From an uncultured Methanomassiliicoccales archaeon (lineage in GTDB: Archaea; Thermoplasmatota; Thermoplasmata; Methanomassiliicoccales; Methanomethylophilaceae), in contig CASEZY010000006.1 of assembly GCA_949292635.1 (NCBI GenBank), positions 62,001 to 126,000 of the forward strand: 64,000 nucleotides of DNA, read 5' to 3'. Positions within the stretch are counted from its first letter, which is position 1; each line of letters begins with the position of its first letter. Below are positions 1-64,000 of the stretch, piece after piece. The translations under genes were made by a program, and so were the position numbers. The notes under the pieces were generated by a model. That model ran no database searches, had not been told where the DNA came from, and saw only the letters and a program-made list of their open reading frames with translations.

Positions 1-77
1 TCGCGGAGGAGATCGGTGCCGACCACAGGGACACCAACGCCCAGGACTGCGTCGGCTGGCTGAAAGAGGTGTTGTGA
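1..77 (+). CDS. Corrinoid protein, C-terminal fragment (partial)
   Basis: The last 24 codons of a gene entering from the left edge are open in one frame (first full codon at base 3) and end in TGA at 75-77, one base before the methyltransferase start. The tail (AEEIGADHRDTNAQ, then GWLKEVL) fits the end of a B12-binding corrinoid protein of the MtaC/MtbC/MtsB type, whose methyl group the next gene's product would pass to CoM. The family call rests on this short tail and on position only; which substrate system it serves cannot be told. Confidence 0.5.
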   Translation, partial: AEEIGADHRDTNAQDCVGWLKEVL

Positions 78-78
78 T

Positions 79-1161
79 ATGGCCGAGATGAACCACATCG
101 AGAGGGCAATGGCCGCTCTCGGCAACCAGGAGGTCGACAGGCTCACCACCTATCCCATCGCCTGCGGTGTCTGCAGGAAGCTGCTGCCGGGCAACGTGAC
201 CTACAAGCAGTGGTGCAGCGACCCCAAGCTCTTCGCTGACGCGTTCATCGCCGGACAGAAGTACTTCGACTTCGACTTTTGCATCGGTCTGATGGACCTG
301 TCCGTCATGGCTGGAGACCTGGGAGCCCACGTTAGGATGGATGAGGAGAACACCCCCTTCGTGGACCAGCACATCGTCCACGACCCCGAGGACTACGAGA
401 AGTTGGAGGTCCCCGACATCAGGAAGGGAAGGTCCAACGTCCTTCTGGAGGGGACCAAGATCTACGCCGACAAGCTGAAGGGCGAAGTCATCACCGCCGG
501 ATTCCTGGAGGGCCCCCTGCTGGCACTGTCCCAGTCCGCCGGAGCCGAGAGGATGTTCATGGACATGTTCACCAACCCCGAGCTGATCCACAAGGCCATG
601 GAGGTCACCACCGCCTACGACGTTGAGATGGTGAAGGCCTTCGCCCAGACAGGTGTCAACGGACTGTGCTGGGACTACCTGTGGGCCAACTACTCCTGTC
701 TAGGAGACGCGGAGTACGGAGAGTTCGAGGCGAACAAGTACGCCAGCAAGCTCAACCAGCTGACGCAGGACGAGGGAATGGCCCTGGCCATCCACAACTG
801 CGCCGACCTGCCCCACCTGGACACCCAGATCCTGAAGTACAAACCCGCCATCTACTCCATGGCATATTACCCGCTGATCCCTGGATCCCCCAAGGCATCC
901 GAAGTCATCGAGAAGGGCTACGCCGACAAGTGCCTGGTCGCCGGTCAGATCGACCCCCAGCTCTTCGTCAGGGGTTCCGTGGAGAAGATCAGCAAGGTCA
1001 CCACCGACCTGTGCCAGGAGGTCAAGACCGCACTGTGCAAGAGGGGAATCAAGTCCTCCTACTGCATCTCCTCCGGATGCGAGGTCCCGCCGGATATCGG
1101 AACCAAGATGGAGAACATCAAGGCGGTCGTCGACATCACCAAGACGGCAGGAGCGTTCTGA
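79..1161 (+). CDS. Methylcobamide:CoM methyltransferase, MtaA/MtbA family
   Basis: 360 residues, the usual length of MtaA/MtbA enzymes, which belong to the uroporphyrinogen decarboxylase fold. They move the methyl group from a methylated corrinoid protein to coenzyme M, feeding methyl-CoM reductase in the cytoplasm. The zinc site is visible as His239-x-Cys241 (IHNCAD) with a third ligand, Cys334, in the SSGCEVPPD segment. The gene starts one base after the stop of a corrinoid protein, so the two are co-transcribed. Whether it serves methanol, methylamine or methylthiol cannot be decided from this sequence. Confidence 0.88.
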   Translation: MAEMNHIERAMAALGNQEVDRLTTYPIACGVCRKLLPGNVTYKQWCSDPKLFADAFIAGQKYFDFDFCIGLMDLSVMAGDLGAHVRMDEENTPFVDQHIVHDPEDYEKLEVPDIRKGRSNVLLEGTKIYADKLKGEVITAGFLEGPLLALSQSAGAERMFMDMFTNPELIHKAMEVTTAYDVEMVKAFAQTGVNGLCWDYLWANYSCLGDAEYGEFEANKYASKLNQLTQDEGMALAIHNCADLPHLDTQILKYKPAIYSMAYYPLIPGSPKASEVIEKGYADKCLVAGQIDPQLFVRGSVEKISKVTTDLCQEVKTALCKRGIKSSYCISSGCEVPPDIGTKMENIKAVVDITKTAGAF

Positions 1162-1185
1162 GTAGAATTTAATCACCCTTAAACC

Positions 1186-1240
1186 CCTTCCAAACACCTT
1201 CCAAACACCTTCCAAACATCTTGAAACACGTTCCAAATAG
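1186..1240. repeat. 11-bp tandem repeat upstream of zinc-ribbon gene
   Basis: Three perfect head-to-tail copies of CCTTCCAAACA at 1186-1196, 1197-1207 and 1208-1218 are followed by two diverged units (TCTTGAAACAC, GTTCCAAATAG) up to 1240. The 11-bp period is about one helical turn, so each unit presents the same DNA face. It lies between the methyltransferase and the zinc-ribbon gene that starts at 1263. Confidence 0.8.
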
Positions 1241-1262
1241 ATCGATACCGGGAGAGTTGCAG

Positions 1263-1577
1263 ATGGCGGACGGATATTCGGAGGCTATGAAGAGGAAGGG
1301 GTTCTCTTACGAGACCACGGCGGCGTTGAAGAAGTTCAAATGCCCTCACTGCGGCTTCGAGTTCTCCATGGTCTACGGGCGCACGTTCGCCTGCCAGGGG
1401 TGCTCCGAGGCGCTGAAGGGCTGTCCCAAGATGAGGTGCGCCAAGTGCGACTCCGAATTCTGGATCAAGGAGACACCTCAGGTCCATAACGAGCTGCAGC
1501 AGCGGTTCATGGCGGATCACATAGCCAAGGTCGTGGCCGATTATCGCAGGGATTACGGACTGGTTGGCAACAGGTGA
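1263..1577 (+). CDS. Small zinc-ribbon protein of unknown function
   Basis: 104 residues from the ATG at 1263; an earlier in-frame ATG at 1221 lies inside the repeat tract and is less likely. Four Cys pairs are visible: CPHCGF near residue 27, CQGC near 44, CPKMRCAKC near 54-60. This fits two zinc ribbons or a double zinc finger, followed by a charged helical tail. It ends 4 bases before the ASKHA gene, so it is probably translated with it. I do not recognise the family; the position suggests a role beside corrinoid methyltransferases. Confidence 0.7.
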   Translation: MADGYSEAMKRKGFSYETTAALKKFKCPHCGFEFSMVYGRTFACQGCSEALKGCPKMRCAKCDSEFWIKETPQVHNELQQRFMADHIAKVVADYRRDYGLVGNR

Positions 1578-1581
1578 TCGT

Positions 1582-3639
1582 ATGCCTGAATATGGCCTGG
1601 GATTCGATACGGGCGGCACCTATACAGACGCCGTCATAATGGATTTTACAACGGGCGAGGTGGTCTGCAGCGCCAAGTCGCTGACCACCCGCTACGACCT
1701 CTCCGTAGGCATCGCCGGCTCCCTGGAAGGCTTCGACCAGGAGATGCTCAGACATGTGAGGATGGTCTCCCTCTCGTCCACCCTGGCCACCAACTCCATC
1801 GTGGAAGGCAAGGGCTGCAGGGTGGCTTTGGTGTCCATAGGCAGGGAGTACGATAGGTCGGTCCCGGTGGACCAGTACATCCGTGTCGCCGGGGGGCATA
1901 CCCTCAACGGCACCGAGGCGGAGGAACTGGACGAGGTTGCCGTAGTGAATTTCCTGGAATCCGTCAAGGGGAATGTGGACGGCGTGGCCGTCACCGGATA
2001 CCTAAGCGTCAGGAACCCGGACCATGAGAACCGTGTAATGCGTCTGGCACGTTCGATATTGGATGTGCCGGTGGTCTGCGGTCACCAATTATCATCCAGT
2101 CTGGGATTCAACGAGCGCACCGTCACCTGCATCATGAACGCCAGGCTGATGCCCATCATCCGCGAGTTGATGGACTCCGTCAAGAGGGTCATGGACGCCA
2201 AGGGCATCGAAGCGCCTCTGATGATCGTGAAGGGCGACGGCTCCGTCATGGGCGAGGCCGTGGCCTTGGAGCGTCCCATCGAGACCATACTCTCAGGTCC
2301 CGCGGCCTCCATGATCGGTGCGAAATACCTCACCGGACTGAACGACGCCATCGTCATGGACATCGGCGGTACCACCACCGACATAGGCATCCTTCGCGAC
2401 GGCAGCCCCCGTCTGGAGAAGGAGGGTGCGGTCATCGGCGGCAGGAGGACCAGGGTCCTGGCCGCGGAGATAGCCACATCCGGTATCGGAGGGGACTCCC
2501 GCATAGTGATCAACGGCGGCGAACTATACCTGTCATCACTGAGGGTGGTGCCTGTTTGCATCGCCGCTTCCGAGTACCCGTGCCTGATGGACAAGCTGCG
2601 GGCGGTGGCGGAAGCGCCGCCCATGTTCATGCCCCAGTGCGTGGACCGCCGCAAGATAACCCAGGAGATCGAGTTCTTCGTGAAGATCAAGGACGTCGCC
2701 AATGCGGTGCTCACAGATGCGGACAGGGCGCTACTGGAATGTGTGTCGGAAGAACCGCGTTCCCTCAGCGAGGCCGGGAAGCTGCTTAACATACACCCCT
2801 TCTCCTTCGATGTCTCCCGCATGGAGGAGCTGGGCATGATACAGCGCATCGGGCTCACGCCGACGGATCTCCTGCACGCGGAGCGCAGCTATGTGCAGTA
2901 TTCCGCTGAAGCCTCCGACTTTGCGGTGAAGCACATGGCCGCCAGGATGAAGATGTCATCCGAGAAGTTCGTCGCGGCTGCCAAGCAGAAGGTGGTGGAG
3001 AAGATCGCCTCCGAGTTGCTGAAGAAGCTGTTCTTCGAGGAGACCGGGGAGTTCGAGCCCACAGGAATCGGTTTGGATCTGATGACCAAGGCCATCACCG
3101 GCAGGGAGGGCATGGACTACTCCTGCGCCATCAGGGTCAACAAACCGATCATAGGCATCGGGGCGCCGGTGGCGGCGTATCTGCCCAAGGTGGCGGAGAT
3201 GTTCGGTACCGAACTGCACCTCTCCGAGTATTCCGGCGTGGGCAACGCGGTGGGAGCGGTCACCGGCAGCGTGGTGGAGACGGTGGAGATACTCATCAAG
3301 CCGGACAAGGGTGCCGGCGGATTCGACGATCCCCCATGCACGCTGTTCGCCTCCTTCGGCAAGCAGGCGTTCCCCTCGTACAGCGAGGCGATGCGCTTCG
3401 CGGAGGAGAAGGGCGTGGAGCTGGCCTCCGACAACGTGTTGGCCGCCGGAGCGGAGTCCTTCGAGGTGAAGACCGAGGTGAAGGAGAAGCGCTTCTGCGT
3501 CGACGAGGACGTATACGGCGACAGTTCCGTGCTTCTCGAGGCGCAGATCGTGATCACCGCCGTGGGCAAGCCCAGACAATTCGTCCACAGGGAGAGGTCG
3601 TCGTATTACACGGACCTTTCCCGCAGCTGGGATGTGTGA
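1582..3639 (+). CDS. Hydantoinase/oxoprolinase-like ASKHA ATPase
   Basis: 685 residues from the ATG at 1582. The N-terminus carries the hydantoinase A/oxoprolinase phosphate-1 motif (GLGFDTGGTYTDAV, residues 4-17). A second phosphate loop, VMDIGGTTTDIG, lies near residue 260, and an adenosine motif (IGIGAPVAAYLP) near 530. A central winged-helix-like stretch (LSEAGKLLNIHPFSFDVSRM) sits near residue 405. The protein is shorter than 5-oxoprolinase and has no HyuB partner here. Other ASKHA proteins such as RamA reactivate oxidised corrinoids, so the position next to a corrinoid protein and methyltransferase suggests activation or repair, but this is inference. Confidence 0.78.
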   Translation: MPEYGLGFDTGGTYTDAVIMDFTTGEVVCSAKSLTTRYDLSVGIAGSLEGFDQEMLRHVRMVSLSSTLATNSIVEGKGCRVALVSIGREYDRSVPVDQYIRVAGGHTLNGTEAEELDEVAVVNFLESVKGNVDGVAVTGYLSVRNPDHENRVMRLARSILDVPVVCGHQLSSSLGFNERTVTCIMNARLMPIIRELMDSVKRVMDAKGIEAPLMIVKGDGSVMGEAVALERPIETILSGPAASMIGAKYLTGLNDAIVMDIGGTTTDIGILRDGSPRLEKEGAVIGGRRTRVLAAEIATSGIGGDSRIVINGGELYLSSLRVVPVCIAASEYPCLMDKLRAVAEAPPMFMPQCVDRRKITQEIEFFVKIKDVANAVLTDADRALLECVSEEPRSLSEAGKLLNIHPFSFDVSRMEELGMIQRIGLTPTDLLHAERSYVQYSAEASDFAVKHMAARMKMSSEKFVAAAKQKVVEKIASELLKKLFFEETGEFEPTGIGLDLMTKAITGREGMDYSCAIRVNKPIIGIGAPVAAYLPKVAEMFGTELHLSEYSGVGNAVGAVTGSVVETVEILIKPDKGAGGFDDPPCTLFASFGKQAFPSYSEAMRFAEEKGVELASDNVLAAGAESFEVKTEVKEKRFCVDEDVYGDSSVLLEAQIVITAVGKPRQFVHRERSSYYTDLSRSWDV

Positions 3640-3671
3640 GCCTTAAGTACCCGTACCCTCTCCGATATCTC

Positions 3672-4295
3672 ATGCAGCCGGTCCAGTGGTTCTTCAAGGC
3701 AGTGCTTGCAGGCATGATGATCAGCATCGGTGCCATCGTGCTGCTGGAGACGATCAACCAGTGCGGACCGGAGTTCCGCTGGGTGGGAGCGATCCTCTTC
3801 TCCATCGGACTGTATGCTGTTGTGTTGTACGGCCTGAATCTCTACACCGGTAAGGTCGGTTACATCCTGGAGAACGACGGCGAGTATCTCGTTCAGGTAC
3901 TGATCACCATCGTGGGCAACTTCGTCGGTTGTCTGATAATGGGATATCTGTTCCCCATAGATTCCACCATAGCGATGTGTCAGTCCAAGCTTGGTATCGA
4001 CCTGATCCCGGCGTTGGCCAAGGGGATCATGTGCGGACTGCTGATGTACATCGCGGTGGACACCTACAAGGAGAAGGGAACGCCGCTGGCCATATTCCTG
4101 GCGGTGCCGGTGTTCATCCTGGCGGGATTCGAGCACAGCATCGCGGACATGTTCTACTTCTTCTCCGCAGGGATGATGTGGTCCGTGGAGTCGTTGACCT
4201 TCATAGGCGTGATCCTGGTTGGCAACCTCATCGGATGCTGCCTGCTTCCCGCATACAGGCTGTACATCGAGCCCATCGGCCAGAAGGATCAGTAG
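3672..4295 (+). CDS. Formate/nitrite transporter (FNT) family channel
   Basis: 207 residues with about six membrane segments, shorter than typical FocA (about 280) because the N-terminal region is brief. The FNT signature GFEHSIADMFYF is present near residue 150. The ATG at 3672 fits MQPVQWFFKAVLAG directly before the first membrane helix. FNT channels move formate, nitrite, acetate or hydrosulfide across the membrane; the substrate cannot be assigned. It ends in TAG and overlaps the convergent nuclease gene by 7 bases. Confidence 0.85.
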   Translation: MQPVQWFFKAVLAGMMISIGAIVLLETINQCGPEFRWVGAILFSIGLYAVVLYGLNLYTGKVGYILENDGEYLVQVLITIVGNFVGCLIMGYLFPIDSTIAMCQSKLGIDLIPALAKGIMCGLLMYIAVDTYKEKGTPLAIFLAVPVFILAGFEHSIADMFYFFSAGMMWSVESLTFIGVILVGNLIGCCLLPAYRLYIEPIGQKDQ

Positions 4296-5038
4296 TATCT
4301 GGAGAGCAGGGTCTCCACCAGTTCGGTGTCCTTTTCGGTCCAGGGAGGGGTGATGCCGTTGACGATATACCTGTTGTACCAGGCCGCGGCCTCATCCATC
4401 ATCGACCTCATGGGGTACGCGTTCACCGTGAGCACCATGGTGTTATCCTCGTTGGGCGACCATCCATCCGGGGCCTCGTAGTCCTCGGGCTCCGGGAATC
4501 CCACCGCGAACACGATCTTCGGCAGGCCGGCGAGTTCGCAGTACAGCGACGCCTGCAGAACGTAGTTGAACGGTACCTGCGGCTCCCCGTTCTCGTCGAA
4601 CCAGGAGGCCTTCTTGTTGGCGGTCTTGATCTCCAGCACAGCCGCGCGTCTCCCGTTCAGTGTGACGAAGCCGTCCACCATGCCGCCGAAGGGCTCCCTG
4701 CCGGGGAAGTGCTCGAACCCACAGTCCCTCGGGGGTACGGGGTCCTCGATTCCGAGGGTCCCGGTTCCCAGGGCGTCCCCCACCAGCGAGTCCATCCTCG
4801 CGCGGACGTAGTCCCTGATGAAGGGCTCCATGACGCTTCCGGCCTCGGTGAACTTGGACGGGGGCTCCTTCCACAGGCCGGTAATCTCGCAGGCGGCCTT
4901 GAATGGGGTGGTGTACTCGTTCATCCCCAGGATTGCCGCGATCCTGGAGCCGGTGATCTTCCTCGGACGTCCGAGTTCGAATTCGATTACCTTCCTTTCC
5001 TCGTCGAAGGAGGTGATGTCGGCGTTGTACTTCCCCAT
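4289..5038 (-). CDS. YqaJ-like recombinase-family nuclease
   Basis: 249 residues from the ATG at 5038, chosen because MGKYNADITSFDEE opens the conserved region while upstream codons are antisense to the next gene. Visible are the ITGSRIAAILGMNEY motif (YqaJ/lambda exonuclease-like N-terminus), then MVDGFV and VLEIKTANKK, which supply the D...ExK core of a PD-(D/E)xK nuclease, then YVLQASLYCELAG. The family includes phage recombination exonucleases, but no phage genes surround it. It probably processes DNA ends; a host role is possible. Confidence 0.78.
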   Translation of the reverse strand: MGKYNADITSFDEERKVIEFELGRPRKITGSRIAAILGMNEYTTPFKAACEITGLWKEPPSKFTEAGSVMEPFIRDYVRARMDSLVGDALGTGTLGIEDPVPPRDCGFEHFPGREPFGGMVDGFVTLNGRRAAVLEIKTANKKASWFDENGEPQVPFNYVLQASLYCELAGLPKIVFAVGFPEPEDYEAPDGWSPNEDNTMVLTVNAYPMRSMMDEAAAWYNRYIVNGITPPWTEKDTELVETLLSRYY

Positions 5039-5102
5039 ATCCGGTCCAACGTCCGCAGGGTATAACTTCCTTATCATCGGGCCGTTTATGTACATCCTGG
5101 GC

Positions 5103-5645
5103 ATGGCAGATGCCATGAAGGTGCTTGTGGTCGTGGATTTCCAGAAGGACTTCGTGGACGGCTCCCTGGGGTTCCCGGAGGCCGTCGGACTGGAGCCCAG
5201 GATCGAGGCCAAGGTCAGGGAGTACATGGATGCGGGGGAGATGGTGGTGTTCACCAAGGACCTCCACGACCCCGATAATTATTCAATGACCCAGGAGGGC
5301 AGAAGATTGCCCATCCCCCACTGCGTGGACGACGAGGGTTCTGCCATATACGGGTCTGTGGCGAAGTTCTGCCACGAGGGCAACACCGTGGTGAAGGACC
5401 GCTTCGGTTCCCTGGATCTGGCGGACAGGCTCTCCTTCTACGCCGATATCGAGCAGATCGAGATCTGCGGATTGGACGGCAGCATCTGCGTCCTCTCCAA
5501 CGCTGTGATCCTGAAGGCCGCCTTCCCCGAGGTGAGGATCGTGGTGGATGCCTCATGTACCGCCTCATCAAGCAAGGAGATCAACGACAAGGCGCTGGAT
5601 GTGCTGGAGAACATACAGATAGACGTGGTGAACCGTCAGAATTGA
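5103..5645 (+). CDS. Isochorismatase-family cysteine hydrolase (nicotinamidase-like)
   Basis: About 180 residues. The core reads VLVVVDFQKDFVDGSL (catalytic Asp), VVKDRFGSLD (Lys) and GLDGSICVLSNA (nucleophilic Cys), in family order, with HDPDNY and PHCVDD resembling the metal site of nicotinamidases. Three in-frame ATGs exist (5088, 5103, 5115). A TATA-like TATAACTT at 5061 would place transcription near 5088, so 5088 as a leaderless start is also possible. Release of ammonia from nicotinamide is the likeliest reaction. It overlaps the convergent DUF5685 gene by 10 bases. Confidence 0.8.
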   Translation: MADAMKVLVVVDFQKDFVDGSLGFPEAVGLEPRIEAKVREYMDAGEMVVFTKDLHDPDNYSMTQEGRRLPIPHCVDDEGSAIYGSVAKFCHEGNTVVKDRFGSLDLADRLSFYADIEQIEICGLDGSICVLSNAVILKAAFPEVRIVVDASCTASSSKEINDKALDVLENIQIDVVNRQN

Positions 5646-6556
5646 GAGCCGATGGTGCGGTTCATCTTGCCGCTTATCATGTCGGTGATGGTGGGCTTCA
5701 TCCTGGACCTGCCGTCCATCACCAGGCGCACCGTAGTCGGTATGCCTTGGTAGATGATGTTGTCGCAGATCCCCGTGTTCCTGACCATGGACGGACGCAG
5801 CTTCGCATAGGCGGACTGTATCTCACCCACGATCCTGCGCACCGCGTCGGTGATGTCGTAGATGTTAGCTGTGACAAACGATCTGGCACTTTGATATTCC
5901 TCCACTCCCACCAGGAACGGGTTGTACTGTCCCTTGGCATAGTCGTCGTCCAGGTCGTCGATGGCATCCATCACATAGACCCAGGCACCCAGATTCCTGA
6001 ACAGCCTCTCCAGCACCGGGGTCCATTCGTGGCCGTTCATCACCCGCATCACATCCACCATGCTCTGCGCGGACGCGTATCCCATCTCCACCGGGTCGGA
6101 ACACCCCGCCGCCTCCTTCTCCCTGAGTTTGCCGTATCCCTCCAGGATGAGACGGTCGTACTCCGGAAAATCGGATCTGGCTCTTTGAATGGAACGGTTC
6201 ATCCACAGCGATCCGAAGTTGGATTTCACCGTGGGTCCGTCCAGCTTGTCGTCGAGGAGGTCGTTCCCTGCGACAAGGACGCTGTATGCGGCAAGCTTCC
6301 TGAGCAGCTCGGTGCGCCTGGACGAATGTCTCAGCACGCACAGCGGACCGGACTTGGAGACGGGCACGTCGGTGCCGTCGGAGCTGACGGAGTTGAGGAT
6401 GATGGAAGCGAAGGTCATCTCGTAGCTGACGATCACCGCGGACATTACGCCGTAGCAGTCACGCAGCTGATGGCAGGTCTCGCAATAATAGCCGCGATAC
6501 GCCGCCGCATCCTCCGGTGAGAGGGTCATGTCCACAGGTACGGCGTATCCGAACAT
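5636..6556 (-). CDS. DUF5685 family protein
   Basis: 306 residues starting at MFGYAVPVDM (ATG at 6556), the usual opening of this family; an ATG six codons upstream is also open. Family-like features are YRGYYCETCHQL near residue 21, CVLRHSSRR near 75, and an acidic YVMDAIDDLDDDYAKGQYNPF stretch near 195-215, reminiscent of the helical all-alpha fold proposed for DUF5685. No reaction is known. The acidic DD..DD residues could bind metal, but I do not assign a function. Confidence 0.72.
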   Translation of the reverse strand: MFGYAVPVDMTLSPEDAAAYRGYYCETCHQLRDCYGVMSAVIVSYEMTFASIILNSVSSDGTDVPVSKSGPLCVLRHSSRRTELLRKLAAYSVLVAGNDLLDDKLDGPTVKSNFGSLWMNRSIQRARSDFPEYDRLILEGYGKLREKEAAGCSDPVEMGYASAQSMVDVMRVMNGHEWTPVLERLFRNLGAWVYVMDAIDDLDDDYAKGQYNPFLVGVEEYQSARSFVTANIYDITDAVRRIVGEIQSAYAKLRPSMVRNTGICDNIIYQGIPTTVRLVMDGRSRMKPTITDMISGKMNRTIGSQF

Positions 6557-6610
6557 GCCCCTGGCATGCCCCATCCATTAAATATGTTCATCGGCATCCC
6601 CTGGCATTCA

Positions 6611-6632
6611 AACGGGCAAGCTAGCGCCCGTT
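6611..6632 (+). promoter_or_regulatory. Leader hairpin before the Cys-rich peptide gene
   Basis: AACGGGC (6611-6617) pairs with GCCCGTT (6626-6632) around an 8-base loop. It sits between a TATA-like TTAAATAT near 6578 and a GGTGA ribosome-binding site at 6636-6640, four bases before the ATG. Unlike most genes here, this one would have a leader of about 40 bases. Loop or stem stability could tune translation. Confidence 0.45.
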
Positions 6633-6644
6633 AACGGTGAGCGC

Positions 6645-6905
6645 ATGAGCAACGAAGAGAAATCCACCAAGGAGTTGACCGAGGACTACATCACGCAGGC
6701 CATGCCTGCCAGTTCGCAGATCGTCTACACACCCCCCGCGGACCGCGAGGACGAGAAGGACCCCCACTACGGTACCCCCGGTTGCTACCCCTGCTGCGGA
6801 GCCCACTGCGCCGTCGAGCTTCTGGCCCTCGTCGTGGTCGTACTGGTGTGCTGCGCCTACGGTACCGACGGTACCTGCTGCGACTACTGCTACTGGCCCT
6901 TCTGA
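6645..6905 (+). CDS. Cys-rich peptide, candidate modified-peptide precursor
   Basis: 86 residues in two unlike halves. Residues 1-45 are charged and free of Cys (a leader-like region rich in E, D, K and T). The C-terminal half opens GTPGCYPCCGAHC, crosses a hydrophobic stretch ELLALVVVVLV, then ends in CCAYGTDGTCCDYCYWPF; nine of its roughly 40 residues are Cys. A GGTGA site precedes the ATG by four bases. The next gene, 43 bases downstream, is a radical SAM/SPASM enzyme of the kind that modifies peptides, so this may be its substrate. Alternatively it is a metal-binding membrane peptide. I recognise no named family. Confidence 0.62.
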   Translation: MSNEEKSTKELTEDYITQAMPASSQIVYTPPADREDEKDPHYGTPGCYPCCGAHCAVELLALVVVVLVCCAYGTDGTCCDYCYWPF

Positions 6906-6948
6906 GCACGTACAGCCTCCGCTTCGAAGCTGACGGTCAGATGGTACT

Positions 6949-8100
6949 ATGAAGCCGTTCCTGTCAGTGATAATGAAGCCCACGCTGTCCTGCAACGCTC
7001 ACTGCAGGCACTGCTATCACCGGCCGTCCGAATGCGACGGCACGGTGATGGACGTTTCTACCGCGGAGAATGTGATCCGTATGGTCAGGGCGGAGTACGA
7101 TTCCGCCCGTTATATGTGGACGGGAGGGGAGCCTCTCCTGGCCGGGGAACGCTTCTTCAGGAAGGTGTACGCGTGTCAGAAGGAGGCCTACGGCAAGGCC
7201 ATCGGCAGGTGTGGGAACACCATACAGACCAACGGTCTTCTCCTGAATCCCAGGTTCATGGAGTTCTGCCGTGATTCGAGGATCAACGTCGGCGTGTCCT
7301 TCGAAGCGGGATACGACCGCGGACTGCGCCCGGACATCGACAGGGCGAAGGTGGAGTCCGCGCTGTCCACGATGTCAAAGAAGGGGCACATGTTCTCTGT
7401 GATGGTGAGCATCCACGCCGGCAACATCGGCGACATGAACCGCATATATCATCACTACCGGGACCGCAACATCGCCTTCTACTTCAACCCAGTCCTCAGG
7501 ATGGGCTGCGGTCTCGACAATCAGGACCTGTGGCTGGATCCGAAGGAGTACGCCGAAGCGTGCATCCAAGTTTACGACGAATGGCTGAAAGATGCCAAGA
7601 CCAACATCCCGGTGCTGCCGTTCTATCAGTATCTGAGGGCGTCGCTTTCCGAGCCGAACATCTCCGACTGCGCCCATTCATCGTGTCTCACCAGGTGGAT
7701 CTCCGTGGATCCCAACGGCGATGTGTATCCGTGCTCCAAACCCTGTCCGCCGGAGTACAGGATGGGCAACGTGAACGAGGTGGATTCCATCGCCGAGCTG
7801 TTCGAATCCGAGGGATTCAGGAAGATGCTCATCGGGTCCATCGAGCGCAGGAACACCTGCAAGACCTGCCCCATATTCTCCCAGTGCGCCGGAGGGTGCA
7901 GCGTGGATGCGATGTCCGAGGGAGATATCACGAAACCGGGCTTCTTCTCCTGCGAGTATTACAAGACACTGTTCCAGCACATCCGCGACTCCATCACCGA
8001 GATAATCGACGGGAAGAAGGATTTGGCCGACTACAACCGTTTCGTGAGGGATGCGGTGATAGGTAAGTTGACAAACCCCAATATCGTTACCCCGTTCTGA
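6949..8100 (+). CDS. Radical SAM/SPASM enzyme, candidate peptide maturase
   Basis: 383 residues. The radical SAM cluster motif CNAHCRHC is at residues 15-22, followed by the MWTGGEPLLAG glycine-rich SAM motif near 52. The C-terminal third has SPASM-type cysteines: CLTRW with GDVYPCSKPC, then CKTCPIFSQCAGGC near 305-320, enough for one or two auxiliary 4Fe-4S clusters. Such enzymes form thioether or C-C crosslinks in ribosomal peptides, or mature enzyme subunits. The Cys-rich peptide directly upstream is the obvious candidate substrate, and a Cys-containing 105-residue protein follows after 5 bases. Radical SAM assignment is firm; the substrate is inference. Confidence 0.85.
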   Translation: MKPFLSVIMKPTLSCNAHCRHCYHRPSECDGTVMDVSTAENVIRMVRAEYDSARYMWTGGEPLLAGERFFRKVYACQKEAYGKAIGRCGNTIQTNGLLLNPRFMEFCRDSRINVGVSFEAGYDRGLRPDIDRAKVESALSTMSKKGHMFSVMVSIHAGNIGDMNRIYHHYRDRNIAFYFNPVLRMGCGLDNQDLWLDPKEYAEACIQVYDEWLKDAKTNIPVLPFYQYLRASLSEPNISDCAHSSCLTRWISVDPNGDVYPCSKPCPPEYRMGNVNEVDSIAELFESEGFRKMLIGSIERRNTCKTCPIFSQCAGGCSVDAMSEGDITKPGFFSCEYYKTLFQHIRDSITEIIDGKKDLADYNRFVRDAVIGKLTNPNIVTPF

Positions 8101-8105
8101 TTCAT

Positions 8106-8423
8106 ATGGCAGACGCTACCGTAACCGTTGACGCCGGTGTATGCAGATTCAAGAGCGTGGTCATCGCGACCATGGACGACAACATGGACATCACATTCAA
8201 GGTGAAGAGCGAGTGTCCCATGGTGAGGGCCGCCTGCAAGGAGATCGGTCCGATCCCCGTGTTCGAAGCCGTGGCCATGCCCTTCACCGAGAACGCCGTC
8301 TATGCCGCCTGCTCGGGCTTCGAGCACGTTTCGTGTCCTGTGCCCTGCGCCATGATAAAGGCGGCCGAGGTGGCCGGCGACCTTGCTCTGAAGAAGGATG
8401 TGTCCCTGACCTTCGAAGAGTGA
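8106..8423 (+). CDS. Small conserved Cys-containing protein (DUF6951-like)
   Basis: 105 residues, five bases after the radical SAM gene and presumably in the same operon. It begins VTVDAGVCRFKSVVIA and carries six Cys (near residues 13, 37, 44, 68, 76 and 80), including SCPVPCAMIKAAEVA near the end. The pattern (VDAGVC...F, SECPMV, CPVPC) resembles a small protein found in methanogens that I recall as DUF6951; the number is from memory. Conserved Cys suggest metal or cluster binding. A partner role for the radical SAM enzyme is possible but unproven. Confidence 0.62.
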   Translation: MADATVTVDAGVCRFKSVVIATMDDNMDITFKVKSECPMVRAACKEIGPIPVFEAVAMPFTENAVYAACSGFEHVSCPVPCAMIKAAEVAGDLALKKDVSLTFEE

Positions 8424-8425
8424 AA

Positions 8426-10075
8426 TCAGGATGCCTTCTCGGCATCCTTCTTTCTGATATCCACTCTCTTGATCTTGCCGCTGATGGATTTCGGCAGATC
8501 CTTCACGAACTCCAGCGCCCTGGGGTACTTGTAGGGGGCGGTGTTGTTCTTGGTGTACCTCTGGAGTTCCTTCTTCAGGGCGTCAGACGGCTCGTACCCG
8601 GGTCTCAGGACCACGGTGGCCTTGACCAACTGTCCCCTTATGGGATCGGGGACGCCGGTTACAGCACACTCAAGGACGGCGGGATGCTCCAGCAGCACGC
8701 TCTCGATCTCGAAGGGCGAGATCCTGTAACCTGATGACTTGATGATGTCGTCGTTCCTGCCGGAGTACCAGTAGTATCCGTCCGCGTCCTTCCAGGCGAT
8801 GTCCCCAGTGTGGTGCCATCCGTCGTAGAGGGTGTTCTCGGTCTTGACTGGGTCGCGGTAGTACTCCTTGAAGATCCCGGGGACACGGGGGTCGATGCTG
8901 ACGCAGATCTCGCCCTCCGCACCCAGGGGCACCCTCTTGCCCTCTCCGTCCAAAAGCTCCACGCGGAACTGGGGGGACGGCTTTCCCATGGAGCCGGGCT
9001 TGGGCGTCATGCCCTTCAGGGTCCCGACGATGACGGTGCTCTCCGATTGCCCGAAGGCTTCCATCAGCTGCAGGCCGGTGGCCTTGTACCATGTCTCGTA
9101 GGTGTCGGGGTTGAGCGCTTCCCCGGCGATGCAACAGTTCTTCAGCGAGGACAGGTCGTGTCCCTCGATCCCCGCTTGGAGGTAAAGGCGGAACATGGTG
9201 GGCGGGCAGCAGAACGTGGTTATCCTGTGCTTCTCGATCATGTCCAGGATGTGGGACGGTTCGAACTTGTCGTACTCGTAGACGAACACGGCAGCCTCCA
9301 TGATCCACTGTCCGTACAGCTTCCCCCAGGCGTTCTTGGCCCAGCCCGTGTCCGCCACGGACCAGTGCAGGCCTTCGGGGTCCACCTGGTGCCAATACTT
9401 GGCAAGAAGGATATGACCCAGAGGGTATGTGTAATCGTGGATTGCCATCTTCGGGTTGCCGGATGTTCCGGAGGTGAAGTACATGAGGAAGTAGTCCTCC
9501 TTCCTGGTGGGTACCCTCTCCCATTCCTCGGATGCCGCCTCGACTTCAGCGTCGAAGTCCAGCCATCCCTCCCTGGGGCCGCCGGTGATGAACTTGACCA
9601 TGTCGGAAGGCATGTTCTCGGTGGCGTCCACCTGGTCGGCGATGTCGGCCTCCTTGGTGACTATGACCGCTTTGATATCAGCCGCCTTGACACGATATTC
9701 GATGTCATGGGGCTTGAGCATGTATGTAGCTGGCACAACTACCGCACCCATCTTGTGCAGCGCCACGGAGGCGTACCAGAACTGGTAGCTGTGCTTGAGG
9801 ATCAGCATCACGAAGTCGCCCTTCTTGATCCCGTGGGCCTTCAGCACGTTGGCGGTCTTGTCGCTGAGCCTCTTGATGTCGGCGAACGTGAACGTGTGCT
9901 CCTCGCCGTTCTCGTGTTGCCAGACCAACGCCCTGCGGGTGGGGTCGTTCACGGCGATATCGTCGATGATGTCGTATCCGAAGTTGAAGTCGTCGGGACA
10001 TACAATGCGGAGGTTCTCCAAGACACCGTCGTTGTCGAATGCCTCGCGGATGTACCTCTGGTTGATGTTCCTCAT
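8426..10075 (-). CDS. AMP-forming acyl-CoA synthetase (ANL superfamily), copy 1
   Basis: 549 residues, full length for medium-chain or aryl acyl-CoA synthetases. Motifs are the P-loop-like YFTSGTSGNPKMA near 200, the A5-type EAFGQSEST near 345, YDGWHHTGDIAWKDADGYYWYSGRNDDIIKSSGYRI near 420-455, and the C-terminal PKSISGKIKRVDIR with the adenylation lysine. It activates a carboxylic acid with ATP to acyl-AMP and then acyl-CoA; the acid is unknown. It is a close paralogue of the gene ending at 10242, and a palindrome cluster lies in front of it. Confidence 0.88.
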   Translation of the reverse strand: MRNINQRYIREAFDNDGVLENLRIVCPDDFNFGYDIIDDIAVNDPTRRALVWQHENGEEHTFTFADIKRLSDKTANVLKAHGIKKGDFVMLILKHSYQFWYASVALHKMGAVVVPATYMLKPHDIEYRVKAADIKAVIVTKEADIADQVDATENMPSDMVKFITGGPREGWLDFDAEVEAASEEWERVPTRKEDYFLMYFTSGTSGNPKMAIHDYTYPLGHILLAKYWHQVDPEGLHWSVADTGWAKNAWGKLYGQWIMEAAVFVYEYDKFEPSHILDMIEKHRITTFCCPPTMFRLYLQAGIEGHDLSSLKNCCIAGEALNPDTYETWYKATGLQLMEAFGQSESTVIVGTLKGMTPKPGSMGKPSPQFRVELLDGEGKRVPLGAEGEICVSIDPRVPGIFKEYYRDPVKTENTLYDGWHHTGDIAWKDADGYYWYSGRNDDIIKSSGYRISPFEIESVLLEHPAVLECAVTGVPDPIRGQLVKATVVLRPGYEPSDALKKELQRYTKNNTAPYKYPRALEFVKDLPKSISGKIKRVDIRKKDAEKAS

Positions 10076-10155
10076 AGAATTATCCCTCGATTCGGATGGA
10101 CTGGACGGTAGATTTGATCCATACTAATAAAGATGACGACGAAAAATGAGAAAAA

Positions 10156-10170
10156 CTACGAATTTCGTAG
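10156..10170. promoter_or_regulatory. Palindromic operator upstream of acyl-CoA synthetase copy 1
   Basis: CTACGAA-T-TTCGTAG is a perfect 15-base palindrome. A second copy with 13 of 15 matches (TTACGAAATTAGTAG) lies at 10188-10202, and a weaker one starts near 10221. Centres are about 32 bp apart, three helical turns, on the same DNA face. The site lies 81 bases upstream of the synthetase start at 10075, suggesting cooperative control, perhaps by the neighbouring XRE-cupin protein. Confidence 0.6.
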
Positions 10171-10187
10171 GCACATCAGGAGATGTG

Positions 10188-10202
10188 TTACGAAATTAGT
10201 AG
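10188..10202. promoter_or_regulatory. Second copy of the TACGAA operator
   Basis: TTACGAAATTAGTAG matches the upstream palindrome at 13 of 15 positions and is centred 32 bp from it. It sits between the stop of synthetase copy 2 (10242) and the start of copy 1 (10075). Confidence 0.5.
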
Positions 10203-10241
10203 AATATGTTTAAATAGATTTTACGAAAAACGGAGCAAGAA

Positions 10242-11900
10242 TCAGTTGCCCCTGTTTTTCGCCTCTTCGATGTCCTTGTTGCGGATCTCCACCCTGCGGA
10301 CCTTTCCGCTGATGGATTTCGGCAGCTCCTTCACGAACTCCACCACCCTGGGGTACTTGTAGGGGGCGGTCTCCCTCTTCGTGAAGTCCTGGATTTCCTT
10401 CTTCAGGTCGTCGGTGGGCTCCCAGCCCTCCCTGAGGACGATGGTGGCCTTGATGATCTGTCCGCGGACGGGGTCGGGGACACCGGTGACGGCGCACTCC
10501 AGCACCGAGGGGTGGAGCATCAGGGCGCTCTCGATCTCGAATGGCGAGATCCTGTAACCTGATGACTTGATGATGTCGTCGTTCCTCCCGACATACCAGA
10601 AGTAGCCGTCCTCGTCCCTCCAGGCCACATCCCCGGTGTGGTGCCAGCCGTCCCTGAGGGTTGCGGCGGTCTTCTCCGGGTCGCGGTAGTACTCCATCAT
10701 GATCCCGGGGACCTTGGGCTCGATGGAGACCACAATCTCGCCGTTCACACCGGCGGGGCAGTGCTTGCCGTTCTCGTCCACGATGTCCACCTTGAACTGC
10801 GGTGACGGCTTCCCCATGGAGCCGGGCTTGGCCTGCATGCCGTTGATGGTGGCAACGGTCAGCGTGGTCTCGGTCTGTCCGAATCCCTCCATGAGGGTGA
10901 GGCCGGTGGCCTTGCGCCAGGTCTCGAAGGTATCCGGGTTGAGCGCCTCTCCGGCGATGTTGCAGAACTTCAGGGAAGAGAGGTCGTGACCCTCCAGGCC
11001 GGCGTTGATGTACAGCCTGAACATGGTGGGCGGGCAGCACAGGGAGGTGATCCTGTGCTTCTCGATCATGTCCAGGATGTCGGAGGGGTTGAACTTGTCG
11101 TACTCGTACACGAAGACGGCGGACTCCATGATCCACTGTCCGTACAGCTTTCCCCAGACCGCTTTGCCCCATCCGGTGTCGCTGACGGTGAAGTGCAGAC
11201 CCTCGGGGTCCACCCTGTGCCAGTGCTTGGCGGTGAGGATATGTCCCAGTGAGTAGGTGTGGTCGTGCAGCACCATCTTGGGGTTGTCGGATGTCCCGGA
11301 GGTGAAGTACAGCAGGAAGGGCTCGTGGGCCTTGGTGTCCCTCCTCTCGAAGACCTCGGACGCCTTCTCAACCTCCTCATCGAAGTTCAGCCAGCCCTCC
11401 CTGGGCTCGCCCACCAGGATCCTGGTCTTGACCTCGGGGATGTCGGAGGCCTCCACGGCCTTGGACACCGGGGTCTGGTCGGTGCAGATGATGGCCTTGA
11501 CGCTGGCAGCCTTGACACGATACTCGATGTCGTGCTTGGTGAGCATGTACGTGGCCGGGATGGCGACGGCGCCCAGCTTGTGCAGTGCCACGATGGTGTA
11601 CCAGAACTGGTACCTCTGCTTGAGGATCATCAGCACCATGTCCCCCTTCCCGATGCCCTGGGAGGCGAGGAAGTTGGCCGTCTTGTCGCTGAGCCTCTTG
11701 ATGTCGGCGAAGGTGAACGTCCTTCCGCCGCCGTGGCAGCTGTCCCAGACCATGGCGACGCGGTCCGGGTCGTTTATCGCGATGTCGTCCACGATGTCGT
11801 ATCCGAAGTTGTAGTTCTCCGGGTAGTGGATCTTCATGTCGGTGAGGATGCCGTCCTCGCCGTAGGTCTCCTCCACGTATCTCTCGTTGATGCCCCTCAT
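10242..11900 (-). CDS. AMP-forming acyl-CoA synthetase (ANL superfamily), copy 2
   Basis: 552 residues from the ATG at 11900 (MRGINERYVEET aligns with MRNINQRYIREA of copy 1). It has the same motifs: YFTSGTSDNPKMV near 205, EGFGQTETT near 345, GWHHTGDVAWRDEDGYFWYVGRNDD and PKSISGKVRRVEIR. The start overlaps the stop of the XRE-cupin gene by four bases (ATGA), so regulator and synthetase are translated together. The substrate is unknown. The adjacent divergent 2-oxoacid oxidoreductase makes acyl-CoAs from 2-oxoacids, so both units may interconvert branched-chain or aryl acids and their CoA esters. Confidence 0.88.
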   Translation of the reverse strand: MRGINERYVEETYGEDGILTDMKIHYPENYNFGYDIVDDIAINDPDRVAMVWDSCHGGGRTFTFADIKRLSDKTANFLASQGIGKGDMVLMILKQRYQFWYTIVALHKLGAVAIPATYMLTKHDIEYRVKAASVKAIICTDQTPVSKAVEASDIPEVKTRILVGEPREGWLNFDEEVEKASEVFERRDTKAHEPFLLYFTSGTSDNPKMVLHDHTYSLGHILTAKHWHRVDPEGLHFTVSDTGWGKAVWGKLYGQWIMESAVFVYEYDKFNPSDILDMIEKHRITSLCCPPTMFRLYINAGLEGHDLSSLKFCNIAGEALNPDTFETWRKATGLTLMEGFGQTETTLTVATINGMQAKPGSMGKPSPQFKVDIVDENGKHCPAGVNGEIVVSIEPKVPGIMMEYYRDPEKTAATLRDGWHHTGDVAWRDEDGYFWYVGRNDDIIKSSGYRISPFEIESALMLHPSVLECAVTGVPDPVRGQIIKATIVLREGWEPTDDLKKEIQDFTKRETAPYKYPRVVEFVKELPKSISGKVRRVEIRNKDIEEAKNRGN

Positions 11901-12481
11901 TGCTTGGCACCGTCCTTCATCACAACGGCTATGAAAGTGCATCCGCCCTTGGAGGTGGCGATCATCCCGTGGGGCATGCCCGAGTTGTAGTAGACGCAGT
12001 CGCCCTCCCTGAGTTCCACCTCGCGTCCGTCATGGACGAACCTGAGGGTGCCCTCCAGGATGTAGTCCATCTCCTGGCCCACGTGGGTGGAGGTGGCGAT
12101 GGGCTTGTCCTGCTCCTCCTCGATGTACGGGGCGACGACCACGAAGGGCTCGGAGATCTTGTTCTTGAAGGTGGGGGCGATGTGGTTGTAGGTGAATCCC
12201 TGGCGCCTCTTCATGGGAAGACCGTGGCCTTTCCTGACCACGGAGCACTCGGAGAGGTGGGGGTTGTCGCCGGTGAGCAGCTCGATCATGTCGATGCCGA
12301 ATTTTTCGGCGCACTTGTACAGGAACGTGAAGGAGAAGTCCCTGGTGCCGGATTCGTACTCCCGGTACTCCTCGGGGGTGATCTCCAGGTATGCGGCCAT
12401 GTCCTGGATGGTGAAGTCGCAAAGCTCGCGCACGGCGGAGATGCGCTCCGCGATCTCGGTAATCTTGGGCTCTATAGTCAT
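11897..12481 (-). CDS. XRE-family regulator with C-terminal cupin domain
   Basis: 194 residues from the ATG at 12481. An XRE helix-turn-helix (VRELCDFTIQDMAAYLEITPEEYREYESG) occupies roughly residues 17-45. A cupin_2 barrel (STHVGQEMDYILEGTLRF, LREGDCVYYNSGMPHG) fills residues 130-180. A TATA-like sequence at 12503-12514 would start transcription near 12482, favouring this start over the ATG at 12490. It leads the operon with acyl-CoA synthetase copy 2, so it probably senses an acid or acyl-CoA and controls these genes, possibly also the divergent VOR operon. Confidence 0.85.
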   Translation of the reverse strand: MTIEPKITEIAERISAVRELCDFTIQDMAAYLEITPEEYREYESGTRDFSFTFLYKCAEKFGIDMIELLTGDNPHLSECSVVRKGHGLPMKRRQGFTYNHIAPTFKNKISEPFVVVAPYIEEEQDKPIATSTHVGQEMDYILEGTLRFVHDGREVELREGDCVYYNSGMPHGMIATSKGGCTFIAVVMKDGAKQ

Positions 12482-12566
12482 CGCACGCATTCCATCGCGC
12501 CATTATATTTATTGGGTGTGGCGTCCGAGGGTTTTGATTATATACCCGTGCTCATTCGTAGCACGC

Positions 12567-13232
12567 ATGGGAGTGCTGGAGAGAAGGGTGACCGTGATCT
12601 GCGGCCACTACGGTGTGGGGAAGACCAATCTGTCCATAAACCTCGCCATCGACTGTGCCAGATCCGGGGAGCATGTGACGCTTATCGATATGGATGTGGT
12701 CAACCCCTACTTCCGCTCTGCCGATTATTCCGAGATGTTGGAGCGTGTCGGCGTGAGGGTGATCGGCCCCAACTACGCCAACTCCAACCTCGACACCCCT
12801 TCCCTCCCCCCGGCGGTGAGGTCCGCCATCGAGGATGATGAGAGAGTGATCATAGACGTGGGCGGCGACGACGCCGGGGCCACCGCCCTCGGCGTATATG
12901 CCAGATACCTGAGGGATGCGGATCCGGAGGTGCTGTACGTGGTTAACCGCTACCGTTCGCTGACCACCCATCCCCGGGAGGCGGTGTCCGTCATGGACGA
13001 GATACAGAAGGTATCCGGGCTGAAGGCCACCGGCATCGTGAACAACTCCCACCTGAAGGGTCAGACCGATGCCAGGACGGTGGAGGACTCGATCCCCTTC
13101 GCGGAGGAGGTCTGCAGGATGACAGGGCTGCCGCTCAGGTTCATGACGGTACCCAGGGGGGTTTCCCTATTAAATAAAGGGTTACCAATGTACACGGTCG
13201 ACGCCTACGTCAGGGCGCCGTGGGAACAGTAG
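12567..13232 (+). CDS. P-loop ATPase at head of 2-oxoacid oxidoreductase operon
   Basis: 221 residues. Walker A is GHYGVGKT near residue 13, followed by LIDMDVVNPYFRSADY, typical of ParA/MinD-like or CobQ/CobB-type nucleotide-binding proteins; VIIDVGGDDAGA near 93 is the Walker B region. A TATA box (TTATATAC) at 12538-12545 lies 26 bp before the ATG, giving a leaderless mRNA. It is nine bases upstream of the ferredoxin subunit. A role in assembling or loading the Fe-S oxidoreductase is plausible but not shown. It ends in TAG. Confidence 0.8.
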   Translation: MGVLERRVTVICGHYGVGKTNLSINLAIDCARSGEHVTLIDMDVVNPYFRSADYSEMLERVGVRVIGPNYANSNLDTPSLPPAVRSAIEDDERVIIDVGGDDAGATALGVYARYLRDADPEVLYVVNRYRSLTTHPREAVSVMDEIQKVSGLKATGIVNNSHLKGQTDARTVEDSIPFAEEVCRMTGLPLRFMTVPRGVSLLNKGLPMYTVDAYVRAPWEQ

Positions 13233-13241
13233 GTGTGAGAA

Positions 13242-13448
13242 ATGCCCAAGGTGATTGTTGAGAATGATGTTTGCAAGGGCTGCGAGATGTGCGTCGCGGC
13301 TTGCCCCAAGGGCATCCTTGCACTTGATAAGAAGACGACCAACAGCAAGGGATACCATCCCGTTCACGTGACCGATCCGGAGGCCTGCATAGGATGCGGG
13401 TCCTGCACCATCATGTGCCCGGACATGGCCATCACCATCGAGGTGTGA
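13242..13448 (+). CDS. 2-oxoacid:ferredoxin oxidoreductase, ferredoxin (delta) subunit
   Basis: 68 residues with two 4Fe-4S motifs, CKGCEMCVAACPKG (residues 11-24) and CIGCGSCTIMCPD (residues 49-61). It is the electron-carrying subunit of the four-subunit enzyme formed with the next three genes and passes electrons from the TPP/Fe-S catalytic unit to soluble ferredoxin. It sits two bases before the alpha subunit start. Confidence 0.92.
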   Translation: MPKVIVENDVCKGCEMCVAACPKGILALDKKTTNSKGYHPVHVTDPEACIGCGSCTIMCPDMAITIEV

Positions 13449-13450
13449 GT

Positions 13451-14512
13451 ATGGGCGAGAAGGTGCTGATGAAGGGGAACGAGGCCATCGCGGAGGCGGC
13501 CATCGCCGCCGGCTGCAGGCATTTCTTCGGCTATCCCATCACGCCGCAGACCGAGGTCGCGGCATACATGTCCAAGAGGATGCCCAAGGTGGACGGCGTC
13601 TACCTTCAGGCCGAGTCGGAAGTGGCATCCATCAACATGGTTCTGGGGGCCGGCGCCGCCGGTGTCAGGGCCATGACCTCCACCTCTTCCCCCGGAGTGA
13701 GCCTGATGTCCGAGGGGATCTCCTACATGGCGGGTTCCGACGTTCCCGCACTGATCGTCAACGTCCAGAGGGGCGGTCCCGGCCTCGGAGGCATCCAGCC
13801 CTCCCAGGCTGATTATTTCCAGGCCACCAGGTCCACCGGCCACGGCGACTTCCACCTGCTGGTGTTCGCCCCGTCCACCGTCCAGGAGACCGTGGACATG
13901 ATCTCCGATGCCTTCGACCTGGCGGACAAGTACCGCATGCCCGCCATGATCCTCTCCGACGGCATGTTGGGCCAGATGATGGAGCCCGTGGTGCTCCCCG
14001 AGCCCAAGGACACCGTCCAGGACAAGCCCTGGGCCGCCAAGGGACACAACAACGAGAGGGAGCACAACGTGATCAACTCCCTCTATATCCAGCCCCAGAC
14101 GCTGGAGGACCTGGTCAAGAGGAGGTACGAGAAGTACGACTACATCAAGGAGAACGAGCAGAGGGCGGAGGAGTACCTGGTGGATGACGCGGAGATCGTC
14201 ATCGTCGCCTACGGCGCATCCGCCCGTGTCTCCCGCTCCGCCGTGGACAAGGCCAGGGCCGATGGCATAAAGGTCGGATTGATCCGTCCGATCACCCTGT
14301 GGCCGTTCCCGACCAAGGCGATCGACAAGGCGGCAGGCCACGCCAAGACCTTCCTGTCCGTGGAGATGTCCATGGGACAGATGGTGGACGATGTCCGCCT
14401 GGTGGTCAGCGGAAGGGCCCCTGTGGAGTTCTACGGACGCACCGGAGGGATGATCCCCACGCCCAAAGAGGTGTACGAACAGATCGTCAGGATGAACGGA
14501 GGTGACAATTGA
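13451..14512 (+). CDS. vorB: 2-oxoacid:ferredoxin oxidoreductase alpha subunit (VorB-like)
   Basis: 353 residues, the length of VorB/KorA-type alpha subunits. Key segments are FFGYPITPQTEVAAYM near 25, YLQAESEVASINMVLGAGAAG near 53 and TSSPGVSLMSEGISY near 80, with the C-terminal transketolase-like domain (VSMGQMVDDVRL) near 305. With the ferredoxin, beta and gamma subunits it oxidatively decarboxylates a 2-oxoacid (3-methyl-2-oxobutanoate if truly VOR) to acyl-CoA, or runs in reverse. 2-Oxoglutarate (KorA) is the alternative substrate; motif reading cannot exclude it. Confidence 0.85.
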   Translation: MGEKVLMKGNEAIAEAAIAAGCRHFFGYPITPQTEVAAYMSKRMPKVDGVYLQAESEVASINMVLGAGAAGVRAMTSTSSPGVSLMSEGISYMAGSDVPALIVNVQRGGPGLGGIQPSQADYFQATRSTGHGDFHLLVFAPSTVQETVDMISDAFDLADKYRMPAMILSDGMLGQMMEPVVLPEPKDTVQDKPWAAKGHNNEREHNVINSLYIQPQTLEDLVKRRYEKYDYIKENEQRAEEYLVDDAEIVIVAYGASARVSRSAVDKARADGIKVGLIRPITLWPFPTKAIDKAAGHAKTFLSVEMSMGQMVDDVRLVVSGRAPVEFYGRTGGMIPTPKEVYEQIVRMNGGDN

Positions 14513-15264
14513 TGACAGAGATCAAGGGCGGAAGGCCCCATGCATTGACCAAGGTGCCGTTCCACTACTGCCCCGGATGCACCCACGGCATCGTCCACAG
14601 GCTTGTTGCCGAGGTCATCGACGAGCTTGGCGTTGAAGGCAAGACCGTCGGCGTGGCATCGGTGGGATGCTCCGTCTTCACTTACAACTACTTCAACTGC
14701 GACATGGTGCAGGCCCCCCACGGCCGCGCACCCGCCGTTGCCACCGGCATCAAGAGGGCCAGGCCCGAGGCCGTGGTGTTCACCTACCAGGGTGACGGCG
14801 ACCTGGCGGCCATCGGAACCGGCGAGACCGTCCATGCGGCCACCAGGGGCGAGAACATCGTGGCGATCTTCATCAACAACGCCATCTACGGCATGACCGG
14901 AGGACAGATGGCCCCCACCACCCTGCCCGGGCAGGTCACACAGACCACCCCCTACGGAAGGGACGTTAAGACCGCCGGCAACCCCATCAGGGTCTGCGAG
15001 ATGCTGTCCACCCTGGACGGAGTCGCTCTGGCGCAGAGGGTCACCGTGGACTCGGTGAAGAACGTCAAGGCCGCCAAGAAGGCGATCAAGAAGGCCTTCC
15101 AGTACCAGATGGAGGGCCGCGGATACAGCATCGTAGAGGTGGTCTCCACCTGCCCCACCAACTGGGGAATGGCTCCCGTGGATGCGCTGCAGTGGATGAG
15201 GGACAACATGCTCCCGTACTATCCGCTGGGCGTCTACAAGGACGTCGGGGAGGGATCCGAATGA
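14512..15264 (+). CDS. 2-oxoacid:ferredoxin oxidoreductase beta subunit (TPP-binding)
   Basis: 250 residues from the ATG at 14512, overlapping the alpha stop by one base; a TTG immediately before is less likely. The N-terminal HYCPGCTHGIVHRL supplies the conserved cluster or TPP-side Cys. The TPP motif is visible as GDGDLAAIGTGE (near 103) and NNAIYGMTGGQMAPTT (near 122). It forms the catalytic core with the alpha subunit. Its last four bases overlap the gamma start (ATGA). Confidence 0.9.
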   Translation: MTEIKGGRPHALTKVPFHYCPGCTHGIVHRLVAEVIDELGVEGKTVGVASVGCSVFTYNYFNCDMVQAPHGRAPAVATGIKRARPEAVVFTYQGDGDLAAIGTGETVHAATRGENIVAIFINNAIYGMTGGQMAPTTLPGQVTQTTPYGRDVKTAGNPIRVCEMLSTLDGVALAQRVTVDSVKNVKAAKKAIKKAFQYQMEGRGYSIVEVVSTCPTNWGMAPVDALQWMRDNMLPYYPLGVYKDVGEGSE

Positions 15265-15791
15265 CCCTCAACATCCTCCTGGCGGGATTCGGCGGACAGG
15301 GCATCCTATTCGCAGGCAAGGTGATGGCCTACGCCGGCATGATGGAGGGCAAGGAAATCTCCTGGTTGCCTTCCTACGGCCCGGAGATGAGGGGAGGCAC
15401 CGCCAACTGCAGCGTCTGCATCTCCGACGACAAGATAGGCTCTCCGCTGGTCACCAACCCGGACGTGCTGATCGCCATGAATCTGCCGTCCCTGGAGAAG
15501 TTCGAGAACGAGGTCGTTCCCGGAGGCATCATCATCGTGGACAGCTCCATCATCCACAAGAAGGTGGAGAGGTCCGACATCAAGGTGATCTATCTGGACG
15601 CCACCTCCGTTGCGGAGGAGAACGGTCTGAAGGGTTCCGCCAACATGGTCCTCCTGGGAAGGATGTTCAAGGAGACGTCCTTCTGCTCATACGAGAACCT
15701 GGAGGCCGGTCTCCGCAAGAGCGTCCCCGCCAAGAAGGCCAACCTGGTGGACGGCAATCTAAAGGCCATAGCCCTCGGCATGGAGAGCTGA
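15261..15791 (+). CDS. 2-oxoacid:ferredoxin oxidoreductase gamma subunit
   Basis: 176 residues, beginning [20 protein letters not shown], the conserved nucleotide-like GFGGQG motif of the gamma domain. [23 protein letters not shown] near 35-57 is also typical of the family. It completes the alpha/beta/gamma/delta set and starts by ATGA overlap with the beta gene. An MFS transporter follows 11 bases later. Confidence 0.9.
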
Positions 15792-15802
15792 ACGCAGGAG
15801 AC

Positions 15803-17176
15803 ATGGCCTTCACCACCCGCGAGAAGAGGTTGGTGCTTGCCGCCTCCTGCCTGGCCATCTTCGTAAACCCGCTGATAGGCACGATGCTGAACCTGGCCCT
15901 CCCCGCCATCGGGGCGGACCTGGGGGCATCCGCCCATCAGCAGGGTTGGATCACAAGTGTTTACTTCATAGTATCCGTGATATTCCTGATGCCCGCCGCC
16001 AGGCTGGCGGACATCTTCGGCAAGAAACGGATCTTCATGTTCGGAGCAGCCTTCGCCATCGTGTCGCTGCTCCTCTGCGCCGCCGCACCCAATCTGATAG
16101 TGCTGTACATCTTCCGCGGCATGTCGGGGATCAGCATAGCCTGCATCTCGTCCACCAGCGTCTCCATGCTCTCGGACGTCTACGAGAGGCACGAGCGCGG
16201 TGCGGCCTTGGGCATCAACACCATGTGCGTCTATCTCGGCACATCCCTCGGACCTACCCTCGGCGGATTGGTCACCGACCTGGCGTCATGGCGTGCGATC
16301 TTCCTGTTCATCATACCCTTCATGGCCGGCGCCCTGTACTGCATGGGCCGTTTCCCGTACAACATCCGCAACACCCCGGACCAGCCCTTCGCGCTGCCCA
16401 GTGCGGTGATGTACGGCGTGGCCATCGCGTTCACCATGTTCGGCGTGATCTCCCTGCCGGAGACCTACGGGTTCGTGATGCTTGCCGTCGGCCTGGTGTG
16501 CATCTGCCTGTTCATCCTCCGTGAGAGGGGGGTGCGGTTCCCCATCATCGATGTGGGGATGTTCCGCAACAGCAGGTTCTCCCGCTCGATGGTCGCATTG
16601 TTCCTGAACTACGCGGCGGTGTACTGCATCACCTTCTTCCTTAGCCTCTATCTCCAGAGCATCGGGGAGATGACGGCAACTCAGGCGGGGATCGTGCTGA
16701 TGGCCCAGCCGGTGGTGCAGGTGATCGTCACACCGCTGGCCGGGAGACTATCGGACAGGATGACCGATCTTCGCATCCTGCCCACGGTGGGCATGGTGAT
16801 GTCCGCCGTCGGCATAGTGCTGCTCATGGGCACGGGACTGGAGATGAATCTGTGGTTGATCGTCATCGGCCAGATGTTCTGCGGTCTCGGTTACGGTCTG
16901 TTCTCCGCCCCGAACACCTCGGCCATCATGTCCTATGTGGAGCCGGCGGTCTACAACAAAGCCTCCGGTCTCATCGCTACCGGCCGTCAGGTGGGGACCA
17001 TGGTGTCCATGGGCGTGGCCACCTGTCTGATCTCTATATACCTGGGTTCCGAGGCGATGATCGAGGTCTGGAACTACCCGGAGTTTATACAGGCGATGTC
17101 CATGGCGCTGTATGTCAGTCTGGCGTTCTGCCTGGTGGGCGCGTTCGTGTCATGGTTCCGGGGAAGACCCCAATGA
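15803..17176 (+). CDS. MFS transporter (DHA2-like drug/solute exporter)
   Basis: 457 residues and about 12-14 membrane segments. The MFS loop motif appears as RLADIFGKKRIFMFG near 66-80, and GTSLGPTLGGLVTD near 150 matches the antiporter motif C of drug:H+ exporters. A GGAG ribosome-binding site (GCAGGAGAC) lies just before the ATG. It is the last gene of the VOR operon, so it may export or import an acid handled by that enzyme. Its 3' end overlaps the convergent isochorismatase by 27 bases. Confidence 0.82.
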   Translation: MAFTTREKRLVLAASCLAIFVNPLIGTMLNLALPAIGADLGASAHQQGWITSVYFIVSVIFLMPAARLADIFGKKRIFMFGAAFAIVSLLLCAAAPNLIVLYIFRGMSGISIACISSTSVSMLSDVYERHERGAALGINTMCVYLGTSLGPTLGGLVTDLASWRAIFLFIIPFMAGALYCMGRFPYNIRNTPDQPFALPSAVMYGVAIAFTMFGVISLPETYGFVMLAVGLVCICLFILRERGVRFPIIDVGMFRNSRFSRSMVALFLNYAAVYCITFFLSLYLQSIGEMTATQAGIVLMAQPVVQVIVTPLAGRLSDRMTDLRILPTVGMVMSAVGIVLLMGTGLEMNLWLIVIGQMFCGLGYGLFSAPNTSAIMSYVEPAVYNKASGLIATGRQVGTMVSMGVATCLISIYLGSEAMIEVWNYPEFIQAMSMALYVSLAFCLVGAFVSWFRGRPQ

Positions 17177-17671
17177 GGCGATGAGCTCATCCGGGTCCAC
17201 GCATCTGCATATGGTCTCCGCCGCCCGATCGTATTCCTCCACACCGGATATTAGTGCACCTTCGATGACGTACGGGGAGAATCCCGCATCGAATGCGCCG
17301 AAATAGGTGCCCATGACGCACATGTGGGACAGCGAGCCGCATATCATCACCGACCTCACGCCCATATCGTCGAGGATTTGCTTCAGAGGTGTGTCCCGGA
17401 AGGAGTTCATGGCAATCTTGTCCACCATCGTGTCGTTATCGCCGACGATCAGTCCTTCCGCGAAGAGGTCGGACCGCGGGCCGTCGTATGGATGTCCCTC
17501 CACCTCTCCCATCACCCTCATAAGGACCACAGGTCTGCCCGCTCTGCGATAGGCGGCGGAGACCCGGTTGATGACGCCGATCTGTTTGGAGACGTCAACG
17601 GAAGGCATGAAGCGCACCTGCACGTCCACTATCAGAAGCGCCGACGGAAGGTACGGGGGTTCCCTCTTCAT
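17150..17671 (-). CDS. Isochorismatase-family cysteine hydrolase
   Basis: 173 residues. The catalytic triad is readable in family order: Asp in LLIVDVQVRFMP, Lys in MVDKIAMNSF, and Cys in SLSHMCVMGTYFGAFD. It differs from the nicotinamidase-like protein at 5.1 kb by lacking that protein's metal-site motif, so the substrate is open. It is monocistronic and convergent with the MFS gene. Confidence 0.82.
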   Translation of the reverse strand: MKREPPYLPSALLIVDVQVRFMPSVDVSKQIGVINRVSAAYRRAGRPVVLMRVMGEVEGHPYDGPRSDLFAEGLIVGDNDTMVDKIAMNSFRDTPLKQILDDMGVRSVMICGSLSHMCVMGTYFGAFDAGFSPYVIEGALISGVEEYDRAAETICRCVDPDELIASLGSSPEP

Positions 17672-17729
17672 GCTTCGATATCGTACAACATGGACAAAAC
17701 CGTTCGCTATGTGTAAATATGCTCATGAT

Positions 17730-18749
17730 ATGGGCGGGAACATGAGCTGCGGCACGGATGCCGAGAATTTCTCCTTCCAGAAGATCGTCGCCGTCCTGGG
17801 CGTCTCCCTGATGGTCATCAAGTTCATCGCCTGGGGACTCACCTCCTCCGCAGCCATCTTCACCGATGCGGTTGAGAGCATCGTCAACGTCATCGCGGCC
17901 TTCGTGGGATTGTACGCCCTCTATCTATGCGCATGTCCCAGGGACCGTGACCATCCCTTCGGGCACGGAAGGGCGGAACTGATATCTTCGTCTGTGGAGG
18001 GCGTGATGATCGTTCTCGCCGGCGTGATGATCATCCTGGAGGCGGTGTCGTCACTTATGGACCCGCAGGAGCTAAGATCCCTGGATCTGGGTCTTGTGCT
18101 GGTGGCCGCCGCGGCCATCGCCAACTACCTTGTCGGAAGGGCCGCCATAGCCAAAGGGAGGCGCAACCGCTCCATGGCACTGGTGGCCAGCGGGAAGCAT
18201 CTCTGTTCGGACACGTATTCCTCCATCGGCATCATACTGGGTCTTGTGTTGATGATCCTGCTGGACAATCTCGGCTACCATCTAGAATGGTTGGACGGGG
18301 CCATCGCCATGCTGTTCGGAGCCATCATCCTGATCACCGGGGTGAAGGTGGTCAAGGACTCCATGGACGGTGTGATGGACAAGGCGGATACCGGCACCGT
18401 GGGCAAGGTGATCGAGATGATCAACTCACGCCGCCACGACCATTGGGTGGATGTTCACAACCTTCGCGTATCGAAATACGGCTCACTGCTGCACATAGAC
18501 GTGCACATGGTGTTCCCCGCGAACATGACCGTGGAGGAACAGTACCGCGAGATCAGTGAATTGAAGGAGGCGGTCAACCAGAGGTTCGCGGACGTGGATC
18601 TGACGGTCATGGGCGAACCCTGTAACCCCAAGCTGTGCCCTGTCTGCGGATTGGAGTGGTGTGCGAAGAGGTCCTCACCCTTCGATCACAGGGTCGAATG
18701 GACCGCGGATACGGCCATGGACGAGAACTCCTCCCATAGGTCCGGATAA
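17730..18749 (+). CDS. Cation diffusion facilitator (CDF) metal transporter
   Basis: About 339 residues. Six membrane helices, with the CDF metal site visible as SSAAIFTDAVESIVN (near 40, HD/DxxxD-type) and SGKHLCSDTYSSIG (near 150). HPFGHGRAELISS near 83 is the classic loop motif. A cytoplasmic C-terminal domain (HNLRVSKYGSLLHIDVHMVFP) ends in a Cys-rich extension, CNPKLCPVCGLEWC, that could bind metal. It exports Zn, Fe, Mn or Co from the cytoplasm; the ion is not decidable. ATGs at 17730 and 17742 are both possible, with a TATA-like TGTAAATATG at 17711. Confidence 0.87.
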   Translation: MGGNMSCGTDAENFSFQKIVAVLGVSLMVIKFIAWGLTSSAAIFTDAVESIVNVIAAFVGLYALYLCACPRDRDHPFGHGRAELISSSVEGVMIVLAGVMIILEAVSSLMDPQELRSLDLGLVLVAAAAIANYLVGRAAIAKGRRNRSMALVASGKHLCSDTYSSIGIILGLVLMILLDNLGYHLEWLDGAIAMLFGAIILITGVKVVKDSMDGVMDKADTGTVGKVIEMINSRRHDHWVDVHNLRVSKYGSLLHIDVHMVFPANMTVEEQYREISELKEAVNQRFADVDLTVMGEPCNPKLCPVCGLEWCAKRSSPFDHRVEWTADTAMDENSSHRSG

Positions 18750-18774
18750 ATACGGCGTTATCAATCACGGATGC

Positions 18775-19383
18775 ATGACCGACACTCCTCAGAAGGTCGT
18801 CGAGGCGGGGATGCAGGATTGGTATGCCTCTCTGTCCGATACCGACAGGGTCAAGCTGAACCGCTACCTCGACCGTGCGGACGCGAAGACCCAGTACGAT
18901 TTCTTCATGTCACTGATTAAGGCGGCGGAGGCCGACGAGAACTACCGCTTCGGTGTCACCCTCTGCGTTGCCACCAGCAATCTCCCTCTGGATATATACC
19001 AGCGCTTCCTGATCAACGAGGAGTTCATCGACATCCTGACCGAGAGGGGACTGTACGATGACGCCAAGAACGTCTGCGACATCAACCTGTCCATATTCCC
19101 TCAGGTGAGGGAGATGCTGGAACGCGACAACGGGGGCTCCCTTCCCAAGAGGCTCTGCTTCAGGAACAGATACATCGACATCATTGTGGGCGTGGAGTCC
19201 CAGTACGAGAAGGCGTACGAGATGCTGGACCGCTACCATGAGATGGGTCTCATCGACGATGAGGACCTGGAATACCGCCGCAACAGCCTCAAGGTGCACA
19301 GGATGCAGAGAGCGTTCGACGGCATCTACACCTACCGTCCCAAGGACGAGACGGAAGCCTTCGAGAAGCGCTACTCCAAATAA
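18775..19383 (+). CDS. Unrecognised 202-residue protein
   Basis: A soluble, charged, probably all-helical protein (for example LNRYLDRADAKTQYDFF and the paired EYRRNSLKVHRMQRAF segment) without Cys-rich or membrane segments. A TATA box (GATAAATAC, 18745-18753) lies about 26 bp before the ATG at 18775, supporting a leaderless start. The repeating helix pairs resemble TPR-like repeats, but no motif is clear. Its 3' end overlaps the convergent gene by 13 bases. Confidence 0.6.
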   Translation: MTDTPQKVVEAGMQDWYASLSDTDRVKLNRYLDRADAKTQYDFFMSLIKAAEADENYRFGVTLCVATSNLPLDIYQRFLINEEFIDILTERGLYDDAKNVCDINLSIFPQVREMLERDNGGSLPKRLCFRNRYIDIIVGVESQYEKAYEMLDRYHEMGLIDDEDLEYRRNSLKVHRMQRAFDGIYTYRPKDETEAFEKRYSK

Positions 19384-19697
19384 GAGCGCCAGTGCCTCAT
19401 CGGTATCACGTCCACCGCCGGCTCCTCGTAAGGGTGGGAGCTCTCGATTGCTCTGAGGGCGGTGACCAAAGCATCGTCGTCAACGACGAAGTCCAGCCGG
19501 TGCTCTGGTTCCACGGATATCGAATCGATCTCACCGATGAACGGCTTCGCGTCGCCGATGGGCATCCAGGTGCCGGTGCTGTCGGTTATCGAGAACACTC
19601 TGCGGTAATTTGGTGACATGGGCCCAACGGCCGTATCCACCGCATCCATCACCGCTTGTGTGTAATCTCTGGGGACGCAGACCGTAATTTTGTACAT
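19371..19697 (-). CDS. NIF3/YqfO C-terminal-like (CutA-like fold) protein
   Basis: 108 residues beginning MYKITVCVPRDYTQAVMDAV. This matches the small insert domain of NIF3-type proteins, which also occurs alone: YKITVCVP..., VFSITDSTGTWMPIGDAKPFIG, and the terminal SSHPYEEPAVDVIP with conserved His and Glu. The fold resembles PII/CutA and is thought to bind metal or a small ligand. It overlaps the end of the upstream PHP gene by 49 bases, so the two are translationally coupled. It ends in TAG. Confidence 0.75.
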   Translation of the reverse strand: MYKITVCVPRDYTQAVMDAVDTAVGPMSPNYRRVFSITDSTGTWMPIGDAKPFIGEIDSISVEPEHRLDFVVDDDALVTALRAIESSHPYEEPAVDVIPMRHWRSYLE

Positions 19698-20611
19698 TGT
19701 CGGTACTGGTATGTCCTGCGCAACAGCCTGCGCAGGTCGGTGGCATTCTTCTTCAGCCAGTTGGTGCTGAGCCAGGTGGCTATGAACGGGACCGGCGGGC
19801 AGCAGTAGATGAATCCGCCCACAAGTGCCAGCGCCTTGCTGCTCCTCGTGAGGCCCAGGGTCTTGGCCACCAGGGGGTTGTCGGGGTCCTCCTCCAGCCT
19901 TCCCCATATGGAGTCCCAGATCATCTTCTGGCCTCCCTGGACCACCTCGATGCTCCACTGGGTCTGTGTGAACACCGGCGAGGGATGTCCGCAGGCCACG
20001 GTGGTCTTGTCCAGGATCGCCTTTCTCAGGTCGTCCTCCCCCTGGCCTCTGAACTCCGTCCAGGTGAAACCCGCGGTGCGGGTGCTGTGGGCGTCGCTGG
20101 CGCCGATCTGCGCCCATCTCTTCGCGTTGGTCTTGTAGACACCCATGGCGTAGTTGTTGGTCCAGGGGTCCACGTGACCGCCGTTGATGGTCTCGATGGC
20201 GTCGATGTCCAGGTTGAAGATCCTGTGCTTCAGGCATCTTACGTAGAAACTGAAGGGATGGGGTGCGATGACGATGCCGCCCTGGGAGCGGATCTCGTCG
20301 ATGGTCTCCTCGGCGGTCATACCAGGCTCGATCTGCTCGTTGAGCCAGAGTCCGATGACCTCCCCGTCGGATGTCATGATCTCCTCGCCGACCACCACGT
20401 CTATGTCGTCCAGTTTCTTCCCGTACTCCAGGGCGCGGAAGCCTCCCTTGGTGGAGTCATGGTCGGTTATGCACACCACGCTCATCCCGTTCTTCCTGGC
20501 GGCGTCCACCTGCTGTTCCGGTGTGGCCACGGACTCGGGGAATCTGAGGGCTTTGTAATGGGTTGTGCCCGAGAAGTAGGTGTGCACATGGGTGTCTGCT
20601 TTGGAGAGCAT
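19649..20611 (-). CDS. PHP-domain metal-dependent phosphoesterase-like protein
   Basis: 320 residues. PHP motifs are HVHTYFSG (near 8), CITDHDST (near 47), GEEIMTS (near 74), IAPHPFSF (near 114) and IGASDAHS (near 170), giving a full metal-binding set. The C-terminal 90 residues contain a hydrophobic VGGFIYCCPPVPFIATWL stretch that may touch the membrane. Standalone PHP proteins hydrolyse phosphoesters; the substrate is unknown. It is followed by the NIF3-like gene. Confidence 0.82.
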   Translation of the reverse strand: MLSKADTHVHTYFSGTTHYKALRFPESVATPEQQVDAARKNGMSVVCITDHDSTKGGFRALEYGKKLDDIDVVVGEEIMTSDGEVIGLWLNEQIEPGMTAEETIDEIRSQGGIVIAPHPFSFYVRCLKHRIFNLDIDAIETINGGHVDPWTNNYAMGVYKTNAKRWAQIGASDAHSTRTAGFTWTEFRGQGEDDLRKAILDKTTVACGHPSPVFTQTQWSIEVVQGGQKMIWDSIWGRLEEDPDNPLVAKTLGLTRSSKALALVGGFIYCCPPVPFIATWLSTNWLKKNATDLRRLLRRTYQYRQCTKLRSASPEITHKR

Positions 20612-20685
20612 CGCTATCGCTACCTTCGCACGAATATATTAAAGTTGTCTACAAAACTGTTTAAGTTCGGGCATATACCCAGACC

Positions 20686-22467
20686 TCAGACCGTGTCGGT
20701 GCCGTAGTAGTACTCTCCGGCGGCCTTCTGCTCCCTGTCGAGCCTTGACTCGGGCTTGTTGATCCTGGGACGGTGGGATTCCGCATCCCTGCGGAAGGTT
20801 ATGTCCACGGCCTTCAGGAACCTGTTCATGCCGGTGCGCATGTCGTACGGACCCTCTCCGACGCCGTGGTGTCCCGGCTCGCCGCCGAACACCATCATGG
20901 AATCGGAGACCATGTCCAGGAAGTAGATGTCGTGGTCCACGATCATGCCGCTCTTACCGCTCTTCTCCATCATCCTGCGGATGGTCTTGGCGGCGTTCAT
21001 TCTCTGGTTGGAGTCCAGGTAGGCGGATGGTTCGTCCAGGAGATAGATGTCGGCCTCCTTTGCCAGGCAGATGGTGATGGCCACCCTCTGCAGCTCTCCT
21101 CCGGAGAGGTTGGGGACGCGCTTCTCCATCAGGTGGTTGATGCCCAGGGGTTCGATCACCTCGCCCTGGAAGAATCCGGACTGCACGGTCTCGAAGGCGG
21201 TGCTGTACAGTAGCTCCTTCACGGTGCCGTCGAAGTCCGCTGATATGTACTGGGGTTTGTACGACACCTTCAGCTTGGTGTCCACGCTGCCGCTGTCCGC
21301 GTCGATCTCGCCGGCCAGCATCTTCACGAAGGTGGTCTTTCCGGTGGCGTTGGGTCCGACGATTCCCACGGACTCGCCGATCTTCACCTTACCGGGGGAT
21401 ACGTCCAACTTGAACTCTCCGAAGTCCTTGGTCATGGCGGTGAACTCCACCAGGGACCCGGTGTTCCAATCGCCCCTGGGGGGAGAGGCGGTGAACTCGA
21501 TGGGGCGCTCGCGGAATCTAATATTCTCCTCGGGCAGGTAGCCGTCCAGGTACACGTTGATGGCGGTCCTGACCTGGCGGGGCAGGGTGAACACACCGTA
21601 CGCCCCCTCGGATCCGTAGACCAGGTTCACGTTGTCCGCCAGGAAGTCAAGCAATGCGATATCGTGCTCGATCACGATCACCTGCTTGTCCGCGCTGAGC
21701 TCCTTGATCAGACGGGCCACCTTCACCCTCTGGTAGATGTCCAGATATGATGAGGGCTCGTCGAAGAAGTAGACGTCGGCGTCCTTCATCAGGGTGGCGG
21801 CCACGGCCAGCCTCTGCAGCTCTCCGCCGGAGAGCTTGTCCAGGGAACGGTCCAGAACCTCGGTGAGGTCCAGCTTCTCCGCGGCCTCCTCGGTGCTCAT
21901 GCGTTCCTGTACCTTGTCGAGGAGATCCCTCACCACTCCCTTCACCGATTTAGGAAGAAGGTCCACGTACTGGGGCTTCATGGCGGTGCGGACGTTGCCC
22001 TCGTACACAGACTTCAGGTAAGCGTGCATCTCGGTGCCGGCGTAGTATTCCAGCACCTTCTCCTTGGATGCGGGGTGCTCGTAATCCCCCAGGTTCGGGA
22101 TCTCGATGCCCGAGAGCATCTTTATGGCGGTGGTCTTACCGATACCGTTGGGTCCAAGGATACCGGTGACGATGCCCTTCTTGGGCACCGGCAGGCGGTA
22201 CAGGCGGAACATGTTCTCGCCGTACTGGTGGACCATCTCCGACTTCAACTCGTCGGCCAGGCCGATGATCTTGATGGCGTCGAACTGGCACTTGTTCACG
22301 CAGATGCCGCACCCCTGGCACAGCGTCTCCGAGATGATGGGCTTCCCCCTCTCGCCGAGGGTGATGCATTCGGTGACGCCCGATCTGATGAGGGGGCAGA
22401 ATTTGATGCACTCCTTGTTGCATTTCCTGTTCTGGCATCTGTCGTAGAGCACCGCCGCTATACGCAT
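20686..22467 (-). CDS. ABCE1/Rli1 ribosome-recycling ATPase
   Basis: 593 residues with the full ABCE1 layout. An N-terminal ferredoxin-like domain (CQNRKCNKECIKFCP and CQGCGICVNKCQFDAIKI) binds two 4Fe-4S clusters. NBD1 has Walker A GPNGIGKT near 105, signature LSGGELQRLAVA and FFDEPSSYLD. NBD2 has GPNATGKT near 372, LSGGELQRVAI and LLDEPSAYLD. It splits 30S/50S subunits after termination. The ATG at 22467 lies about 26 bp from a TATA box embedded in a palindrome. Confidence 0.95.
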   Translation of the reverse strand: MRIAAVLYDRCQNRKCNKECIKFCPLIRSGVTECITLGERGKPIISETLCQGCGICVNKCQFDAIKIIGLADELKSEMVHQYGENMFRLYRLPVPKKGIVTGILGPNGIGKTTAIKMLSGIEIPNLGDYEHPASKEKVLEYYAGTEMHAYLKSVYEGNVRTAMKPQYVDLLPKSVKGVVRDLLDKVQERMSTEEAAEKLDLTEVLDRSLDKLSGGELQRLAVAATLMKDADVYFFDEPSSYLDIYQRVKVARLIKELSADKQVIVIEHDIALLDFLADNVNLVYGSEGAYGVFTLPRQVRTAINVYLDGYLPEENIRFRERPIEFTASPPRGDWNTGSLVEFTAMTKDFGEFKLDVSPGKVKIGESVGIVGPNATGKTTFVKMLAGEIDADSGSVDTKLKVSYKPQYISADFDGTVKELLYSTAFETVQSGFFQGEVIEPLGINHLMEKRVPNLSGGELQRVAITICLAKEADIYLLDEPSAYLDSNQRMNAAKTIRRMMEKSGKSGMIVDHDIYFLDMVSDSMMVFGGEPGHHGVGEGPYDMRTGMNRFLKAVDITFRRDAESHRPRINKPESRLDREQKAAGEYYYGTDTV

Positions 22468-22484
22468 GAGCGGACGATTTCCTT

Positions 22485-22501
22485 CTATCTTTTATAGATA
22501 G
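22485..22501. promoter_or_regulatory. Palindrome containing the ABCE1 TATA box
   Basis: CTATCT (22485-22490) and AGATAG (22496-22501) flank TTTAT; on the minus strand this reads as a TATAAAAG box inside an inverted repeat, about 26 bp before the ABCE1 start. The symmetry could serve a repressor or be incidental. Confidence 0.45.
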
Positions 22502-22669
22502 CGTATGAGCCGATGTGTCTTCGGGGAGGACTGCGGGGAGCAGAGGTGGAACACATGCATGATCGTAGGCTCGGAATCCTGCTTTTGTAACGGTGGTTCT
22601 GAAGGGTCGGTAACATCTGGCAAGGTCCCAGCGGGAAATGGTTAAGTCGTTGAACACATAAGTGCAGGC

Positions 22670-24040
22670 ATGACGGGGGGCACCGGCAAGCGGGAGGGCT
22701 TCACCGGCAAGATCGGGTTCATCCTGGCCGCCGCGGGTTCCGCGGTCGGGCTGGGCAACCTGTGGAGGTTCCCCTACCTGGCCGAGCAGTACGGCGGCGG
22801 TGCCTTCCTGGTGATATACGTGATCCTGGTGGTCACATTCGGATTCACTTTGATGATCACCGAGATCACCTTGGGGAGGAGGACCGGCAAGTCCTGTCTC
22901 ACCGCCTTCGCCGATCTGTCCAAGAAGCACAGATGGATCGGTTGGCTGTCCGCGATAGTTCCGATCCTGATAGTGCCGTATTACTGCGTCATCGGAGGAT
23001 GGGTGCTGAAGTACATGTTCGCCATGGCAACCGAGGGTTCCACCGCCTTCGCGGATGCCTCCACATCCAGCGAATACTTCACATCGTTCATCACCGCGGA
23101 CTTCGCTCACATCCTGGACGGTCCGTTCATCTGGTTCATCATATTCGCAGCGGTGACCCTGTGGGTGGTGTCCCGCGGCGTCACCAAAGGCATCGAGAGG
23201 ATGAGCAAGGTGCTGATGCCCGCTCTGCTGATCCTCCTGGTGGTCTTGACGGTGTATTGCCTCATACAGCCCGGTTCCGGTCCGGGCATCGCCCATTACC
23301 TGGTGCCGAACATGTCCGATTTCACCCCGGAGACGGTGCTGGGCGCCATGGCACAGCTGTTCTATTCCATGTCTCTGGCCATGGGCATCATGATCGCCTA
23401 CGGGTCATACATGACCAAGGACACGGATATCGAGAAGTCCGCCAGGCAGATCAGCCTCATCGATACCGGTGTTGCCATCCTCGCCGGACTGATGATCGTC
23501 CCCGCGGTCATCACATTCTCCGGCGGAGGGGAGTTCGCCCAGGGCCCCGGACTGATGTTCCAGGTGCTGCCGGTGGTCTTCGAGTCCATGGGTGCTGTTG
23601 GTCCGTACATCGGGGTGGCGTTCTTCCTACTGGTGTTCTTCGCCGCGCTGACCTCATCGGTCTCTCTGGCGGAGGCGGTGATTGCCATGATCATGGACAG
23701 GAAGAAGGCCCGCAGATATGCTGTCGGATTGGTCACCGTGCTGATATTGGGTCTCGGGCTGCTCTCATGCTTCGGCTACGGTCCGCTGGAGGCGCCCTGG
23801 CTGATCAAAGGGTCGTTCCTGGACTTCTTCGACTTCATCGCCAACTACGTGATCATGCCGGTGGTGGCCATCCTCACCTGCCTGTTCATCGGCTATGTGG
23901 TGAAGCCCAAGTTCATCATCGAGGAGGTGGAATCCTCCGGGGAGTTCAGGTTCAAGAAGCCTTACGTCTACATGGTGAAGTACGTGGCACCGATAATGCT
24001 GGTACTTGTGCTGTTCTCCGGTCTGTTCATGACCATCTGA
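22670..24040 (+). CDS. Neurotransmitter:sodium symporter (NSS) family transporter
   Basis: 456 residues with about 11-12 membrane helices in a LeuT fold. The TM1 signature GSAVGLGNLWRFPYLAEQYGGGAF (split near residues 22-45) carries the unwound sodium and substrate site. It imports an amino acid or amine with sodium. No typical small MetS-like membrane subunit follows. It is monocistronic. Confidence 0.9.
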   Translation: MTGGTGKREGFTGKIGFILAAAGSAVGLGNLWRFPYLAEQYGGGAFLVIYVILVVTFGFTLMITEITLGRRTGKSCLTAFADLSKKHRWIGWLSAIVPILIVPYYCVIGGWVLKYMFAMATEGSTAFADASTSSEYFTSFITADFAHILDGPFIWFIIFAAVTLWVVSRGVTKGIERMSKVLMPALLILLVVLTVYCLIQPGSGPGIAHYLVPNMSDFTPETVLGAMAQLFYSMSLAMGIMIAYGSYMTKDTDIEKSARQISLIDTGVAILAGLMIVPAVITFSGGGEFAQGPGLMFQVLPVVFESMGAVGPYIGVAFFLLVFFAALTSSVSLAEAVIAMIMDRKKARRYAVGLVTVLILGLGLLSCFGYGPLEAPWLIKGSFLDFFDFIANYVIMPVVAILTCLFIGYVVKPKFIIEEVESSGEFRFKKPYVYMVKYVAPIMLVLVLFSGLFMTI

Positions 24041-24062
24041 CGTCAATGAATGGCGGGGGATG

Positions 24063-24131
24063 TCACTCCTTCTCTTCCTCGACGGGCACGTGCTCTGCGT
24101 GCCTGTCCATGTTCTTCCTGCCTACGATCAT
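24063..24131 (-). CDS. Possible 22-residue micro-ORF with metal-type operator
   Basis: An ATG at 24131 opens a 22-codon frame ending in TGA at 24063; the peptide is short, charged, with two His and a Glu-rich tail (VPVEEEKE). A TATA-like TTAAATAT (24152-24159) lies about 25 bp upstream. A DtxR-like inverted repeat (24162-24179) resembling the one before mntP lies just beyond it. It has no homologue I recognise and is too short to call from composition. The case rests on promoter layout, so it may be only a promoter for a non-coding RNA. Confidence 0.25.
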   Translation of the reverse strand: MIVGRKNMDRHAEHVPVEEEKE

Positions 24132-24161
24132 CGATATCGGAACGGAGCGGGGGATATTTAA

Positions 24162-24179
24162 TTTTAGTCTATCCTAAAA
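24162..24179. promoter_or_regulatory. DtxR-like inverted repeat
   Basis: TTTTAG and CTAAAA flank TCTATC. On the minus strand the site begins TTTTAGGA and ends CTAAAA, matching 12 of 18 positions of the mntP site at 31738 and preserving both TTTAGGA and CTAAA half-sites. It covers the expected BRE of a minus-strand promoter. Confidence 0.45.
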
Positions 24180-24235
24180 CTTATGTTCCCTAGTCTGCCC
24201 ACCGACACACGCGGGCGCGTGAGTTTATTAAGGAG

Positions 24236-24253
24236 CGCCCGTATGCACGGGCG
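24236..24253. promoter_or_regulatory. Palindrome between TATA box and MetRS start
   Basis: CGCCCGT (24236-24242) and ACGGGCG (24247-24253) form a perfect 7-bp inverted repeat around ATGC. It lies between TTTATTAAG (24223-24231) and the ATG at 24259, so it covers the expected transcription start. Confidence 0.4.
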
Positions 24254-24258
24254 ATAGT

Positions 24259-26499
24259 ATGGTGAAGGTATTGATCGGCGTGGCATGGCCTTACGCCAAC
24301 GGGACGATACATCTGGGCCATATGGCGGGTTCGCTTCTGCCTCCCGACATCTTCAGCAGGTATAACAGGCTGTGCGGTAACGAGGTCATGATGGTCGGAG
24401 GTTCCGACCAGCACGGTACCCCTATCACGGTGACCGCCGAGAAGGAGGGCGTAACGCCGGAAGCGGTCGCTGACAGGTACCACGCCATTAACAAGAAGGC
24501 GATCGAGGACATGGGCATCGAGTACTCCCTGTACACCAAGACCCACACCCAGAACCACTTCGAGGTGGTCCAGGACATGTTCCTCAAGCTGAAGGAGCAC
24601 GGCTACCTCACCACCAAGCAGACCAACCAATACTATTGCCCCAAGTGCGATCGTTTCCTCCCTGACCGCTATGTGGAGGGCGTGTGCCCGGAGTGCGGTG
24701 CGGAGAAGGTCCGCGGCGACCAGTGCGACAGCTGCGGCAAGACCTTCGAGCCCGGGGATCTGAAGGACTCATACTGCATCAACTGCGGCACCCATCCGGA
24801 GATCAGGGAGACCGAGCATTTCTTCCTCAGGCTCAGTGCCTTCAACGACCGTCTCCTGGACTACCTGAAGGACAAGGACTGGTGGAGGCCCAACGTGCGC
24901 AGCTTCACCACCAACTGGCTGAAGGACGGTCTCCACGACCGCGCCATCACCCGCGACATGGATTGGGGAGTTCCCATACCCCTGGAGGGCTGGGATTCCA
25001 AGGTCATCTACGTCTGGTTCGACGCCGTCATAGGATACCTGAGCGCTTCCAAGGAGTACTCCAAGCTCATCGGCCGCCCGGACTACTGGAAGGAGTTCTG
25101 GATGGACCCGGAGGTGAAGCACTACTACTTCCTTGGCAAGGACAACATCCCCTTCCATTCGATCATATGGCCGTCGATCCTCATGGGATACGGCGGTCTG
25201 AACCTGCCTTACGACATCCCCGCCAATGAGTATCTCATGTTCAAGGGCGGCAAGCTCTCCAAGAGCAGGGGCGGCGCCATAGACATACCGTCGGTGCTGG
25301 AGAGATACGACGCCGACGTGATCCGCTTCTACCTTTCCGCGGTGATGCCGGACACCCACGACTCCGAGTTCACCTGGGACGATTTCCAGACCAAGGTGAA
25401 CACCGAGCTTGTGGCGAACCTGGGCAACTACTGCCACAGGTGTCTCAGTTTCACTAAGAAGAACTTCGGCTGTGTGCCCGAGGGCGCGATCCAGAAGGAT
25501 GTGGAGGATGCCATATCCGCGGCCTTCGAGGAGTACCGCGGCTACATGGCCTCCTGCGACTTCAAGAAGGCCATCAAGGTCGTATTGGACCTGTCGCACT
25601 TCGGCAACCGCTGCTTCGACGCGGCCAAGCCCTGGGCGCTGGTCAAGACCGACAAGGACGCCTGCGGCAGGGCACTCTACGGGAACCTGGCAATAGTGAA
25701 GGCGTTGGCCATCATGATGTGGCCGTTCATGCCCAAGGCCTCTCAGAGGATCTGGGGCTACCTGGGACAGGAGGGCACCCCCGAGGATGCGGGATACGAT
25801 GCGATTGGCACGGCACCCGTGGCGGGAACCCCGCTGCCTGACCCGGTGCCCGCGTTCTCCAAGGTGGAGATTCCCAAGGAGCAGGAGCCCGAACCCGAGA
25901 AGAAGGAGGAGAAGGAAGTGACAGTTATCGGGGGTCCCTACGCGGACTTCAGGAGATTGGACATCAGGGCTGCCACCATCACATCGGTGGAGGACCACCC
26001 GGATGCGGAGAAGCTCTACCTGCTGAAGGTGGACGTGGGCGAGGAGAGGCAGATCGTGGCCGGACTGAAGGCCTACTACACCAAGGAGCAGATGCTGAAC
26101 CGCAGGGTGCTCTGCCTGGTGAACCTCAAGCCCGCCAAGCTCAGGGGACAGAGGTCCGAGGGCATGTTGCTCGCGGCGGACGACGAGGAGATCGGCGGGA
26201 GCACCGTGCTGCTGCTGAAGCCTTCTGCGGATGTTCCCAACGGCACCCGTTTCGGATGCGGTCTGGAAGGTTCGTCCTCCAGGATCGAGTACAAGGACTT
26301 CCAGAAGGCGGTCATGAAGGTCGCTTCCTACAAGGGCGGCAAGGTGGCCGTGGACGGCGGTCTTGCGGTTGAAGGCGAAGGCATACCCGAGAGGGTGGCA
26401 GTCGTGGTCGACGGAGGGGAGGCCATCGCACTCTCCGACGGCAACGGGTGCTACGCCACCGTGGAATCCCCCATCACTGACGGTGCCGGAGTGAGATGA
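24259..26499 (+). CDS. metG: Methionyl-tRNA synthetase
   Basis: 746 residues. The class I signature HIGH appears as HLGH in ANGTIHLGHMAG (near 17), and KMSKS as KLSKS near 333. Zinc knuckles CPKC, CPEC, CDSC and CINC lie at about 130-175. After the anticodon-binding helices comes a charged linker (EPEPEKKEEKEV near 545) and a C-terminal tRNA-binding OB domain (FRRLDIRAATI, HPDAEKLYLLKVDVG). About 90 further residues follow the OB domain, longer than in most archaeal enzymes. It forms Met-tRNA for initiation and elongation. Its stop overlaps the PHP gene start (ATGA). Confidence 0.95.
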   Translation: MVKVLIGVAWPYANGTIHLGHMAGSLLPPDIFSRYNRLCGNEVMMVGGSDQHGTPITVTAEKEGVTPEAVADRYHAINKKAIEDMGIEYSLYTKTHTQNHFEVVQDMFLKLKEHGYLTTKQTNQYYCPKCDRFLPDRYVEGVCPECGAEKVRGDQCDSCGKTFEPGDLKDSYCINCGTHPEIRETEHFFLRLSAFNDRLLDYLKDKDWWRPNVRSFTTNWLKDGLHDRAITRDMDWGVPIPLEGWDSKVIYVWFDAVIGYLSASKEYSKLIGRPDYWKEFWMDPEVKHYYFLGKDNIPFHSIIWPSILMGYGGLNLPYDIPANEYLMFKGGKLSKSRGGAIDIPSVLERYDADVIRFYLSAVMPDTHDSEFTWDDFQTKVNTELVANLGNYCHRCLSFTKKNFGCVPEGAIQKDVEDAISAAFEEYRGYMASCDFKKAIKVVLDLSHFGNRCFDAAKPWALVKTDKDACGRALYGNLAIVKALAIMMWPFMPKASQRIWGYLGQEGTPEDAGYDAIGTAPVAGTPLPDPVPAFSKVEIPKEQEPEPEKKEEKEVTVIGGPYADFRRLDIRAATITSVEDHPDAEKLYLLKVDVGEERQIVAGLKAYYTKEQMLNRRVLCLVNLKPAKLRGQRSEGMLLAADDEEIGGSTVLLLKPSADVPNGTRFGCGLEGSSSRIEYKDFQKAVMKVASYKGGKVAVDGGLAVEGEGIPERVAVVVDGGEAIALSDGNGCYATVESPITDGAGVR

Positions 26500-27149
26500 A
26501 GGCCGACCTGCACGTGCATTCCATCTATTCCTCCGACGGGAAGTCCACTCCGCAGCAGATAGTGGAGGCTGCACTAGCCAAGGGATTTGGATGCGTGGCA
26601 GTCACCGACCACAACGAGTTCAGGGCGCACCTGGATTTGGCTAACGATAAGCGCATAATCGTGATCCCGGCGGAGGAGGTGTCCTCCGCGGAGGGTCACA
26701 TCGTCGCCTTGGGCATCGACAGGCAGATCCCCCGGGACCTGACCATCAAGGAGACCATCGACGCCATCCATGAGGCGGGAGGCATTGCAATCGCCGCCCA
26801 TCCGTACCGGTGGTGGTCCGGCCTCGGCGAGAAGAACGTGATCCCGGAGTTCGACGGCGTGGAGGCCGGCAACGGACGTTCGGTGAAGCGGGACAACCGC
26901 CGCTCGCTGGCGTTGGCCAAGAGCTTCGGACCAATCATGACTGCGGGCAGCGACGCCCACATCCCTGCTCACATAGGGACCGCATATACTGAGGTATCCG
27001 ATGACTGTGAGACCTGGCAGGATGTGATGGAGGAGATCCGCAGCGGTCGTGTCACCGTTCACAGCGACAACCGCAAGGTCCTCGACACCCTGAAGTACGG
27101 TACCAAGAGCATCACCCAGTGGATCTTCCGCGGTTGCAAGAGGATGTGA
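26496..27149 (+). CDS. PHP-domain phosphoesterase-like protein
   Basis: 217 residues; the compact PHP core without extra domain. Metal motifs are DLHVHSIYSSDG (near 4), AVTDHNEF (near 34), PAEEVSSAEGHIVALG (near 55-70), IAAHPYRW (near 95) and AGSDAHIP (near 150). It starts by ATGA overlap with metG and ends overlapping the HAD gene by one base, so three genes form one operon. The substrate is unknown; many relatives act on nucleoside phosphates. Confidence 0.85.
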   Translation: MKADLHVHSIYSSDGKSTPQQIVEAALAKGFGCVAVTDHNEFRAHLDLANDKRIIVIPAEEVSSAEGHIVALGIDRQIPRDLTIKETIDAIHEAGGIAIAAHPYRWWSGLGEKNVIPEFDGVEAGNGRSVKRDNRRSLALAKSFGPIMTAGSDAHIPAHIGTAYTEVSDDCETWQDVMEEIRSGRVTVHSDNRKVLDTLKYGTKSITQWIFRGCKRM

Positions 27150-27817
27150 TGCCGGCATACAGAGCGGTCGGATTCGACCTCGACGGGACGTTGGTAAACA
27201 CAAGCATAAACCAGGCCCGTCTGGAGGATGTGAACCGCGTCATCCTGGAACCGATGGGCATCCCCGTTGACGAGATTTGGCGGGGTTGCCGCTGGTCCGA
27301 CCGTACTCCTCTGAGAACGTGGCTGGAGGAGAACGGCCGTTCGGAGGAGTTCAACTGCCTGAACGCGATTCTGGATGAGGCGTGTGCGCAGGTGGAGGCG
27401 GAAGGACGTCTCGGCGCCACCGTCTGTCCCGGCATAAGGAATTCGTTGATAACGATGAGCAACCTGGGTATCAAGATCGGGGTGGTCACCCGCAGCAGCC
27501 ACCGTCATGCGGTGCGTCTGCTTGCGCAATACGGTCTCCTCGAATACATCGGCACGGTGCACGGAAGGGACAACTACCCTCCGGAGCACGGGAAGCCCTC
27601 GCCGATGGCGATGGTGCATCTGGCGGAATCACTGAACGTGGAACTGGATGAGATGCTGTTCGTGGGGGACAGCCTCTCCGACTACATATCCGCAAAAAGC
27701 GCCGGCGTGGATTTCGCCGGGGTACTGACCGGAAGCGGCGCGGAGGCCGTGTGGCGGTCGGTGGACCCCGATATCAGGGTGATACCCACCGCCGCCGATG
27801 CGGTGAGCCTACTCTAG
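27149..27817 (+). CDS. HAD-superfamily phosphatase (phosphoglycolate phosphatase-like)
   Basis: 222 residues. HAD motifs in order: FDLDGTLVNT (near 8-17, nucleophile Asp), VVTRSSHR (motif II Thr/Ser, near 112), KPSPMAM (motif III Lys, near 150) and LFVGDSLSDYISAKSAG (motif IV, near 172). A helical cap lies between motifs I and II. It likely removes a phosphate from a small metabolite. It ends in TAG and overlaps the convergent carbonic anhydrase end by 9 bases. Confidence 0.85.
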   Translation: MPAYRAVGFDLDGTLVNTSINQARLEDVNRVILEPMGIPVDEIWRGCRWSDRTPLRTWLEENGRSEEFNCLNAILDEACAQVEAEGRLGATVCPGIRNSLITMSNLGIKIGVVTRSSHRHAVRLLAQYGLLEYIGTVHGRDNYPPEHGKPSPMAMVHLAESLNVELDEMLFVGDSLSDYISAKSAGVDFAGVLTGSGAEAVWRSVDPDIRVIPTAADAVSLL

Positions 27818-28360
27818 GGGCACCTTCTTCAGACCGCCGGTGACGATGTCGATGATGTAGCCGGCGATGTGTACGTCCTTGGGCATCAGAGGGTGGTTCT
27901 TCAGGATCTTCACGCTGTTCTTCACCGATTCCTCGGGAGACTCGAATCCAGACAGCCAGGTGTCGATGTCGATCTCGCAGAACTTCACCATGTCGATGCA
28001 TTCCTTGTTGATGCCCCTCTCAAGCATCCTGTCCACGATCTTGGGCGCGGAGATGTCGGTGGCGCCGCACTCGGTGTGACCGATGACCATTATCTCGTCC
28101 ACACCCATCTCGTACACCGCGATCAACGCAGATCTGACGGTGGAGTCGAAGGGCGAGAGGATCATCCCTCCGGCGTTCTTGATGATCTTCACGTCGCCGT
28201 TCTTGAATCCCAGGGCCTGGGGCAGAAGTTCGGTGAGACGGGTGTCCATGCAGGTGATGACCGCGATCCCCAGGTTGGGGTACTTGGACGTCTTGTACTT
28301 CTCGTATTCCCGATTCTTGACGAACTCCATGTTGTGTGCGAGCATCTCCTCCATTATCAT
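27809..28360 (-). CDS. Beta-class carbonic anhydrase
   Basis: 183 residues. Zinc ligands Cys37, His95 and Cys98 are in CMDTR and GHTECGA, and the catalytic Asp39-Arg41 dyad is intact, as in the small Cab-type beta enzymes of methanogens. It interconverts CO2 and bicarbonate in the cytoplasm. The upstream MGMT gene is on the same strand but 82 bases away, so it may have its own promoter. It ends in TAG. Confidence 0.92.
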   Translation of the reverse strand: MIMEEMLAHNMEFVKNREYEKYKTSKYPNLGIAVITCMDTRLTELLPQALGFKNGDVKIIKNAGGMILSPFDSTVRSALIAVYEMGVDEIMVIGHTECGATDISAPKIVDRMLERGINKECIDMVKFCEIDIDTWLSGFESPEESVKNSVKILKNHPLMPKDVHIAGYIIDIVTGGLKKVPLE

Positions 28361-28442
28361 AGCTGAATGCCTCCGCTGAGATATCCAGGTGTATGGTATT
28401 AAAGGATACAGTGCACGATGTGAAATGTCTCATACGGGACAT

Positions 28443-28922
28443 TCACAGCATGCCCTTCTCTAGGTCGAGAAGGCGCTTCTTCATGGCGGAACCTCCTGCA
28501 TATGAGCCTACGCCGCCGGAGGAGGGTACCACCCTGTGACAGGGGATGATGATCGGGATCGGATTCTTCCCGCAGGCGGTCCCTGCGGCGCGGAAGGCAT
28601 TGGGGCTGCCGCACCTCTTCGCCAGTTCTGAGTAGGTGATCGTCTCCCCGTATGGTATCTTCGAGATCTCCTTCAGTACCTTCGTTGCGAATTCTGATAA
28701 TCCCTCGGTATTCAGCGGGAGATCGAACTCCCTGCGCTGCCCGCAGAGGTACTCAGTGATCTGTCTCTCGGCCTCCAGAAGCGTGGGCGTGGCATCCTCT
28801 CTCATGCAGGGGAGATTGTCCGATGGCAGGTACACGGCGGTGATGCGGCCTTCGCCGTCCTCGGTCACGCTCAGTGTGCCGACGAGCGTGATGAACGAAT
28901 GGATCACGGGTTCCATCGGCAT
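28443..28922 (-). CDS. ogt: Methylated-DNA--protein-cysteine methyltransferase (MGMT/Ogt)
   Basis: 159 residues. The active-site motif IPCHRVVPSSGGVGSYAGG is near residue 125, with the Cys that accepts the alkyl group from O6-methylguanine, and the helix-turn-helix-like YSELAKRCGSPNAFRAAGTACGKNP precedes it. It is a suicidal DNA-repair protein. It lies 27 bases after the CbiX-like gene on the same strand. Confidence 0.92.
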   Translation of the reverse strand: MPMEPVIHSFITLVGTLSVTEDGEGRITAVYLPSDNLPCMREDATPTLLEAERQITEYLCGQRREFDLPLNTEGLSEFATKVLKEISKIPYGETITYSELAKRCGSPNAFRAAGTACGKNPIPIIIPCHRVVPSSGGVGSYAGGSAMKKRLLDLEKGML

Positions 28923-28949
28923 GCCGTATGAACTCCGAGCTAATAACGG

Positions 28950-29726
28950 TCATGTCGTCGCAACGCGTCTGGATTCGACGATCGACTTCAGGATGTACAC
29001 GATCCCGGGGCGCATTCCTATCTCCTCGATATAGTGCACCCTGGAGCCCGGTCTCAAGGAACGGGAGCCGGGACATCCTTCCAGGCCCAGCTGTTCCGGC
29101 ACGGAGCACCTGGAGCAAACGTCGGGGGTGGACATCATGGGGATCATGGCGATGCAGTCCTTGCTGTCGCGGGATATGTTCCTGAGGACGGTGCCCGCGG
29201 TCTGCCTTCCCCTGCCCAAGCGGCAGAAGCGGACATCGTAACCCATCTCCTCCAGATACGCCGCACACATGCCGGCGATACTGTCCCCGGACGAGTCGGC
29301 GGGACAGCGGTTGATGAGCACCGCCTCGGATCTGCTGGGAGTGGCCCTGCATTCGGACATGATGCTCCTGAACACGTCCCTCATCAGCGGGTGCAGTATG
29401 AATGGTTCGGAGAGGATAACATGCACGTCGGTGTCACCGACATGATATCTGGCACATCCGTTGGAGAAAGATACCTTCAATGCTTTGGAGACCATCTCCC
29501 CACATTCCTCGGCGGAGGCGATCATCAGCGGGATGACGAAGAACTCGTCCATACCTTCGCTTACCTTCTCAGCAATCACGTCAGTCAGCAGCGGACCCTG
29601 AAGACCCAGATATGCATATCCTATGGGCATGTCGAGCATGCCGGAGAGTCTCTCGGCGTGTATCTCGGCGGCACCGGGCACACCTTTGAGGTCGGATCCG
29701 GAATCCACGAGCAGGATGGATTGCAT
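28950..29726 (-). CDS. Tandem CbiX/SirB-like protein lacking catalytic histidines
   Basis: 258 residues made of two halves that each resemble a CbiX/SirB chelatase domain: ILLVDSGSDLKGV...FFVIPLMIASAEECGEM and AVLINRCPADSSGDS...YDVRFCRLG. In active chelatases the first strand ends in HGS and a second His lies after the PLF loop. Here these read DSGS and ASAEEC in the first half and NRCPADS in the second, so the metal-insertion His are missing. It may bind a tetrapyrrole or metal without catalysis, or be a distinct subfamily. Seven Cys cluster in the C-terminal half. Confidence 0.62.
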   Translation of the reverse strand: MQSILLVDSGSDLKGVPGAAEIHAERLSGMLDMPIGYAYLGLQGPLLTDVIAEKVSEGMDEFFVIPLMIASAEECGEMVSKALKVSFSNGCARYHVGDTDVHVILSEPFILHPLMRDVFRSIMSECRATPSRSEAVLINRCPADSSGDSIAGMCAAYLEEMGYDVRFCRLGRGRQTAGTVLRNISRDSKDCIAMIPMMSTPDVCSRCSVPEQLGLEGCPGSRSLRPGSRVHYIEEIGMRPGIVYILKSIVESRRVATT

Positions 29727-29828
29727 GCAGGTCCATTTAGGAGGACCTAATTAAACCCTTACATGAACCGATGTACAATAGTGGCATCTGTGGACAACCA
29801 TGATATGTCCGTCAGCCGATTGCGGGTC

Positions 29829-31529
29829 ATGAAGGTCGTGATCGTCGGTGGAGTGGCAGCGGGGGCATCCGCTGCCGCCAGGCTCAGAAGGCTGGATGAG
29901 GATGCGGAGATCGTCATCCTCGAACGTACAGGATACATCTCGTACGCCAACTGCGGCTTGCCCTATCATGTGGGCGGCGTCATCGAGGATCGCAGGGAGC
30001 TGACGCTGCAGACCCCGGAGTCTTTCAGGTCCAGGTTCAACGTCGACGTCCGCGTGCGGCACGAGGTCATCTCCATAGACCGCGAAGAGAAGATGGTACG
30101 GGTGCGCGACTTGTCGTCAGGCGAAGAGTACGACGAATCCTACGACCGTTTGATCCTGACCCCCGGTGCCAAGGCCATAATGCCCGCCTTGGGAGGTTCC
30201 GACGACCCCAGGGTCCTCACCCTGCGCACGGTGGAGGATTGTCTTGCGATGCACGACCTTGCCCGCGGTCCCGGCGTCCGCCGTGCGGTGGTGGCCGGCG
30301 GCGGATATATAGGATTGGAGACGGCGGAGAACCTCAGGCATCTCGGCCTTGATGTGACGATCGTCCAGAGGTCGGGGCAGGTGCTGCCGCCGGCGGATAT
30401 CGAGATTGCTGCCGAGGTGCAGTCCGAGATGCGTCGCAACGGTGTGGAGATCCGTCTCAACGCCGCGGTGGAGGGTTTTGATACCCAGGGAACGTTGAAG
30501 GTGCTGCTGTCCGACGGTTCTTCCATCGAGGCGGACATGGCTGTTATCGCCCTGGGGGTGGTGCCGGACACCGCTCTCGCGAAGGGATGCGGATTATCCA
30601 TGGGGGTGAAGGGTACGATCCTGGTGGATTCGCACATGCGCACCTCCGACCCCGACATCTATGCCGCCGGTGATGCGGTGGCAGTGATCGACCCGGTGAC
30701 CAAGAGGGAATCATTCATCGCATTGGCAGGGCCGGCCAACAAGCAGGGTCGCATAGCCGCGGACAACATCTGCGGTATCCCCTCGGAGTACAAGGGGACG
30801 TTGGGCACCTCGGTGATTAAGGTCTTCGATATGACGGTGGCATTCACGGGGTTGAGCGAGAAGGCGGCCAAGGCCGCAGGCATCGTCTGCGACAAGGCGT
30901 TCACTTATTCTGCATCCCACGCATCCTACTATCCGGGAGCGAGGAGCATGTCCGTGAAGACCGTCTTCGACCCTGAGACGGGAAGGATCCTGGGAGCGCA
31001 GATCGCCGGCTACGAAGGGGTGGACAAGAGGGTCGACGTGTTCTCCATCGCCGTCCGTACGGGCATGACCGCCCAGGACCTGGCGGAGCTGGAGCTGGCT
31101 TACGCACCCCCGTACTCGTCGGCCAAGGACCCGGTGAACATGGCCGGATTCGTGATCTCCAATTTGGTCTTCGGACTGGTGAGACAGGTGCATTGGGACG
31201 ATGTGCCAGCGATCAAGGAAGCGGAGGAGGTCGTCATGCTCGATATCCGTACCGAATCGGAGTATCGGGACTTCCACATCGACGGCAGCGTAAACATCCC
31301 ATTGGATTCACTCAGAGGCCGTCTGGATTCGTTGGACAAGGGCAGGAGATACTTCCTGATATGCCGTACCGGACTGCGTAGCTACATCGCCTGCAGGATG
31401 ATGTGCCAGAAGGGATTCGACTGCTTCCATCTCGCCGGCGGCGTGAGGCTCTACAGGGCGGTGACGGAAGGGATCCGCTCCCAGGGGGAGTCGCTTCCCT
31501 GCGGGGCGGAGAGGCGCCAGGGGTTCTGA
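29829..31529 (+). CDS. CoA-disulfide reductase with C-terminal rhodanese domain
   Basis: 566 residues from MKVVIVGGVAAGASAA (ATG at 29829). FAD is bound by the N-terminal GGVAAGASAA loop; NAD(P)H by VVAGGGYIGLETAENL near 157. The single catalytic Cys42 is in SYANCGLPY as in CoADR. A dimerisation domain follows, then a rhodanese domain at about 470-560 with LICRTGLRSY holding its Cys. Fused CoADR-RHD proteins reduce CoA disulfide, persulfide or polysulfide. In an anaerobe it may manage CoA thiols or sulfane sulfur. Confidence 0.9.
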   Translation: MKVVIVGGVAAGASAAARLRRLDEDAEIVILERTGYISYANCGLPYHVGGVIEDRRELTLQTPESFRSRFNVDVRVRHEVISIDREEKMVRVRDLSSGEEYDESYDRLILTPGAKAIMPALGGSDDPRVLTLRTVEDCLAMHDLARGPGVRRAVVAGGGYIGLETAENLRHLGLDVTIVQRSGQVLPPADIEIAAEVQSEMRRNGVEIRLNAAVEGFDTQGTLKVLLSDGSSIEADMAVIALGVVPDTALAKGCGLSMGVKGTILVDSHMRTSDPDIYAAGDAVAVIDPVTKRESFIALAGPANKQGRIAADNICGIPSEYKGTLGTSVIKVFDMTVAFTGLSEKAAKAAGIVCDKAFTYSASHASYYPGARSMSVKTVFDPETGRILGAQIAGYEGVDKRVDVFSIAVRTGMTAQDLAELELAYAPPYSSAKDPVNMAGFVISNLVFGLVRQVHWDDVPAIKEAEEVVMLDIRTESEYRDFHIDGSVNIPLDSLRGRLDSLDKGRRYFLICRTGLRSYIACRMMCQKGFDCFHLAGGVRLYRAVTEGIRSQGESLPCGAERRQGF

Positions 31530-31557
31530 AGGCCCCGGGCGCCTTGGTAAGACCGTT

Positions 31558-31577
31558 GGGCGGTGTGCGGTCCGCCC
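31558..31577 (+). terminator. Terminator-like hairpin after CoA-disulfide reductase
   Basis: GGGCGG (31558-31563) pairs with CCGCCC (31572-31577) across an 8-base loop, followed by a pyrimidine-rich CTGTTTCT tract. Confidence 0.5.
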
Positions 31578-31737
31578 TCCTGTTTCTACTAGACATGTTG
31601 TGGAGCTATGAACAATCGCTGTCGTACTTCCTTTCCTTCTTCATCTCCTCCCGGGCATGGCCCAGCCCCTTCGCTGGTGACGGCAGGTAGGCATATGGCA
31701 TCGTTCCGTGACGCCGTCGTCCTCATTCGGGGCTATG

Positions 31738-31755
31738 ATTTAGGAGTTCCTAAAT
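31738..31755. promoter_or_regulatory. DtxR/MntR-like operator of mntP
   Basis: A perfect 18-base palindrome with arms ATTTAGGA and TCCTAAAT around GT. It runs directly into the TATA box of the mntP promoter, covering the BRE, so bound protein would block TFB. DtxR-family metalloregulators recognise TTAGG-type palindromes; the regulator itself is not in this window. Confidence 0.7.
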
Positions 31756-31846
31756 AATATAAAAAGGTTCACAGGACTGCGGGATTTGCCCCTATCAGGA
31801 ATGCTTGCACGACACCATAATAAATGGTATCCGCATCGGCGGGCTC

Positions 31847-32407
31847 ATGGAGCTGTTGACGGTCGTACTCATCGCCGTCGGCCTGGCCATGGACGCCTTC
31901 GCGGTGTCCCTGTGCAAAGGCCTGGCCATGGGCAAGCCCACCATCAAGCAGATGCTGATCGTGGGCCTTTGGTTCGGTGTCTTCCAGGCGCTTATGCCGG
32001 TGATCGGGTTCTACCTTGGCTCTTCGTTCTATTCTTACATTACGGACTTCGACCACTGGATCGCCGCCGGACTGCTGTGGCTGATCGGTCTCAACATGAT
32101 CCGCGAATCGTTATCCTCCGAGGATGAGGAGATGGATGCCTCCCTGGACATGCGCACCATGCTCGTGCTCGCTATAGCAACCAGCATCGACGCGCTGGCA
32201 GTGGGGATATCGCTCGCAATGGGCGGAGGGGACATCCTGGTCCCCGCGGTGCTCATCGGCGTGATCACGCTGGCCATCTCCGCCGCTGGTGTGTACCTGG
32301 GCGGGCTCTTCGGGGACAGGTTCGGCCGCAAGGCGGAGTTCGTGGGCGGTCTGATCCTGGTGATAATAGGCATCAGGATCCTGGCCGAGCACATGGGCTG
32401 GTTCTGA
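31847..32407 (+). CDS. mntP: MntP-type manganese efflux pump
   Basis: 186 residues with six membrane helices. The two related halves each carry the family Asp motif: VGLAMDAFAVSLCKGLAMG (near 11-29) and ATSIDALAVGISLAMGG (near 105-121). The ATG at 31847 starts exactly before the first helix (MELLTVVLIAVG); an earlier in-frame ATG at 31805 would add 14 non-family residues. It exports Mn(II). The palindrome at its promoter supports metal-dependent control. Confidence 0.9.
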   Translation: MELLTVVLIAVGLAMDAFAVSLCKGLAMGKPTIKQMLIVGLWFGVFQALMPVIGFYLGSSFYSYITDFDHWIAAGLLWLIGLNMIRESLSSEDEEMDASLDMRTMLVLAIATSIDALAVGISLAMGGGDILVPAVLIGVITLAISAAGVYLGGLFGDRFGRKAEFVGGLILVIIGIRILAEHMGWF

Positions 32408-33214
32408 TCAGCCCTTCCTGAACCTGGAGAGGAAGCCCTTCTTCCACCCCCCGTCCGGTTTCCCTGCATCTGAGCCGGCACCTTCGTAGGCGTCGATGCG
32501 GGGCGGTTCGAAGTAATCGTCGGGAAGGCTGTGGATGTCCACATCAAGACCGATGTTCTCCATGCGCTTCACCGCCTCGGGGTCGTTCTTGGAGGCGGCG
32601 ATCTTCATGGCGGCGATGCCCTTGTACATGTCGTAGTACGGGGTGTCCTTCTCCATCCTCAGGATGCCCACGATGCGCATGGCGTCGGGGTAGTCACGGC
32701 AGCACTTGCTGAACCAATACAGTGCCTGCTGCGGATCTGGTTCGATGCCGTTGCCGAGATAGAGGATCCATCCGGTGAGATACATGCCCTGCCTGTCGCC
32801 CTTCCTGGCGGCCTCCAGGGAAAGTGCCAGTGCTTGGGTGTAGTCCACGGGACCGCCCTTGCCGAAGTAGTCCATGCGGCCAAGATTGGCGGTGCAGGGC
32901 ACCACGCCCGCTTCGCGCCCTTTACGGTAGTACCCCCTGGCCTTGGGCAGGTCGTCATAGGAGGTCTCGTACAGAAGACCCAGACTTGTGTATGCGCCGT
33001 CGTATCCGGACTTCAGTGCACGGTTGAACAGTTCGCTGGCCTTTTTGAGAGAGCGGTCGACGCCGCCCATACCCGACTGATACAATCCGCCAAGGATGCA
33101 CATGGCCTCGGGGGAACCGGCATCGACGGCCTGTTCCAGCCAGGAGAGCCTCTCCTGCTCCTCGCCTTCGCCATTCTTGTACCTTTCCAGCAGAGCGTCC
33201 GGGGAACCGTTCAT
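32408..33214 (-). CDS. Sel1-like repeat (TPR-like) protein
   Basis: 268 residues containing about five Sel1 units of 35-38 residues, for example PEAMCILGGLYQSGMGGVDRSLKKASELFNRAL and YTSLGLLYETSYDDLPKARGYYRKG. These form a solenoid for protein-protein contacts. The C-terminal 50 residues are linker-like and end in basic KKGFLSRFRKG. There is no signal peptide. The partner is unknown. It abuts the mntP stop convergently. Confidence 0.8.
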   Translation of the reverse strand: MNGSPDALLERYKNGEGEEQERLSWLEQAVDAGSPEAMCILGGLYQSGMGGVDRSLKKASELFNRALKSGYDGAYTSLGLLYETSYDDLPKARGYYRKGREAGVVPCTANLGRMDYFGKGGPVDYTQALALSLEAARKGDRQGMYLTGWILYLGNGIEPDPQQALYWFSKCCRDYPDAMRIVGILRMEKDTPYYDMYKGIAAMKIAASKNDPEAVKRMENIGLDVDIHSLPDDYFEPPRIDAYEGAGSDAGKPDGGWKKGFLSRFRKG

Positions 33215-33291
33215 GATCGTGTACCGGGGTCGCTGGTCCTTAAACTTGACCCAAGCGCAGGATTATGGTCATGCTTCCCCATGACAGTGTT

Positions 33292-34146
33292 ATGTGGATC
33301 GTCCACAACGGATTCATCGACACCGAGAAGCACTTCCAGCCCATAGATCAGCTGAAGGCCGCCGCCGACAGGCTGGGGGTGGAGGCGAAGGTGGTCACCA
33401 ACAATTCCATAGGATCTTGGATCGACGGCGGCATCCGCATCCACGATCTTCCGGAGAAGGTGCTTTTCTGGGACAAGGATGTACGTTTGGCACGTATGCT
33501 GGAATCCGCCGGAGGAAAGGTGTTCAATCCCTCAGCGGCCATCGAAGCCGCGGATGACAAGTCCCTTACCGCCATCTTGCTGTCTGAGGCAGGGGTGCCC
33601 ATGCCGGAGACGGTCATAGCGCCGGTGCCTTCGGGATTCTCCGGTTACGGCGATGCCGGATTCATCGACAGGGCCGCGGCTATGCTGGGGGAGCCCTTTG
33701 TGCTTAAGGAATGTCACGGCTCCTACGGCAGACAGGTGCATCTCTTCGATGCGGAGGAGGCGAAGGCGTACGTGTCGAAGATTGGCAACCGGCCCTTCCT
33801 CATGCAGCGTTACGTTTCGGAGAGCGAAGGCAGGGATGTGAGGGTCCACGTTGTCGACGGTGAGGTGGTAGCGTCCATGGAACGCGTCGCTCCACAGGGA
33901 GATTTCAGGAGCAACGTGACCAACGGCGGGAGCATGAGCGCTTACGAACCATCTGCTGATGAATGCGACATAGCCATCCGCGCCACGGAGGCTCTCGGAC
34001 TATGCTTCGCCGGGGTGGACATCCTCCGCGGTGCAGATGGACCGCTGGTCTGCGAGGTCAATTCCAACGCCCACATGCGGAACATCCTGAATTGCACGGG
34101 GGTGGATGTGGCCGAGCACATCATCCGTATGATCTGTGATGCGTGA
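33292..34146 (+). CDS. RimK-like ATP-grasp ligase
   Basis: 284 residues from MWIVHNGF (ATG at 33292); an ATG at 33265 is also in frame but adds non-family residues. ATP-grasp features are FVLKECHGSYGRQVHLF near 145, MQRYVSESEGRDVRVHVVDG near 180 and GVDILRGADGPLVCEVNSNAH near 245-265, with the Mg-binding Glu and Asn in EVNSN. Relatives of RimK/LysX/MptN form amide bonds between an acid and an amino acid (coenzyme gamma-F420 or tetrahydrosarcinapterin tails, or protein C-termini). The substrate is unknown. Confidence 0.83.
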   Translation: MWIVHNGFIDTEKHFQPIDQLKAAADRLGVEAKVVTNNSIGSWIDGGIRIHDLPEKVLFWDKDVRLARMLESAGGKVFNPSAAIEAADDKSLTAILLSEAGVPMPETVIAPVPSGFSGYGDAGFIDRAAAMLGEPFVLKECHGSYGRQVHLFDAEEAKAYVSKIGNRPFLMQRYVSESEGRDVRVHVVDGEVVASMERVAPQGDFRSNVTNGGSMSAYEPSADECDIAIRATEALGLCFAGVDILRGADGPLVCEVNSNAHMRNILNCTGVDVAEHIIRMICDA

Positions 34147-34167
34147 ATGTGTAATGGGTTGGTATGT

Positions 34168-34201
34168 ATCCAACTCGGACTAATCTTTTAAAGAGTTGGA
34201 T
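34168..34201. promoter_or_regulatory. Inverted repeat across the zinc-ribbon TATA box
   Basis: ATCCAACTC (34168-34176) and GAGTTGGAT (34193-34201) are perfect 9-bp arms flanking the TATA-like CTTTTAAAG. The right arm also belongs to the TTGGAT operator that follows, so three half-sites line up in this promoter. Confidence 0.55.
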
Positions 34202-34212
34202 GTATAATCCAA
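34196..34212. promoter_or_regulatory. TTGGAT-N5-ATCCAA operator of zinc-ribbon gene 1
   Basis: TTGGATGTATAATCCAA ends one base before the ATG at 34214 and covers the expected transcription start. The 17-mer differs by one central base from the operator of the convergent zinc-ribbon gene at 35149-35165. Confidence 0.75.
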
Positions 34213-34213
34213 T

Positions 34214-34741
34214 ATGGAGGCGGAGCCACCCGGATTCCTTTGCTGCAACAGATGCGGACACGCCTGGAGGCCTGCTGGGAGGGAACATCCCAGGCGTTGT
34301 CCGAGTTGCCACTCCTCCAGGTGGGAAGATGAGGTCAGGCAAGCCATCGTCTGCTGTCAATGCGGTACGTCATGGACTCCGGGGTCCGCCTCCTTCTATT
34401 GTCCGTCCTGCGGCACCTCTCCAGTGAGAGGAACACTCTCATGCATCAGATGCGGGTACTCATGGACGCCCCGCTCCGACCGCCGTCCCTTCAGATGCCC
34501 GTCCTGTCATTCGATCGGATGGGATTCGCAGAAGCCGGAGGATGTGAGTTGCAAGCGCTGCGGCCATACATGGACGCCGCAGGTGGAGCATCCGAAGAGG
34601 TGCCCTTCATGTCAGAGCCTCAGATGGGATTCCGAAGGCTTGATGAATCATTGTATGCTGTGCGGTCACGATTGGTTCTCGGTATCCGGACCGAAGGCGA
34701 GAAGGTGTCCGTCCTGCAAGCGTTTGGGATGGAGAGGATGA
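34214..34741 (+). CDS. Five-module tandem zinc-ribbon protein
   Basis: 175 residues built from five repeats of about 33 residues, each C-x2-CG-x2-W followed by CPSC: CNRCGHAW, CQCGTSW, CIRCGYSW, CKRCGHTW and CMLCGHDW, each followed by CPSC. All paired Cys are kept (the second module has a shortened knuckle), so five Zn ions could bind. There is no other domain. Zinc storage, nucleic-acid binding or protein scaffolding are possible. It ends flush against the convergent zinc-ribbon gene (no gap) and shares its operator sequence. Confidence 0.75.
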   Translation: MEAEPPGFLCCNRCGHAWRPAGREHPRRCPSCHSSRWEDEVRQAIVCCQCGTSWTPGSASFYCPSCGTSPVRGTLSCIRCGYSWTPRSDRRPFRCPSCHSIGWDSQKPEDVSCKRCGHTWTPQVEHPKRCPSCQSLRWDSEGLMNHCMLCGHDWFSVSGPKARRCPSCKRLGWRG

Positions 34742-35146
34742 TCACATCCTGAGACCGACCACGTTATCCGTATTTGATCTGATGATTCTGATGACGGATG
34801 ACATGCTGATCTTCAGTTCCATGGTGATGGAGACCACCCCCGCACCGTCCTTGTAGAGTTTGGACACACGCTCCACGGTCTCCTGATCGGGGTTGCCGGA
34901 GGACATCTCCGACCTGGCGTCATTCCAACCGGTACTCTTGCATTTGGGGCAGATGTTGGGCACTTCCAGCACCCTTGCCTTCCAGCTGTGACCGCACTTG
35001 AGGCAGACGAAGTCCCTGGGAGGCTCGTTCCAGAAGTATGAGCTGCAGGCGGGGCATCTGCGCGGAGTATCCATGTGGCTGTTCCACTGCTTCCCGCACC
35101 TGAGGCAGGTGTATGTCTTCCGTAACGATTCGGTACCTTCGGTCAT
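34742..35146 (-). CDS. Zinc-ribbon protein with C-terminal HTH-like region
   Basis: 134 residues from the ATG at 35146; an ATG at 35161 would lie inside the operator. Two zinc-ribbon modules (CLRCGKQW with CPAC, CLKCGHSW with CPKC) match the modules of the convergent gene. Residues 85-125 (ETVERVSKLYKDGAGVVSITMELKISMSSVIRII) look like a helix-turn-helix of the homeodomain-like resolvase type. It could be the DNA-binding protein that recognises the operators in front of both genes. This is inference. Confidence 0.7.
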   Translation of the reverse strand: MTEGTESLRKTYTCLRCGKQWNSHMDTPRRCPACSSYFWNEPPRDFVCLKCGHSWKARVLEVPNICPKCKSTGWNDARSEMSSGNPDQETVERVSKLYKDGAGVVSITMELKISMSSVIRIIRSNTDNVVGLRM

Positions 35147-35148
35147 AG

Positions 35149-35165
35149 TTGGATGATACATCCAA
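35149..35165. promoter_or_regulatory. TTGGAT-N5-ATCCAA operator of zinc-ribbon gene 2
   Basis: On the minus strand TTGGATGTATCATCCAA ends two bases before the ATG at 35146. Arms are identical to the 34196 site and only one central base differs (C for A), and the distance to the start codon is nearly the same. Confidence 0.75.
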
Positions 35166-35268
35166 TCATTAACGAGGTTTGAATATTCTTAGGTAGGGTG
35201 GTAGGGAGGCGGGAGTCAAGAAGGGGGCGCAGGAGGCGCATATCGAGGATCACTGTGTAATGGGGTTT

Positions 35269-35302
35269 TGATGACATCCGGCCACTCGTGCCGGATGCCA
35301 TC
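35269..35302 (-). terminator. Hairpin after the CNNM/CBS gene
   Basis: CATCCGGC (35274-35281) pairs with GCCGGATG around a 7-base loop, with outer GAT/ATC pairs extending the stem. It lies 14 bases past the stop of the minus-strand gene. It lacks a long U tract, so it may be an mRNA 3' end stem. Confidence 0.45.
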
Positions 35303-35315
35303 AGTTCAGGAGAGA

Positions 35316-36566
35316 TCACTCCTCTTCCTTGAGGCGGGTGTCCCTGATCAGGCACTCGGTGACCCTGTGGCCGTCAACCGCGGTGACGGTGATCACCACT
35401 CCCTCGGCGTCTGCCATGTCCCCCTTCTCGGGAGGCCTGCCGATGCGGTACATCACGTACCCGCCGACGGAGCGCTCGTCGTAGCCGTCCAGCCCGAAGT
35501 CCCTTCCAAGGTGTTCCATCACATCATAGATGCTGGCGGAACCGCTCACCGTGAGGGTGCCGTCCGGATTGGCCACGATGTCCTCGGTGACCACGTCGGT
35601 CTCGTCCCATATCTCGCCGACAAGGGATTCCAGCACGTCCTCCAGCGTCACGATGCCCACGGTGCCTCCGTAGGAGTCCAGGATCACCGCCAGGTGCATC
35701 TTGCTCTTCTGGAACTCGTTCAGCAGCTCCGACGCCTTCATGGATTCCGGCACGTACTGCACCGGTCTTGTCAGGCTCTTCACCGAGCAGTCCTCTCCCC
35801 TGTGCTTCCTGGCGAAGTACTCCTTGGCGTTGACCACGCCCACGATGTCGTCGATGGTGCCCCTGTAGACGGGTATCCTGGAGAATCCGCTCTCGGCGAA
35901 CACCTCCGCCAACTCATCCTCGGAAATGTCGGAGTCCACGGCGGTGACGTCCATCCTGGGGACGCAGATGTCCTCCGCCATCACATCGTCGAACCTTATG
36001 GCCGACTTGATCAGTTCGCTCTCGCTGTCCTTCAGGGTGCCTTCGTCTTCGCATTCGTCGATGAGGACCTCCAGCTCCTCGTCGCTCATGGCGGTGTCCT
36101 CCTCCTCGCCTATGGCTTTGGTCAATTTGGTGAAGAGCCAGGATATGGGCGACAGCAGCTTCAGCAGCACCGAGAAGATGCCGCAGGTCTTCAGGCACCA
36201 CTTCTCCGGACTCCTCTTGGCCACGGACTTGGGGATGATCTCGCAGAACGTCAGGGAGACCAGGGTCATGACCACGATGTTCACCACGCTGCCGAAGTCA
36301 CCGAACAGTGCCAGGAACATCAGTGACGCGATGGTGGTGGAGGCGATGTTCACCACGTTGACGCCGATCAGGTTGGTGGTGAGGAACTTGTCGTAGTCCT
36401 CCAGCATACCGAGTGCCTTGGCGGCGCGTTTGTCGCCGTCGTTGGCCATCCTCTTAAGCTTGATCCTGTTGGCGCCGGTGAAGGCGGTCTCGGTGAGCGA
36501 GAAGAAGGCGGAGATGATCACGAGCAGTACGATTATACAAGCGTAGAGCAGGGTGGACATGTCCAT
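35316..36566 (-). CDS. CNNM/CorC-type transporter with CBS pair
   Basis: 416 residues. A CNNM transmembrane domain (residues 1-160: IISAFFSLTETAFTGANRIKLKRMAN, TLVSLTFCEIIPKSVAKRSPEKW) is followed by a CBS pair (VPRMDVTAVDSD, ESGFSRIPVYRG, ILDSYGGTVGIVTLEDVLESLVGEI) and a C-terminal CorC_HlyC domain (GSASIYDVMEHLGRDFGLDGYDERSVGGYVMYRIGRPPEKGD). The family (called hemolysin-like) transports or regulates Mg2+ and related cations. It appears monocistronic. Confidence 0.9.
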   Translation of the reverse strand: MDMSTLLYACIIVLLVIISAFFSLTETAFTGANRIKLKRMANDGDKRAAKALGMLEDYDKFLTTNLIGVNVVNIASTTIASLMFLALFGDFGSVVNIVVMTLVSLTFCEIIPKSVAKRSPEKWCLKTCGIFSVLLKLLSPISWLFTKLTKAIGEEEDTAMSDEELEVLIDECEDEGTLKDSESELIKSAIRFDDVMAEDICVPRMDVTAVDSDISEDELAEVFAESGFSRIPVYRGTIDDIVGVVNAKEYFARKHRGEDCSVKSLTRPVQYVPESMKASELLNEFQKSKMHLAVILDSYGGTVGIVTLEDVLESLVGEIWDETDVVTEDIVANPDGTLTVSGSASIYDVMEHLGRDFGLDGYDERSVGGYVMYRIGRPPEKGDMADAEGVVITVTAVDGHRVTECLIRDTRLKEEE

Positions 36567-36730
36567 CTCTACGCACCGGATCCTACGTTGTGACTATGTG
36601 TCATATCAACAGCCCTGGAACATTGGATGTCCGATTATTTCAAGATGCGTATTAAACGGACTGACGGAGCTACGCCTTTCAGGGTGGTTAGGGTGACGGA
36701 TTAAAATCATGCGGATATCTTGTTGGTAAC

Positions 36731-37621
36731 ATGGCATCCAAGGTCTATTTCACCAAGGATCTGTCGCCTGAGAAGGTGGTGGATCTTTATCACGCCCTCG
36801 GCATCGAGCTCCCCGGGAAGGTGGCCGTCAAGGTGCACACCGGCGAGCAGGGCAACCAGTACTATATGCGCCCCGAGTTCTGGAAGCCCATGGTGGACGA
36901 GGTCAAGGGAACGGTCGTCGAATGCAACACCGCATACGGACTGAAGTTCGGCGGTGTCAGGGACAAGACGGAGACCCATCTGGAACTGCTGAAGGAGCAC
37001 GGCTGGTCCCAGATGTATGATGTGGACATCATGGACTCCGAGGGTCCCGACATGGTGCTGAAGCTCCCCAACGGCAAGGTGCTGAAGGAGAATCTCGTGG
37101 GCAAGCATATGGAGAACTACGGTTCCATGCTGGTGCTGGCACATTTCAAGGGACACCCCATGGGAGGATATGGCGGAGCCCTCAAGCAGCTGTCCATCGG
37201 CTGCGCCTCCAGCGCAGGGAAGGCCCTGATCCACTCCGGCGGCGCCAGCGACGACATCATCGGTGCATGGGACGTGCACGCGGACAATGTGAAGTTCCCC
37301 GAGGCCATGGCGGATGCGGCTTGCACCGTGGCGGAGTACTTCAAGGGAAGGATCGCGTATGTCAACGTGATGAAGAACCTGTCAGTGGACTGCGACTGCA
37401 CCCAGAACGCCGAGGCCCCCTGCATGAAGGACATCGGCATGCTCTCCTCTCTGGACCCGGTGGCGATCGACCAGGCCTGCATGGACCTGATCGAGGGATC
37501 CGACGATCCCGGCAGGGACCACTTCATGGAGCGCGTTAACACCCGCAACGGCAAGCACACCATCGAGGCCGCCGCCGAGCTGGGATATGGCTCCAGTGAG
37601 TACGAGCTCATCGAGCTCTGA
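36731..37621 (+). CDS. DUF362 domain protein
   Basis: 296 residues. DUF362 landmarks are VAVKVHTGEQGN near 33, LAHFKGHPMGGYGGALKQLSIGCAS near 137-161, and CDCTQNAEAPCMKDIGMLSSLDPVAIDQAC near 219-248. It has Cys that could hold an Fe-S cluster but lacks the extra ferredoxin module of many relatives. The function of DUF362 is unknown; some are linked to Fe-S or corrinoid proteins. A hairpin terminator follows. Confidence 0.83.
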   Translation: MASKVYFTKDLSPEKVVDLYHALGIELPGKVAVKVHTGEQGNQYYMRPEFWKPMVDEVKGTVVECNTAYGLKFGGVRDKTETHLELLKEHGWSQMYDVDIMDSEGPDMVLKLPNGKVLKENLVGKHMENYGSMLVLAHFKGHPMGGYGGALKQLSIGCASSAGKALIHSGGASDDIIGAWDVHADNVKFPEAMADAACTVAEYFKGRIAYVNVMKNLSVDCDCTQNAEAPCMKDIGMLSSLDPVAIDQACMDLIEGSDDPGRDHFMERVNTRNGKHTIEAAAELGYGSSEYELIEL

Positions 37622-37629
37622 ATCAAAAC

Positions 37630-37647
37630 GCCGGGGTACGCCCCGGC
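37630..37647 (+). terminator. Bidirectional terminator hairpin
   Basis: GCCGGGG (37630-37636) and CCCCGGC (37641-37647) form a perfect 7-bp stem with loop TACG, between the convergent DUF362 gene (stop 37621) and the ATPase gene (stop at 37656). An A tract precedes and TCTCCTCTT follows. Confidence 0.7.
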
Positions 37648-37655
37648 ATCTCCTC

Positions 37656-39053
37656 TTACAACGGTTCCGGGGGCGTCAGACCCATCAGTTCGTCTATGCC
37701 CACCAGTATCACATCCTTTCTCAGTTCCGACATCTCGCGGAGGTCATCCGTGAATCCCCCCGTCGAGAACAGTATGTAGCGGATGTTCGTAGCATGGGTG
37801 TTGGAGGCGTATGAGATCAGGAGATCCAGTTCTTCCGGTCCCGTCCTTTTCCTGCGCATCTTGCATTCGCACATGAGGTCGAACGTTACCCCTGACGCTT
37901 CCGCCTTCGCTGCGATATCGATCTCGCCTATGGTGGTACCGTTATCGTCTTTTCCAACGGGCCCCCACCATTTTCCCAACTCTGTGCAAGGATAAGATGC
38001 ACGAAGGTATGCTGCGCAGGCATCCTCAAACCTCCTGCCTAGGAACGTATGGATGATTTGCTCCAATCTTTCGTACGATACATCCGGTCTCAACCAATCG
38101 ATTTGGGCCTTGTGCTTCTCCAGCACTTCGTAATAGAATGCTGTCAGAGCATCGGAGATTCTGTATATCGGGCGTTTGGGGGCACCGTACATGGGGTGCA
38201 CAGCCTCCAGGAATCCCGTCTCTACAAGTTCGGAGATGCGGTCGGAACACCCGCTCCTCTCCATACCCGTCCTGTCCGCGATATCCTTCAGGCTCACCGC
38301 GCCTCCAGCGATTGCAGCGAGAATGCGGCGATGCTTGTCCCCTGCAGGGATCTCCAGAGCAAGGATGCCTTCCATATCCACTCCCAGCGGAGCCATCTTC
38401 CTCAGGAATGAAGAGGTGATGGATTCACGATATTCGCGGGAATCCGCGAGGATGTGGTAGTACGGTATGCCTCCGAATGTCAGGTGCATACGTATGGCAT
38501 CGATGGCACTCATGGATGGGTGCATCAACGCCGTTTCTGTCAGACTAAGCGGTTCCAGCCGGATACGGTAAGGGAATCTTCCGAAGAGAGGCCGTTGGGG
38601 GTTCCCAAAATGCTCTCTCATAACCGATGTCTGTGAACCGCAGATTATCACCATGGTGTCCGTTCCCTTCAGCATCATATCGATGAACCGTTGGACCTCC
38701 GTGGCAACTTCTGTACCGCTTCCTTCCAGCAGGTAGGGGAACTCATCGAAAACCACCACTGTGGGCTCCTCCATGCAGAGTTCGGCCAATGATGCGAACA
38801 GCGAATAGAACGAATCTGATGCTATCGGCCTTCCCGCGAACACCGACATGGCTCCGCCTATGTAATTCAACTGGGATACCCGGTCAGTGATCGAGAATTG
38901 GAACTGTATCGATCTCTTGTCCTGGCAGAATCTCGAGATCAACTCGGTCTTTCCGACGCGTCTTCTGCCATATATCAGGCAGGCGACGACGCCCTTCTTC
39001 GAGCGCAGAGTTTCGAGATATTCCAATTCCGCTTGGCGTCCGATGAAATCCAC
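37656..39053 (-). CDS. Archaeal AAA ATPase with wHTH and DUF234 nuclease-like domain (copy 1)
   Basis: 465 residues from a GTG at 39053. Walker A is GRRRVGKT (near 30), Walker B VVFDEFPYL (near 100), sensor MVIICGSQTS (near 135). A winged-helix segment (SLKDIADRTGMERSGCSDRISELVETGFL) sits near 255-285. A DUF234 C-terminal region follows (GRRFEDACAAYLRASYPCTELGKWWG, IDIAAKAEASGVTFDLMCECKMRR), with the D...ExK pattern of a PD-(D/E)xK nuclease. Function is unknown; the family is expanded in archaea. Overlapping palindromes lie just upstream. Confidence 0.8.
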   Translation of the reverse strand: MDFIGRQAELEYLETLRSKKGVVACLIYGRRRVGKTELISRFCQDKRSIQFQFSITDRVSQLNYIGGAMSVFAGRPIASDSFYSLFASLAELCMEEPTVVVFDEFPYLLEGSGTEVATEVQRFIDMMLKGTDTMVIICGSQTSVMREHFGNPQRPLFGRFPYRIRLEPLSLTETALMHPSMSAIDAIRMHLTFGGIPYYHILADSREYRESITSSFLRKMAPLGVDMEGILALEIPAGDKHRRILAAIAGGAVSLKDIADRTGMERSGCSDRISELVETGFLEAVHPMYGAPKRPIYRISDALTAFYYEVLEKHKAQIDWLRPDVSYERLEQIIHTFLGRRFEDACAAYLRASYPCTELGKWWGPVGKDDNGTTIGEIDIAAKAEASGVTFDLMCECKMRRKRTGPEELDLLISYASNTHATNIRYILFSTGGFTDDLREMSELRKDVILVGIDELMGLTPPEPL

Positions 39054-39100
39054 ATGTTGGTATGGGGCAAATATTATATAAATTATATTTAGGTGATTTT

Positions 39101-39137
39101 TTTCCTCCTAAATAATTTAAGAGGAAATTTTTCCCCT
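39101..39137. promoter_or_regulatory. Overlapping palindromes upstream of ATPase copy 1
   Basis: TTTCCTC (39101-39107) pairs with GAGGAAA (39121-39127), and AGAGGAAA (39120-39127) pairs imperfectly with TTTCCCCT (39130-39137), sharing one half-site. They lie about 20-50 bp beyond a TATA-like ATTATATAAATTATA (39072-39086) that precedes the GTG start at 39053. Confidence 0.5.
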
Positions 39138-39185
39138 AATCATCATATGAGACGAACTCATTGACTACGGTCCGATCCGTAGAGG

Positions 39186-40523
39186 TCATAGGAGGCAGGC
39201 CATGTACAGCGGCAGGTACAGTATGTCGCCGTCCATCTCCAGATTTCCCGTATGAAGGACGAAAGACGGGCCGATCCTCCTTTCGAACTTCTTCATGAAG
39301 CGGTCCAGCGAAGCGTGCTTCCTGCTCCTGGATGATGACTTCACCTCAACAGGACACGTCTTCAGGTTCCTTCTTATGAGGAAATCGATCTCCATGCTTC
39401 CCTCGTCGCCGTTCCTTGAGTAGAAGAACAGTCTGTGTCCGTTGGCCCTCAGACATTGGGCTACTATGTTCTCCGCAATCTGACCTTCGTTGATCCCCAG
39501 TCTCCCGGATAGGATGGCGCGATACAGCGGATTCTCCACCCATTCCCTCTCGGAGAAGGCCATCGTTATCAGCAATCCGGTGTCCGCCATGTACAATTTG
39601 ACACTGGAACCATCCTTTCTCATCGAAAGTGCCACATCGGGGTCGGTGGTGTTGTAGCATTCGTTCACTATCATGCCGTCCATCAGCCACAGTACGGCAC
39701 CCCCGTACCTACGGGATCTGGCATTCTTATCCAGTGCGGTGACGCGGAACTTCTTCTCCCTCTTGCAGAGCTGAGACGGGATGTTGTCGAAGACCTCACG
39801 CACTTTGTTCTCATATCCTTCGGCGAAGCGGGCGATATCTTCGCGATACAGACTGATGATGCGACGCTTCTCGTGATCGGTCAGTGAGAAATCCTTTGTC
39901 TCGGCATAGATAAGAACGCTTTGAGGCATCCCTCCTACCAGCATGTACTGTCTGAACAGATTCATTGCCTGGGTATGGACCGCGGCGGAGACCTCGGATG
40001 ACTCTTCGAAGTGCTTCTTAATGACAGGATAGAGGGTGTCGTTTCCCAGAGCCCACAGGAACTCCTCGAAATCCATGGGATTCATTTCCAAATGCTCTTC
40101 TTCGGACGGTATCAGGATCTCGCTTATGTTCGTCCGTATGGATATCAGCGACCCAGTTTCTATGTAGTCGAACCTTCCGTCCTTAACCAGTCTTTTGATC
40201 ATCTGTCTGGCCTTGGGATAGAGCTGAACCTCGTCGAATATGATCAGGGATTCGCGACGATGGAGTCTCGTCCCATACACTGCGGACAGCTCGTTGAAGA
40301 ACAGGTCCAGATCCATGCTGTCCTTCTCGAATATGGTCTTTACCTCATCGGTGATCTCGCTGAAGTCTATCAGGACGTAGGAGCGGTACTCGTTCTTTCC
40401 GAACGTTTCTGCGATGTAGCTCTTCCCAACTCTGCGGGCACCGTCTATGAGCAGCGCGGTCTTGCCTTCACTGGTCGTCTTCCATGCCAGCAACTTATCA
40501 TAGATCTTGCGCCTCATTTCCAT
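39186..40523 (-). CDS. ATPase with DUF4143 nuclease-like domain (AAA_14)
   Basis: 445 residues. Walker A is DGARRVGKSYIAETF (near 27), Walker B SLIIFDEVQLYPKAR (near 93), followed by YIETGSLISI. The C-terminal DUF4143 region (RAILSGRLGINEGQIAENIVAQCLRANGHRLFFYSRN) is followed by EIDFLIRRNLKTCPVEVKSS, the D...ExK core of a PD-(D/E)xK nuclease-like fold. Function is unknown. A TATA-like CTAAATAATTC near 40548 would give a leaderless start at 40523. Six 33-bp tandem repeats begin immediately beyond the promoter. Confidence 0.82.
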   Translation of the reverse strand: MEMRRKIYDKLLAWKTTSEGKTALLIDGARRVGKSYIAETFGKNEYRSYVLIDFSEITDEVKTIFEKDSMDLDLFFNELSAVYGTRLHRRESLIIFDEVQLYPKARQMIKRLVKDGRFDYIETGSLISIRTNISEILIPSEEEHLEMNPMDFEEFLWALGNDTLYPVIKKHFEESSEVSAAVHTQAMNLFRQYMLVGGMPQSVLIYAETKDFSLTDHEKRRIISLYREDIARFAEGYENKVREVFDNIPSQLCKREKKFRVTALDKNARSRRYGGAVLWLMDGMIVNECYNTTDPDVALSMRKDGSSVKLYMADTGLLITMAFSEREWVENPLYRAILSGRLGINEGQIAENIVAQCLRANGHRLFFYSRNGDEGSMEIDFLIRRNLKTCPVEVKSSSRSRKHASLDRFMKKFERRIGPSFVLHTGNLEMDGDILYLPLYMACLL

Positions 40524-40555
40524 ATTTTGTGCCAGTATCTTGTGAATTATTTAGT

Positions 40556-40753
40556 TTTGTCACGTAATAGCAATTCAGCATACCTTGATTTGTCACGTAA
40601 TAGCAATTCAGCATACCTTGATTTGTCACGTAATAGCAATTCAGTATACCTTGATTTGTCACGTAATAGCAATTCAGTATACCTTGATTTGTCACGTAAT
40701 AGCAATTCAGCAGACCTTGATTTGTCACGTAATAGCAATTCAATATCCTGGTC
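40556..40753. repeat. 33-bp tandem repeat, six copies, at ATPase promoter
   Basis: Six head-to-tail units start at 40556, 40589, 40622, 40655, 40688 and 40721. The first 20 bases (TTTGTCACGTAATAGCAATT) are invariant in all six. The rest varies slightly (GCATACC, GTATACC, GCAGACC), and the last unit decays after the core. Two frames on each strand stay open across the array because the unit is 11 codons, but no start or neighbouring domain supports a protein. The array lies directly upstream of the TATA box of the DUF4143 ATPase, so a protein-binding array is the best reading. Confidence 0.9.
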
Positions 40754-40865
40754 AATCATTGCTAAGCGGCGTCGCGCAGGAAACAGGGGCCCTAAAAGTT
40801 GTTCGTATCAGAAAGCAAGGTCTTTGATATCGGCAAAAGTAAGGCGGGGGGCCGCCCCGCCGGTT
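40754..40865. other. Rest of the gap between the repeat array and hcp
   Basis: The 342-base gap between the ATPase (start 40523) and hcp (stop at 40866) consists of the ATPase promoter, the repeat array and this 112-base remainder. I see no gene here; it carries the hcp terminator hairpin at 40843-40861. Confidence 0.6.
40843..40861 (-). terminator. Terminator hairpin of hcp
   Basis: GGCGGGG (40843-40849) pairs with CCCCGCC (40855-40861) over a 5-base loop, five bases past the hcp stop. On the minus strand it is followed by TTACTTTTGCC. Confidence 0.65.
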
Positions 40866-42392
40866 TCATGCACCCTTCGAGAGAATCGCCTCCATATCCG
40901 CCGCCGGCTCTGATATGGGGTGGATGTCGTAGTTCTCCACCAGTACCTTCAGCACGTTCGGGGAGACGAAGGCAGGCAGCGTGGGGCCGAGATAGATGTC
41001 CTTCACACCAAGGTACAGCAGCGTCAGCAGGATGCACACCGCCTTCTGCTCATACCACGACAGCACCATCCCCAGGGGGAGGTCATTGACGCCGCAGCCG
41101 AAGGCGTCCGCAAGTGCCAGCGCCACCTGTATGGCACCGTATGCGTCGTTGCACTGACCCATGTCCAGGAGTCTGGGGATCCCTCCGATGTCCCCCAGGT
41201 CCAGGTCGTTGAACTTGTACTTCCCGCAGGCTAGGGTGAGGACCACGGTGTCCTTGGGCGTAGTCTTGACGAATTCACGGAAGTAGCTCCTGTCGGGACG
41301 GGAGCCGTCGCATCCTCCAACCAGGAAGAAGTGTCCTATCGTTCCGGATCTCACGGCTTCGACGATGGTTCCTGCGTTGGTCAGAATCGCTTCCCTGCCG
41401 AAGCCGGTGAGGAGCTCCCCACCTTCCCTGTCCTCGGTGAATCCCTTGGATGCCAATGCCTTCTCTATTATGGGGGAGAAGTCCCCGTCCCTGATGCGGG
41501 TGACTCCCGGGTATGCCACCGGGCCGGAGGCGAACACGTTGCCTATGTAGCCGTCCTTGGGAGGCATCAGGCAGTTGGTGGTGAACAGGATCGGCACGTC
41601 GATGCCGTCGAACTCCGACCGCTGGTTCTGCCAGGCGGTGCCGTAGTTCCCCTTCAGGTGGGGGTACTTGGCCAGCTCCGGGTATGCGTGGGCGGGCAAC
41701 ATCTCGCCGTGGGTGTAGACATCGATCCCCTTCCCGGCGGTCTGCTCCAGCAGTTCCTTCAGGTCCTTCAGATCATGGCCGGTGACGATGATCGCCTTCC
41801 CCTTCGACACGGAGGCGGACACCTTGGCCGGCGACGGAACGCCGAATGCCTGGCGGTTGGCCCTGTCGAGCATCTCCATGCAGATGTAGTTGGACTTGCC
41901 TATCTCCATGACCATCGCCAGAAGCTCGTCCGCTCCCGCATCCGTACCGAGGATGGAGAGGCCCTTGTAAATGGTGCCGATGACGGCGTCATCCCTATGA
42001 CCCAGCACATCGGCGTGATAGGCATAGGCCGCCATCCCTCTGAGTCCGAAGAGGATCAGGGACTTCAGCGAACGGACGTCCTCGTCCGCCTCCCACATCT
42101 TGCGCATGTCATACTCATCGGAACCGCAGAATCCCTTGACCTCATCGATCTGGCACTTCAGATCCTCCGGGTCGAAGGAAACGTTGGTAAGGGTGGCGAA
42201 GAGAGCCTTCATCACCGACGCATCCATCCTCCTGTCCTCCGCCTTGCGGGCGGCGGCCATGGAGATCAACGCGCCGGTGAGCCTGTCCTGGAGTTCGGCC
42301 ACATCCGCGGTCTTCCCGCACACACCCGCCTTCCCGGTGCATCCCTTGCATCCTGCGGTCTGCTCGCACTGGAAACAGAACATCTCACTCAT
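40866..42392 (-). CDS. hcp: Hybrid cluster protein (hydroxylamine/NO reductase)
   Basis: 508 residues from MSEMFCFQCEQTAGCKGC (ATG at 42392), preceded by GGAGTGAT as ribosome-binding site. The N-terminal cysteines hold the cubane cluster. Hybrid cluster ligands are visible: TNCLMPP, GGCDGSRPDRSYF, LACGKYKFN, GQCNDAYG and the Glu of WYEQKA. The enzyme reduces NO to N2O (and hydroxylamine in vitro), protecting anaerobes against nitrosative stress. It diverges from a Crp-family regulator and shares a TTG-N6-CAA site with it. Confidence 0.95.
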   Translation of the reverse strand: MSEMFCFQCEQTAGCKGCTGKAGVCGKTADVAELQDRLTGALISMAAARKAEDRRMDASVMKALFATLTNVSFDPEDLKCQIDEVKGFCGSDEYDMRKMWEADEDVRSLKSLILFGLRGMAAYAYHADVLGHRDDAVIGTIYKGLSILGTDAGADELLAMVMEIGKSNYICMEMLDRANRQAFGVPSPAKVSASVSKGKAIIVTGHDLKDLKELLEQTAGKGIDVYTHGEMLPAHAYPELAKYPHLKGNYGTAWQNQRSEFDGIDVPILFTTNCLMPPKDGYIGNVFASGPVAYPGVTRIRDGDFSPIIEKALASKGFTEDREGGELLTGFGREAILTNAGTIVEAVRSGTIGHFFLVGGCDGSRPDRSYFREFVKTTPKDTVVLTLACGKYKFNDLDLGDIGGIPRLLDMGQCNDAYGAIQVALALADAFGCGVNDLPLGMVLSWYEQKAVCILLTLLYLGVKDIYLGPTLPAFVSPNVLKVLVENYDIHPISEPAADMEAILSKGA

Positions 42393-42453
42393 GTCATCAC
42401 TCCGGCTCTGAGAGCCCGCATGTTTCCATTGAGTCGATAAATATATCAGAAGC

Positions 42454-42467
42454 GTTGTTTTTACAAC
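42454..42467. promoter_or_regulatory. TTG-N6-CAA operator between hcp and its regulator
   Basis: GTTGTTTTTACAAC, a perfect 5+4+5 palindrome, lies four bases before the regulator ATG (42472) and upstream of the hcp TATA region (about 42436-42446). The same symmetry recurs at 43133-43146. The pattern matches FNR/NnrR/DNR-class sites. Confidence 0.75.
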
Positions 42468-42471
42468 ACAC

Positions 42472-43128
42472 ATGAAGCGGGAATTCCAGGTCCTGAAGGG
42501 GACCGGGCTGTTCGAGGGCGTGGAGCCGGAGGAGATGAAGGCCATGTTCAGATGCGTGGACGCCAGCATCTCCAGGTTCTCCAAGGATGACTATCTCTTC
42601 AGGAAGGGGGCCCGCACCAACAGTCTCGCCATCATAATCGAGGGGAGGGCAAGGTCCTTCAGGGAGGATTGGTGGGGCGAGCGCAGACCCATCGACGAGT
42701 ACGGTCCCGGTTCGGTGATCGGCACCGAGAGCGCCTGCTCCGACCGCCGGATCGACATGAGCGTGATCACCCTGGAGCCCACCGAGGTACTGTTCCTGGA
42801 CGTGGACCGCATATCCCACACCTGTGAGTCATCCTGCCCGTTCCATCACAGGATGATCTCCAACCTGATACGCATACTCGCACAGGGCTCCAAATCATTG
42901 AATGTGAGATTGGACGAGATGGCCCGCCGCACCACCAGGGAGAAGCTCTGCGCCTTCCTGTCGGATCAAGCCGCCATCGCCGGCAGCGGGGAGTTCACGA
43001 TATCGATGAATCGGCAGGAGCTGGCGGACCACCTGGGGGTGGACCGCAGCGCCATGTCCGCGGAGCTCAGCAGGATGCAGAAGGACGGGATCATCGAGTA
43101 CGAGCGCAACACCTTCCGTCTGAAGTGA
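42472..43128 (+). CDS. Crp/Fnr-family regulator (HcpR/NnrR-like)
   Basis: 218 residues. A cNMP-binding-type sensory barrel (residues 10-125: GTGLFEGVEPEEMKAMF, IIIEGRARSF, YGPGSVIGTES) is followed by a dimer helix and a Crp-type helix-turn-helix (ISMNRQELADHLGVDRSAMSAELSRMQKDGII, near 180-210). There is no N-terminal FNR-type Cys cluster. Divergence from hcp and shared operators suggest it senses NO or redox state, perhaps by haem, and controls hcp, itself and the HPP gene. A TATA near 42436-42446 would give a near-leaderless transcript. Confidence 0.87.
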   Translation: MKREFQVLKGTGLFEGVEPEEMKAMFRCVDASISRFSKDDYLFRKGARTNSLAIIIEGRARSFREDWWGERRPIDEYGPGSVIGTESACSDRRIDMSVITLEPTEVLFLDVDRISHTCESSCPFHHRMISNLIRILAQGSKSLNVRLDEMARRTTREKLCAFLSDQAAIAGSGEFTISMNRQELADHLGVDRSAMSAELSRMQKDGIIEYERNTFRLK

Positions 43129-43132
43129 GGTG

Positions 43133-43146
43133 TTGTGAAAACAACA
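43133..43146. promoter_or_regulatory. TTG-N6-CAA operator of the HPP gene
   Basis: GTTGTGAAAACAAC shares both arms (GTTGT, ACAAC) and the 4-base spacer with the site at 42454. It sits just upstream of a TATA-like GTTTAATAC (43152-43160), before the HPP gene at 43191, and five bases after the regulator stop. Confidence 0.7.
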
Positions 43147-43190
43147 ATCCCGTTTAATACGCACATCCCTCTGGAAACGTCGGGACCAGG

Positions 43191-43709
43191 ATGACTGCAT
43201 CTGGAAGTGCGGTTTCGAGGATGAGGGCCGCCGTACTGGCGGAGGACGTCGACACGCCGAAGACGCTGATATACGGCCTGGGCGCGGCCGTGGCCATCGG
43301 TGTTCTGTCCTTCCTCCATCTCGACCTGGAACTCCCGCTTCTGGTCACATCCTTCGGTGCGTCGGCGGTGATCCTCTTCGCCATGCCGGGCATAAGGGCG
43401 GCCCGTCCGAGGAACGTGTTCTTCGGCCACGTGATGTCGGCATTGGTGGCGCTGGCACTGTATTTCCTGTTGGGGTGCACCTGGTACTCGCTGACCCTGG
43501 CCGTCTTGTTGTCGATCCTGCTGATGGTGTACACGGACACCGTCCATCCACCGGGGGGTGCGACCGCCATCGCCTGCATCACCGGCTCTCCGCAGTGGTA
43601 CTTCTTCCTCACGCCGGTGGCTGTGGGCGCTTTGGTGCTGATAGCAGTGGCATGGGCCACGGGGGCAGCATACAGCAGATATGTGGGCGGCAGGGGTGCA
43701 GGTCAGTGA
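43191..43709 (+). CDS. HPP-family membrane protein
   Basis: 172 residues with about four membrane helices. The family signature HPPGGATA is near residue 120 (TDTVHPPGGATAIACIT). HPP proteins have been linked to nitrite transport in chloroplasts and cyanobacteria. Its operator matches the one of the Crp/Fnr regulator just upstream, so this is probably the third member of a nitrosative-stress regulon with hcp. The transported ion is inferred from that context. Confidence 0.85.
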   Translation: MTASGSAVSRMRAAVLAEDVDTPKTLIYGLGAAVAIGVLSFLHLDLELPLLVTSFGASAVILFAMPGIRAARPRNVFFGHVMSALVALALYFLLGCTWYSLTLAVLLSILLMVYTDTVHPPGGATAIACITGSPQWYFFLTPVAVGALVLIAVAWATGAAYSRYVGGRGAGQ

Positions 43710-43757
43710 CTGTCCGGCGGCCGTTAGGAATGACCGATGATATTGCGCATGGCGAGA

Positions 43758-44906
43758 CTACCGCCCCTCAAGCATCTGCAAGATGCGACTGGCGACGTAG
43801 ACACGGTTGCGCTTGAATCCGGTGATCTCCCTGATCACTTCCCTGCTTTCAAGCTGCTCCAATATCTTCCCTGCCGTGGGTGCGGACACGCCTGCATATT
43901 CCATGACATCGGCAGCCCTCACATACGGATTCCTGAACAGCAGATCGATGGTGCGTACGACGTTCATGCCATCCTTCGAATCCTCCAGCTCCCTTCTGTA
44001 TCCCAGCAGTCTGTCGATAAGCGTCGATGATTGGTATGCCTGTGATAGCAGGGCCTCGGCGAAGAAACCGATCCACCCCTCGATGTCGTCGGATTCCCTC
44101 ACTGCGCTCAGGCGCTCTATGTATTCGGACCTGTGGCTGTTGAAGTATTCGCTCGGGTACAGGACCGGGTGCATCAACACCCCCTCCCTATGCAGCATCA
44201 GCATGATGAGGAGACGCCCCATCCTCCCGTTGCCGTCCCTGAACGGGTGTATGGTCTCGAACTGATAATGTGCCAGTGCTGCGCGGATCAGTACGTTCTC
44301 ATTCCCGCCGCCAACATATTCCAGCAACGAATCCATCAGCCATTGCACCGCCTCCGGGGGCGGCGGAACATATCTGGCGGTTTCCAATGTATCATCTTTT
44401 CCACCGACGAACACCTGGGTATCCCTGTACATCCCGGGCAGTTTGCCGGAGCCCCTGACGCCGCTCAGGAGTGTGTTGTGGAGGCCGCGGATCATCCTTT
44501 CGTCCAAAGGGGATCCGGAGTCCAATCCGGATAGGCCTTCCTGCAAGGATGTCAGGTAGTTCCTGACCTCCTTGTTGTCTTCCAGTTTGTTAGCATCTCT
44601 GATATCCATCCTCTCTGACATATACAGGTCGGAGATGGTCGTACCGGTTCCCTCTATCGCAGAGGACAAGGCGGACTCCTTCATCGTGAAAGCCTTGGTG
44701 AGTATGGATCTGCTGTCCGCGTCCATCTGAGATACCTTGCCATCAAGTCTCCCGAGGGCGATCAGGGTGCGGTCGAGCAGACGGGATGTCTCGGGGGTGA
44801 TGTCGAAGATGAAGGGCAGCTGTTTCGGGTGGAAGTAGCAGTATCCTCCTCCGTCGGTCCATCTGACCTCGCCACTTATCACAGGGTTGTAGGCCTTTTC
44901 GTCCAC
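43758..44906 (-). CDS. Fic-family AMPylase-like protein with C-terminal wHTH
   Basis: 382 residues from a GTG at 44906. The catalytic loop HPFRDGNGRMGR near residue 220 is canonical for Fic AMP transfer. The N-terminal Fic_N part contains SSAIEGTGT (near 82), matching the autoinhibitory S-x-x-x-E-G motif whose Glu blocks ATP. The C-terminus holds a winged helix (PYVRAADVMEYAGVSAPTAGKILEQLESREVI). Its target is unknown; these proteins AMPylate or deAMPylate partners, and no separate antitoxin is seen. Two long palindromes cover its promoter. Confidence 0.9.
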   Translation of the reverse strand: MDEKAYNPVISGEVRWTDGGGYCYFHPKQLPFIFDITPETSRLLDRTLIALGRLDGKVSQMDADSRSILTKAFTMKESALSSAIEGTGTTISDLYMSERMDIRDANKLEDNKEVRNYLTSLQEGLSGLDSGSPLDERMIRGLHNTLLSGVRGSGKLPGMYRDTQVFVGGKDDTLETARYVPPPPEAVQWLMDSLLEYVGGGNENVLIRAALAHYQFETIHPFRDGNGRMGRLLIMLMLHREGVLMHPVLYPSEYFNSHRSEYIERLSAVRESDDIEGWIGFFAEALLSQAYQSSTLIDRLLGYRRELEDSKDGMNVVRTIDLLFRNPYVRAADVMEYAGVSAPTAGKILEQLESREVIREITGFKRNRVYVASRILQMLEGR

Positions 44907-44922
44907 GTTGTTGTTAAGTGAT

Positions 44923-44946
44923 TTTAATAAGATAAATCTTATTAAA
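44923..44946. promoter_or_regulatory. Perfect 24-bp palindrome at Fic promoter
   Basis: Arms TTTAATAAGAT and ATCTTATTAAA flank AA, a perfect match over 11 bp each. It lies 16 bases upstream of the Fic GTG start and contains the likely TATA region. A second palindrome begins at 44942 and overlaps its right end. Confidence 0.75.
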
Positions 44947-44966
44947 GAAAATCAGATTTTTTTTAA
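44942..44966. promoter_or_regulatory. Second palindrome at Fic promoter
   Basis: TTAAAGAAAATC and GATTTTTTTTAA pair at 11 of 12 positions around a single A. Two palindromes with overlapping ends suggest cooperative binding of a repressor, perhaps the Fic protein through its wHTH. Confidence 0.55.
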
Positions 44967-44993
44967 TATAATTGGAACGCTTGATCGCTGAAT

Positions 44994-45200
44994 TCACAAT
45001 GGCGCCCCGCAAAGGAAGTTCTTCGGAGAGACTGTCACGATCCCGTCGCGGTCGGTGTCAACCGAGCCTTCCATGACGATGACGACCTTGCGGTGACAGT
45101 ACCCTATCATCCTCAGATGGCGACCCCCGCCATCCTCGGTGACCGGGTTACGGAGGGAGCAGCACACCAGATGTGCACAGCAATTGCTGTTACCGGAGAC
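44994..45200 (-). pseudogene. Possible gene remnant, open 68-codon stretch
   Basis: A frame on the minus strand is open from 45200 (after a TAA at 45201-45203) to a TGA at 44994. It has protein-like composition: CCSLRNPVTEDGGG, then HLRMIGYCHRKVVIVMEG and SVDTDRDGIVTVSPKNF. The only ATG (45110) would leave 38 residues. There is no promoter or full-length start, so a truncated or decayed gene is the best reading. I recognise no family. Confidence 0.3.
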
Positions 45201-45203
45201 TTA

Positions 45204-45477
45204 ATCAAACTCGGTGTCGGCGATGCGGGATTCCCGGATCATCATGAGTGGCGGAATCCGTCACAGTCGTGAGCTCAGTAGTGTATAATCGGAATCCTGA
45301 GTGTTTCCATGTATCCGATCCGGGCATCGGAGGATCGTCCAGGCCTTGACGTAACCTTCTTGGAGTGTTGTCAAATCCTTACGTTATGGGACGAAACTTC
45401 CGGTCTTTTCGGATGTCGGCCCTGGATCAACGTTTGGAACCGACCTGACAATCGACAGGGGTTCGAGAATCGATGAG
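45204..45477. other. Intergenic stretch without recognisable gene
   Basis: Between the remnant ORF and tRNA-Pro I find no convincing frame, repeat or promoter. The composition is mixed and less coding-like than the neighbours. It may be debris of the same lost gene. The 263 bases on the other side of the tRNA (45551-45814) hold only the promoter and operators of the next ATPase. Confidence 0.5.
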
Positions 45478-45550
45478 TGGGCCCCCCCGGATTTGAACCG
45501 GAGTCAATGGCTCCCGAAGCCACAAGGATACCAAGCTACCCCAAGGGCCC
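45478..45550 (-). tRNA. tRNA-Pro (anticodon CGG)
   Basis: Read on the minus strand, the 73 bases fold as a tRNA. The acceptor stem is GGGCCCT with GGGGCCC and discriminator A. The anticodon stem is GTGGC/GCCAT with loop TTCGGGA (anticodon CGG, reading CCG), and the T-arm is TCCGG-TTCAAAT-CCGGG. The D-arm contains GGTA. There is no intron and CCA is not encoded. It lies between the Fic/remnant region and an ATPase, a classic insertion neighbourhood, but no integrase is present. Confidence 0.9.
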
Positions 45551-45742
45551 ACTGGATGCCCCCATATAGTTCCCATTTAAAAGCGTTTTCAAGTGTACGC
45601 AGTGATCGTGCCACCGCTCCTACGGAATGTGTGGGTATCGGTATCATGCTGATATCCACGAGGGCGATGGCCCGTCTTCGTTGTCATACACATCCCGGGG
45701 TGAGCAAAGATGTCATTAGGTGTTCTGCCGGGTCGAATCGAA

Positions 45743-45784
45743 TTCCGTGAAAAACACGGAACAAATTCCGTGAAAAACACGGAA
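45743..45784. promoter_or_regulatory. Two identical palindromes before DUF4143 ATPase copy 2
   Basis: TTCCGTG-AAAAA-CACGGAA occurs twice, at 45743-45761 and 45766-45784, spaced by 23 bp. The second copy abuts the TATA box TTTTAAATAC (45785-45794), which lies about 25 bp before the ATG at 45815, so bound protein would mask the BRE. Confidence 0.8.
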
Positions 45785-45814
45785 TTTTAAATACCGATCA
45801 TTCGATATGACCTT

Positions 45815-47095
45815 ATGACACTGACTCCGGAAGGATATCTTCCAAGAATGGTGGATGGGCAGATAGAGAGCTATCTGGATATCTTCGGGGCGGTGTGCGT
45901 CGAGGGTCCGAAGTTCTGCGGGAAGACATGGGCTTCCAGGACACACTGCAACAGCGAGTTCTCCCTCGGCAGTTCGCAGGGCAACTTCCTCAACAGGAGA
46001 TTGGTCGAAGCGGACGTCAATTCCGCCCTGGGCGGAGAGGAACCCCATCTCATAGACGAATGGCAAGACGTTCCAAGCATATGGGATGCGGTGAGGATGG
46101 AGGTCGACCGGGTAGGTCGCAGAGGGAGATTCGTCCTCACGGGATCCTCCACACCGAGAAGGGAAGGCATCATGCACAGCGGTGCCGGACGCATAGGGAA
46201 GATCCGGATGCGGACCATGTCCCTCTTCGAGTCCGGGGATTCTGACGGAACGGTATCATTGTCCTCTCTGTTCGACGGGAACTTCGGGACGTCCGTACGG
46301 GGGAACCCCCCTGGGCTTGGCAGACTGGTAGACCTCACCGTGAGGGGAGGATGGCCCCAGCATATCGGTCTGGGACCGGAGGATGCACAGAAGGCGCTGA
46401 GGAGCTACATGGAGCTGGTGGCCAATGACGCCTGTTCGCTGGACGGCAGGAGTCTTTCCATGGAGAGGATGCGCATGGTCCTGAGGTCGCTGGCGCGGAA
46501 CGAGTCCACGGTGGCGTCTGATGCCACGATAATCAGGGATATCGCGAGGTATGACGACTATTCCCCAGATCCGAAGACCCTTGACGTTTATTGGGATGCG
46601 CTCGACAGACTGTTCCTCATAGACGATCAGCCTTCGTTCACCCCGGGCTATAGGTCTCCCGTGAGGGTCGGTAAGGCCCCCAAGAGACATCTGGCAGACC
46701 CTGCACTGGCGATCGCCGCCCTTGGTATGACCAAGGAGATGCTGATGTCCGATCCGAACACATTCGGATTCATGTTCGAAGCCATGTGCGAGAGGGATCT
46801 GGATGTCTACGCACAGGTCAACGGAGGTCGATTGAGGCATTACCGCGACGCGGCCGGACGGGAGATCGACGCGGTGGTGGAGATGCCGGACGGCAGGTGG
46901 GGGGCGTTCGAGATCAAACTCGGTCATCACCAGGTTGATTCCGCGGCAGAGGGGCTGCTGAAGATCAGCGATTACATGGAGGGCCGTGGCGCCAGGGTGC
47001 CTTCGGTACTGGCGGTGGTCTGCGGTACGGACTCGGCGGCCTATCGGAGAAAGGACGGGGTGTATGTGGTGCCGATCACGTCGCTGAGGGCATGA
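45815..47095 (+). CDS. ATPase with DUF4143 nuclease-like domain (copy 2)
   Basis: 426 residues. Walker A is EGPKFCGKTWASR (near 30), the Walker B area PHLIDEWQDVPSIWD (near 77), and sensor FVLTGSSTPRR (near 105). The C-terminal DUF4143 part includes FGFMFEAMCERDLDVYAQ and REIDAVVEMPDGRWGAFEIKLG, the D...ExK pattern. It resembles the protein at 39.2 kb in layout but has a different Walker A subtype. It probably acts alone; function is unknown. The ATG is leaderless by the TATA spacing. Confidence 0.8.
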   Translation: MTLTPEGYLPRMVDGQIESYLDIFGAVCVEGPKFCGKTWASRTHCNSEFSLGSSQGNFLNRRLVEADVNSALGGEEPHLIDEWQDVPSIWDAVRMEVDRVGRRGRFVLTGSSTPRREGIMHSGAGRIGKIRMRTMSLFESGDSDGTVSLSSLFDGNFGTSVRGNPPGLGRLVDLTVRGGWPQHIGLGPEDAQKALRSYMELVANDACSLDGRSLSMERMRMVLRSLARNESTVASDATIIRDIARYDDYSPDPKTLDVYWDALDRLFLIDDQPSFTPGYRSPVRVGKAPKRHLADPALAIAALGMTKEMLMSDPNTFGFMFEAMCERDLDVYAQVNGGRLRHYRDAAGREIDAVVEMPDGRWGAFEIKLGHHQVDSAAEGLLKISDYMEGRGARVPSVLAVVCGTDSAAYRRKDGVYVVPITSLRA

Positions 47096-47147
47096 ACCCC
47101 ACGGGATCCGCAGAAACCGATTATATCTGATATGTTCATCGCCCATC

Positions 47148-47690
47148 GTGTCCGAGCTGGCGATCCTCGAGTGGTTCCAGTCCATACACGGGACGTTCCT
47201 GGACCAGGTGATGATATTCATCACCACCACCGGCAATTACGGTGCGGTATGGATAATCCTCGGTTGCGTGATGATATGCTTCGAGGGGTGGCGCCGCTGC
47301 GGGGTGGCCACCGTGGTCTCCACGATCGCCGCATACTATCTTGTGGAATTGGTGCTGAAGGCCATCTTCTGCCGGGAGCGCCCCTTCATGGTGGAGGAAT
47401 TCCAGCTTCTGATCCCTCCGCCCTCCAGCTGGTCGTTCCCCTCCGGGCATTCCGCCGCGGCATTGGCGGGCGCGACGGCCATACTGATCCACAAGCACAA
47501 GTGGGGCGTGGCAGCCATCGTCTACGCTCTTTTGATCGCGATATCCAGGTTGTACCTGACAGTCCACTGGCCCACCGATGTCCTCGCTGGATCGCTGCTG
47601 GGTATCGGCGTGGCGTTCTTCACGGTGTGGTTCATGTCCCGTTACATACCCTACTTCAGAGAGTTGGACAAGGGCGAGGCGTGGATCTAG
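47148..47690 (+). CDS. PAP2-family membrane phosphatase
   Basis: 180 residues from a GTG at 47148, about 25 bp after a TATA-like ATTATATC. The three PAP2 motifs are KAIFCRERP (near 72), PSGHSAA (near 103) and SRLYLTVHWPTDVLAG (near 136-151). Six membrane helices are likely. It dephosphorylates a lipid or isoprenyl diphosphate; recycling of undecaprenyl/dolichyl diphosphate-type carriers is a common role. It ends in TAG. Confidence 0.88.
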   Translation: MSELAILEWFQSIHGTFLDQVMIFITTTGNYGAVWIILGCVMICFEGWRRCGVATVVSTIAAYYLVELVLKAIFCRERPFMVEEFQLLIPPPSSWSFPSGHSAAALAGATAILIHKHKWGVAAIVYALLIAISRLYLTVHWPTDVLAGSLLGIGVAFFTVWFMSRYIPYFRELDKGEAWI

Positions 47691-47742
47691 GGAACGACGT
47701 CATCGGGGTCGTTGACCGATATAGTTGCAGAGAATGATGAGG

Positions 47743-47760
47743 GAGGGGCAGTAGCCCCTC
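47743..47760. terminator. Hairpin terminator between PAP2 and aconitase
   Basis: GAGGGGC (47743-47749) pairs with GCCCCTC (47754-47760) around AGTA. It lies 13 bases past the aconitase stop on the minus strand and can serve both convergent genes. Confidence 0.65.
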
Positions 47761-47772
47761 CTCGATATGGTT

Positions 47773-50406
<2,634 letters not shown>

Positions 50407-50569
50407 GGGCGTGTTCTCCTGTCCCCTCGTTAGACGCGCATGTTATTAGGGTTTTTAGGAGGAGGATCGGGCAGCGCCGGTAACACGTCCGTTCCTGCAT
50501 GCCTGATGTGTAGGGGACGATAGGGATACGGGAGGTGACAGGTGCTAGGATCGTTGCTGCCGGTGAAAA

Positions 50570-50612
50570 TTCCTTTTTTCGGAAATAAAAAATTAATTTC
50601 CACAAAACGGAA
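50570..50612. promoter_or_regulatory. Paired TTCC-N7-GGAA palindromes before DUF234 ATPase copy 2
   Basis: TTCC-N7-GGAA occurs at 50570-50584 and 50598-50612, 28 bp apart, the same architecture as at 52284. A TATA-like ATTTATATATT (50614-50624) follows, about 25 bp before the ATG at 50646. Confidence 0.65.
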
Positions 50613-50645
50613 TCATTTATATATTCACATAAAAATCCATCAGAC

Positions 50646-52055
50646 ATGGGCAGGATGATCGGCAGAGAGGCGGAGCTGACGGAGCTCCGTGCGTTCTTGG
50701 ACGACCCGACCATACATGGGTGTGTCGTCTACGGGGTGAGGCAGGTGGGAAAGACCACGCTCCTCAGGCACCTTGTGGATGAAACCAGGTCCATCTACAT
50801 CCAAGCGATCCGCGGTTCGGAGCAGACAATCGTATCCAGGGCGATGGCATATGTTCGCAGAGTCTTCGATATCGAGGCGGAACCCCATACCCTGTCCGAA
50901 CTGTTGGATGTCCTGGAGTCCGTATGCAGGGAATCCCCGACGCTGATCGTGATCGATGAGTACCAGTACCTCTCCTCATCGCTGGTCCATGCGGACAGCA
51001 TGGTCCAGGGGTTCGTGGACATGGTCCTGCCGGAGACGGGGTCGAAGATGATCGTCTGCGGATCTCAGATCTCATCGATCCTGGGGATCGTCCGCGACAC
51101 GTCGAATCCGTTGTACAACAGGTTCAGATGGAGCCTGGAGGTCCGGGGATTACGGTTCGGTGACACCTGTCTGTTCCACCCCGGCATGGGCGACACGGAC
51201 CTCCTCCGGATGTATATGGTGTTCGGAGGGATGCCCTCCGACCACCTGGCTTTCCGGGGGGAGACCTTCAGGGATGTCATCGAGGGCAGGATGCTGGGTC
51301 GCGGTCTGCCATTCGGTAATCTGGCACGTGCACGCATCGCGGAGGCCGGCGATCCGGAGGTCTGCGAATCCATCGTCCGCGCGATAGCGACGGGCGAGCG
51401 CAGCCTGAAGGGGATATCTCAGGCCACCGGGGTGTCGATGACCACCTGCACCCGGCACATCGACCGGTTGGAGTCCATCGGTGTCGTCGGCAGATACAGG
51501 CCGATGTCGGGTGCACCGGAAAGACCCAGATACCTCATAGCCGACGGGTTGGTAGGTCTATGGTATGCCGCCCTCTCCGACATCGACGAGAACGACCTTC
51601 CCGACGATCCCGCTGACAGGTACGACCTTCTGAGCGGCAGTATCGACACGTTCCTGGGTCATAGGTTCGAGATGTTCTGCATGGAGTACCTTCGCAGCAA
51701 CTATGCGTGTACGGATGTGGGTTCCTGGTGGGGGACGGAGATCGACGAGGACGGCGTTCGGATCGGCGTTGATATAGATGTCGTAGCCAAGGTGAGGATC
51801 GGAGGCCGGAAGCTGTCCCTGTACGGCGAGTGCAAGTTCCGTAACAGGATGATGAAGCTGTCCGACCTGCAGACCCTTGAGCGCAGGGCGCGTGCCTTGG
51901 ACACGGATCCGAACCTCATACTCTTCTCCGCCGGAGGGTTCGAACGGCAGCTGACGGCTGTTGCCAAGAGCCGCGGGGTGTTGTTGGTCGGTATCGAGGA
52001 ACTGATGGGAAGGGCTCCCGCTCCGCCACTGCTGTCTGCCGGAAACAGGATGTGA
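50646..52055 (+). CDS. Archaeal AAA ATPase with wHTH and DUF234 domain (copy 2)
   Basis: 469 residues. Walker A GVRQVGKTTLL is near 31, Walker B TLIVIDEYQYLS near 102, sensor MIVCGSQISSI near 137. The winged helix (SLKGISQATGVSMTTCTRHIDRLESIGVVG) lies at about 255-285. The C-terminal DUF234 region has GHRFEMFCMEYLRSNY, SWWGTE, DIDVVAK and YGECKF, the PD-(D/E)xK-like core. It is a near neighbour and clear paralogue of the next gene. Function is unknown, and the wHTH may bind its own promoter palindromes. Confidence 0.82.
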   Translation: MGRMIGREAELTELRAFLDDPTIHGCVVYGVRQVGKTTLLRHLVDETRSIYIQAIRGSEQTIVSRAMAYVRRVFDIEAEPHTLSELLDVLESVCRESPTLIVIDEYQYLSSSLVHADSMVQGFVDMVLPETGSKMIVCGSQISSILGIVRDTSNPLYNRFRWSLEVRGLRFGDTCLFHPGMGDTDLLRMYMVFGGMPSDHLAFRGETFRDVIEGRMLGRGLPFGNLARARIAEAGDPEVCESIVRAIATGERSLKGISQATGVSMTTCTRHIDRLESIGVVGRYRPMSGAPERPRYLIADGLVGLWYAALSDIDENDLPDDPADRYDLLSGSIDTFLGHRFEMFCMEYLRSNYACTDVGSWWGTEIDEDGVRIGVDIDVVAKVRIGGRKLSLYGECKFRNRMMKLSDLQTLERRARALDTDPNLILFSAGGFERQLTAVAKSRGVLLVGIEELMGRAPAPPLLSAGNRM

Positions 52056-52370
52056 CGTTCGCCTTCAGTTCCATCATGTCCTTGATGTGTTCACTCGCTC
52101 CGATGTTGCCCGGTATCCGATCGTCGCTATCGGAGGGCTCTGAGTCTCTGAGATCCTCTCACGGATGACGGTCGGATCAAAAGAGCCAGATCATAACAAT
52201 ATTGCACCATTCATGTGTGCAATCATGTTCATGGTTATTTGATATGGGAGCGCGTTCACACTTCGTATATCATTTCTAGAAACAAAATTCAAAAATCTGA
52301 ATTTTAAAATTAAAATTCAAAAATCTGAATTTTGATAAGGATTAAATCTCACCCATGCGATATCCAATTG
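52056..52370 (+). other. Intergenic region between the two DUF234 ATPases
   Basis: 315 bases with no convincing gene. It contains an inverted repeat ATTGCAC/GTGCAAT (about 52202-52224), then the paired AAAATTCA/TGAATTTT palindromes (52284-52333) and a TATA-like ATTAAATC (52341-52348) serving the next ATPase. Confidence 0.6.
52284..52333. promoter_or_regulatory. Paired AAAATTCA/TGAATTTT palindromes before DUF234 ATPase copy 3
   Basis: AAAATTCA, AAAATC, TGAATTTT occurs identically at 52284-52305 and 52312-52333, spaced by 28 bp. A further copy with 20 of 22 matching bases lies downstream of the gene at 53830-53851. The TATA-like ATTAAATC follows 8 bp later. Confidence 0.8.
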
Positions 52371-53783
52371 ATGAGCGGATTCATCGGAAGGGATTCGGAA
52401 CTGTCGACGCTGTCCGATTTCATGGACAACCCCGGGGTGCATGGTCTCGTCGTGTACGGGATCCGGCAGGTCGGCAAGTCAGCATTGCTCAGGAATTTCG
52501 CCAAGGGGAGGCGTTCCGTTTACGTTCAGTTGGACCGGGGTTCGGAATCCGCGATAGTCGAGAGTGCCGTCAGTCAGATCCGCTCGGGGGGATTCGCTGT
52601 CGAGGGCGAACCCCGCACCATATCCGGGCTGTTTGATGTGTTGTCCGCCATATGTCTTCAGGAACCGACCCTCATCATCATGGACGAATATCAGTACATG
52701 TCTGGCTTCGCCCCCCATGCGGATACGATGCTTCAGAGGTTCATGGACACCGTCGTCAATGATACGGGATCCAAAGTAATCATTTGCGGTTCGCAGATAT
52801 CCTCTCTACTGGACGCGGTCGAGAACAGCGGTAATCCACTGTACATGAGGTTCCGTATGAGTTTGGAGGTGCTCCCGATGCCCTTCAGGGATGCATGCGA
52901 ATTCCACCCGGGCATGGGTGACAGGGACCTGGTGTCCATGTACATGATATTGGGCGGGATGCCCGGGGATCATCTGCAGTTCGTAGGCCCTACTTTCAAG
53001 GAAGCGGTGTCAAGGGCCCTGTTGGGCAGAGGCCTTCCGTTCCGTAATGCGGCTCGGGGGCGCATAGGGTCAGAGTTGGGGAACACGGATGAGAACGTAG
53101 CCATCGTACGGGCGATGGCCAAGGGACGGCACTCGCTGAGGGAGATAGCCGAATACGTCGGCATACCGGAGAGCACATGCCTTGTAAGGCTCTCCAAACT
53201 GGAGGAGTTGGGTGTGGTCGGCCGCCGTCATCCCATGTGCGGCGCACCGAAGAGGGCCAGTTACGTGATCGCCGATGGTCTGGTGGGGTTGTGGTATTCG
53301 GTGTTCAACGATCTGATCGAGTCTGAACTGCCCGAGGACATCGGGAAGCGCTACGACATACTGGGCAACAGGGTGGAGACCTATCTCGGCAAACGGTTCG
53401 AGACGTTCTGCGCTCAATGGATGGCTCGCAGATACTCCTGCCTGGAGATCGGGTCATGGTGGGGGACGGAGGAGAACGAGGATGGAATCAGGGAAGGTGC
53501 GGACATAGACATCGTCGCCAAGATCACGGAAGAAGGCAAGCGGACGACGGTGTTCTGTGAATGCAAGTATCGCAGCAGGCCTGCCAAGGCGAGGGACCTG
53601 GAGGTCCTGGAGCGCCGCGCACGGGTCTTGGACGGTACAGGCAACCTGGTCATCTTCTCGGCAGGGGGATTCGAGAGGGAATTGACAGCTATGGCGGAAG
53701 ACACCGGGGCCACGCTCATTGGGTTGGATGAGCTCACGGGCAAGGCTCCTGCACCGAGACTGCTGACGTCTGAGAGGGCGTGA
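52371..53783 (+). CDS. Archaeal AAA ATPase with wHTH and DUF234 domain (copy 3)
   Basis: 470 residues from the ATG at 52371 (MSGFIGRDSELSTL), about 26 bp after a TATA-like box. Walker A is GIRQVGKSALL, Walker B TLIIMDEYQYMS, sensor VIICGSQISSL. A winged helix (SLREIAEYVGIPESTCLVRLSKLEELGVVG) is followed by DUF234 features: GKRFETFCAQWMARRY, SWWGTEENEDG, DIDIVAK and FCECKYRSR. It is colinear with copy 2 over its whole length, pointing to a tandem duplication. Private operators differ between the two copies. Confidence 0.82.
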   Translation: MSGFIGRDSELSTLSDFMDNPGVHGLVVYGIRQVGKSALLRNFAKGRRSVYVQLDRGSESAIVESAVSQIRSGGFAVEGEPRTISGLFDVLSAICLQEPTLIIMDEYQYMSGFAPHADTMLQRFMDTVVNDTGSKVIICGSQISSLLDAVENSGNPLYMRFRMSLEVLPMPFRDACEFHPGMGDRDLVSMYMILGGMPGDHLQFVGPTFKEAVSRALLGRGLPFRNAARGRIGSELGNTDENVAIVRAMAKGRHSLREIAEYVGIPESTCLVRLSKLEELGVVGRRHPMCGAPKRASYVIADGLVGLWYSVFNDLIESELPEDIGKRYDILGNRVETYLGKRFETFCAQWMARRYSCLEIGSWWGTEENEDGIREGADIDIVAKITEEGKRTTVFCECKYRSRPAKARDLEVLERRARVLDGTGNLVIFSAGGFERELTAMAEDTGATLIGLDELTGKAPAPRLLTSERA

Positions 53784-53829
53784 CTACACTCTCTTGACAA
53801 TAAAAAACGGAGTTCTGAATCTTACGATC

Positions 53830-53851
53830 AAAAATCAAGAATCTGAATTTT
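53830..53851. promoter_or_regulatory. Third copy of the ATPase copy 3 operator, downstream of the gene
   Basis: AAAAATCAAGA followed by ATCTGAATTTT matches the upstream 22-bp operator at 20 of 22 positions. It lies 47 bases after the gene's stop and outside any obvious promoter. Confidence 0.6.
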
Positions 53852-54025
53852 CGCGGGGTTCGTCCTCCGGGTCGGTTCGGATATGCGCCGATCGTGCGAT
53901 GACACACCTCGCAGTCGCGTCCTAACATGTCCAGTCTTCGATCCCGCACCACGCAGCCGTCGACTGCCGTCGCGTGATTTGAAGGGGCAGAAACAATAAT
54001 TGCGCATCAAGGCCATCCGCGGCCC

Positions 54026-55414
54026 ATGGCAACCACCATCCCCGACGAGCTGGCGGAGCAGCTGACCCTTCTGCAGAGACGCATCGTGAACGAGGAACGC
54101 CAGGTCCTGGTGATCTTCGAAGGCCGTAGCGGAAGGGTGATGGGCAGGGTGATCAACGAGTTCATGAACCTGCTGGAGCCCAGGGGCATCGAGTACACCC
54201 ACTTCGTGCCCGAAGGCATCACCTCGCCGAGGGACATGCTGAGGTACCTTGCCAGGGAGCCTGCCAAGGGGAAGATCGCCATCTACGACCGTTCCTGGTA
54301 TTCATTGATGGTGGCCAGGGCCGACGAGGGCATCGACACCTACCAACTGGAGAGGCTGGCCAGGAACTTCGAGAGGTATCTGTCGAACAACGGGGTGGTG
54401 ATCGTGAAGTTCTACCTGAACATCTCCGACGATTCCATGGACGCCGTGGCCAAGGGGATGCAGGGCAAGAGGAAGTCCGGCACGTTCCTGACGGACGACC
54501 ACATCGACCCCAAGAAGTGGAGGGACAAGCTGGTGATGCCGATGATCGCGTCCACCAACATGCCCTACGCCCCGTGGGATATCATAGACATCAAGGATCT
54601 CTACATGACCATGAACATGGTGGTCCGCACCTTCATGGACAGGACGGAGCTCCGTTTCGACCATCCCCTGAAGCCGGAGCCGGTGACCATGGACACGTCG
54701 TTCCCCAACCCCAGGGAGAACGCCGACCTGACCAAGGAGGCCAAGAGCTACAAGGCGGAGCTGAACAAACTGTCCGCCGAGGTGGCGGAGCTGCAGATGA
54801 AGCTGGCCGAATCCGGGAGGTCCTTGGTACTGGTGTTCGAGGGCTGGGACGCGGCCGGGAAGGGCGGCAGCATCAAGAGGCTGGTCCGTTCGCTGAACCC
54901 CAGGGGATATTACGTGGTGCCGGTGGCCGCCCCCGTGGGGGACGAGAGGGTGCACACCTACCTCTGGAGGTTCGCCACCCGCATGCCCAAACCCGGGCGC
55001 ATAGTGATCTTCGACCGCTCCTGGTACGGCAGGATGATGGTGGAGCCCATCGAAGGTTTCTGCACGGAGGACGAGTATTCACGCTCCGCCATGGAGATCA
55101 GGGCGTTCGAGAGGCTGATCACCGAGTCCGGCGGCATACTGATCAAGTTCTGGATGGAGATCTCATCGGAGGAGCAGCTGGCACGTTTCGACGCCCGCGC
55201 CGCCAACCCCATCAAGGCGTGGAAGATCACCGACGAGGATTGGCGCAACAGGGAGAAGTGGGACATCTACGAGGAATACGTGGACCGGATGATCTCCGCC
55301 ACCAACACCACCCATGCGCCATGGGTGGTGGTGGAGTCCGAGGACAAGAAGTACGGCAGGATCAAGGTGCTCCGCACGGTGAGGGACACCCTGGAAGCCG
55401 CGCTGAAGAACTGA
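54026..55414 (+). CDS. Fused two-domain PPK2-family polyphosphate kinase/phosphotransferase
   Basis: 462 residues holding two PPK2 domains. In the C-terminal half Walker A is intact (FEGWDAAGKGG, near 270) with the lid FDRSWYGRMMVEPIEGF. The N-terminal half keeps IYDRSWYSLMV but its P-loop reads FEGRSGRVMGR, without the usual GKG, so it is probably inactive. This matches the two-domain class II PPK2 enzymes, which phosphorylate AMP to ADP from polyphosphate. It likely recovers energy from stored polyphosphate. Confidence 0.85.
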   Translation: MATTIPDELAEQLTLLQRRIVNEERQVLVIFEGRSGRVMGRVINEFMNLLEPRGIEYTHFVPEGITSPRDMLRYLAREPAKGKIAIYDRSWYSLMVARADEGIDTYQLERLARNFERYLSNNGVVIVKFYLNISDDSMDAVAKGMQGKRKSGTFLTDDHIDPKKWRDKLVMPMIASTNMPYAPWDIIDIKDLYMTMNMVVRTFMDRTELRFDHPLKPEPVTMDTSFPNPRENADLTKEAKSYKAELNKLSAEVAELQMKLAESGRSLVLVFEGWDAAGKGGSIKRLVRSLNPRGYYVVPVAAPVGDERVHTYLWRFATRMPKPGRIVIFDRSWYGRMMVEPIEGFCTEDEYSRSAMEIRAFERLITESGGILIKFWMEISSEEQLARFDARAANPIKAWKITDEDWRNREKWDIYEEYVDRMISATNTTHAPWVVVESEDKKYGRIKVLRTVRDTLEAALKN

Positions 55415-55566
55415 TCCCTGGGATCAGGACCACACGTGAGCGCATGTTTCCGTGTATCGGACAGCGTCGCGCACGTGCGTGCTAATGTTGCGTCGAAGTT
55501 CTTCCGTCATTTGTCGTATTCTGTGTTCGACATGATTAAATACTCAGCACCGATAGTGGTGTCGGG

Positions 55567-56259
55567 ATGACGGATGAACTCATGGAGAAGATAGCGGGGG
55601 AGATAACGCTCTCCTCCGAGCCCGGACTCACCATCAGGAAATGGAGGGAGGAGTTCGGACTGTCCCAGCATCAGCTGGCGGAGGCCATGGGAGTCTCGCA
55701 TTCCGTCATCAGTGACTACGAATCCGGGAGGCGTAAGTCGCCCGGTGCGGGGGTCGTGAAGAAGCTTGTAGAGGCGTTGATAAGGCTGGACCGGGAGGCG
55801 GGTTCCCCCACCATCTCGAAGTACATGCCGGACGCCATGAACGAATGCATCCTCGCCATGGGCGAGTTCAGGAGCGGTGTTCCGATGGACGTATTCATCT
55901 CCACGCTCAACGGCACCAACCTGAACACGGACAAGCTGCCCGCCAAGACGGTCTACGGATACACGATAGTGGATTCGCTGAAGACCATCATGCTCCTGGG
56001 CTCCAACGATTACATGAAGATATACGGCTGGAGCACGGAGAGGGCGCTGATATTCACGGACGTCCACTTCGGACGTTCGCCCATGATCGCTATCAGGGCT
56101 CATCCGCTGACGCCGGCGCTGGTGGTCTACCAAAAGCCGGAACAGGTGGACCCGCTGGCGGTCAAACTCGCCCGGCTGGAGGGGATCCCGCTGGTCACCA
56201 CCGAACTGGAGGTGCCGGCGATAGTAGAGAGACTGGACAGGTTCAAGGAAGGGATCTGA
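55567..56259 (+). CDS. HTH regulator heading the mevalonate entry operon
   Basis: 230 residues. An XRE-type helix-turn-helix ([40 protein letters not shown], near 20-58) is followed by a C-terminal ligand-like region ([44 protein letters not shown]). A TATA-like ATTAAATAC (55532-55540) lies about 28 bp before the ATG at 55567. Its stop overlaps the HMG-CoA synthase start by one base. Such regulators accompany HMG-CoA synthase in several archaea, suggesting control of isoprenoid lipid supply. Confidence 0.82.
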
Positions 56260-57311
56260 TGGAAGTTGGAATAGTGAGTTACGGAGCCTACGTGCCCAGA
56301 TACCGCATCACCCCGGAGGAGATCGGCAGGGTATGGGGCGTGAACGGCAAGGCGATGGGTAAGGGCCTGGGGATCAACCAGAAGTCTGTGCCGTCGCCGG
56401 ACGAGGACGTGGTGACCATCGCCACCGAGGCGGCCAGGAACATGATGGCCCGGGTCCCCGAGGTGAACCCCAAGGACATCGGCTGCGTGTACATCGGGTC
56501 CGAATCGCATCCCTACGCGGTGAAGCCCACCTCCACCATAGTGGCGGAGGCCATCGGCGCCACGCCGAACATGACCGCCGCGGACCTGGAGTTCGCATGC
56601 AAGGCCGGTACCGCCGGCATCCAGATGTGCATGGGCCTCGTCGGAGCTGGTATGGTGAAGTATGGAGTGGCCATCGGAGCGGACACCTCCCAGGGAGCCC
56701 CCGGCGACGCTCTGGAGTACTCCGCATCCGCCGGAGGGGCCGCATATCTCATCGGGTCCGAGGACCTCATCGCGGTGATCAACAACACCCTGTCCTTCAC
56801 CACCGACACCCCCGACTTCTGGAGGAGGGAGGGACAGCCCTACCCCAGTCATGGAGGCAGGTTCACCGGCGAACCCGCCTACTTCAGGCACATCACCAGT
56901 GCCGCCAGGCGCATGATGGAGGCTCAGGGCACCACCCCGGACGACTACGACTACGCGGTGTTCCACCAGCCCAACGGCAAGTTCCCCACCCGTGTGGCGG
57001 CTCAGCTGGGCTTCTCCAACGAGCAGATCGCCCAGGGCCTGCTGACCCCCGAGATCGGCAACACCTACAGCGGCGCCGTTCCCCTGGGACTGGCGTCCAT
57101 CCTTGACGTGGCCAAGCCCGGACAGAGGATCTTCGTGACCTCCTACGGATCCGGGGCGGGAAGCGATGCCTTCGACATCACCGTCACCGACAAGATAACC
57201 TCATACAAGAGGGAGAAGGCGAAGGTGCTGTCCGAGATCATGGCCAACACCGTCCAGCTGGACTACGCCAAGTATGCCGTGTACAAGAACAAGATCCTGA
57301 TGCCGGAGTGA
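56259..57311 (+). CDS. Hydroxymethylglutaryl-CoA synthase (archaeal)
   Basis: 350 residues. The catalytic Cys114 lies in [12 protein letters not shown], with [11 protein letters not shown] near 82 and FHQPNGKFP near 235 providing the conserved His region. It condenses acetyl-CoA with acetoacetyl-CoA to HMG-CoA for mevalonate and archaeal lipids. It forms an operon with the regulator upstream and with the thiolase and DUF35 protein downstream, which in methanogens form one complex that channels acetoacetyl-CoA. Confidence 0.94.
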
Positions 57312-57315
57312 TAAC

Positions 57316-58485
57316 ATGAGGGACGTAGCAATCATAGGTGTGGGAGTGACCAAGTTCGGAGAGCTCTGGAACAAGTCCTTCCGCGCGATAGGTATCGAGG
57401 CCGGTCTGAAGGCCATCGCCGACGCCGGCCTGTCCGGCGACGAGATCGACGGCCTGTACGTGGGCAACATGTCCGCAGGCAGGTTCGTCAACCAGCAGCA
57501 CATCGACGCACTCATCGCGGACTACTCGGGCATGGCCACCAACCACATCCCGTCCGTTAGGGTGGAGGCGGGAGACGCCTCCGGAGGAGTGGCCTTCAGG
57601 CAGGCGGTCATGGCCGTCGCTTCCGGCATGCAGGACGTGGTCATGGTCGGAGGTGCGGAGAAGATGACCGACCTGGACGACGCAAGCGTCAACTCCATCG
57701 TGGACGCCACCGCTGATGCGGAGTGGGAGGCCGCCATGGGACTGACCTTCGCATCCCTGCACGCCATGATCGCCAGGAGGATGATCCACGACGGCATGGC
57801 CACCAGGGAGGAGATCGCATCCGTGTCCGTGAACAGCCACGCCCACGGTGCCCTGAACCCCAACGCCCAGTTCACCAAGGCCGTGCCCATCGAGACCGTG
57901 CTGAAGGCCGGTGCCGTGGCCGAGCCTCTGGGAGTGTTCGACTGCGCACCCATCTCCGACGGAGCCGCCGCATTGGTGCTCTGCCCCCTGGAGAAGGCGA
58001 AGGAGTACACAGACTCCTACGTGAAGGTGGCAGCGGTCACTCAGGCAAGCGACACGCTGGCACTGTTCCAGAGGGACGACATCACCACCTACGGCGCCAC
58101 CGTCGCGGCGGCCAAGCGTGCGTACGAGATCGCAGGCATCACCGCCGCCGACATCCAGGTGGCGGAGGTCCACGACAACTACACCGTGGGAGGTATCCTG
58201 GCGGCACAGGACCTGGGCTTCGCCAAGCGCGGCGAGGCGGGCAAGACCTTCCTGGAGGGAGGCTACCAGATCGGCGCCGGCAAGCTTGCGATCAACACAT
58301 CCGGAGGACTCAAGGCCCGCGGACACCCCATCGGAGCCACCGGCGTGGCCCAGATCGTGGAGATTGCGGAGCAGATGAGGGGCTCCGCCGACAAGAGGCA
58401 GGTCCCCAACGCCAAGTACGGTCTGGCACAGAGCGTGGGCGGAACGGGTTCCGCCGTCACCGTCAGCATACTGGAGGCGATCTGA
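57316..58485 (+). CDS. Thiolase-like protein of the mevalonate operon, nucleophilic Cys absent
   Basis: 389 residues, thiolase fold throughout (MRDVAIIGVGVTKFGELW, VGGAEKMTDL, SGGLKARGHPIGATGVAQ with the catalytic His). The archaeal acetoacetyl-CoA thiolase nucleophile normally sits in an EAACASG-like motif; here the sequence is EAGDASGG, so Asp87 replaces Cys. The second motif, HDCF-like in methanogens, reads HDNYT. The operon position matches the acetoacetyl-CoA thiolase that pairs with HMG-CoA synthase. Either it has an altered mechanism, or it is a scaffold and another thiolase makes acetoacetyl-CoA. Confidence 0.85.
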   Translation: MRDVAIIGVGVTKFGELWNKSFRAIGIEAGLKAIADAGLSGDEIDGLYVGNMSAGRFVNQQHIDALIADYSGMATNHIPSVRVEAGDASGGVAFRQAVMAVASGMQDVVMVGGAEKMTDLDDASVNSIVDATADAEWEAAMGLTFASLHAMIARRMIHDGMATREEIASVSVNSHAHGALNPNAQFTKAVPIETVLKAGAVAEPLGVFDCAPISDGAAALVLCPLEKAKEYTDSYVKVAAVTQASDTLALFQRDDITTYGATVAAAKRAYEIAGITAADIQVAEVHDNYTVGGILAAQDLGFAKRGEAGKTFLEGGYQIGAGKLAINTSGGLKARGHPIGATGVAQIVEIAEQMRGSADKRQVPNAKYGLAQSVGGTGSAVTVSILEAI

Positions 58486-58886
58486 TGGCATCTGTAGCGA
58501 AGGAATGGAGGGAGATCCCCGGCAGGTACAACCTGGAGGGTTCCAAGTGCCCGGTCTGCGGAAGGATCTACTTCCCCAAGCGCGGGGTGTGCCCCCACTG
58601 CCGCAGGGAGAGCCTGGGCAAGATGCAGGACGTGACCGTCAGCAGGGAGGGCGAGGTCTACTCGTACTCCATCATCCACGACGCGCCCGCCTTCACCAGC
58701 AAGCTGAAGCCCTATGCGGTCGTGATGGTGAAGACCACCGACGGAATAATGATCTCAGGGCAGCTTGTGGACGTGAACCTGGAGGACGTGAAGATCGGCA
58801 TGCCGGTCCGTGCGGTCCTCAGGCGCATCAGCGACGACGGACCCAGCGGTGTGATCCACTACGGGTACAAGTTCGTCCCCAATTGA
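58485..58886 (+). CDS. DUF35 zinc-ribbon/OB-fold protein of the thiolase/HMGCS complex
   Basis: 133 residues. The N-terminal zinc ribbon is CPVCGRIYFPKRGVCPHC (near 22-39); an OB fold follows (TVSREGEVYSYSIIHDAP, IMISGQLVDVN). In Methanothermococcus this DUF35 protein bridges thiolase and HMG-CoA synthase and shares CoA binding. The start overlaps the thiolase stop by one base. A strong terminator follows. Confidence 0.9.
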   Translation: MASVAKEWREIPGRYNLEGSKCPVCGRIYFPKRGVCPHCRRESLGKMQDVTVSREGEVYSYSIIHDAPAFTSKLKPYAVVMVKTTDGIMISGQLVDVNLEDVKIGMPVRAVLRRISDDGPSGVIHYGYKFVPN

Positions 58887-58893
58887 GAGAAAC

Positions 58894-58910
58894 AGGGGGT
58901 GCATCCCCCT
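58894..58910 (+). terminator. Terminator of the mevalonate operon
   Basis: AGGGGG (58894-58899) pairs with CCCCCT (58905-58910) over loop TGCAT, followed by TTCAATCTTTTA, a T-rich tail. Confidence 0.75.
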
Positions 58911-59068
58911 TTCAATCTTTTATCCGTTATTCACTGCCGGCGTCATCGTTCCATCATCGATCGCATATGCCGATCCTTGCAGGGGATCCACGTCCGATCA
59001 CCGGACCGAATCCGCGGTATGATGTCATGCACGATGCGGTCGGACGGTATGTGCCAGCATCAGAAAGC

Positions 59069-60037
59069 TCATGCCCCGGATGCCGAGGCGACAGCGTCCT
59101 TGTACCTGACCGGCGGGTCGACTATGAGCAGGTCGGCGAAGAATCCGTTGACACCGTACATGCGGACCTTGCCGCAGTCCTCCAGGTTCCCGGTGTCCGG
59201 CAGGATCACGGTGACCTTGAACGAATAACCGTTCAGACTGCCGCCCACGGATGCCACGTAGACCCTGAGGAAGTCCTCTCCCTTCCATCTTCTGATCAGC
59301 AGCATCCTCCGTCCCTGGTTGCCGTAGAGGTCCACCGACGTCTCGAACTCCACAGGGTCTCCGCCGTCGTCGGGAACGACCGGTCTCCGCATGGCCTCAG
59401 CCATGGTCATCAATCCGCCCCTGTGGATGTAGCTGTCCTCGTCCGTGTAGCGGGTGTCGGTGACCCTGCGGGCGGCGCGGCTCATCGTCGTCACCAACCC
59501 CGGGGAGCGTATGCCTGGGGTCAGCAGGATGAGGGCCACCATGAAGAAGAGGACAACCTTGGGGATGTTCCAGATGACCACGTTGAATATGAAGTCCCAG
59601 CGGGACATGTACGGGATCAGCCCCCTGTAGTAGATGTAGAACATCAGCATCAGGATGAGCAGTGCGACGAGGGACATGTAGGAGACCGTGGTGGCGTTCC
59701 TGGTCTTCTCGTAGTACAGCAGGATGCCGAACACGAACATGGTGCATCCCACCACTGCGATGGTCAGGCTCATCATGAGATTGAGGATCTGCGTTATGTC
59801 GTAGTCCAGACTGGGGCCGGCGGCCATGTAGTTCAACCCTATGCAGATCGATGCCAAAGCCACGGTCTGTTTCAGGGTGATGGTCTTCCGGTTGTAGATT
59901 ATCCAGATGCCGAAGATGATCAGCAGCGCATGGAAGGCCTCGGTGAGATAGTCGTTGTACACGACGAAATGGAACGAATTTTCGAACCCCATGTAGAGCT
60001 CGATGATGCTGATGACGATCATCAACCGCCACGGCAA
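59069..60037 (-). CDS. Unrecognised membrane protein, type B of duplicated pair (copy 1)
   Basis: 322 residues. Residues 1-180 hold about five or six hydrophobic helices (IFGIWIIYN, VVGCTMFVFGILLYYEKTRNATTVSYMSLVALLILM). The C-terminal 140 residues form a soluble domain (LYGNQGRRMLLIRRW, SVGGSLNGYSF, NGFFADLLIVDPPVRYKD). Nearly every landmark recurs in the protein at 61541-62533, so this is the second gene of a duplicated pair. No family is recognised. Sensing or transport at the membrane is possible. It lies 18 bases from its partner gene. Confidence 0.65.
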   Translation of the reverse strand: MPWRLMIVISIIELYMGFENSFHFVVYNDYLTEAFHALLIIFGIWIIYNRKTITLKQTVALASICIGLNYMAAGPSLDYDITQILNLMMSLTIAVVGCTMFVFGILLYYEKTRNATTVSYMSLVALLILMLMFYIYYRGLIPYMSRWDFIFNVVIWNIPKVVLFFMVALILLTPGIRSPGLVTTMSRAARRVTDTRYTDEDSYIHRGGLMTMAEAMRRPVVPDDGGDPVEFETSVDLYGNQGRRMLLIRRWKGEDFLRVYVASVGGSLNGYSFKVTVILPDTGNLEDCGKVRMYGVNGFFADLLIVDPPVRYKDAVASASGA

Positions 60038-60055
60038 GGATGACCCTGCGATCGT

Positions 60056-61020
60056 TCACAGGCCCTCACCTCTGATGGGGAAGTTCAGCATGGTCCCGTC
60101 GGTGCCGTAGAGTCCGAGACGGGATTCCGAGATACGTATGCGCTCCGCCTTGAACCTGAGTGCCTGGATGACGGTCCCTTCGGGGGCGTCGGACATGGTG
60201 AGGTAGACGCACTTCTCATCCTTCCAGATCTGGGCGGTGACATATTGTGTGATCTTGCCGTCCGATACAACGAACCTGTGCTCCAGCACGGCGGGGCTGC
60301 CGTCGTCGATGTGCCTCCACGCCTTGTGCCCCGCATCGAAGAGGATCTCCGCGTCGCGTCTCTCGACTACGAGGTTCGGGGAGCCGTTGGCGATCCTGCC
60401 CAGGTCATCCAGGCGGTAGGCTATCTTCTCGTAGTATCCGTTCCTGTGCACCATCTCACTGTTCAGGGACAGTGCCAGCAATCCGTACATCAGGCCGTAG
60501 AGGACGGTGGTGTTGGCGGCGAGGACGTTCGAGACGAAGCCTTCGGGGTCCAGGTATTCGAAGAAGACCAGCTCCAGGGCCACCAGGAACACGGTGCCCA
60601 CGAAGATCAGGCTGGAGATGTACATCCTCCATCTGTAGGATCTCGCATATCCTCTGCAGAACATGATGCCGGTGTAGACCAGATTGGCACCGACGTAGAG
60701 GATCACGATACCGTACACGCGCCCGATGGGGAGCAGGCTGGTCATCCAGGTGGCGCCGTAGTGGGTGAACACGAAGGGTATGGCGGTCAGCACCCTGTTC
60801 AATCCGAATCCCAAAGCGAAGAAACCGATGTTGAGAAGATGGTTCTTGGTGGGATTGATCAGCATCAGCAGCCCGAATCCTATCATCACCGCGTTACCGA
60901 ATGCCTTGAACTCGGTGAGGTTGTGGTCCGGGTGCAGAAGCACGTACGTACCCAGGATGATGATGGGTATTGCGAGTACGACGGTCCAATTCTCGAGGAA
61001 CCACTTTGTCGCATAGCCAT
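60056..61020 (-). pseudogene. Unrecognised membrane protein, type A of duplicated pair (copy 1), frameshifted start
   Basis: The intact frame from a GTG at 60943 gives 295 residues, but it lacks the first membrane helix found in its paralogue (62514-63491). Upstream in the same frame the sequence reads KWFLENWTVVLAIP with no usable start codon before a TAG. A leaderless ATG at 61020, 26 bp after a TATA-like sequence at about 61047, is one base out of frame; one extra A in the AAA run (61005-61007) would fuse MAMRQ to KWFLENW and match the paralogue start in length. So the gene is frameshifted, misassembled or recoded. Two C-terminal soluble motifs (QYVTAQIW, GTVIQALRFKAERI) match the paralogue. 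Confidence 0.6.
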
Positions 61021-61062
61021 GAGATACCTCAGTATCTACCGCCTAATATACATGATTCAAGC

Positions 61063-61515
61063 TCAGTACTTCTCCACGTCGAGCATAGCGACCAGTTCCA
61101 AGGCTAGCTGTTCGCAGGTGACGGATGTGCCCTTGGGGTCCAAACCCAGGGCGACGGCCTTATCCGGAGTCCCGTCGATGAGGGAATCGTCCCTGATCAT
61201 GCCGGTGAGGTCCGGTCCGGCATCGATGAGGATGGCCACCATGCGGTCACCTCTCGGTCTCATGCGGGATATGGCCCTGGACGCCTGACGTTCGCCGGAG
61301 AGGTACATCATCACCTCCGCCGGAAGGTCCCGGGCACGGTTGGTACCTTCGGAGAAGGACCTGCGGGCGTGGGCGACGGCGGAGAGGCAGTGCAGTCTCC
61401 CGTAGACGTACAGGGGCTCCACCAGCACCGCCTCGCCGCCGTTGGCGGTGAGACGGTCCAATATCGAATCCATGGTATCGGAGCAGATGATGCCGATGAC
61501 CTCCACCTTCTCCAT
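61063..61515 (-). CDS. cgi121: KEOPS complex subunit Cgi121
   Basis: 150 residues. The Cgi121 family pattern is visible: HARRSFSEGTNRARDLPAEVMMYLSGERQASRAISRM (near 49-85), which carries the GTN and YLSGERQ segments, and a C-terminal VTCEQLALELVAMLD helix. Cgi121 binds the tRNA CCA end and recruits it to the Kae1/Bud32/Pcc1 complex that makes t6A37. The other KEOPS subunits are not in this window. It sits between the two copies of the membrane gene pair on the same strand. Confidence 0.82.
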   Translation of the reverse strand: MEKVEVIGIICSDTMDSILDRLTANGGEAVLVEPLYVYGRLHCLSAVAHARRSFSEGTNRARDLPAEVMMYLSGERQASRAISRMRPRGDRMVAILIDAGPDLTGMIRDDSLIDGTPDKAVALGLDPKGTSVTCEQLALELVAMLDVEKY

Positions 61516-61540
61516 GTCTGGTGAAAAGGAACACGGGTAA

Positions 61541-62533
61541 TTAAGCGGATGCTTCCGCCGCCAGGGAGTCCTTGTAGCTCACAGGGGGGTCGAATATGTT
61601 GATGTCGGTGAAGAACCCGTCCTCGTCGTAGAATCTGACGGATTCGCAGTCCTCGAAGCCGCCGTTCCTAGGGATCGCTTGTACGATTCCGAAGGTGTAT
61701 CCGTTGAGACTGCCGGATTCGGATGCCACGGTTGCACGGAGGACCTCGTCCCCGTCCCAGCGGCGGAGTTCCAACACCCTGTTCCCCTGGCTGCCGTGAA
61801 GTGTTACCGATCTTTCGGAACGGAGGGCCCCGACCCCGTTCTCGGATGGTTTGATCATATCGAGCACCACCATCAGGTCCTCGCGCTCGAGATAGGTGTC
61901 CGGGGCGGAATGCTCGGTATCCATCACCCTGCGGGCGTTGTTGGTCATCACCGTGATCATCCCGGGGATCCTGATCCCGGGACGGAGCAGCACGTAGGCG
62001 AAGAAGAAGAACAATACGGTGTTTGCACCGTTGAGGAAGATGATCTCTGTGAAGAATTCTCTGATGGAACACTCCCACGAATCCACGATGTACTGCAGTA
62101 CGTCATATGCGACGATCAGCAGGGCCATGTAGGATATGGTGGTGGCGTCCCTGGTCTTGCCGAAGAACAGCAGGACGCCGAATACAACCAAAGTGGCTCC
62201 AAGGATCGTGAACAGAACGCATCCCAAGAAGTCCAGCGGGTCCAACCCTGACTGAGGGAGGCTGCCCAGGTACCAGACCCCGATCACCACGGATGTCATC
62301 GCCGCAGCCTGACGGAGGACGATCCTGTTCCTGGCAAGCAGTATGGCGACCCCGACTACATACATTAGGATGATGGAGACCAGTAAATTGATGTCGCTGT
62401 AGTAGCTGAGGTCGGGCGGATATCCTACGCTGGCAGAGTAACAGACGTAGTACGTATTGGAGATGCCCGCCATTATCAGCAGGATGCCCAATACGATGAG
62501 GCACATCCTATCGTCAAACCTCATCCGCATCAC
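61541..62533 (-). CDS. Unrecognised membrane protein, type B of duplicated pair (copy 2)
   Basis: 330 residues. It shares with copy 1 the sequence of membrane helices (TLVVFGVLLFFGKTRDATTISYMALL, LLRPGIRIPGMITVMTNNARRVMDT) and a soluble tail (LHGSQGNRVLELRRW, SESGSLNGYTF, DGFFTDINIFDPPVSYKDS). It overlaps the end of the type A gene by 20 bases, so translation is coupled. No known domain was recognised. Confidence 0.65.
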   Translation of the reverse strand: MMRMRFDDRMCLIVLGILLIMAGISNTYYVCYSASVGYPPDLSYYSDINLLVSIILMYVVGVAILLARNRIVLRQAAAMTSVVIGVWYLGSLPQSGLDPLDFLGCVLFTILGATLVVFGVLLFFGKTRDATTISYMALLIVAYDVLQYIVDSWECSIREFFTEIIFLNGANTVLFFFFAYVLLRPGIRIPGMITVMTNNARRVMDTEHSAPDTYLEREDLMVVLDMIKPSENGVGALRSERSVTLHGSQGNRVLELRRWDGDEVLRATVASESGSLNGYTFGIVQAIPRNGGFEDCESVRFYDEDGFFTDINIFDPPVSYKDSLAAEASA

Positions 62534-63491
62534 CTCCGATACGGAACCTGGCCATGACCCCCTTGTCTCCGTAGAGTGTAGCCTGGCACTCTTCGATGAG
62601 GATGCCCTTGGCGATGAATCTGAATGCTTGGATGACCGAGCCGGAGCGGTTCTCGGACATGGTGACGCGGATGCCGTCCCTTCCCGCTATGTGCTGGGCG
62701 GTGAGATATTGGACGTTCTTCCCGTCTCCCAATATGACAACAACCTCCCTGTCTGCGGGACCGCCGTCGTTGACGGGAGTCCATCCGTCGCAACCGCGGA
62801 ATCCCTCCGAGATCATGTCCGCGTCCGATCTCGACATGACCAATGACGCCGGGGCGTTCACCACACCGCCCATCTCTCCGAGTCTGATGGCCACCTTCTC
62901 GTAGTATCCGTTCCTGCGGATCATATCGGAGTTGAGGACCACGGCCAACACTCCGTAGAGGACTCCGGTGAAGACGTTCCCGCTGCTCAGCAATACATTG
63001 TCCACGAACTCCGAGGGGATGGTGATGTCGTAGAGGAACACGTTGAAGGCGGCGATGATCATCGTTCCCACGAAGATGAGGCTGGATGTGTAAATCATCC
63101 TGCGGTACGCTCTCGCATACCTCTTGAAGAACATGTATCCGGTGTACAGCAGGCTGGAGCCTATGGCGAGGATCACGATGCCGTAGAAAAGACCCAGCGG
63201 AATGTTCCCTACGGTGTATGCGCCGTCGAAGTCCGAAAGGAAGTAGGGGATGGCGGTGAACACCCTGCTGGACCCCATTCCCAATGCGAAGAACCCCACG
63301 TTGTAGAGGTTGTTCTTGTGGGGGTAGACCAGCATCACCAGGCCGAAACCCATCAGAACGCAGTACCCCACATACTTCCAAATGGTCGTGGAGGGTCCGG
63401 GATGGGTGAGGACGAAGGCTCCAAGGGCGAGCATGGGTATCGCCAGGAGCGTGGACCAGTTCTCGCGGAGCCAACGTATGAGGGGTTCCAT
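62514..63491 (-). CDS. Unrecognised membrane protein, type A of duplicated pair (copy 2)
   Basis: 325 residues from MEPLIRWLRENW (ATG at 63491); an ATG seven codons earlier (63512) is also open. About six to seven membrane helices occupy residues 10-205. The C-terminal soluble part (VVVILGDGKNVQYLTAQHIAG, GSVIQAFRFIAKGI, LYGDKGVMARFRI) matches copy 1. It leads the cluster, type A-type B-cgi121-type A-type B, on the minus strand and diverges from homoserine kinase. Function is unknown. Confidence 0.65.
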   Translation of the reverse strand: MEPLIRWLRENWSTLLAIPMLALGAFVLTHPGPSTTIWKYVGYCVLMGFGLVMLVYPHKNNLYNVGFFALGMGSSRVFTAIPYFLSDFDGAYTVGNIPLGLFYGIVILAIGSSLLYTGYMFFKRYARAYRRMIYTSSLIFVGTMIIAAFNVFLYDITIPSEFVDNVLLSSGNVFTGVLYGVLAVVLNSDMIRRNGYYEKVAIRLGEMGGVVNAPASLVMSRSDADMISEGFRGCDGWTPVNDGGPADREVVVILGDGKNVQYLTAQHIAGRDGIRVTMSENRSGSVIQAFRFIAKGILIEECQATLYGDKGVMARFRIGGDADEV

Positions 63492-63585
63492 CGGCCATCC
63501 GGAAAACGTCATAGTAGAAAAAGCCGCACGGGGGCGCGTGCATGCGCAAATACTATTAAGCACCCGTTAATAGCCCACGCAGGAA

Positions 63586-64000
63586 GTGGACCTCTTGAGC
63601 GATTGGGTCACCATCGATGCGCCCGCGACGATCTCCAACATCGGCGCCGGCTTCGACATATTCGGCATGGCTCTCAGCAACCCCGGCGATATCATCGAGG
63701 GAAGGATCATCGACTCCGGCATGGTGATATCCGAGATCACCGGCCCCGGCAGCGACGGCATCCCCAGGGATCCGGCGGCGAACTCGGTGACCATCGCGGC
63801 CAACGAGGTGTTGAAGCTGGCGGGCGCCGACTTCGGCATCGAGGTCCGCATAAAGAAGGGCATCCGTCCCTGCAGCGGCATAGGTTCCTCCGGAGCTTCG
63901 GCTGCGGGAGGGGCGTATCTCGCCCATGTCCTCACCGGCGAGAAGCTGGACCCCAAGGATGTGGTCCTCTGCGCCGCCAAGGCGGAGGGACACACCTCAG
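63586..64000 (+). CDS. thrB: Homoserine kinase (GHMP family), 5' part
   Basis: The first 138 codons run off the right edge. The start is a GTG at 63586, about 26 bp after a TATA-like ACTATTAAG (63552-63560); an in-frame TTG at 63595 is the alternative. The protein opens WVTIDAPATISNIGAGFDIFGMAL, typical of homoserine kinase, and the GHMP ATP loop reads KKGIRPCSGIGSSGASAAGGA (near residue 90-110). It phosphorylates homoserine for threonine synthesis. GHMP kinases such as mevalonate kinase share the loop, but the start favours ThrB. Confidence 0.87.
   Translation, partial: MDLLSDWVTIDAPATISNIGAGFDIFGMALSNPGDIIEGRIIDSGMVISEITGPGSDGIPRDPAANSVTIAANEVLKLAGADFGIEVRIKKGIRPCSGIGSSGASAAGGAYLAHVLTGEKLDPKDVVLCAAKAEGHTS

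Follow-up and report, generated by a model that had tools for sequence, protein, structure and literature searches.

A conserved trio of genes, encoding a small Cys-rich peptide, a radical SAM/SPASM enzyme and a DUF5685 protein, points to a chemically modified peptide of a new type, possibly anchored by a lipid, in the archaeal family Methanomethylophilaceae. The trio lies in the window analysed here, a stretch of 64,000 nucleotides from an archaeal assembly of 1.48 Mb, and the named relatives of its SPASM enzyme belong to Methanomethylophilaceae from gut, rumen and termite. The reading favoured here, tentatively and at somewhat less than even confidence, is that the peptide is RiPP-like, that it is crosslinked by the SPASM enzyme, and that its Cys-rich tail is lipidated, probably prenylated, by DUF5685; the chemistry of crosslinking and lipidation, the order of the two and the cellular role are what we infer from the genes. 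If this is true, the archaeal product would be a membrane peptide with two modifications, crosslinking and prenylation, and a small Cys-string peptide with a SPASM enzyme of its own, carried by most genomes of a family of gut and rumen methanogens, would be an undescribed archaeal modified peptide.

In the window, the DUF5685 gene (positions 5636-6574, minus strand; 312 aa; Pfam PF18937, 1.7e-47) is divergent from the gene of the peptide (6645-6905, plus strand; 86 aa), whose precursor-like character is judged from its ORF, its relatives, its invariant Cys, Trp and Pro residues and its dN/dS. The gene of the radical SAM/SPASM enzyme (6949-8100, plus strand; 383 aa; Pfam Radical_SAM 2.4e-13, SPASM 5.9e-9) follows after a gap of 43 nt and, 5 nt beyond its stop, begins an ORF for a DUF6951 protein with six Cys (8106-8423, plus strand; 105 aa; Pfam DUF6951 8.5e-29). 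The first-pass annotation of this DNA had described the peptide ORF with its nine Cys, the spacings of 43 and 5 nt, the CNAHCRHC motif, the SPASM cysteines and the six-Cys protein, and the ORFs and Pfam matches bear it out on all of these. Directly 3' of the locus (8426-11942, minus strand) lie two similar adjoining acyl-CoA synthetase ORFs, the first of which matches AMP-binding and is MbcS-like. The genes that flank the module, such as a homoserine O-succinyltransferase (Pfam HTS) together with cysteine-synthase-, MFS- and cation-transporter-like ORFs that were judged by sequence only, look like housekeeping synteny. Locus L075 (at -1575 to -1321 relative to the start of the SPASM gene) and about 35 further loci also have a conserved Cys-rich, zinc-ribbon-like protein of about 84 aa, convergent with DUF5685 and without a confident Pfam match.

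The peptide gene is preceded by a leader hairpin (AACGGGC-AAGCTAGC-GCCCGTT; 6611-6632, plus strand) with a 7-bp stem, placed just 5' of a Shine-Dalgarno-like GGTGA (6636-6640, plus strand) that is found in most relatives. Both elements had been claimed from the letters of the window, and both turned out to be real and conserved: hairpins of score >=5 that end within about 5 nt of GGTG(A) occur in 66% of 65 distinct leaders as against 4.4% of shuffles, percentages that come from related genomes, with shuffles as the background, and whose ratios are not P values. The position of the hairpin is conserved across the family and the sequence of its stem differs between genera, and a hairpin of changing sequence is found abutting GGTGA at 6611-6640 of the window and at the equivalent site of the family leaders. 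In the proposed mechanism, the hairpin and the strong ribosome-binding site would drive production of the peptide.

All nine Cys of the window peptide are in its C-terminal half, where GCYPCC, a hydrophobic stretch, CCAY and the final CCDYCYWPF succeed one another, and the N-terminal half is Cys-free. Family-wide, the N-terminal half is variable and mostly Cys-free, the Cys-rich C-terminal half is conserved and dN/dS is lower in the core, an arrangement consistent with a precursor in which the Cys-free half is the putative leader and the Cys-rich half the putative core. The ORF is under strong purifying selection, with a dN/dS of about 0.11 in comparison with its nearest relative and of about 0.03 in the Cys-rich half, and the invariant features of the peptides are a Tyr and a Gln in the leader, CX2-3CC, a Cys-Tyr motif past the hydrophobic stretch and a terminal W-P. 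The precursor is without any match in Pfam and NCBIfam. Because the most hydrophobic 17-residue window has a Kyte-Doolittle mean of 2.0-3.1 in every peptide, the membrane attachment that had been proposed earlier is plausible. At one locus (L128, genome G021), the stop codon is lost and the peptide frame continues beyond WPF (WPFRGRRW...), by read-through or through an assembly error.

The pairing of the peptide with the SPASM enzyme is well supported. The enzyme is present in 79 of 102 Methanomethylophilaceae genomes, and a peptide of the same type stands directly upstream of its gene at 77 of the 78 loci whose 5' side is intact; at the remaining one (G021) only the stop codon of the peptide is lost, so that adjacency reaches 78/78. 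In three genomes, each at least 91% complete (G005, G017 and G082), the SPASM gene, the peptide and DUF5685 are all absent. No match to the peptide profile was obtained beyond Methanomethylophilaceae among 250 genomes of the class, and co-occurrence, which had been put forward as a check on the system, held throughout, no peptide being found without the SPASM gene. When genome contigs were scanned with the SPASM alignment, 62 of 70 loci belonged to Methanomethylophilaceae, at >=36% identity, and the remaining eight were bacterial, at <=27%. To judge from these sequences, the peptide would thus be an adjacent and co-inherited precursor of the kind by which a RiPP is recognised. One small genome (G007) holds two complete DUF5685-peptide-SPASM modules, on contigs C14 and C9 (L069 and L070).

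The earlier annotation had proposed a system of three genes with the six-Cys protein (DUF6951) as the third, of which the peptide-SPASM pair stood, by adjacency at all intact loci and by joint absence, and DUF6951 did not. DUF6951 is present in 99 of 102 Methanomethylophilaceae genomes, often in several copies (four in the genome of the window), and it follows the SPASM gene in a few genera only; being multicopy and adjoining the pair so rarely, it is probably not specific to the system, and as a partner it was rejected. The conserved third gene is DUF5685, which the same annotation had left unconnected. It is divergent beside the pair at 73 of the 78 loci, and among the five loci without an adjacent copy four are at contig edges and one (G078) has DUF5685 on the same contig, at a distance of about 20 kb. 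In the phylum (390 genomes), DUF5685 scores above the cut-off only in Methanomethylophilaceae.

In the open-access papers searched, DUF5685 is mentioned once, in passing, and no relative of solved structure was found by sequence for either DUF5685 or DUF6951. In the AlphaFold models (pLDDT 84.7 for the window protein and 93.8 for a clostridial DUF5685), the predicted fold is that of an all-alpha class I isoprenoid synthase: of the 50 highest-ranking PDB matches in Foldseek, all are isoprenoid synthases for the bacterial model and nearly all for the archaeal one. The best matches have a probability of about 1.00 and a TM of about 0.3-0.57, but their E-values are just 2e-3 to 1e-2, with none at E <=0.001, which tells against the favoured reading. 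The protein has D108-x3-D112 and D203-x3-D207-x3-D211, which appear to be the two Asp-rich motifs expected of isoprenoid synthases; D108, D203, D207 and D211 are found in 44 of 44 archaeal and bacterial sequences and D112 in 43 of them. C31, C34 and C79 are invariant in the same set and could, by the logic of FTase, be Zn2+ ligands. That DUF5685 is the sole prenyl-diphosphate synthase of the genome was considered and rejected, two ordinary polyprenyl synthases being present besides. With this divergent isoprenoid-synthase fold and both Mg2+-binding Asp motifs, DUF5685 would lipidate the Cys-rich tail of the peptide, most likely by S-prenylation of Cys.

DUF5685 is also carried by 33 of 299 Bacillota genomes. 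At 25 of 30 loci its neighbour has a Cys-rich hydrophobic C-terminal tail (for example CCTKLCIADCCCECMGGDLISCC, LCFGLCIADLCCPFC and CITTCIAYYMFRICCLGCR), and with L260, where DUF5685 carries a fused tail of this type, the tail is adjoining or fused at 26 of 30. In this last case (L260:1501-2628, plus strand, genome G610) it is the C-terminus of DUF5685 that bears the tail (HDCCCDCCDCDDLITTAICCDAADC...). The carrier is usually a J-domain/TPR protein, but the carriers at L254, L261 and L266 are without a J domain, so that what stays constant is the tail rather than the J domain. The J-domain/TPR proteins with Cys-rich hydrophobic tails that adjoin DUF5685 (L235-L259) resemble eukaryotic cysteine-string proteins. 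A TPR-plus-tail profile has 22 strong matches in the 299 Bacillota genomes, and 22 of 22 genomes have DUF5685 as compared with 33/299 overall (Fisher 1.6e-25, ignoring relatedness), a count that is not fully independent of DUF5685, the profile having been built from DUF5685-bearing loci. Since the archaeal partner is itself a Cys-rich peptide, a Cys-rich hydrophobic C-terminus is common to the partners of DUF5685 in two domains of life, and DUF5685 thereby gains a testable function. Four divergent bacterial DUF5685 genes (L262-L265) have no Cys tail nearby, which counts against the favoured reading.

A bolder claim, that DUF5685 is a protein-lipidating enzyme of a new class, namely a Cys prenyltransferase of prokaryotes that has the isoprenoid-synthase fold and acts both on the Cys-string tails of chaperone-like proteins in Clostridia and on the radical-SAM-crosslinked archaeal peptide, has to be considered doubtful. 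The open-access papers searched contained nothing on Cys-tailed bacterial J-domain proteins together with prenyltransferases and no link between DUF5685 and Cys tails, and according to a review of 2017 isoprenylation of Cys was still undetected in prokaryotes (PMC5331326). The characterised trans-IDS-like peptide prenyltransferases, which all act on Trp and not on Cys, are evidence against a Cys-directed DUF5685; Cys prenylation, if confirmed, would be categorically new, the known peptide prenyltransferases of this fold modifying Trp only (PMC13290415).

According to the strongest rival, the peptide is an ordinary RiPP substrate of the SPASM enzyme, but DUF5685 has no catalytic role and serves Cys-rich hydrophobic tails as a holdase or membrane-insertion factor, its fold being merely inherited. 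The chaperone type of the bacterial J-domain/TPR partners and the modest Foldseek scores are in keeping with such a function, but both Asp motifs, for which a mere holdase would have no use, are invariant across archaea and Clostridia, and this explanation is held to be unlikely.

A catalytic DUF5685 might, on the other hand, resemble ComQ and PalQ, peptide prenyltransferases with the isoprenoid-synthase fold (PMC5331326, PMC10853753, PMC13290415), and prenylate the invariant Trp of the peptide rather than Cys. ComQ requires that its peptide have a Trp as the second to fourth residue counted from the C-terminus (PMC5331326), and the archaeal peptides comply with this positional rule in 77 of 77 cases, Trp being the third residue from the C-terminus (the C-terminal tripeptide is WPF in 67, WPN in 5, WPY in 3 and WPL in 2). 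In Trp-directed trans-IDS-like prenyltransferases, however, a conserved Gln immediately precedes the second Asp motif on its N-terminal side (PMC13290415), and DUF5685 has Y200-x-x before D203 and no conserved Gln; moreover, the tails of the bacterial partners have Cys in common and lack a C-terminal Trp. Prenylation of Trp by DUF5685 is for these reasons rather improbable, and S-prenylation of Cys remains the preferred assignment.

The window enzyme has its CX3CX2C motif (CNAHCRHC) at residues 15-22, which leaves no space for an N-terminal leader-binding domain, and its SPASM Cys at residues 241, 246, 262, 304, 307, 313, 317 and 335. Its top profile matches are DynA and the sulfatase maturases, all far under the cut-off, and the NCBIfam scores (173.1 of 450 bits for DynA, 69.4 of 340 for PapB, 60.7 of 425 for SCIFF) place it, as far as profiles can tell, in a separate family outside every curated maturase family. 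In the preferred reading, the enzyme would introduce one or more oxidative (radical) crosslinks into the core, involving either Cys or the conserved aromatics of the C-terminus. Genome G033 has, on contig C6 (L082), a second SPASM enzyme that is 30% identical and has no Cys-rich peptide upstream.

It is also conceivable, with a similarly low probability to prenylation of Trp, that the Cys-rich tail binds a metal or Fe-S cluster or acts as a membrane redox or disulfide relay, the SPASM protein serving in electron transfer or as a scaffold. This would suit the four Cys that are invariant among the peptides (CX2-3CC...C) and the homologue of genome G001 (L068, contig C19, 5600-6700, minus strand), a radical SAM pseudoenzyme that has lost CX3CX2C and GGEP, and has no radical SAM domain by Pfam, but has kept the SPASM cluster Cys, with the peptide, DUF5685 and DUF6951 still in place. 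The spacing of the other Cys of the peptides is variable, however, and CX3CX2C is kept by 74 of the 75 full-length enzymes of the family, the window included, G001 being the exception, which indicates that radical chemistry is selected. The G001 peptide retains its Cys beside an enzyme that lacks the cluster motif, a point against the favoured reading too, as radical chemistry may be dispensable there: either another enzyme is used in this lineage, or the radical reaction can be dispensed with.

Where anSMEs have YPCD, the window enzyme has YPCSK; the residue after YPC, which we take to occupy the position of anSME Asp277 behind an auxiliary-cluster Cys, is Ala in 54, Gly in 22, Ser in 3 and unassigned in 1 of 80 enzymes and is followed by an invariant Lys, and the nearest bacterial outgroup enzymes have mostly YPCD. 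It is very improbable that the enzyme acts as an anaerobic sulfatase maturase, or on some other substrate, and that the peptide is unrelated to it, for although anSMEs are the closest solved structures by sequence (1e-30; PDB 4k36 and 4k37), the clustering with sulfatase maturases that would have spoken for it was not observed, YPC[A/G/S]K being found in 79 of 80 enzymes, the NCBIfam equivalog scores, including that for TIGR03942, being far under the cut-off, no match to sulfatase PF00884 being present in the genome of the window (G000) and the linkage to the peptide being family-wide; a sulfatase-maturase identity was on these grounds rejected.

According to the favoured reading, in which crosslinking and lipidation both act on the peptide, the product would remain cell-associated as a membrane-anchored modified peptide, as the genes are accompanied by neither an exporter nor a protease. 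A dedicated protease or exporter was sought among the ORFs near 67 loci and no conserved one was recognised, which can also be held against a RiPP-like system; many RiPPs use distant proteases or exporters.

Among known systems, the DynA dynobactin maturase, the methanogen peptide rSAM of TIGR04083 and the PapB ranthipeptide maturase are alike in CX3CX2C, a full set of SPASM Cys and a small upstream precursor; here, by contrast, the scores are far under the equivalog cut-offs, the core is a hydrophobic Cys string with WPF at its end, and the product of the third gene is predicted to have an isoprenoid-synthase fold. The anSMEs (TIGR03942; PDB 4k36, 4k37) have the overall domain layout in common with the window enzyme, which differs in having Ala, Gly or Ser and the invariant Lys in place of Asp, in a genome free of sulfatase. 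Eukaryotic CSP-alpha/DNAJC5, which is S-palmitoylated by DHHC enzymes, is like the bacterial partners of DUF5685 a J-domain protein with a Cys-rich hydrophobic tail, whereas the archaeal partner is without a J domain. Archaeal lipoproteins carry an archaeol thioether on the lipobox Cys (cited in PMC13290415) and thus offer a case of an isoprenoid-type lipid on Cys in archaea, but in the peptides Cys are numerous and lie in a hydrophobic tail at the C-terminus, and inspection by eye showed no lipobox-type signal peptide. ComQ-ComX and PalQ-PalX are alike in the predicted fold, in the first Asp motif and in an adjoining small peptide with a Trp near its C-terminus; unlike ComQ and PalQ, DUF5685 keeps the full second Asp motif, is without the Trp-recognition Gln, has partners that share Cys and not Trp, and is accompanied by a radical SAM enzyme. 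By analogy, the module may work like a radical SAM RiPP unit joined to a ComQ-like lipidation step.
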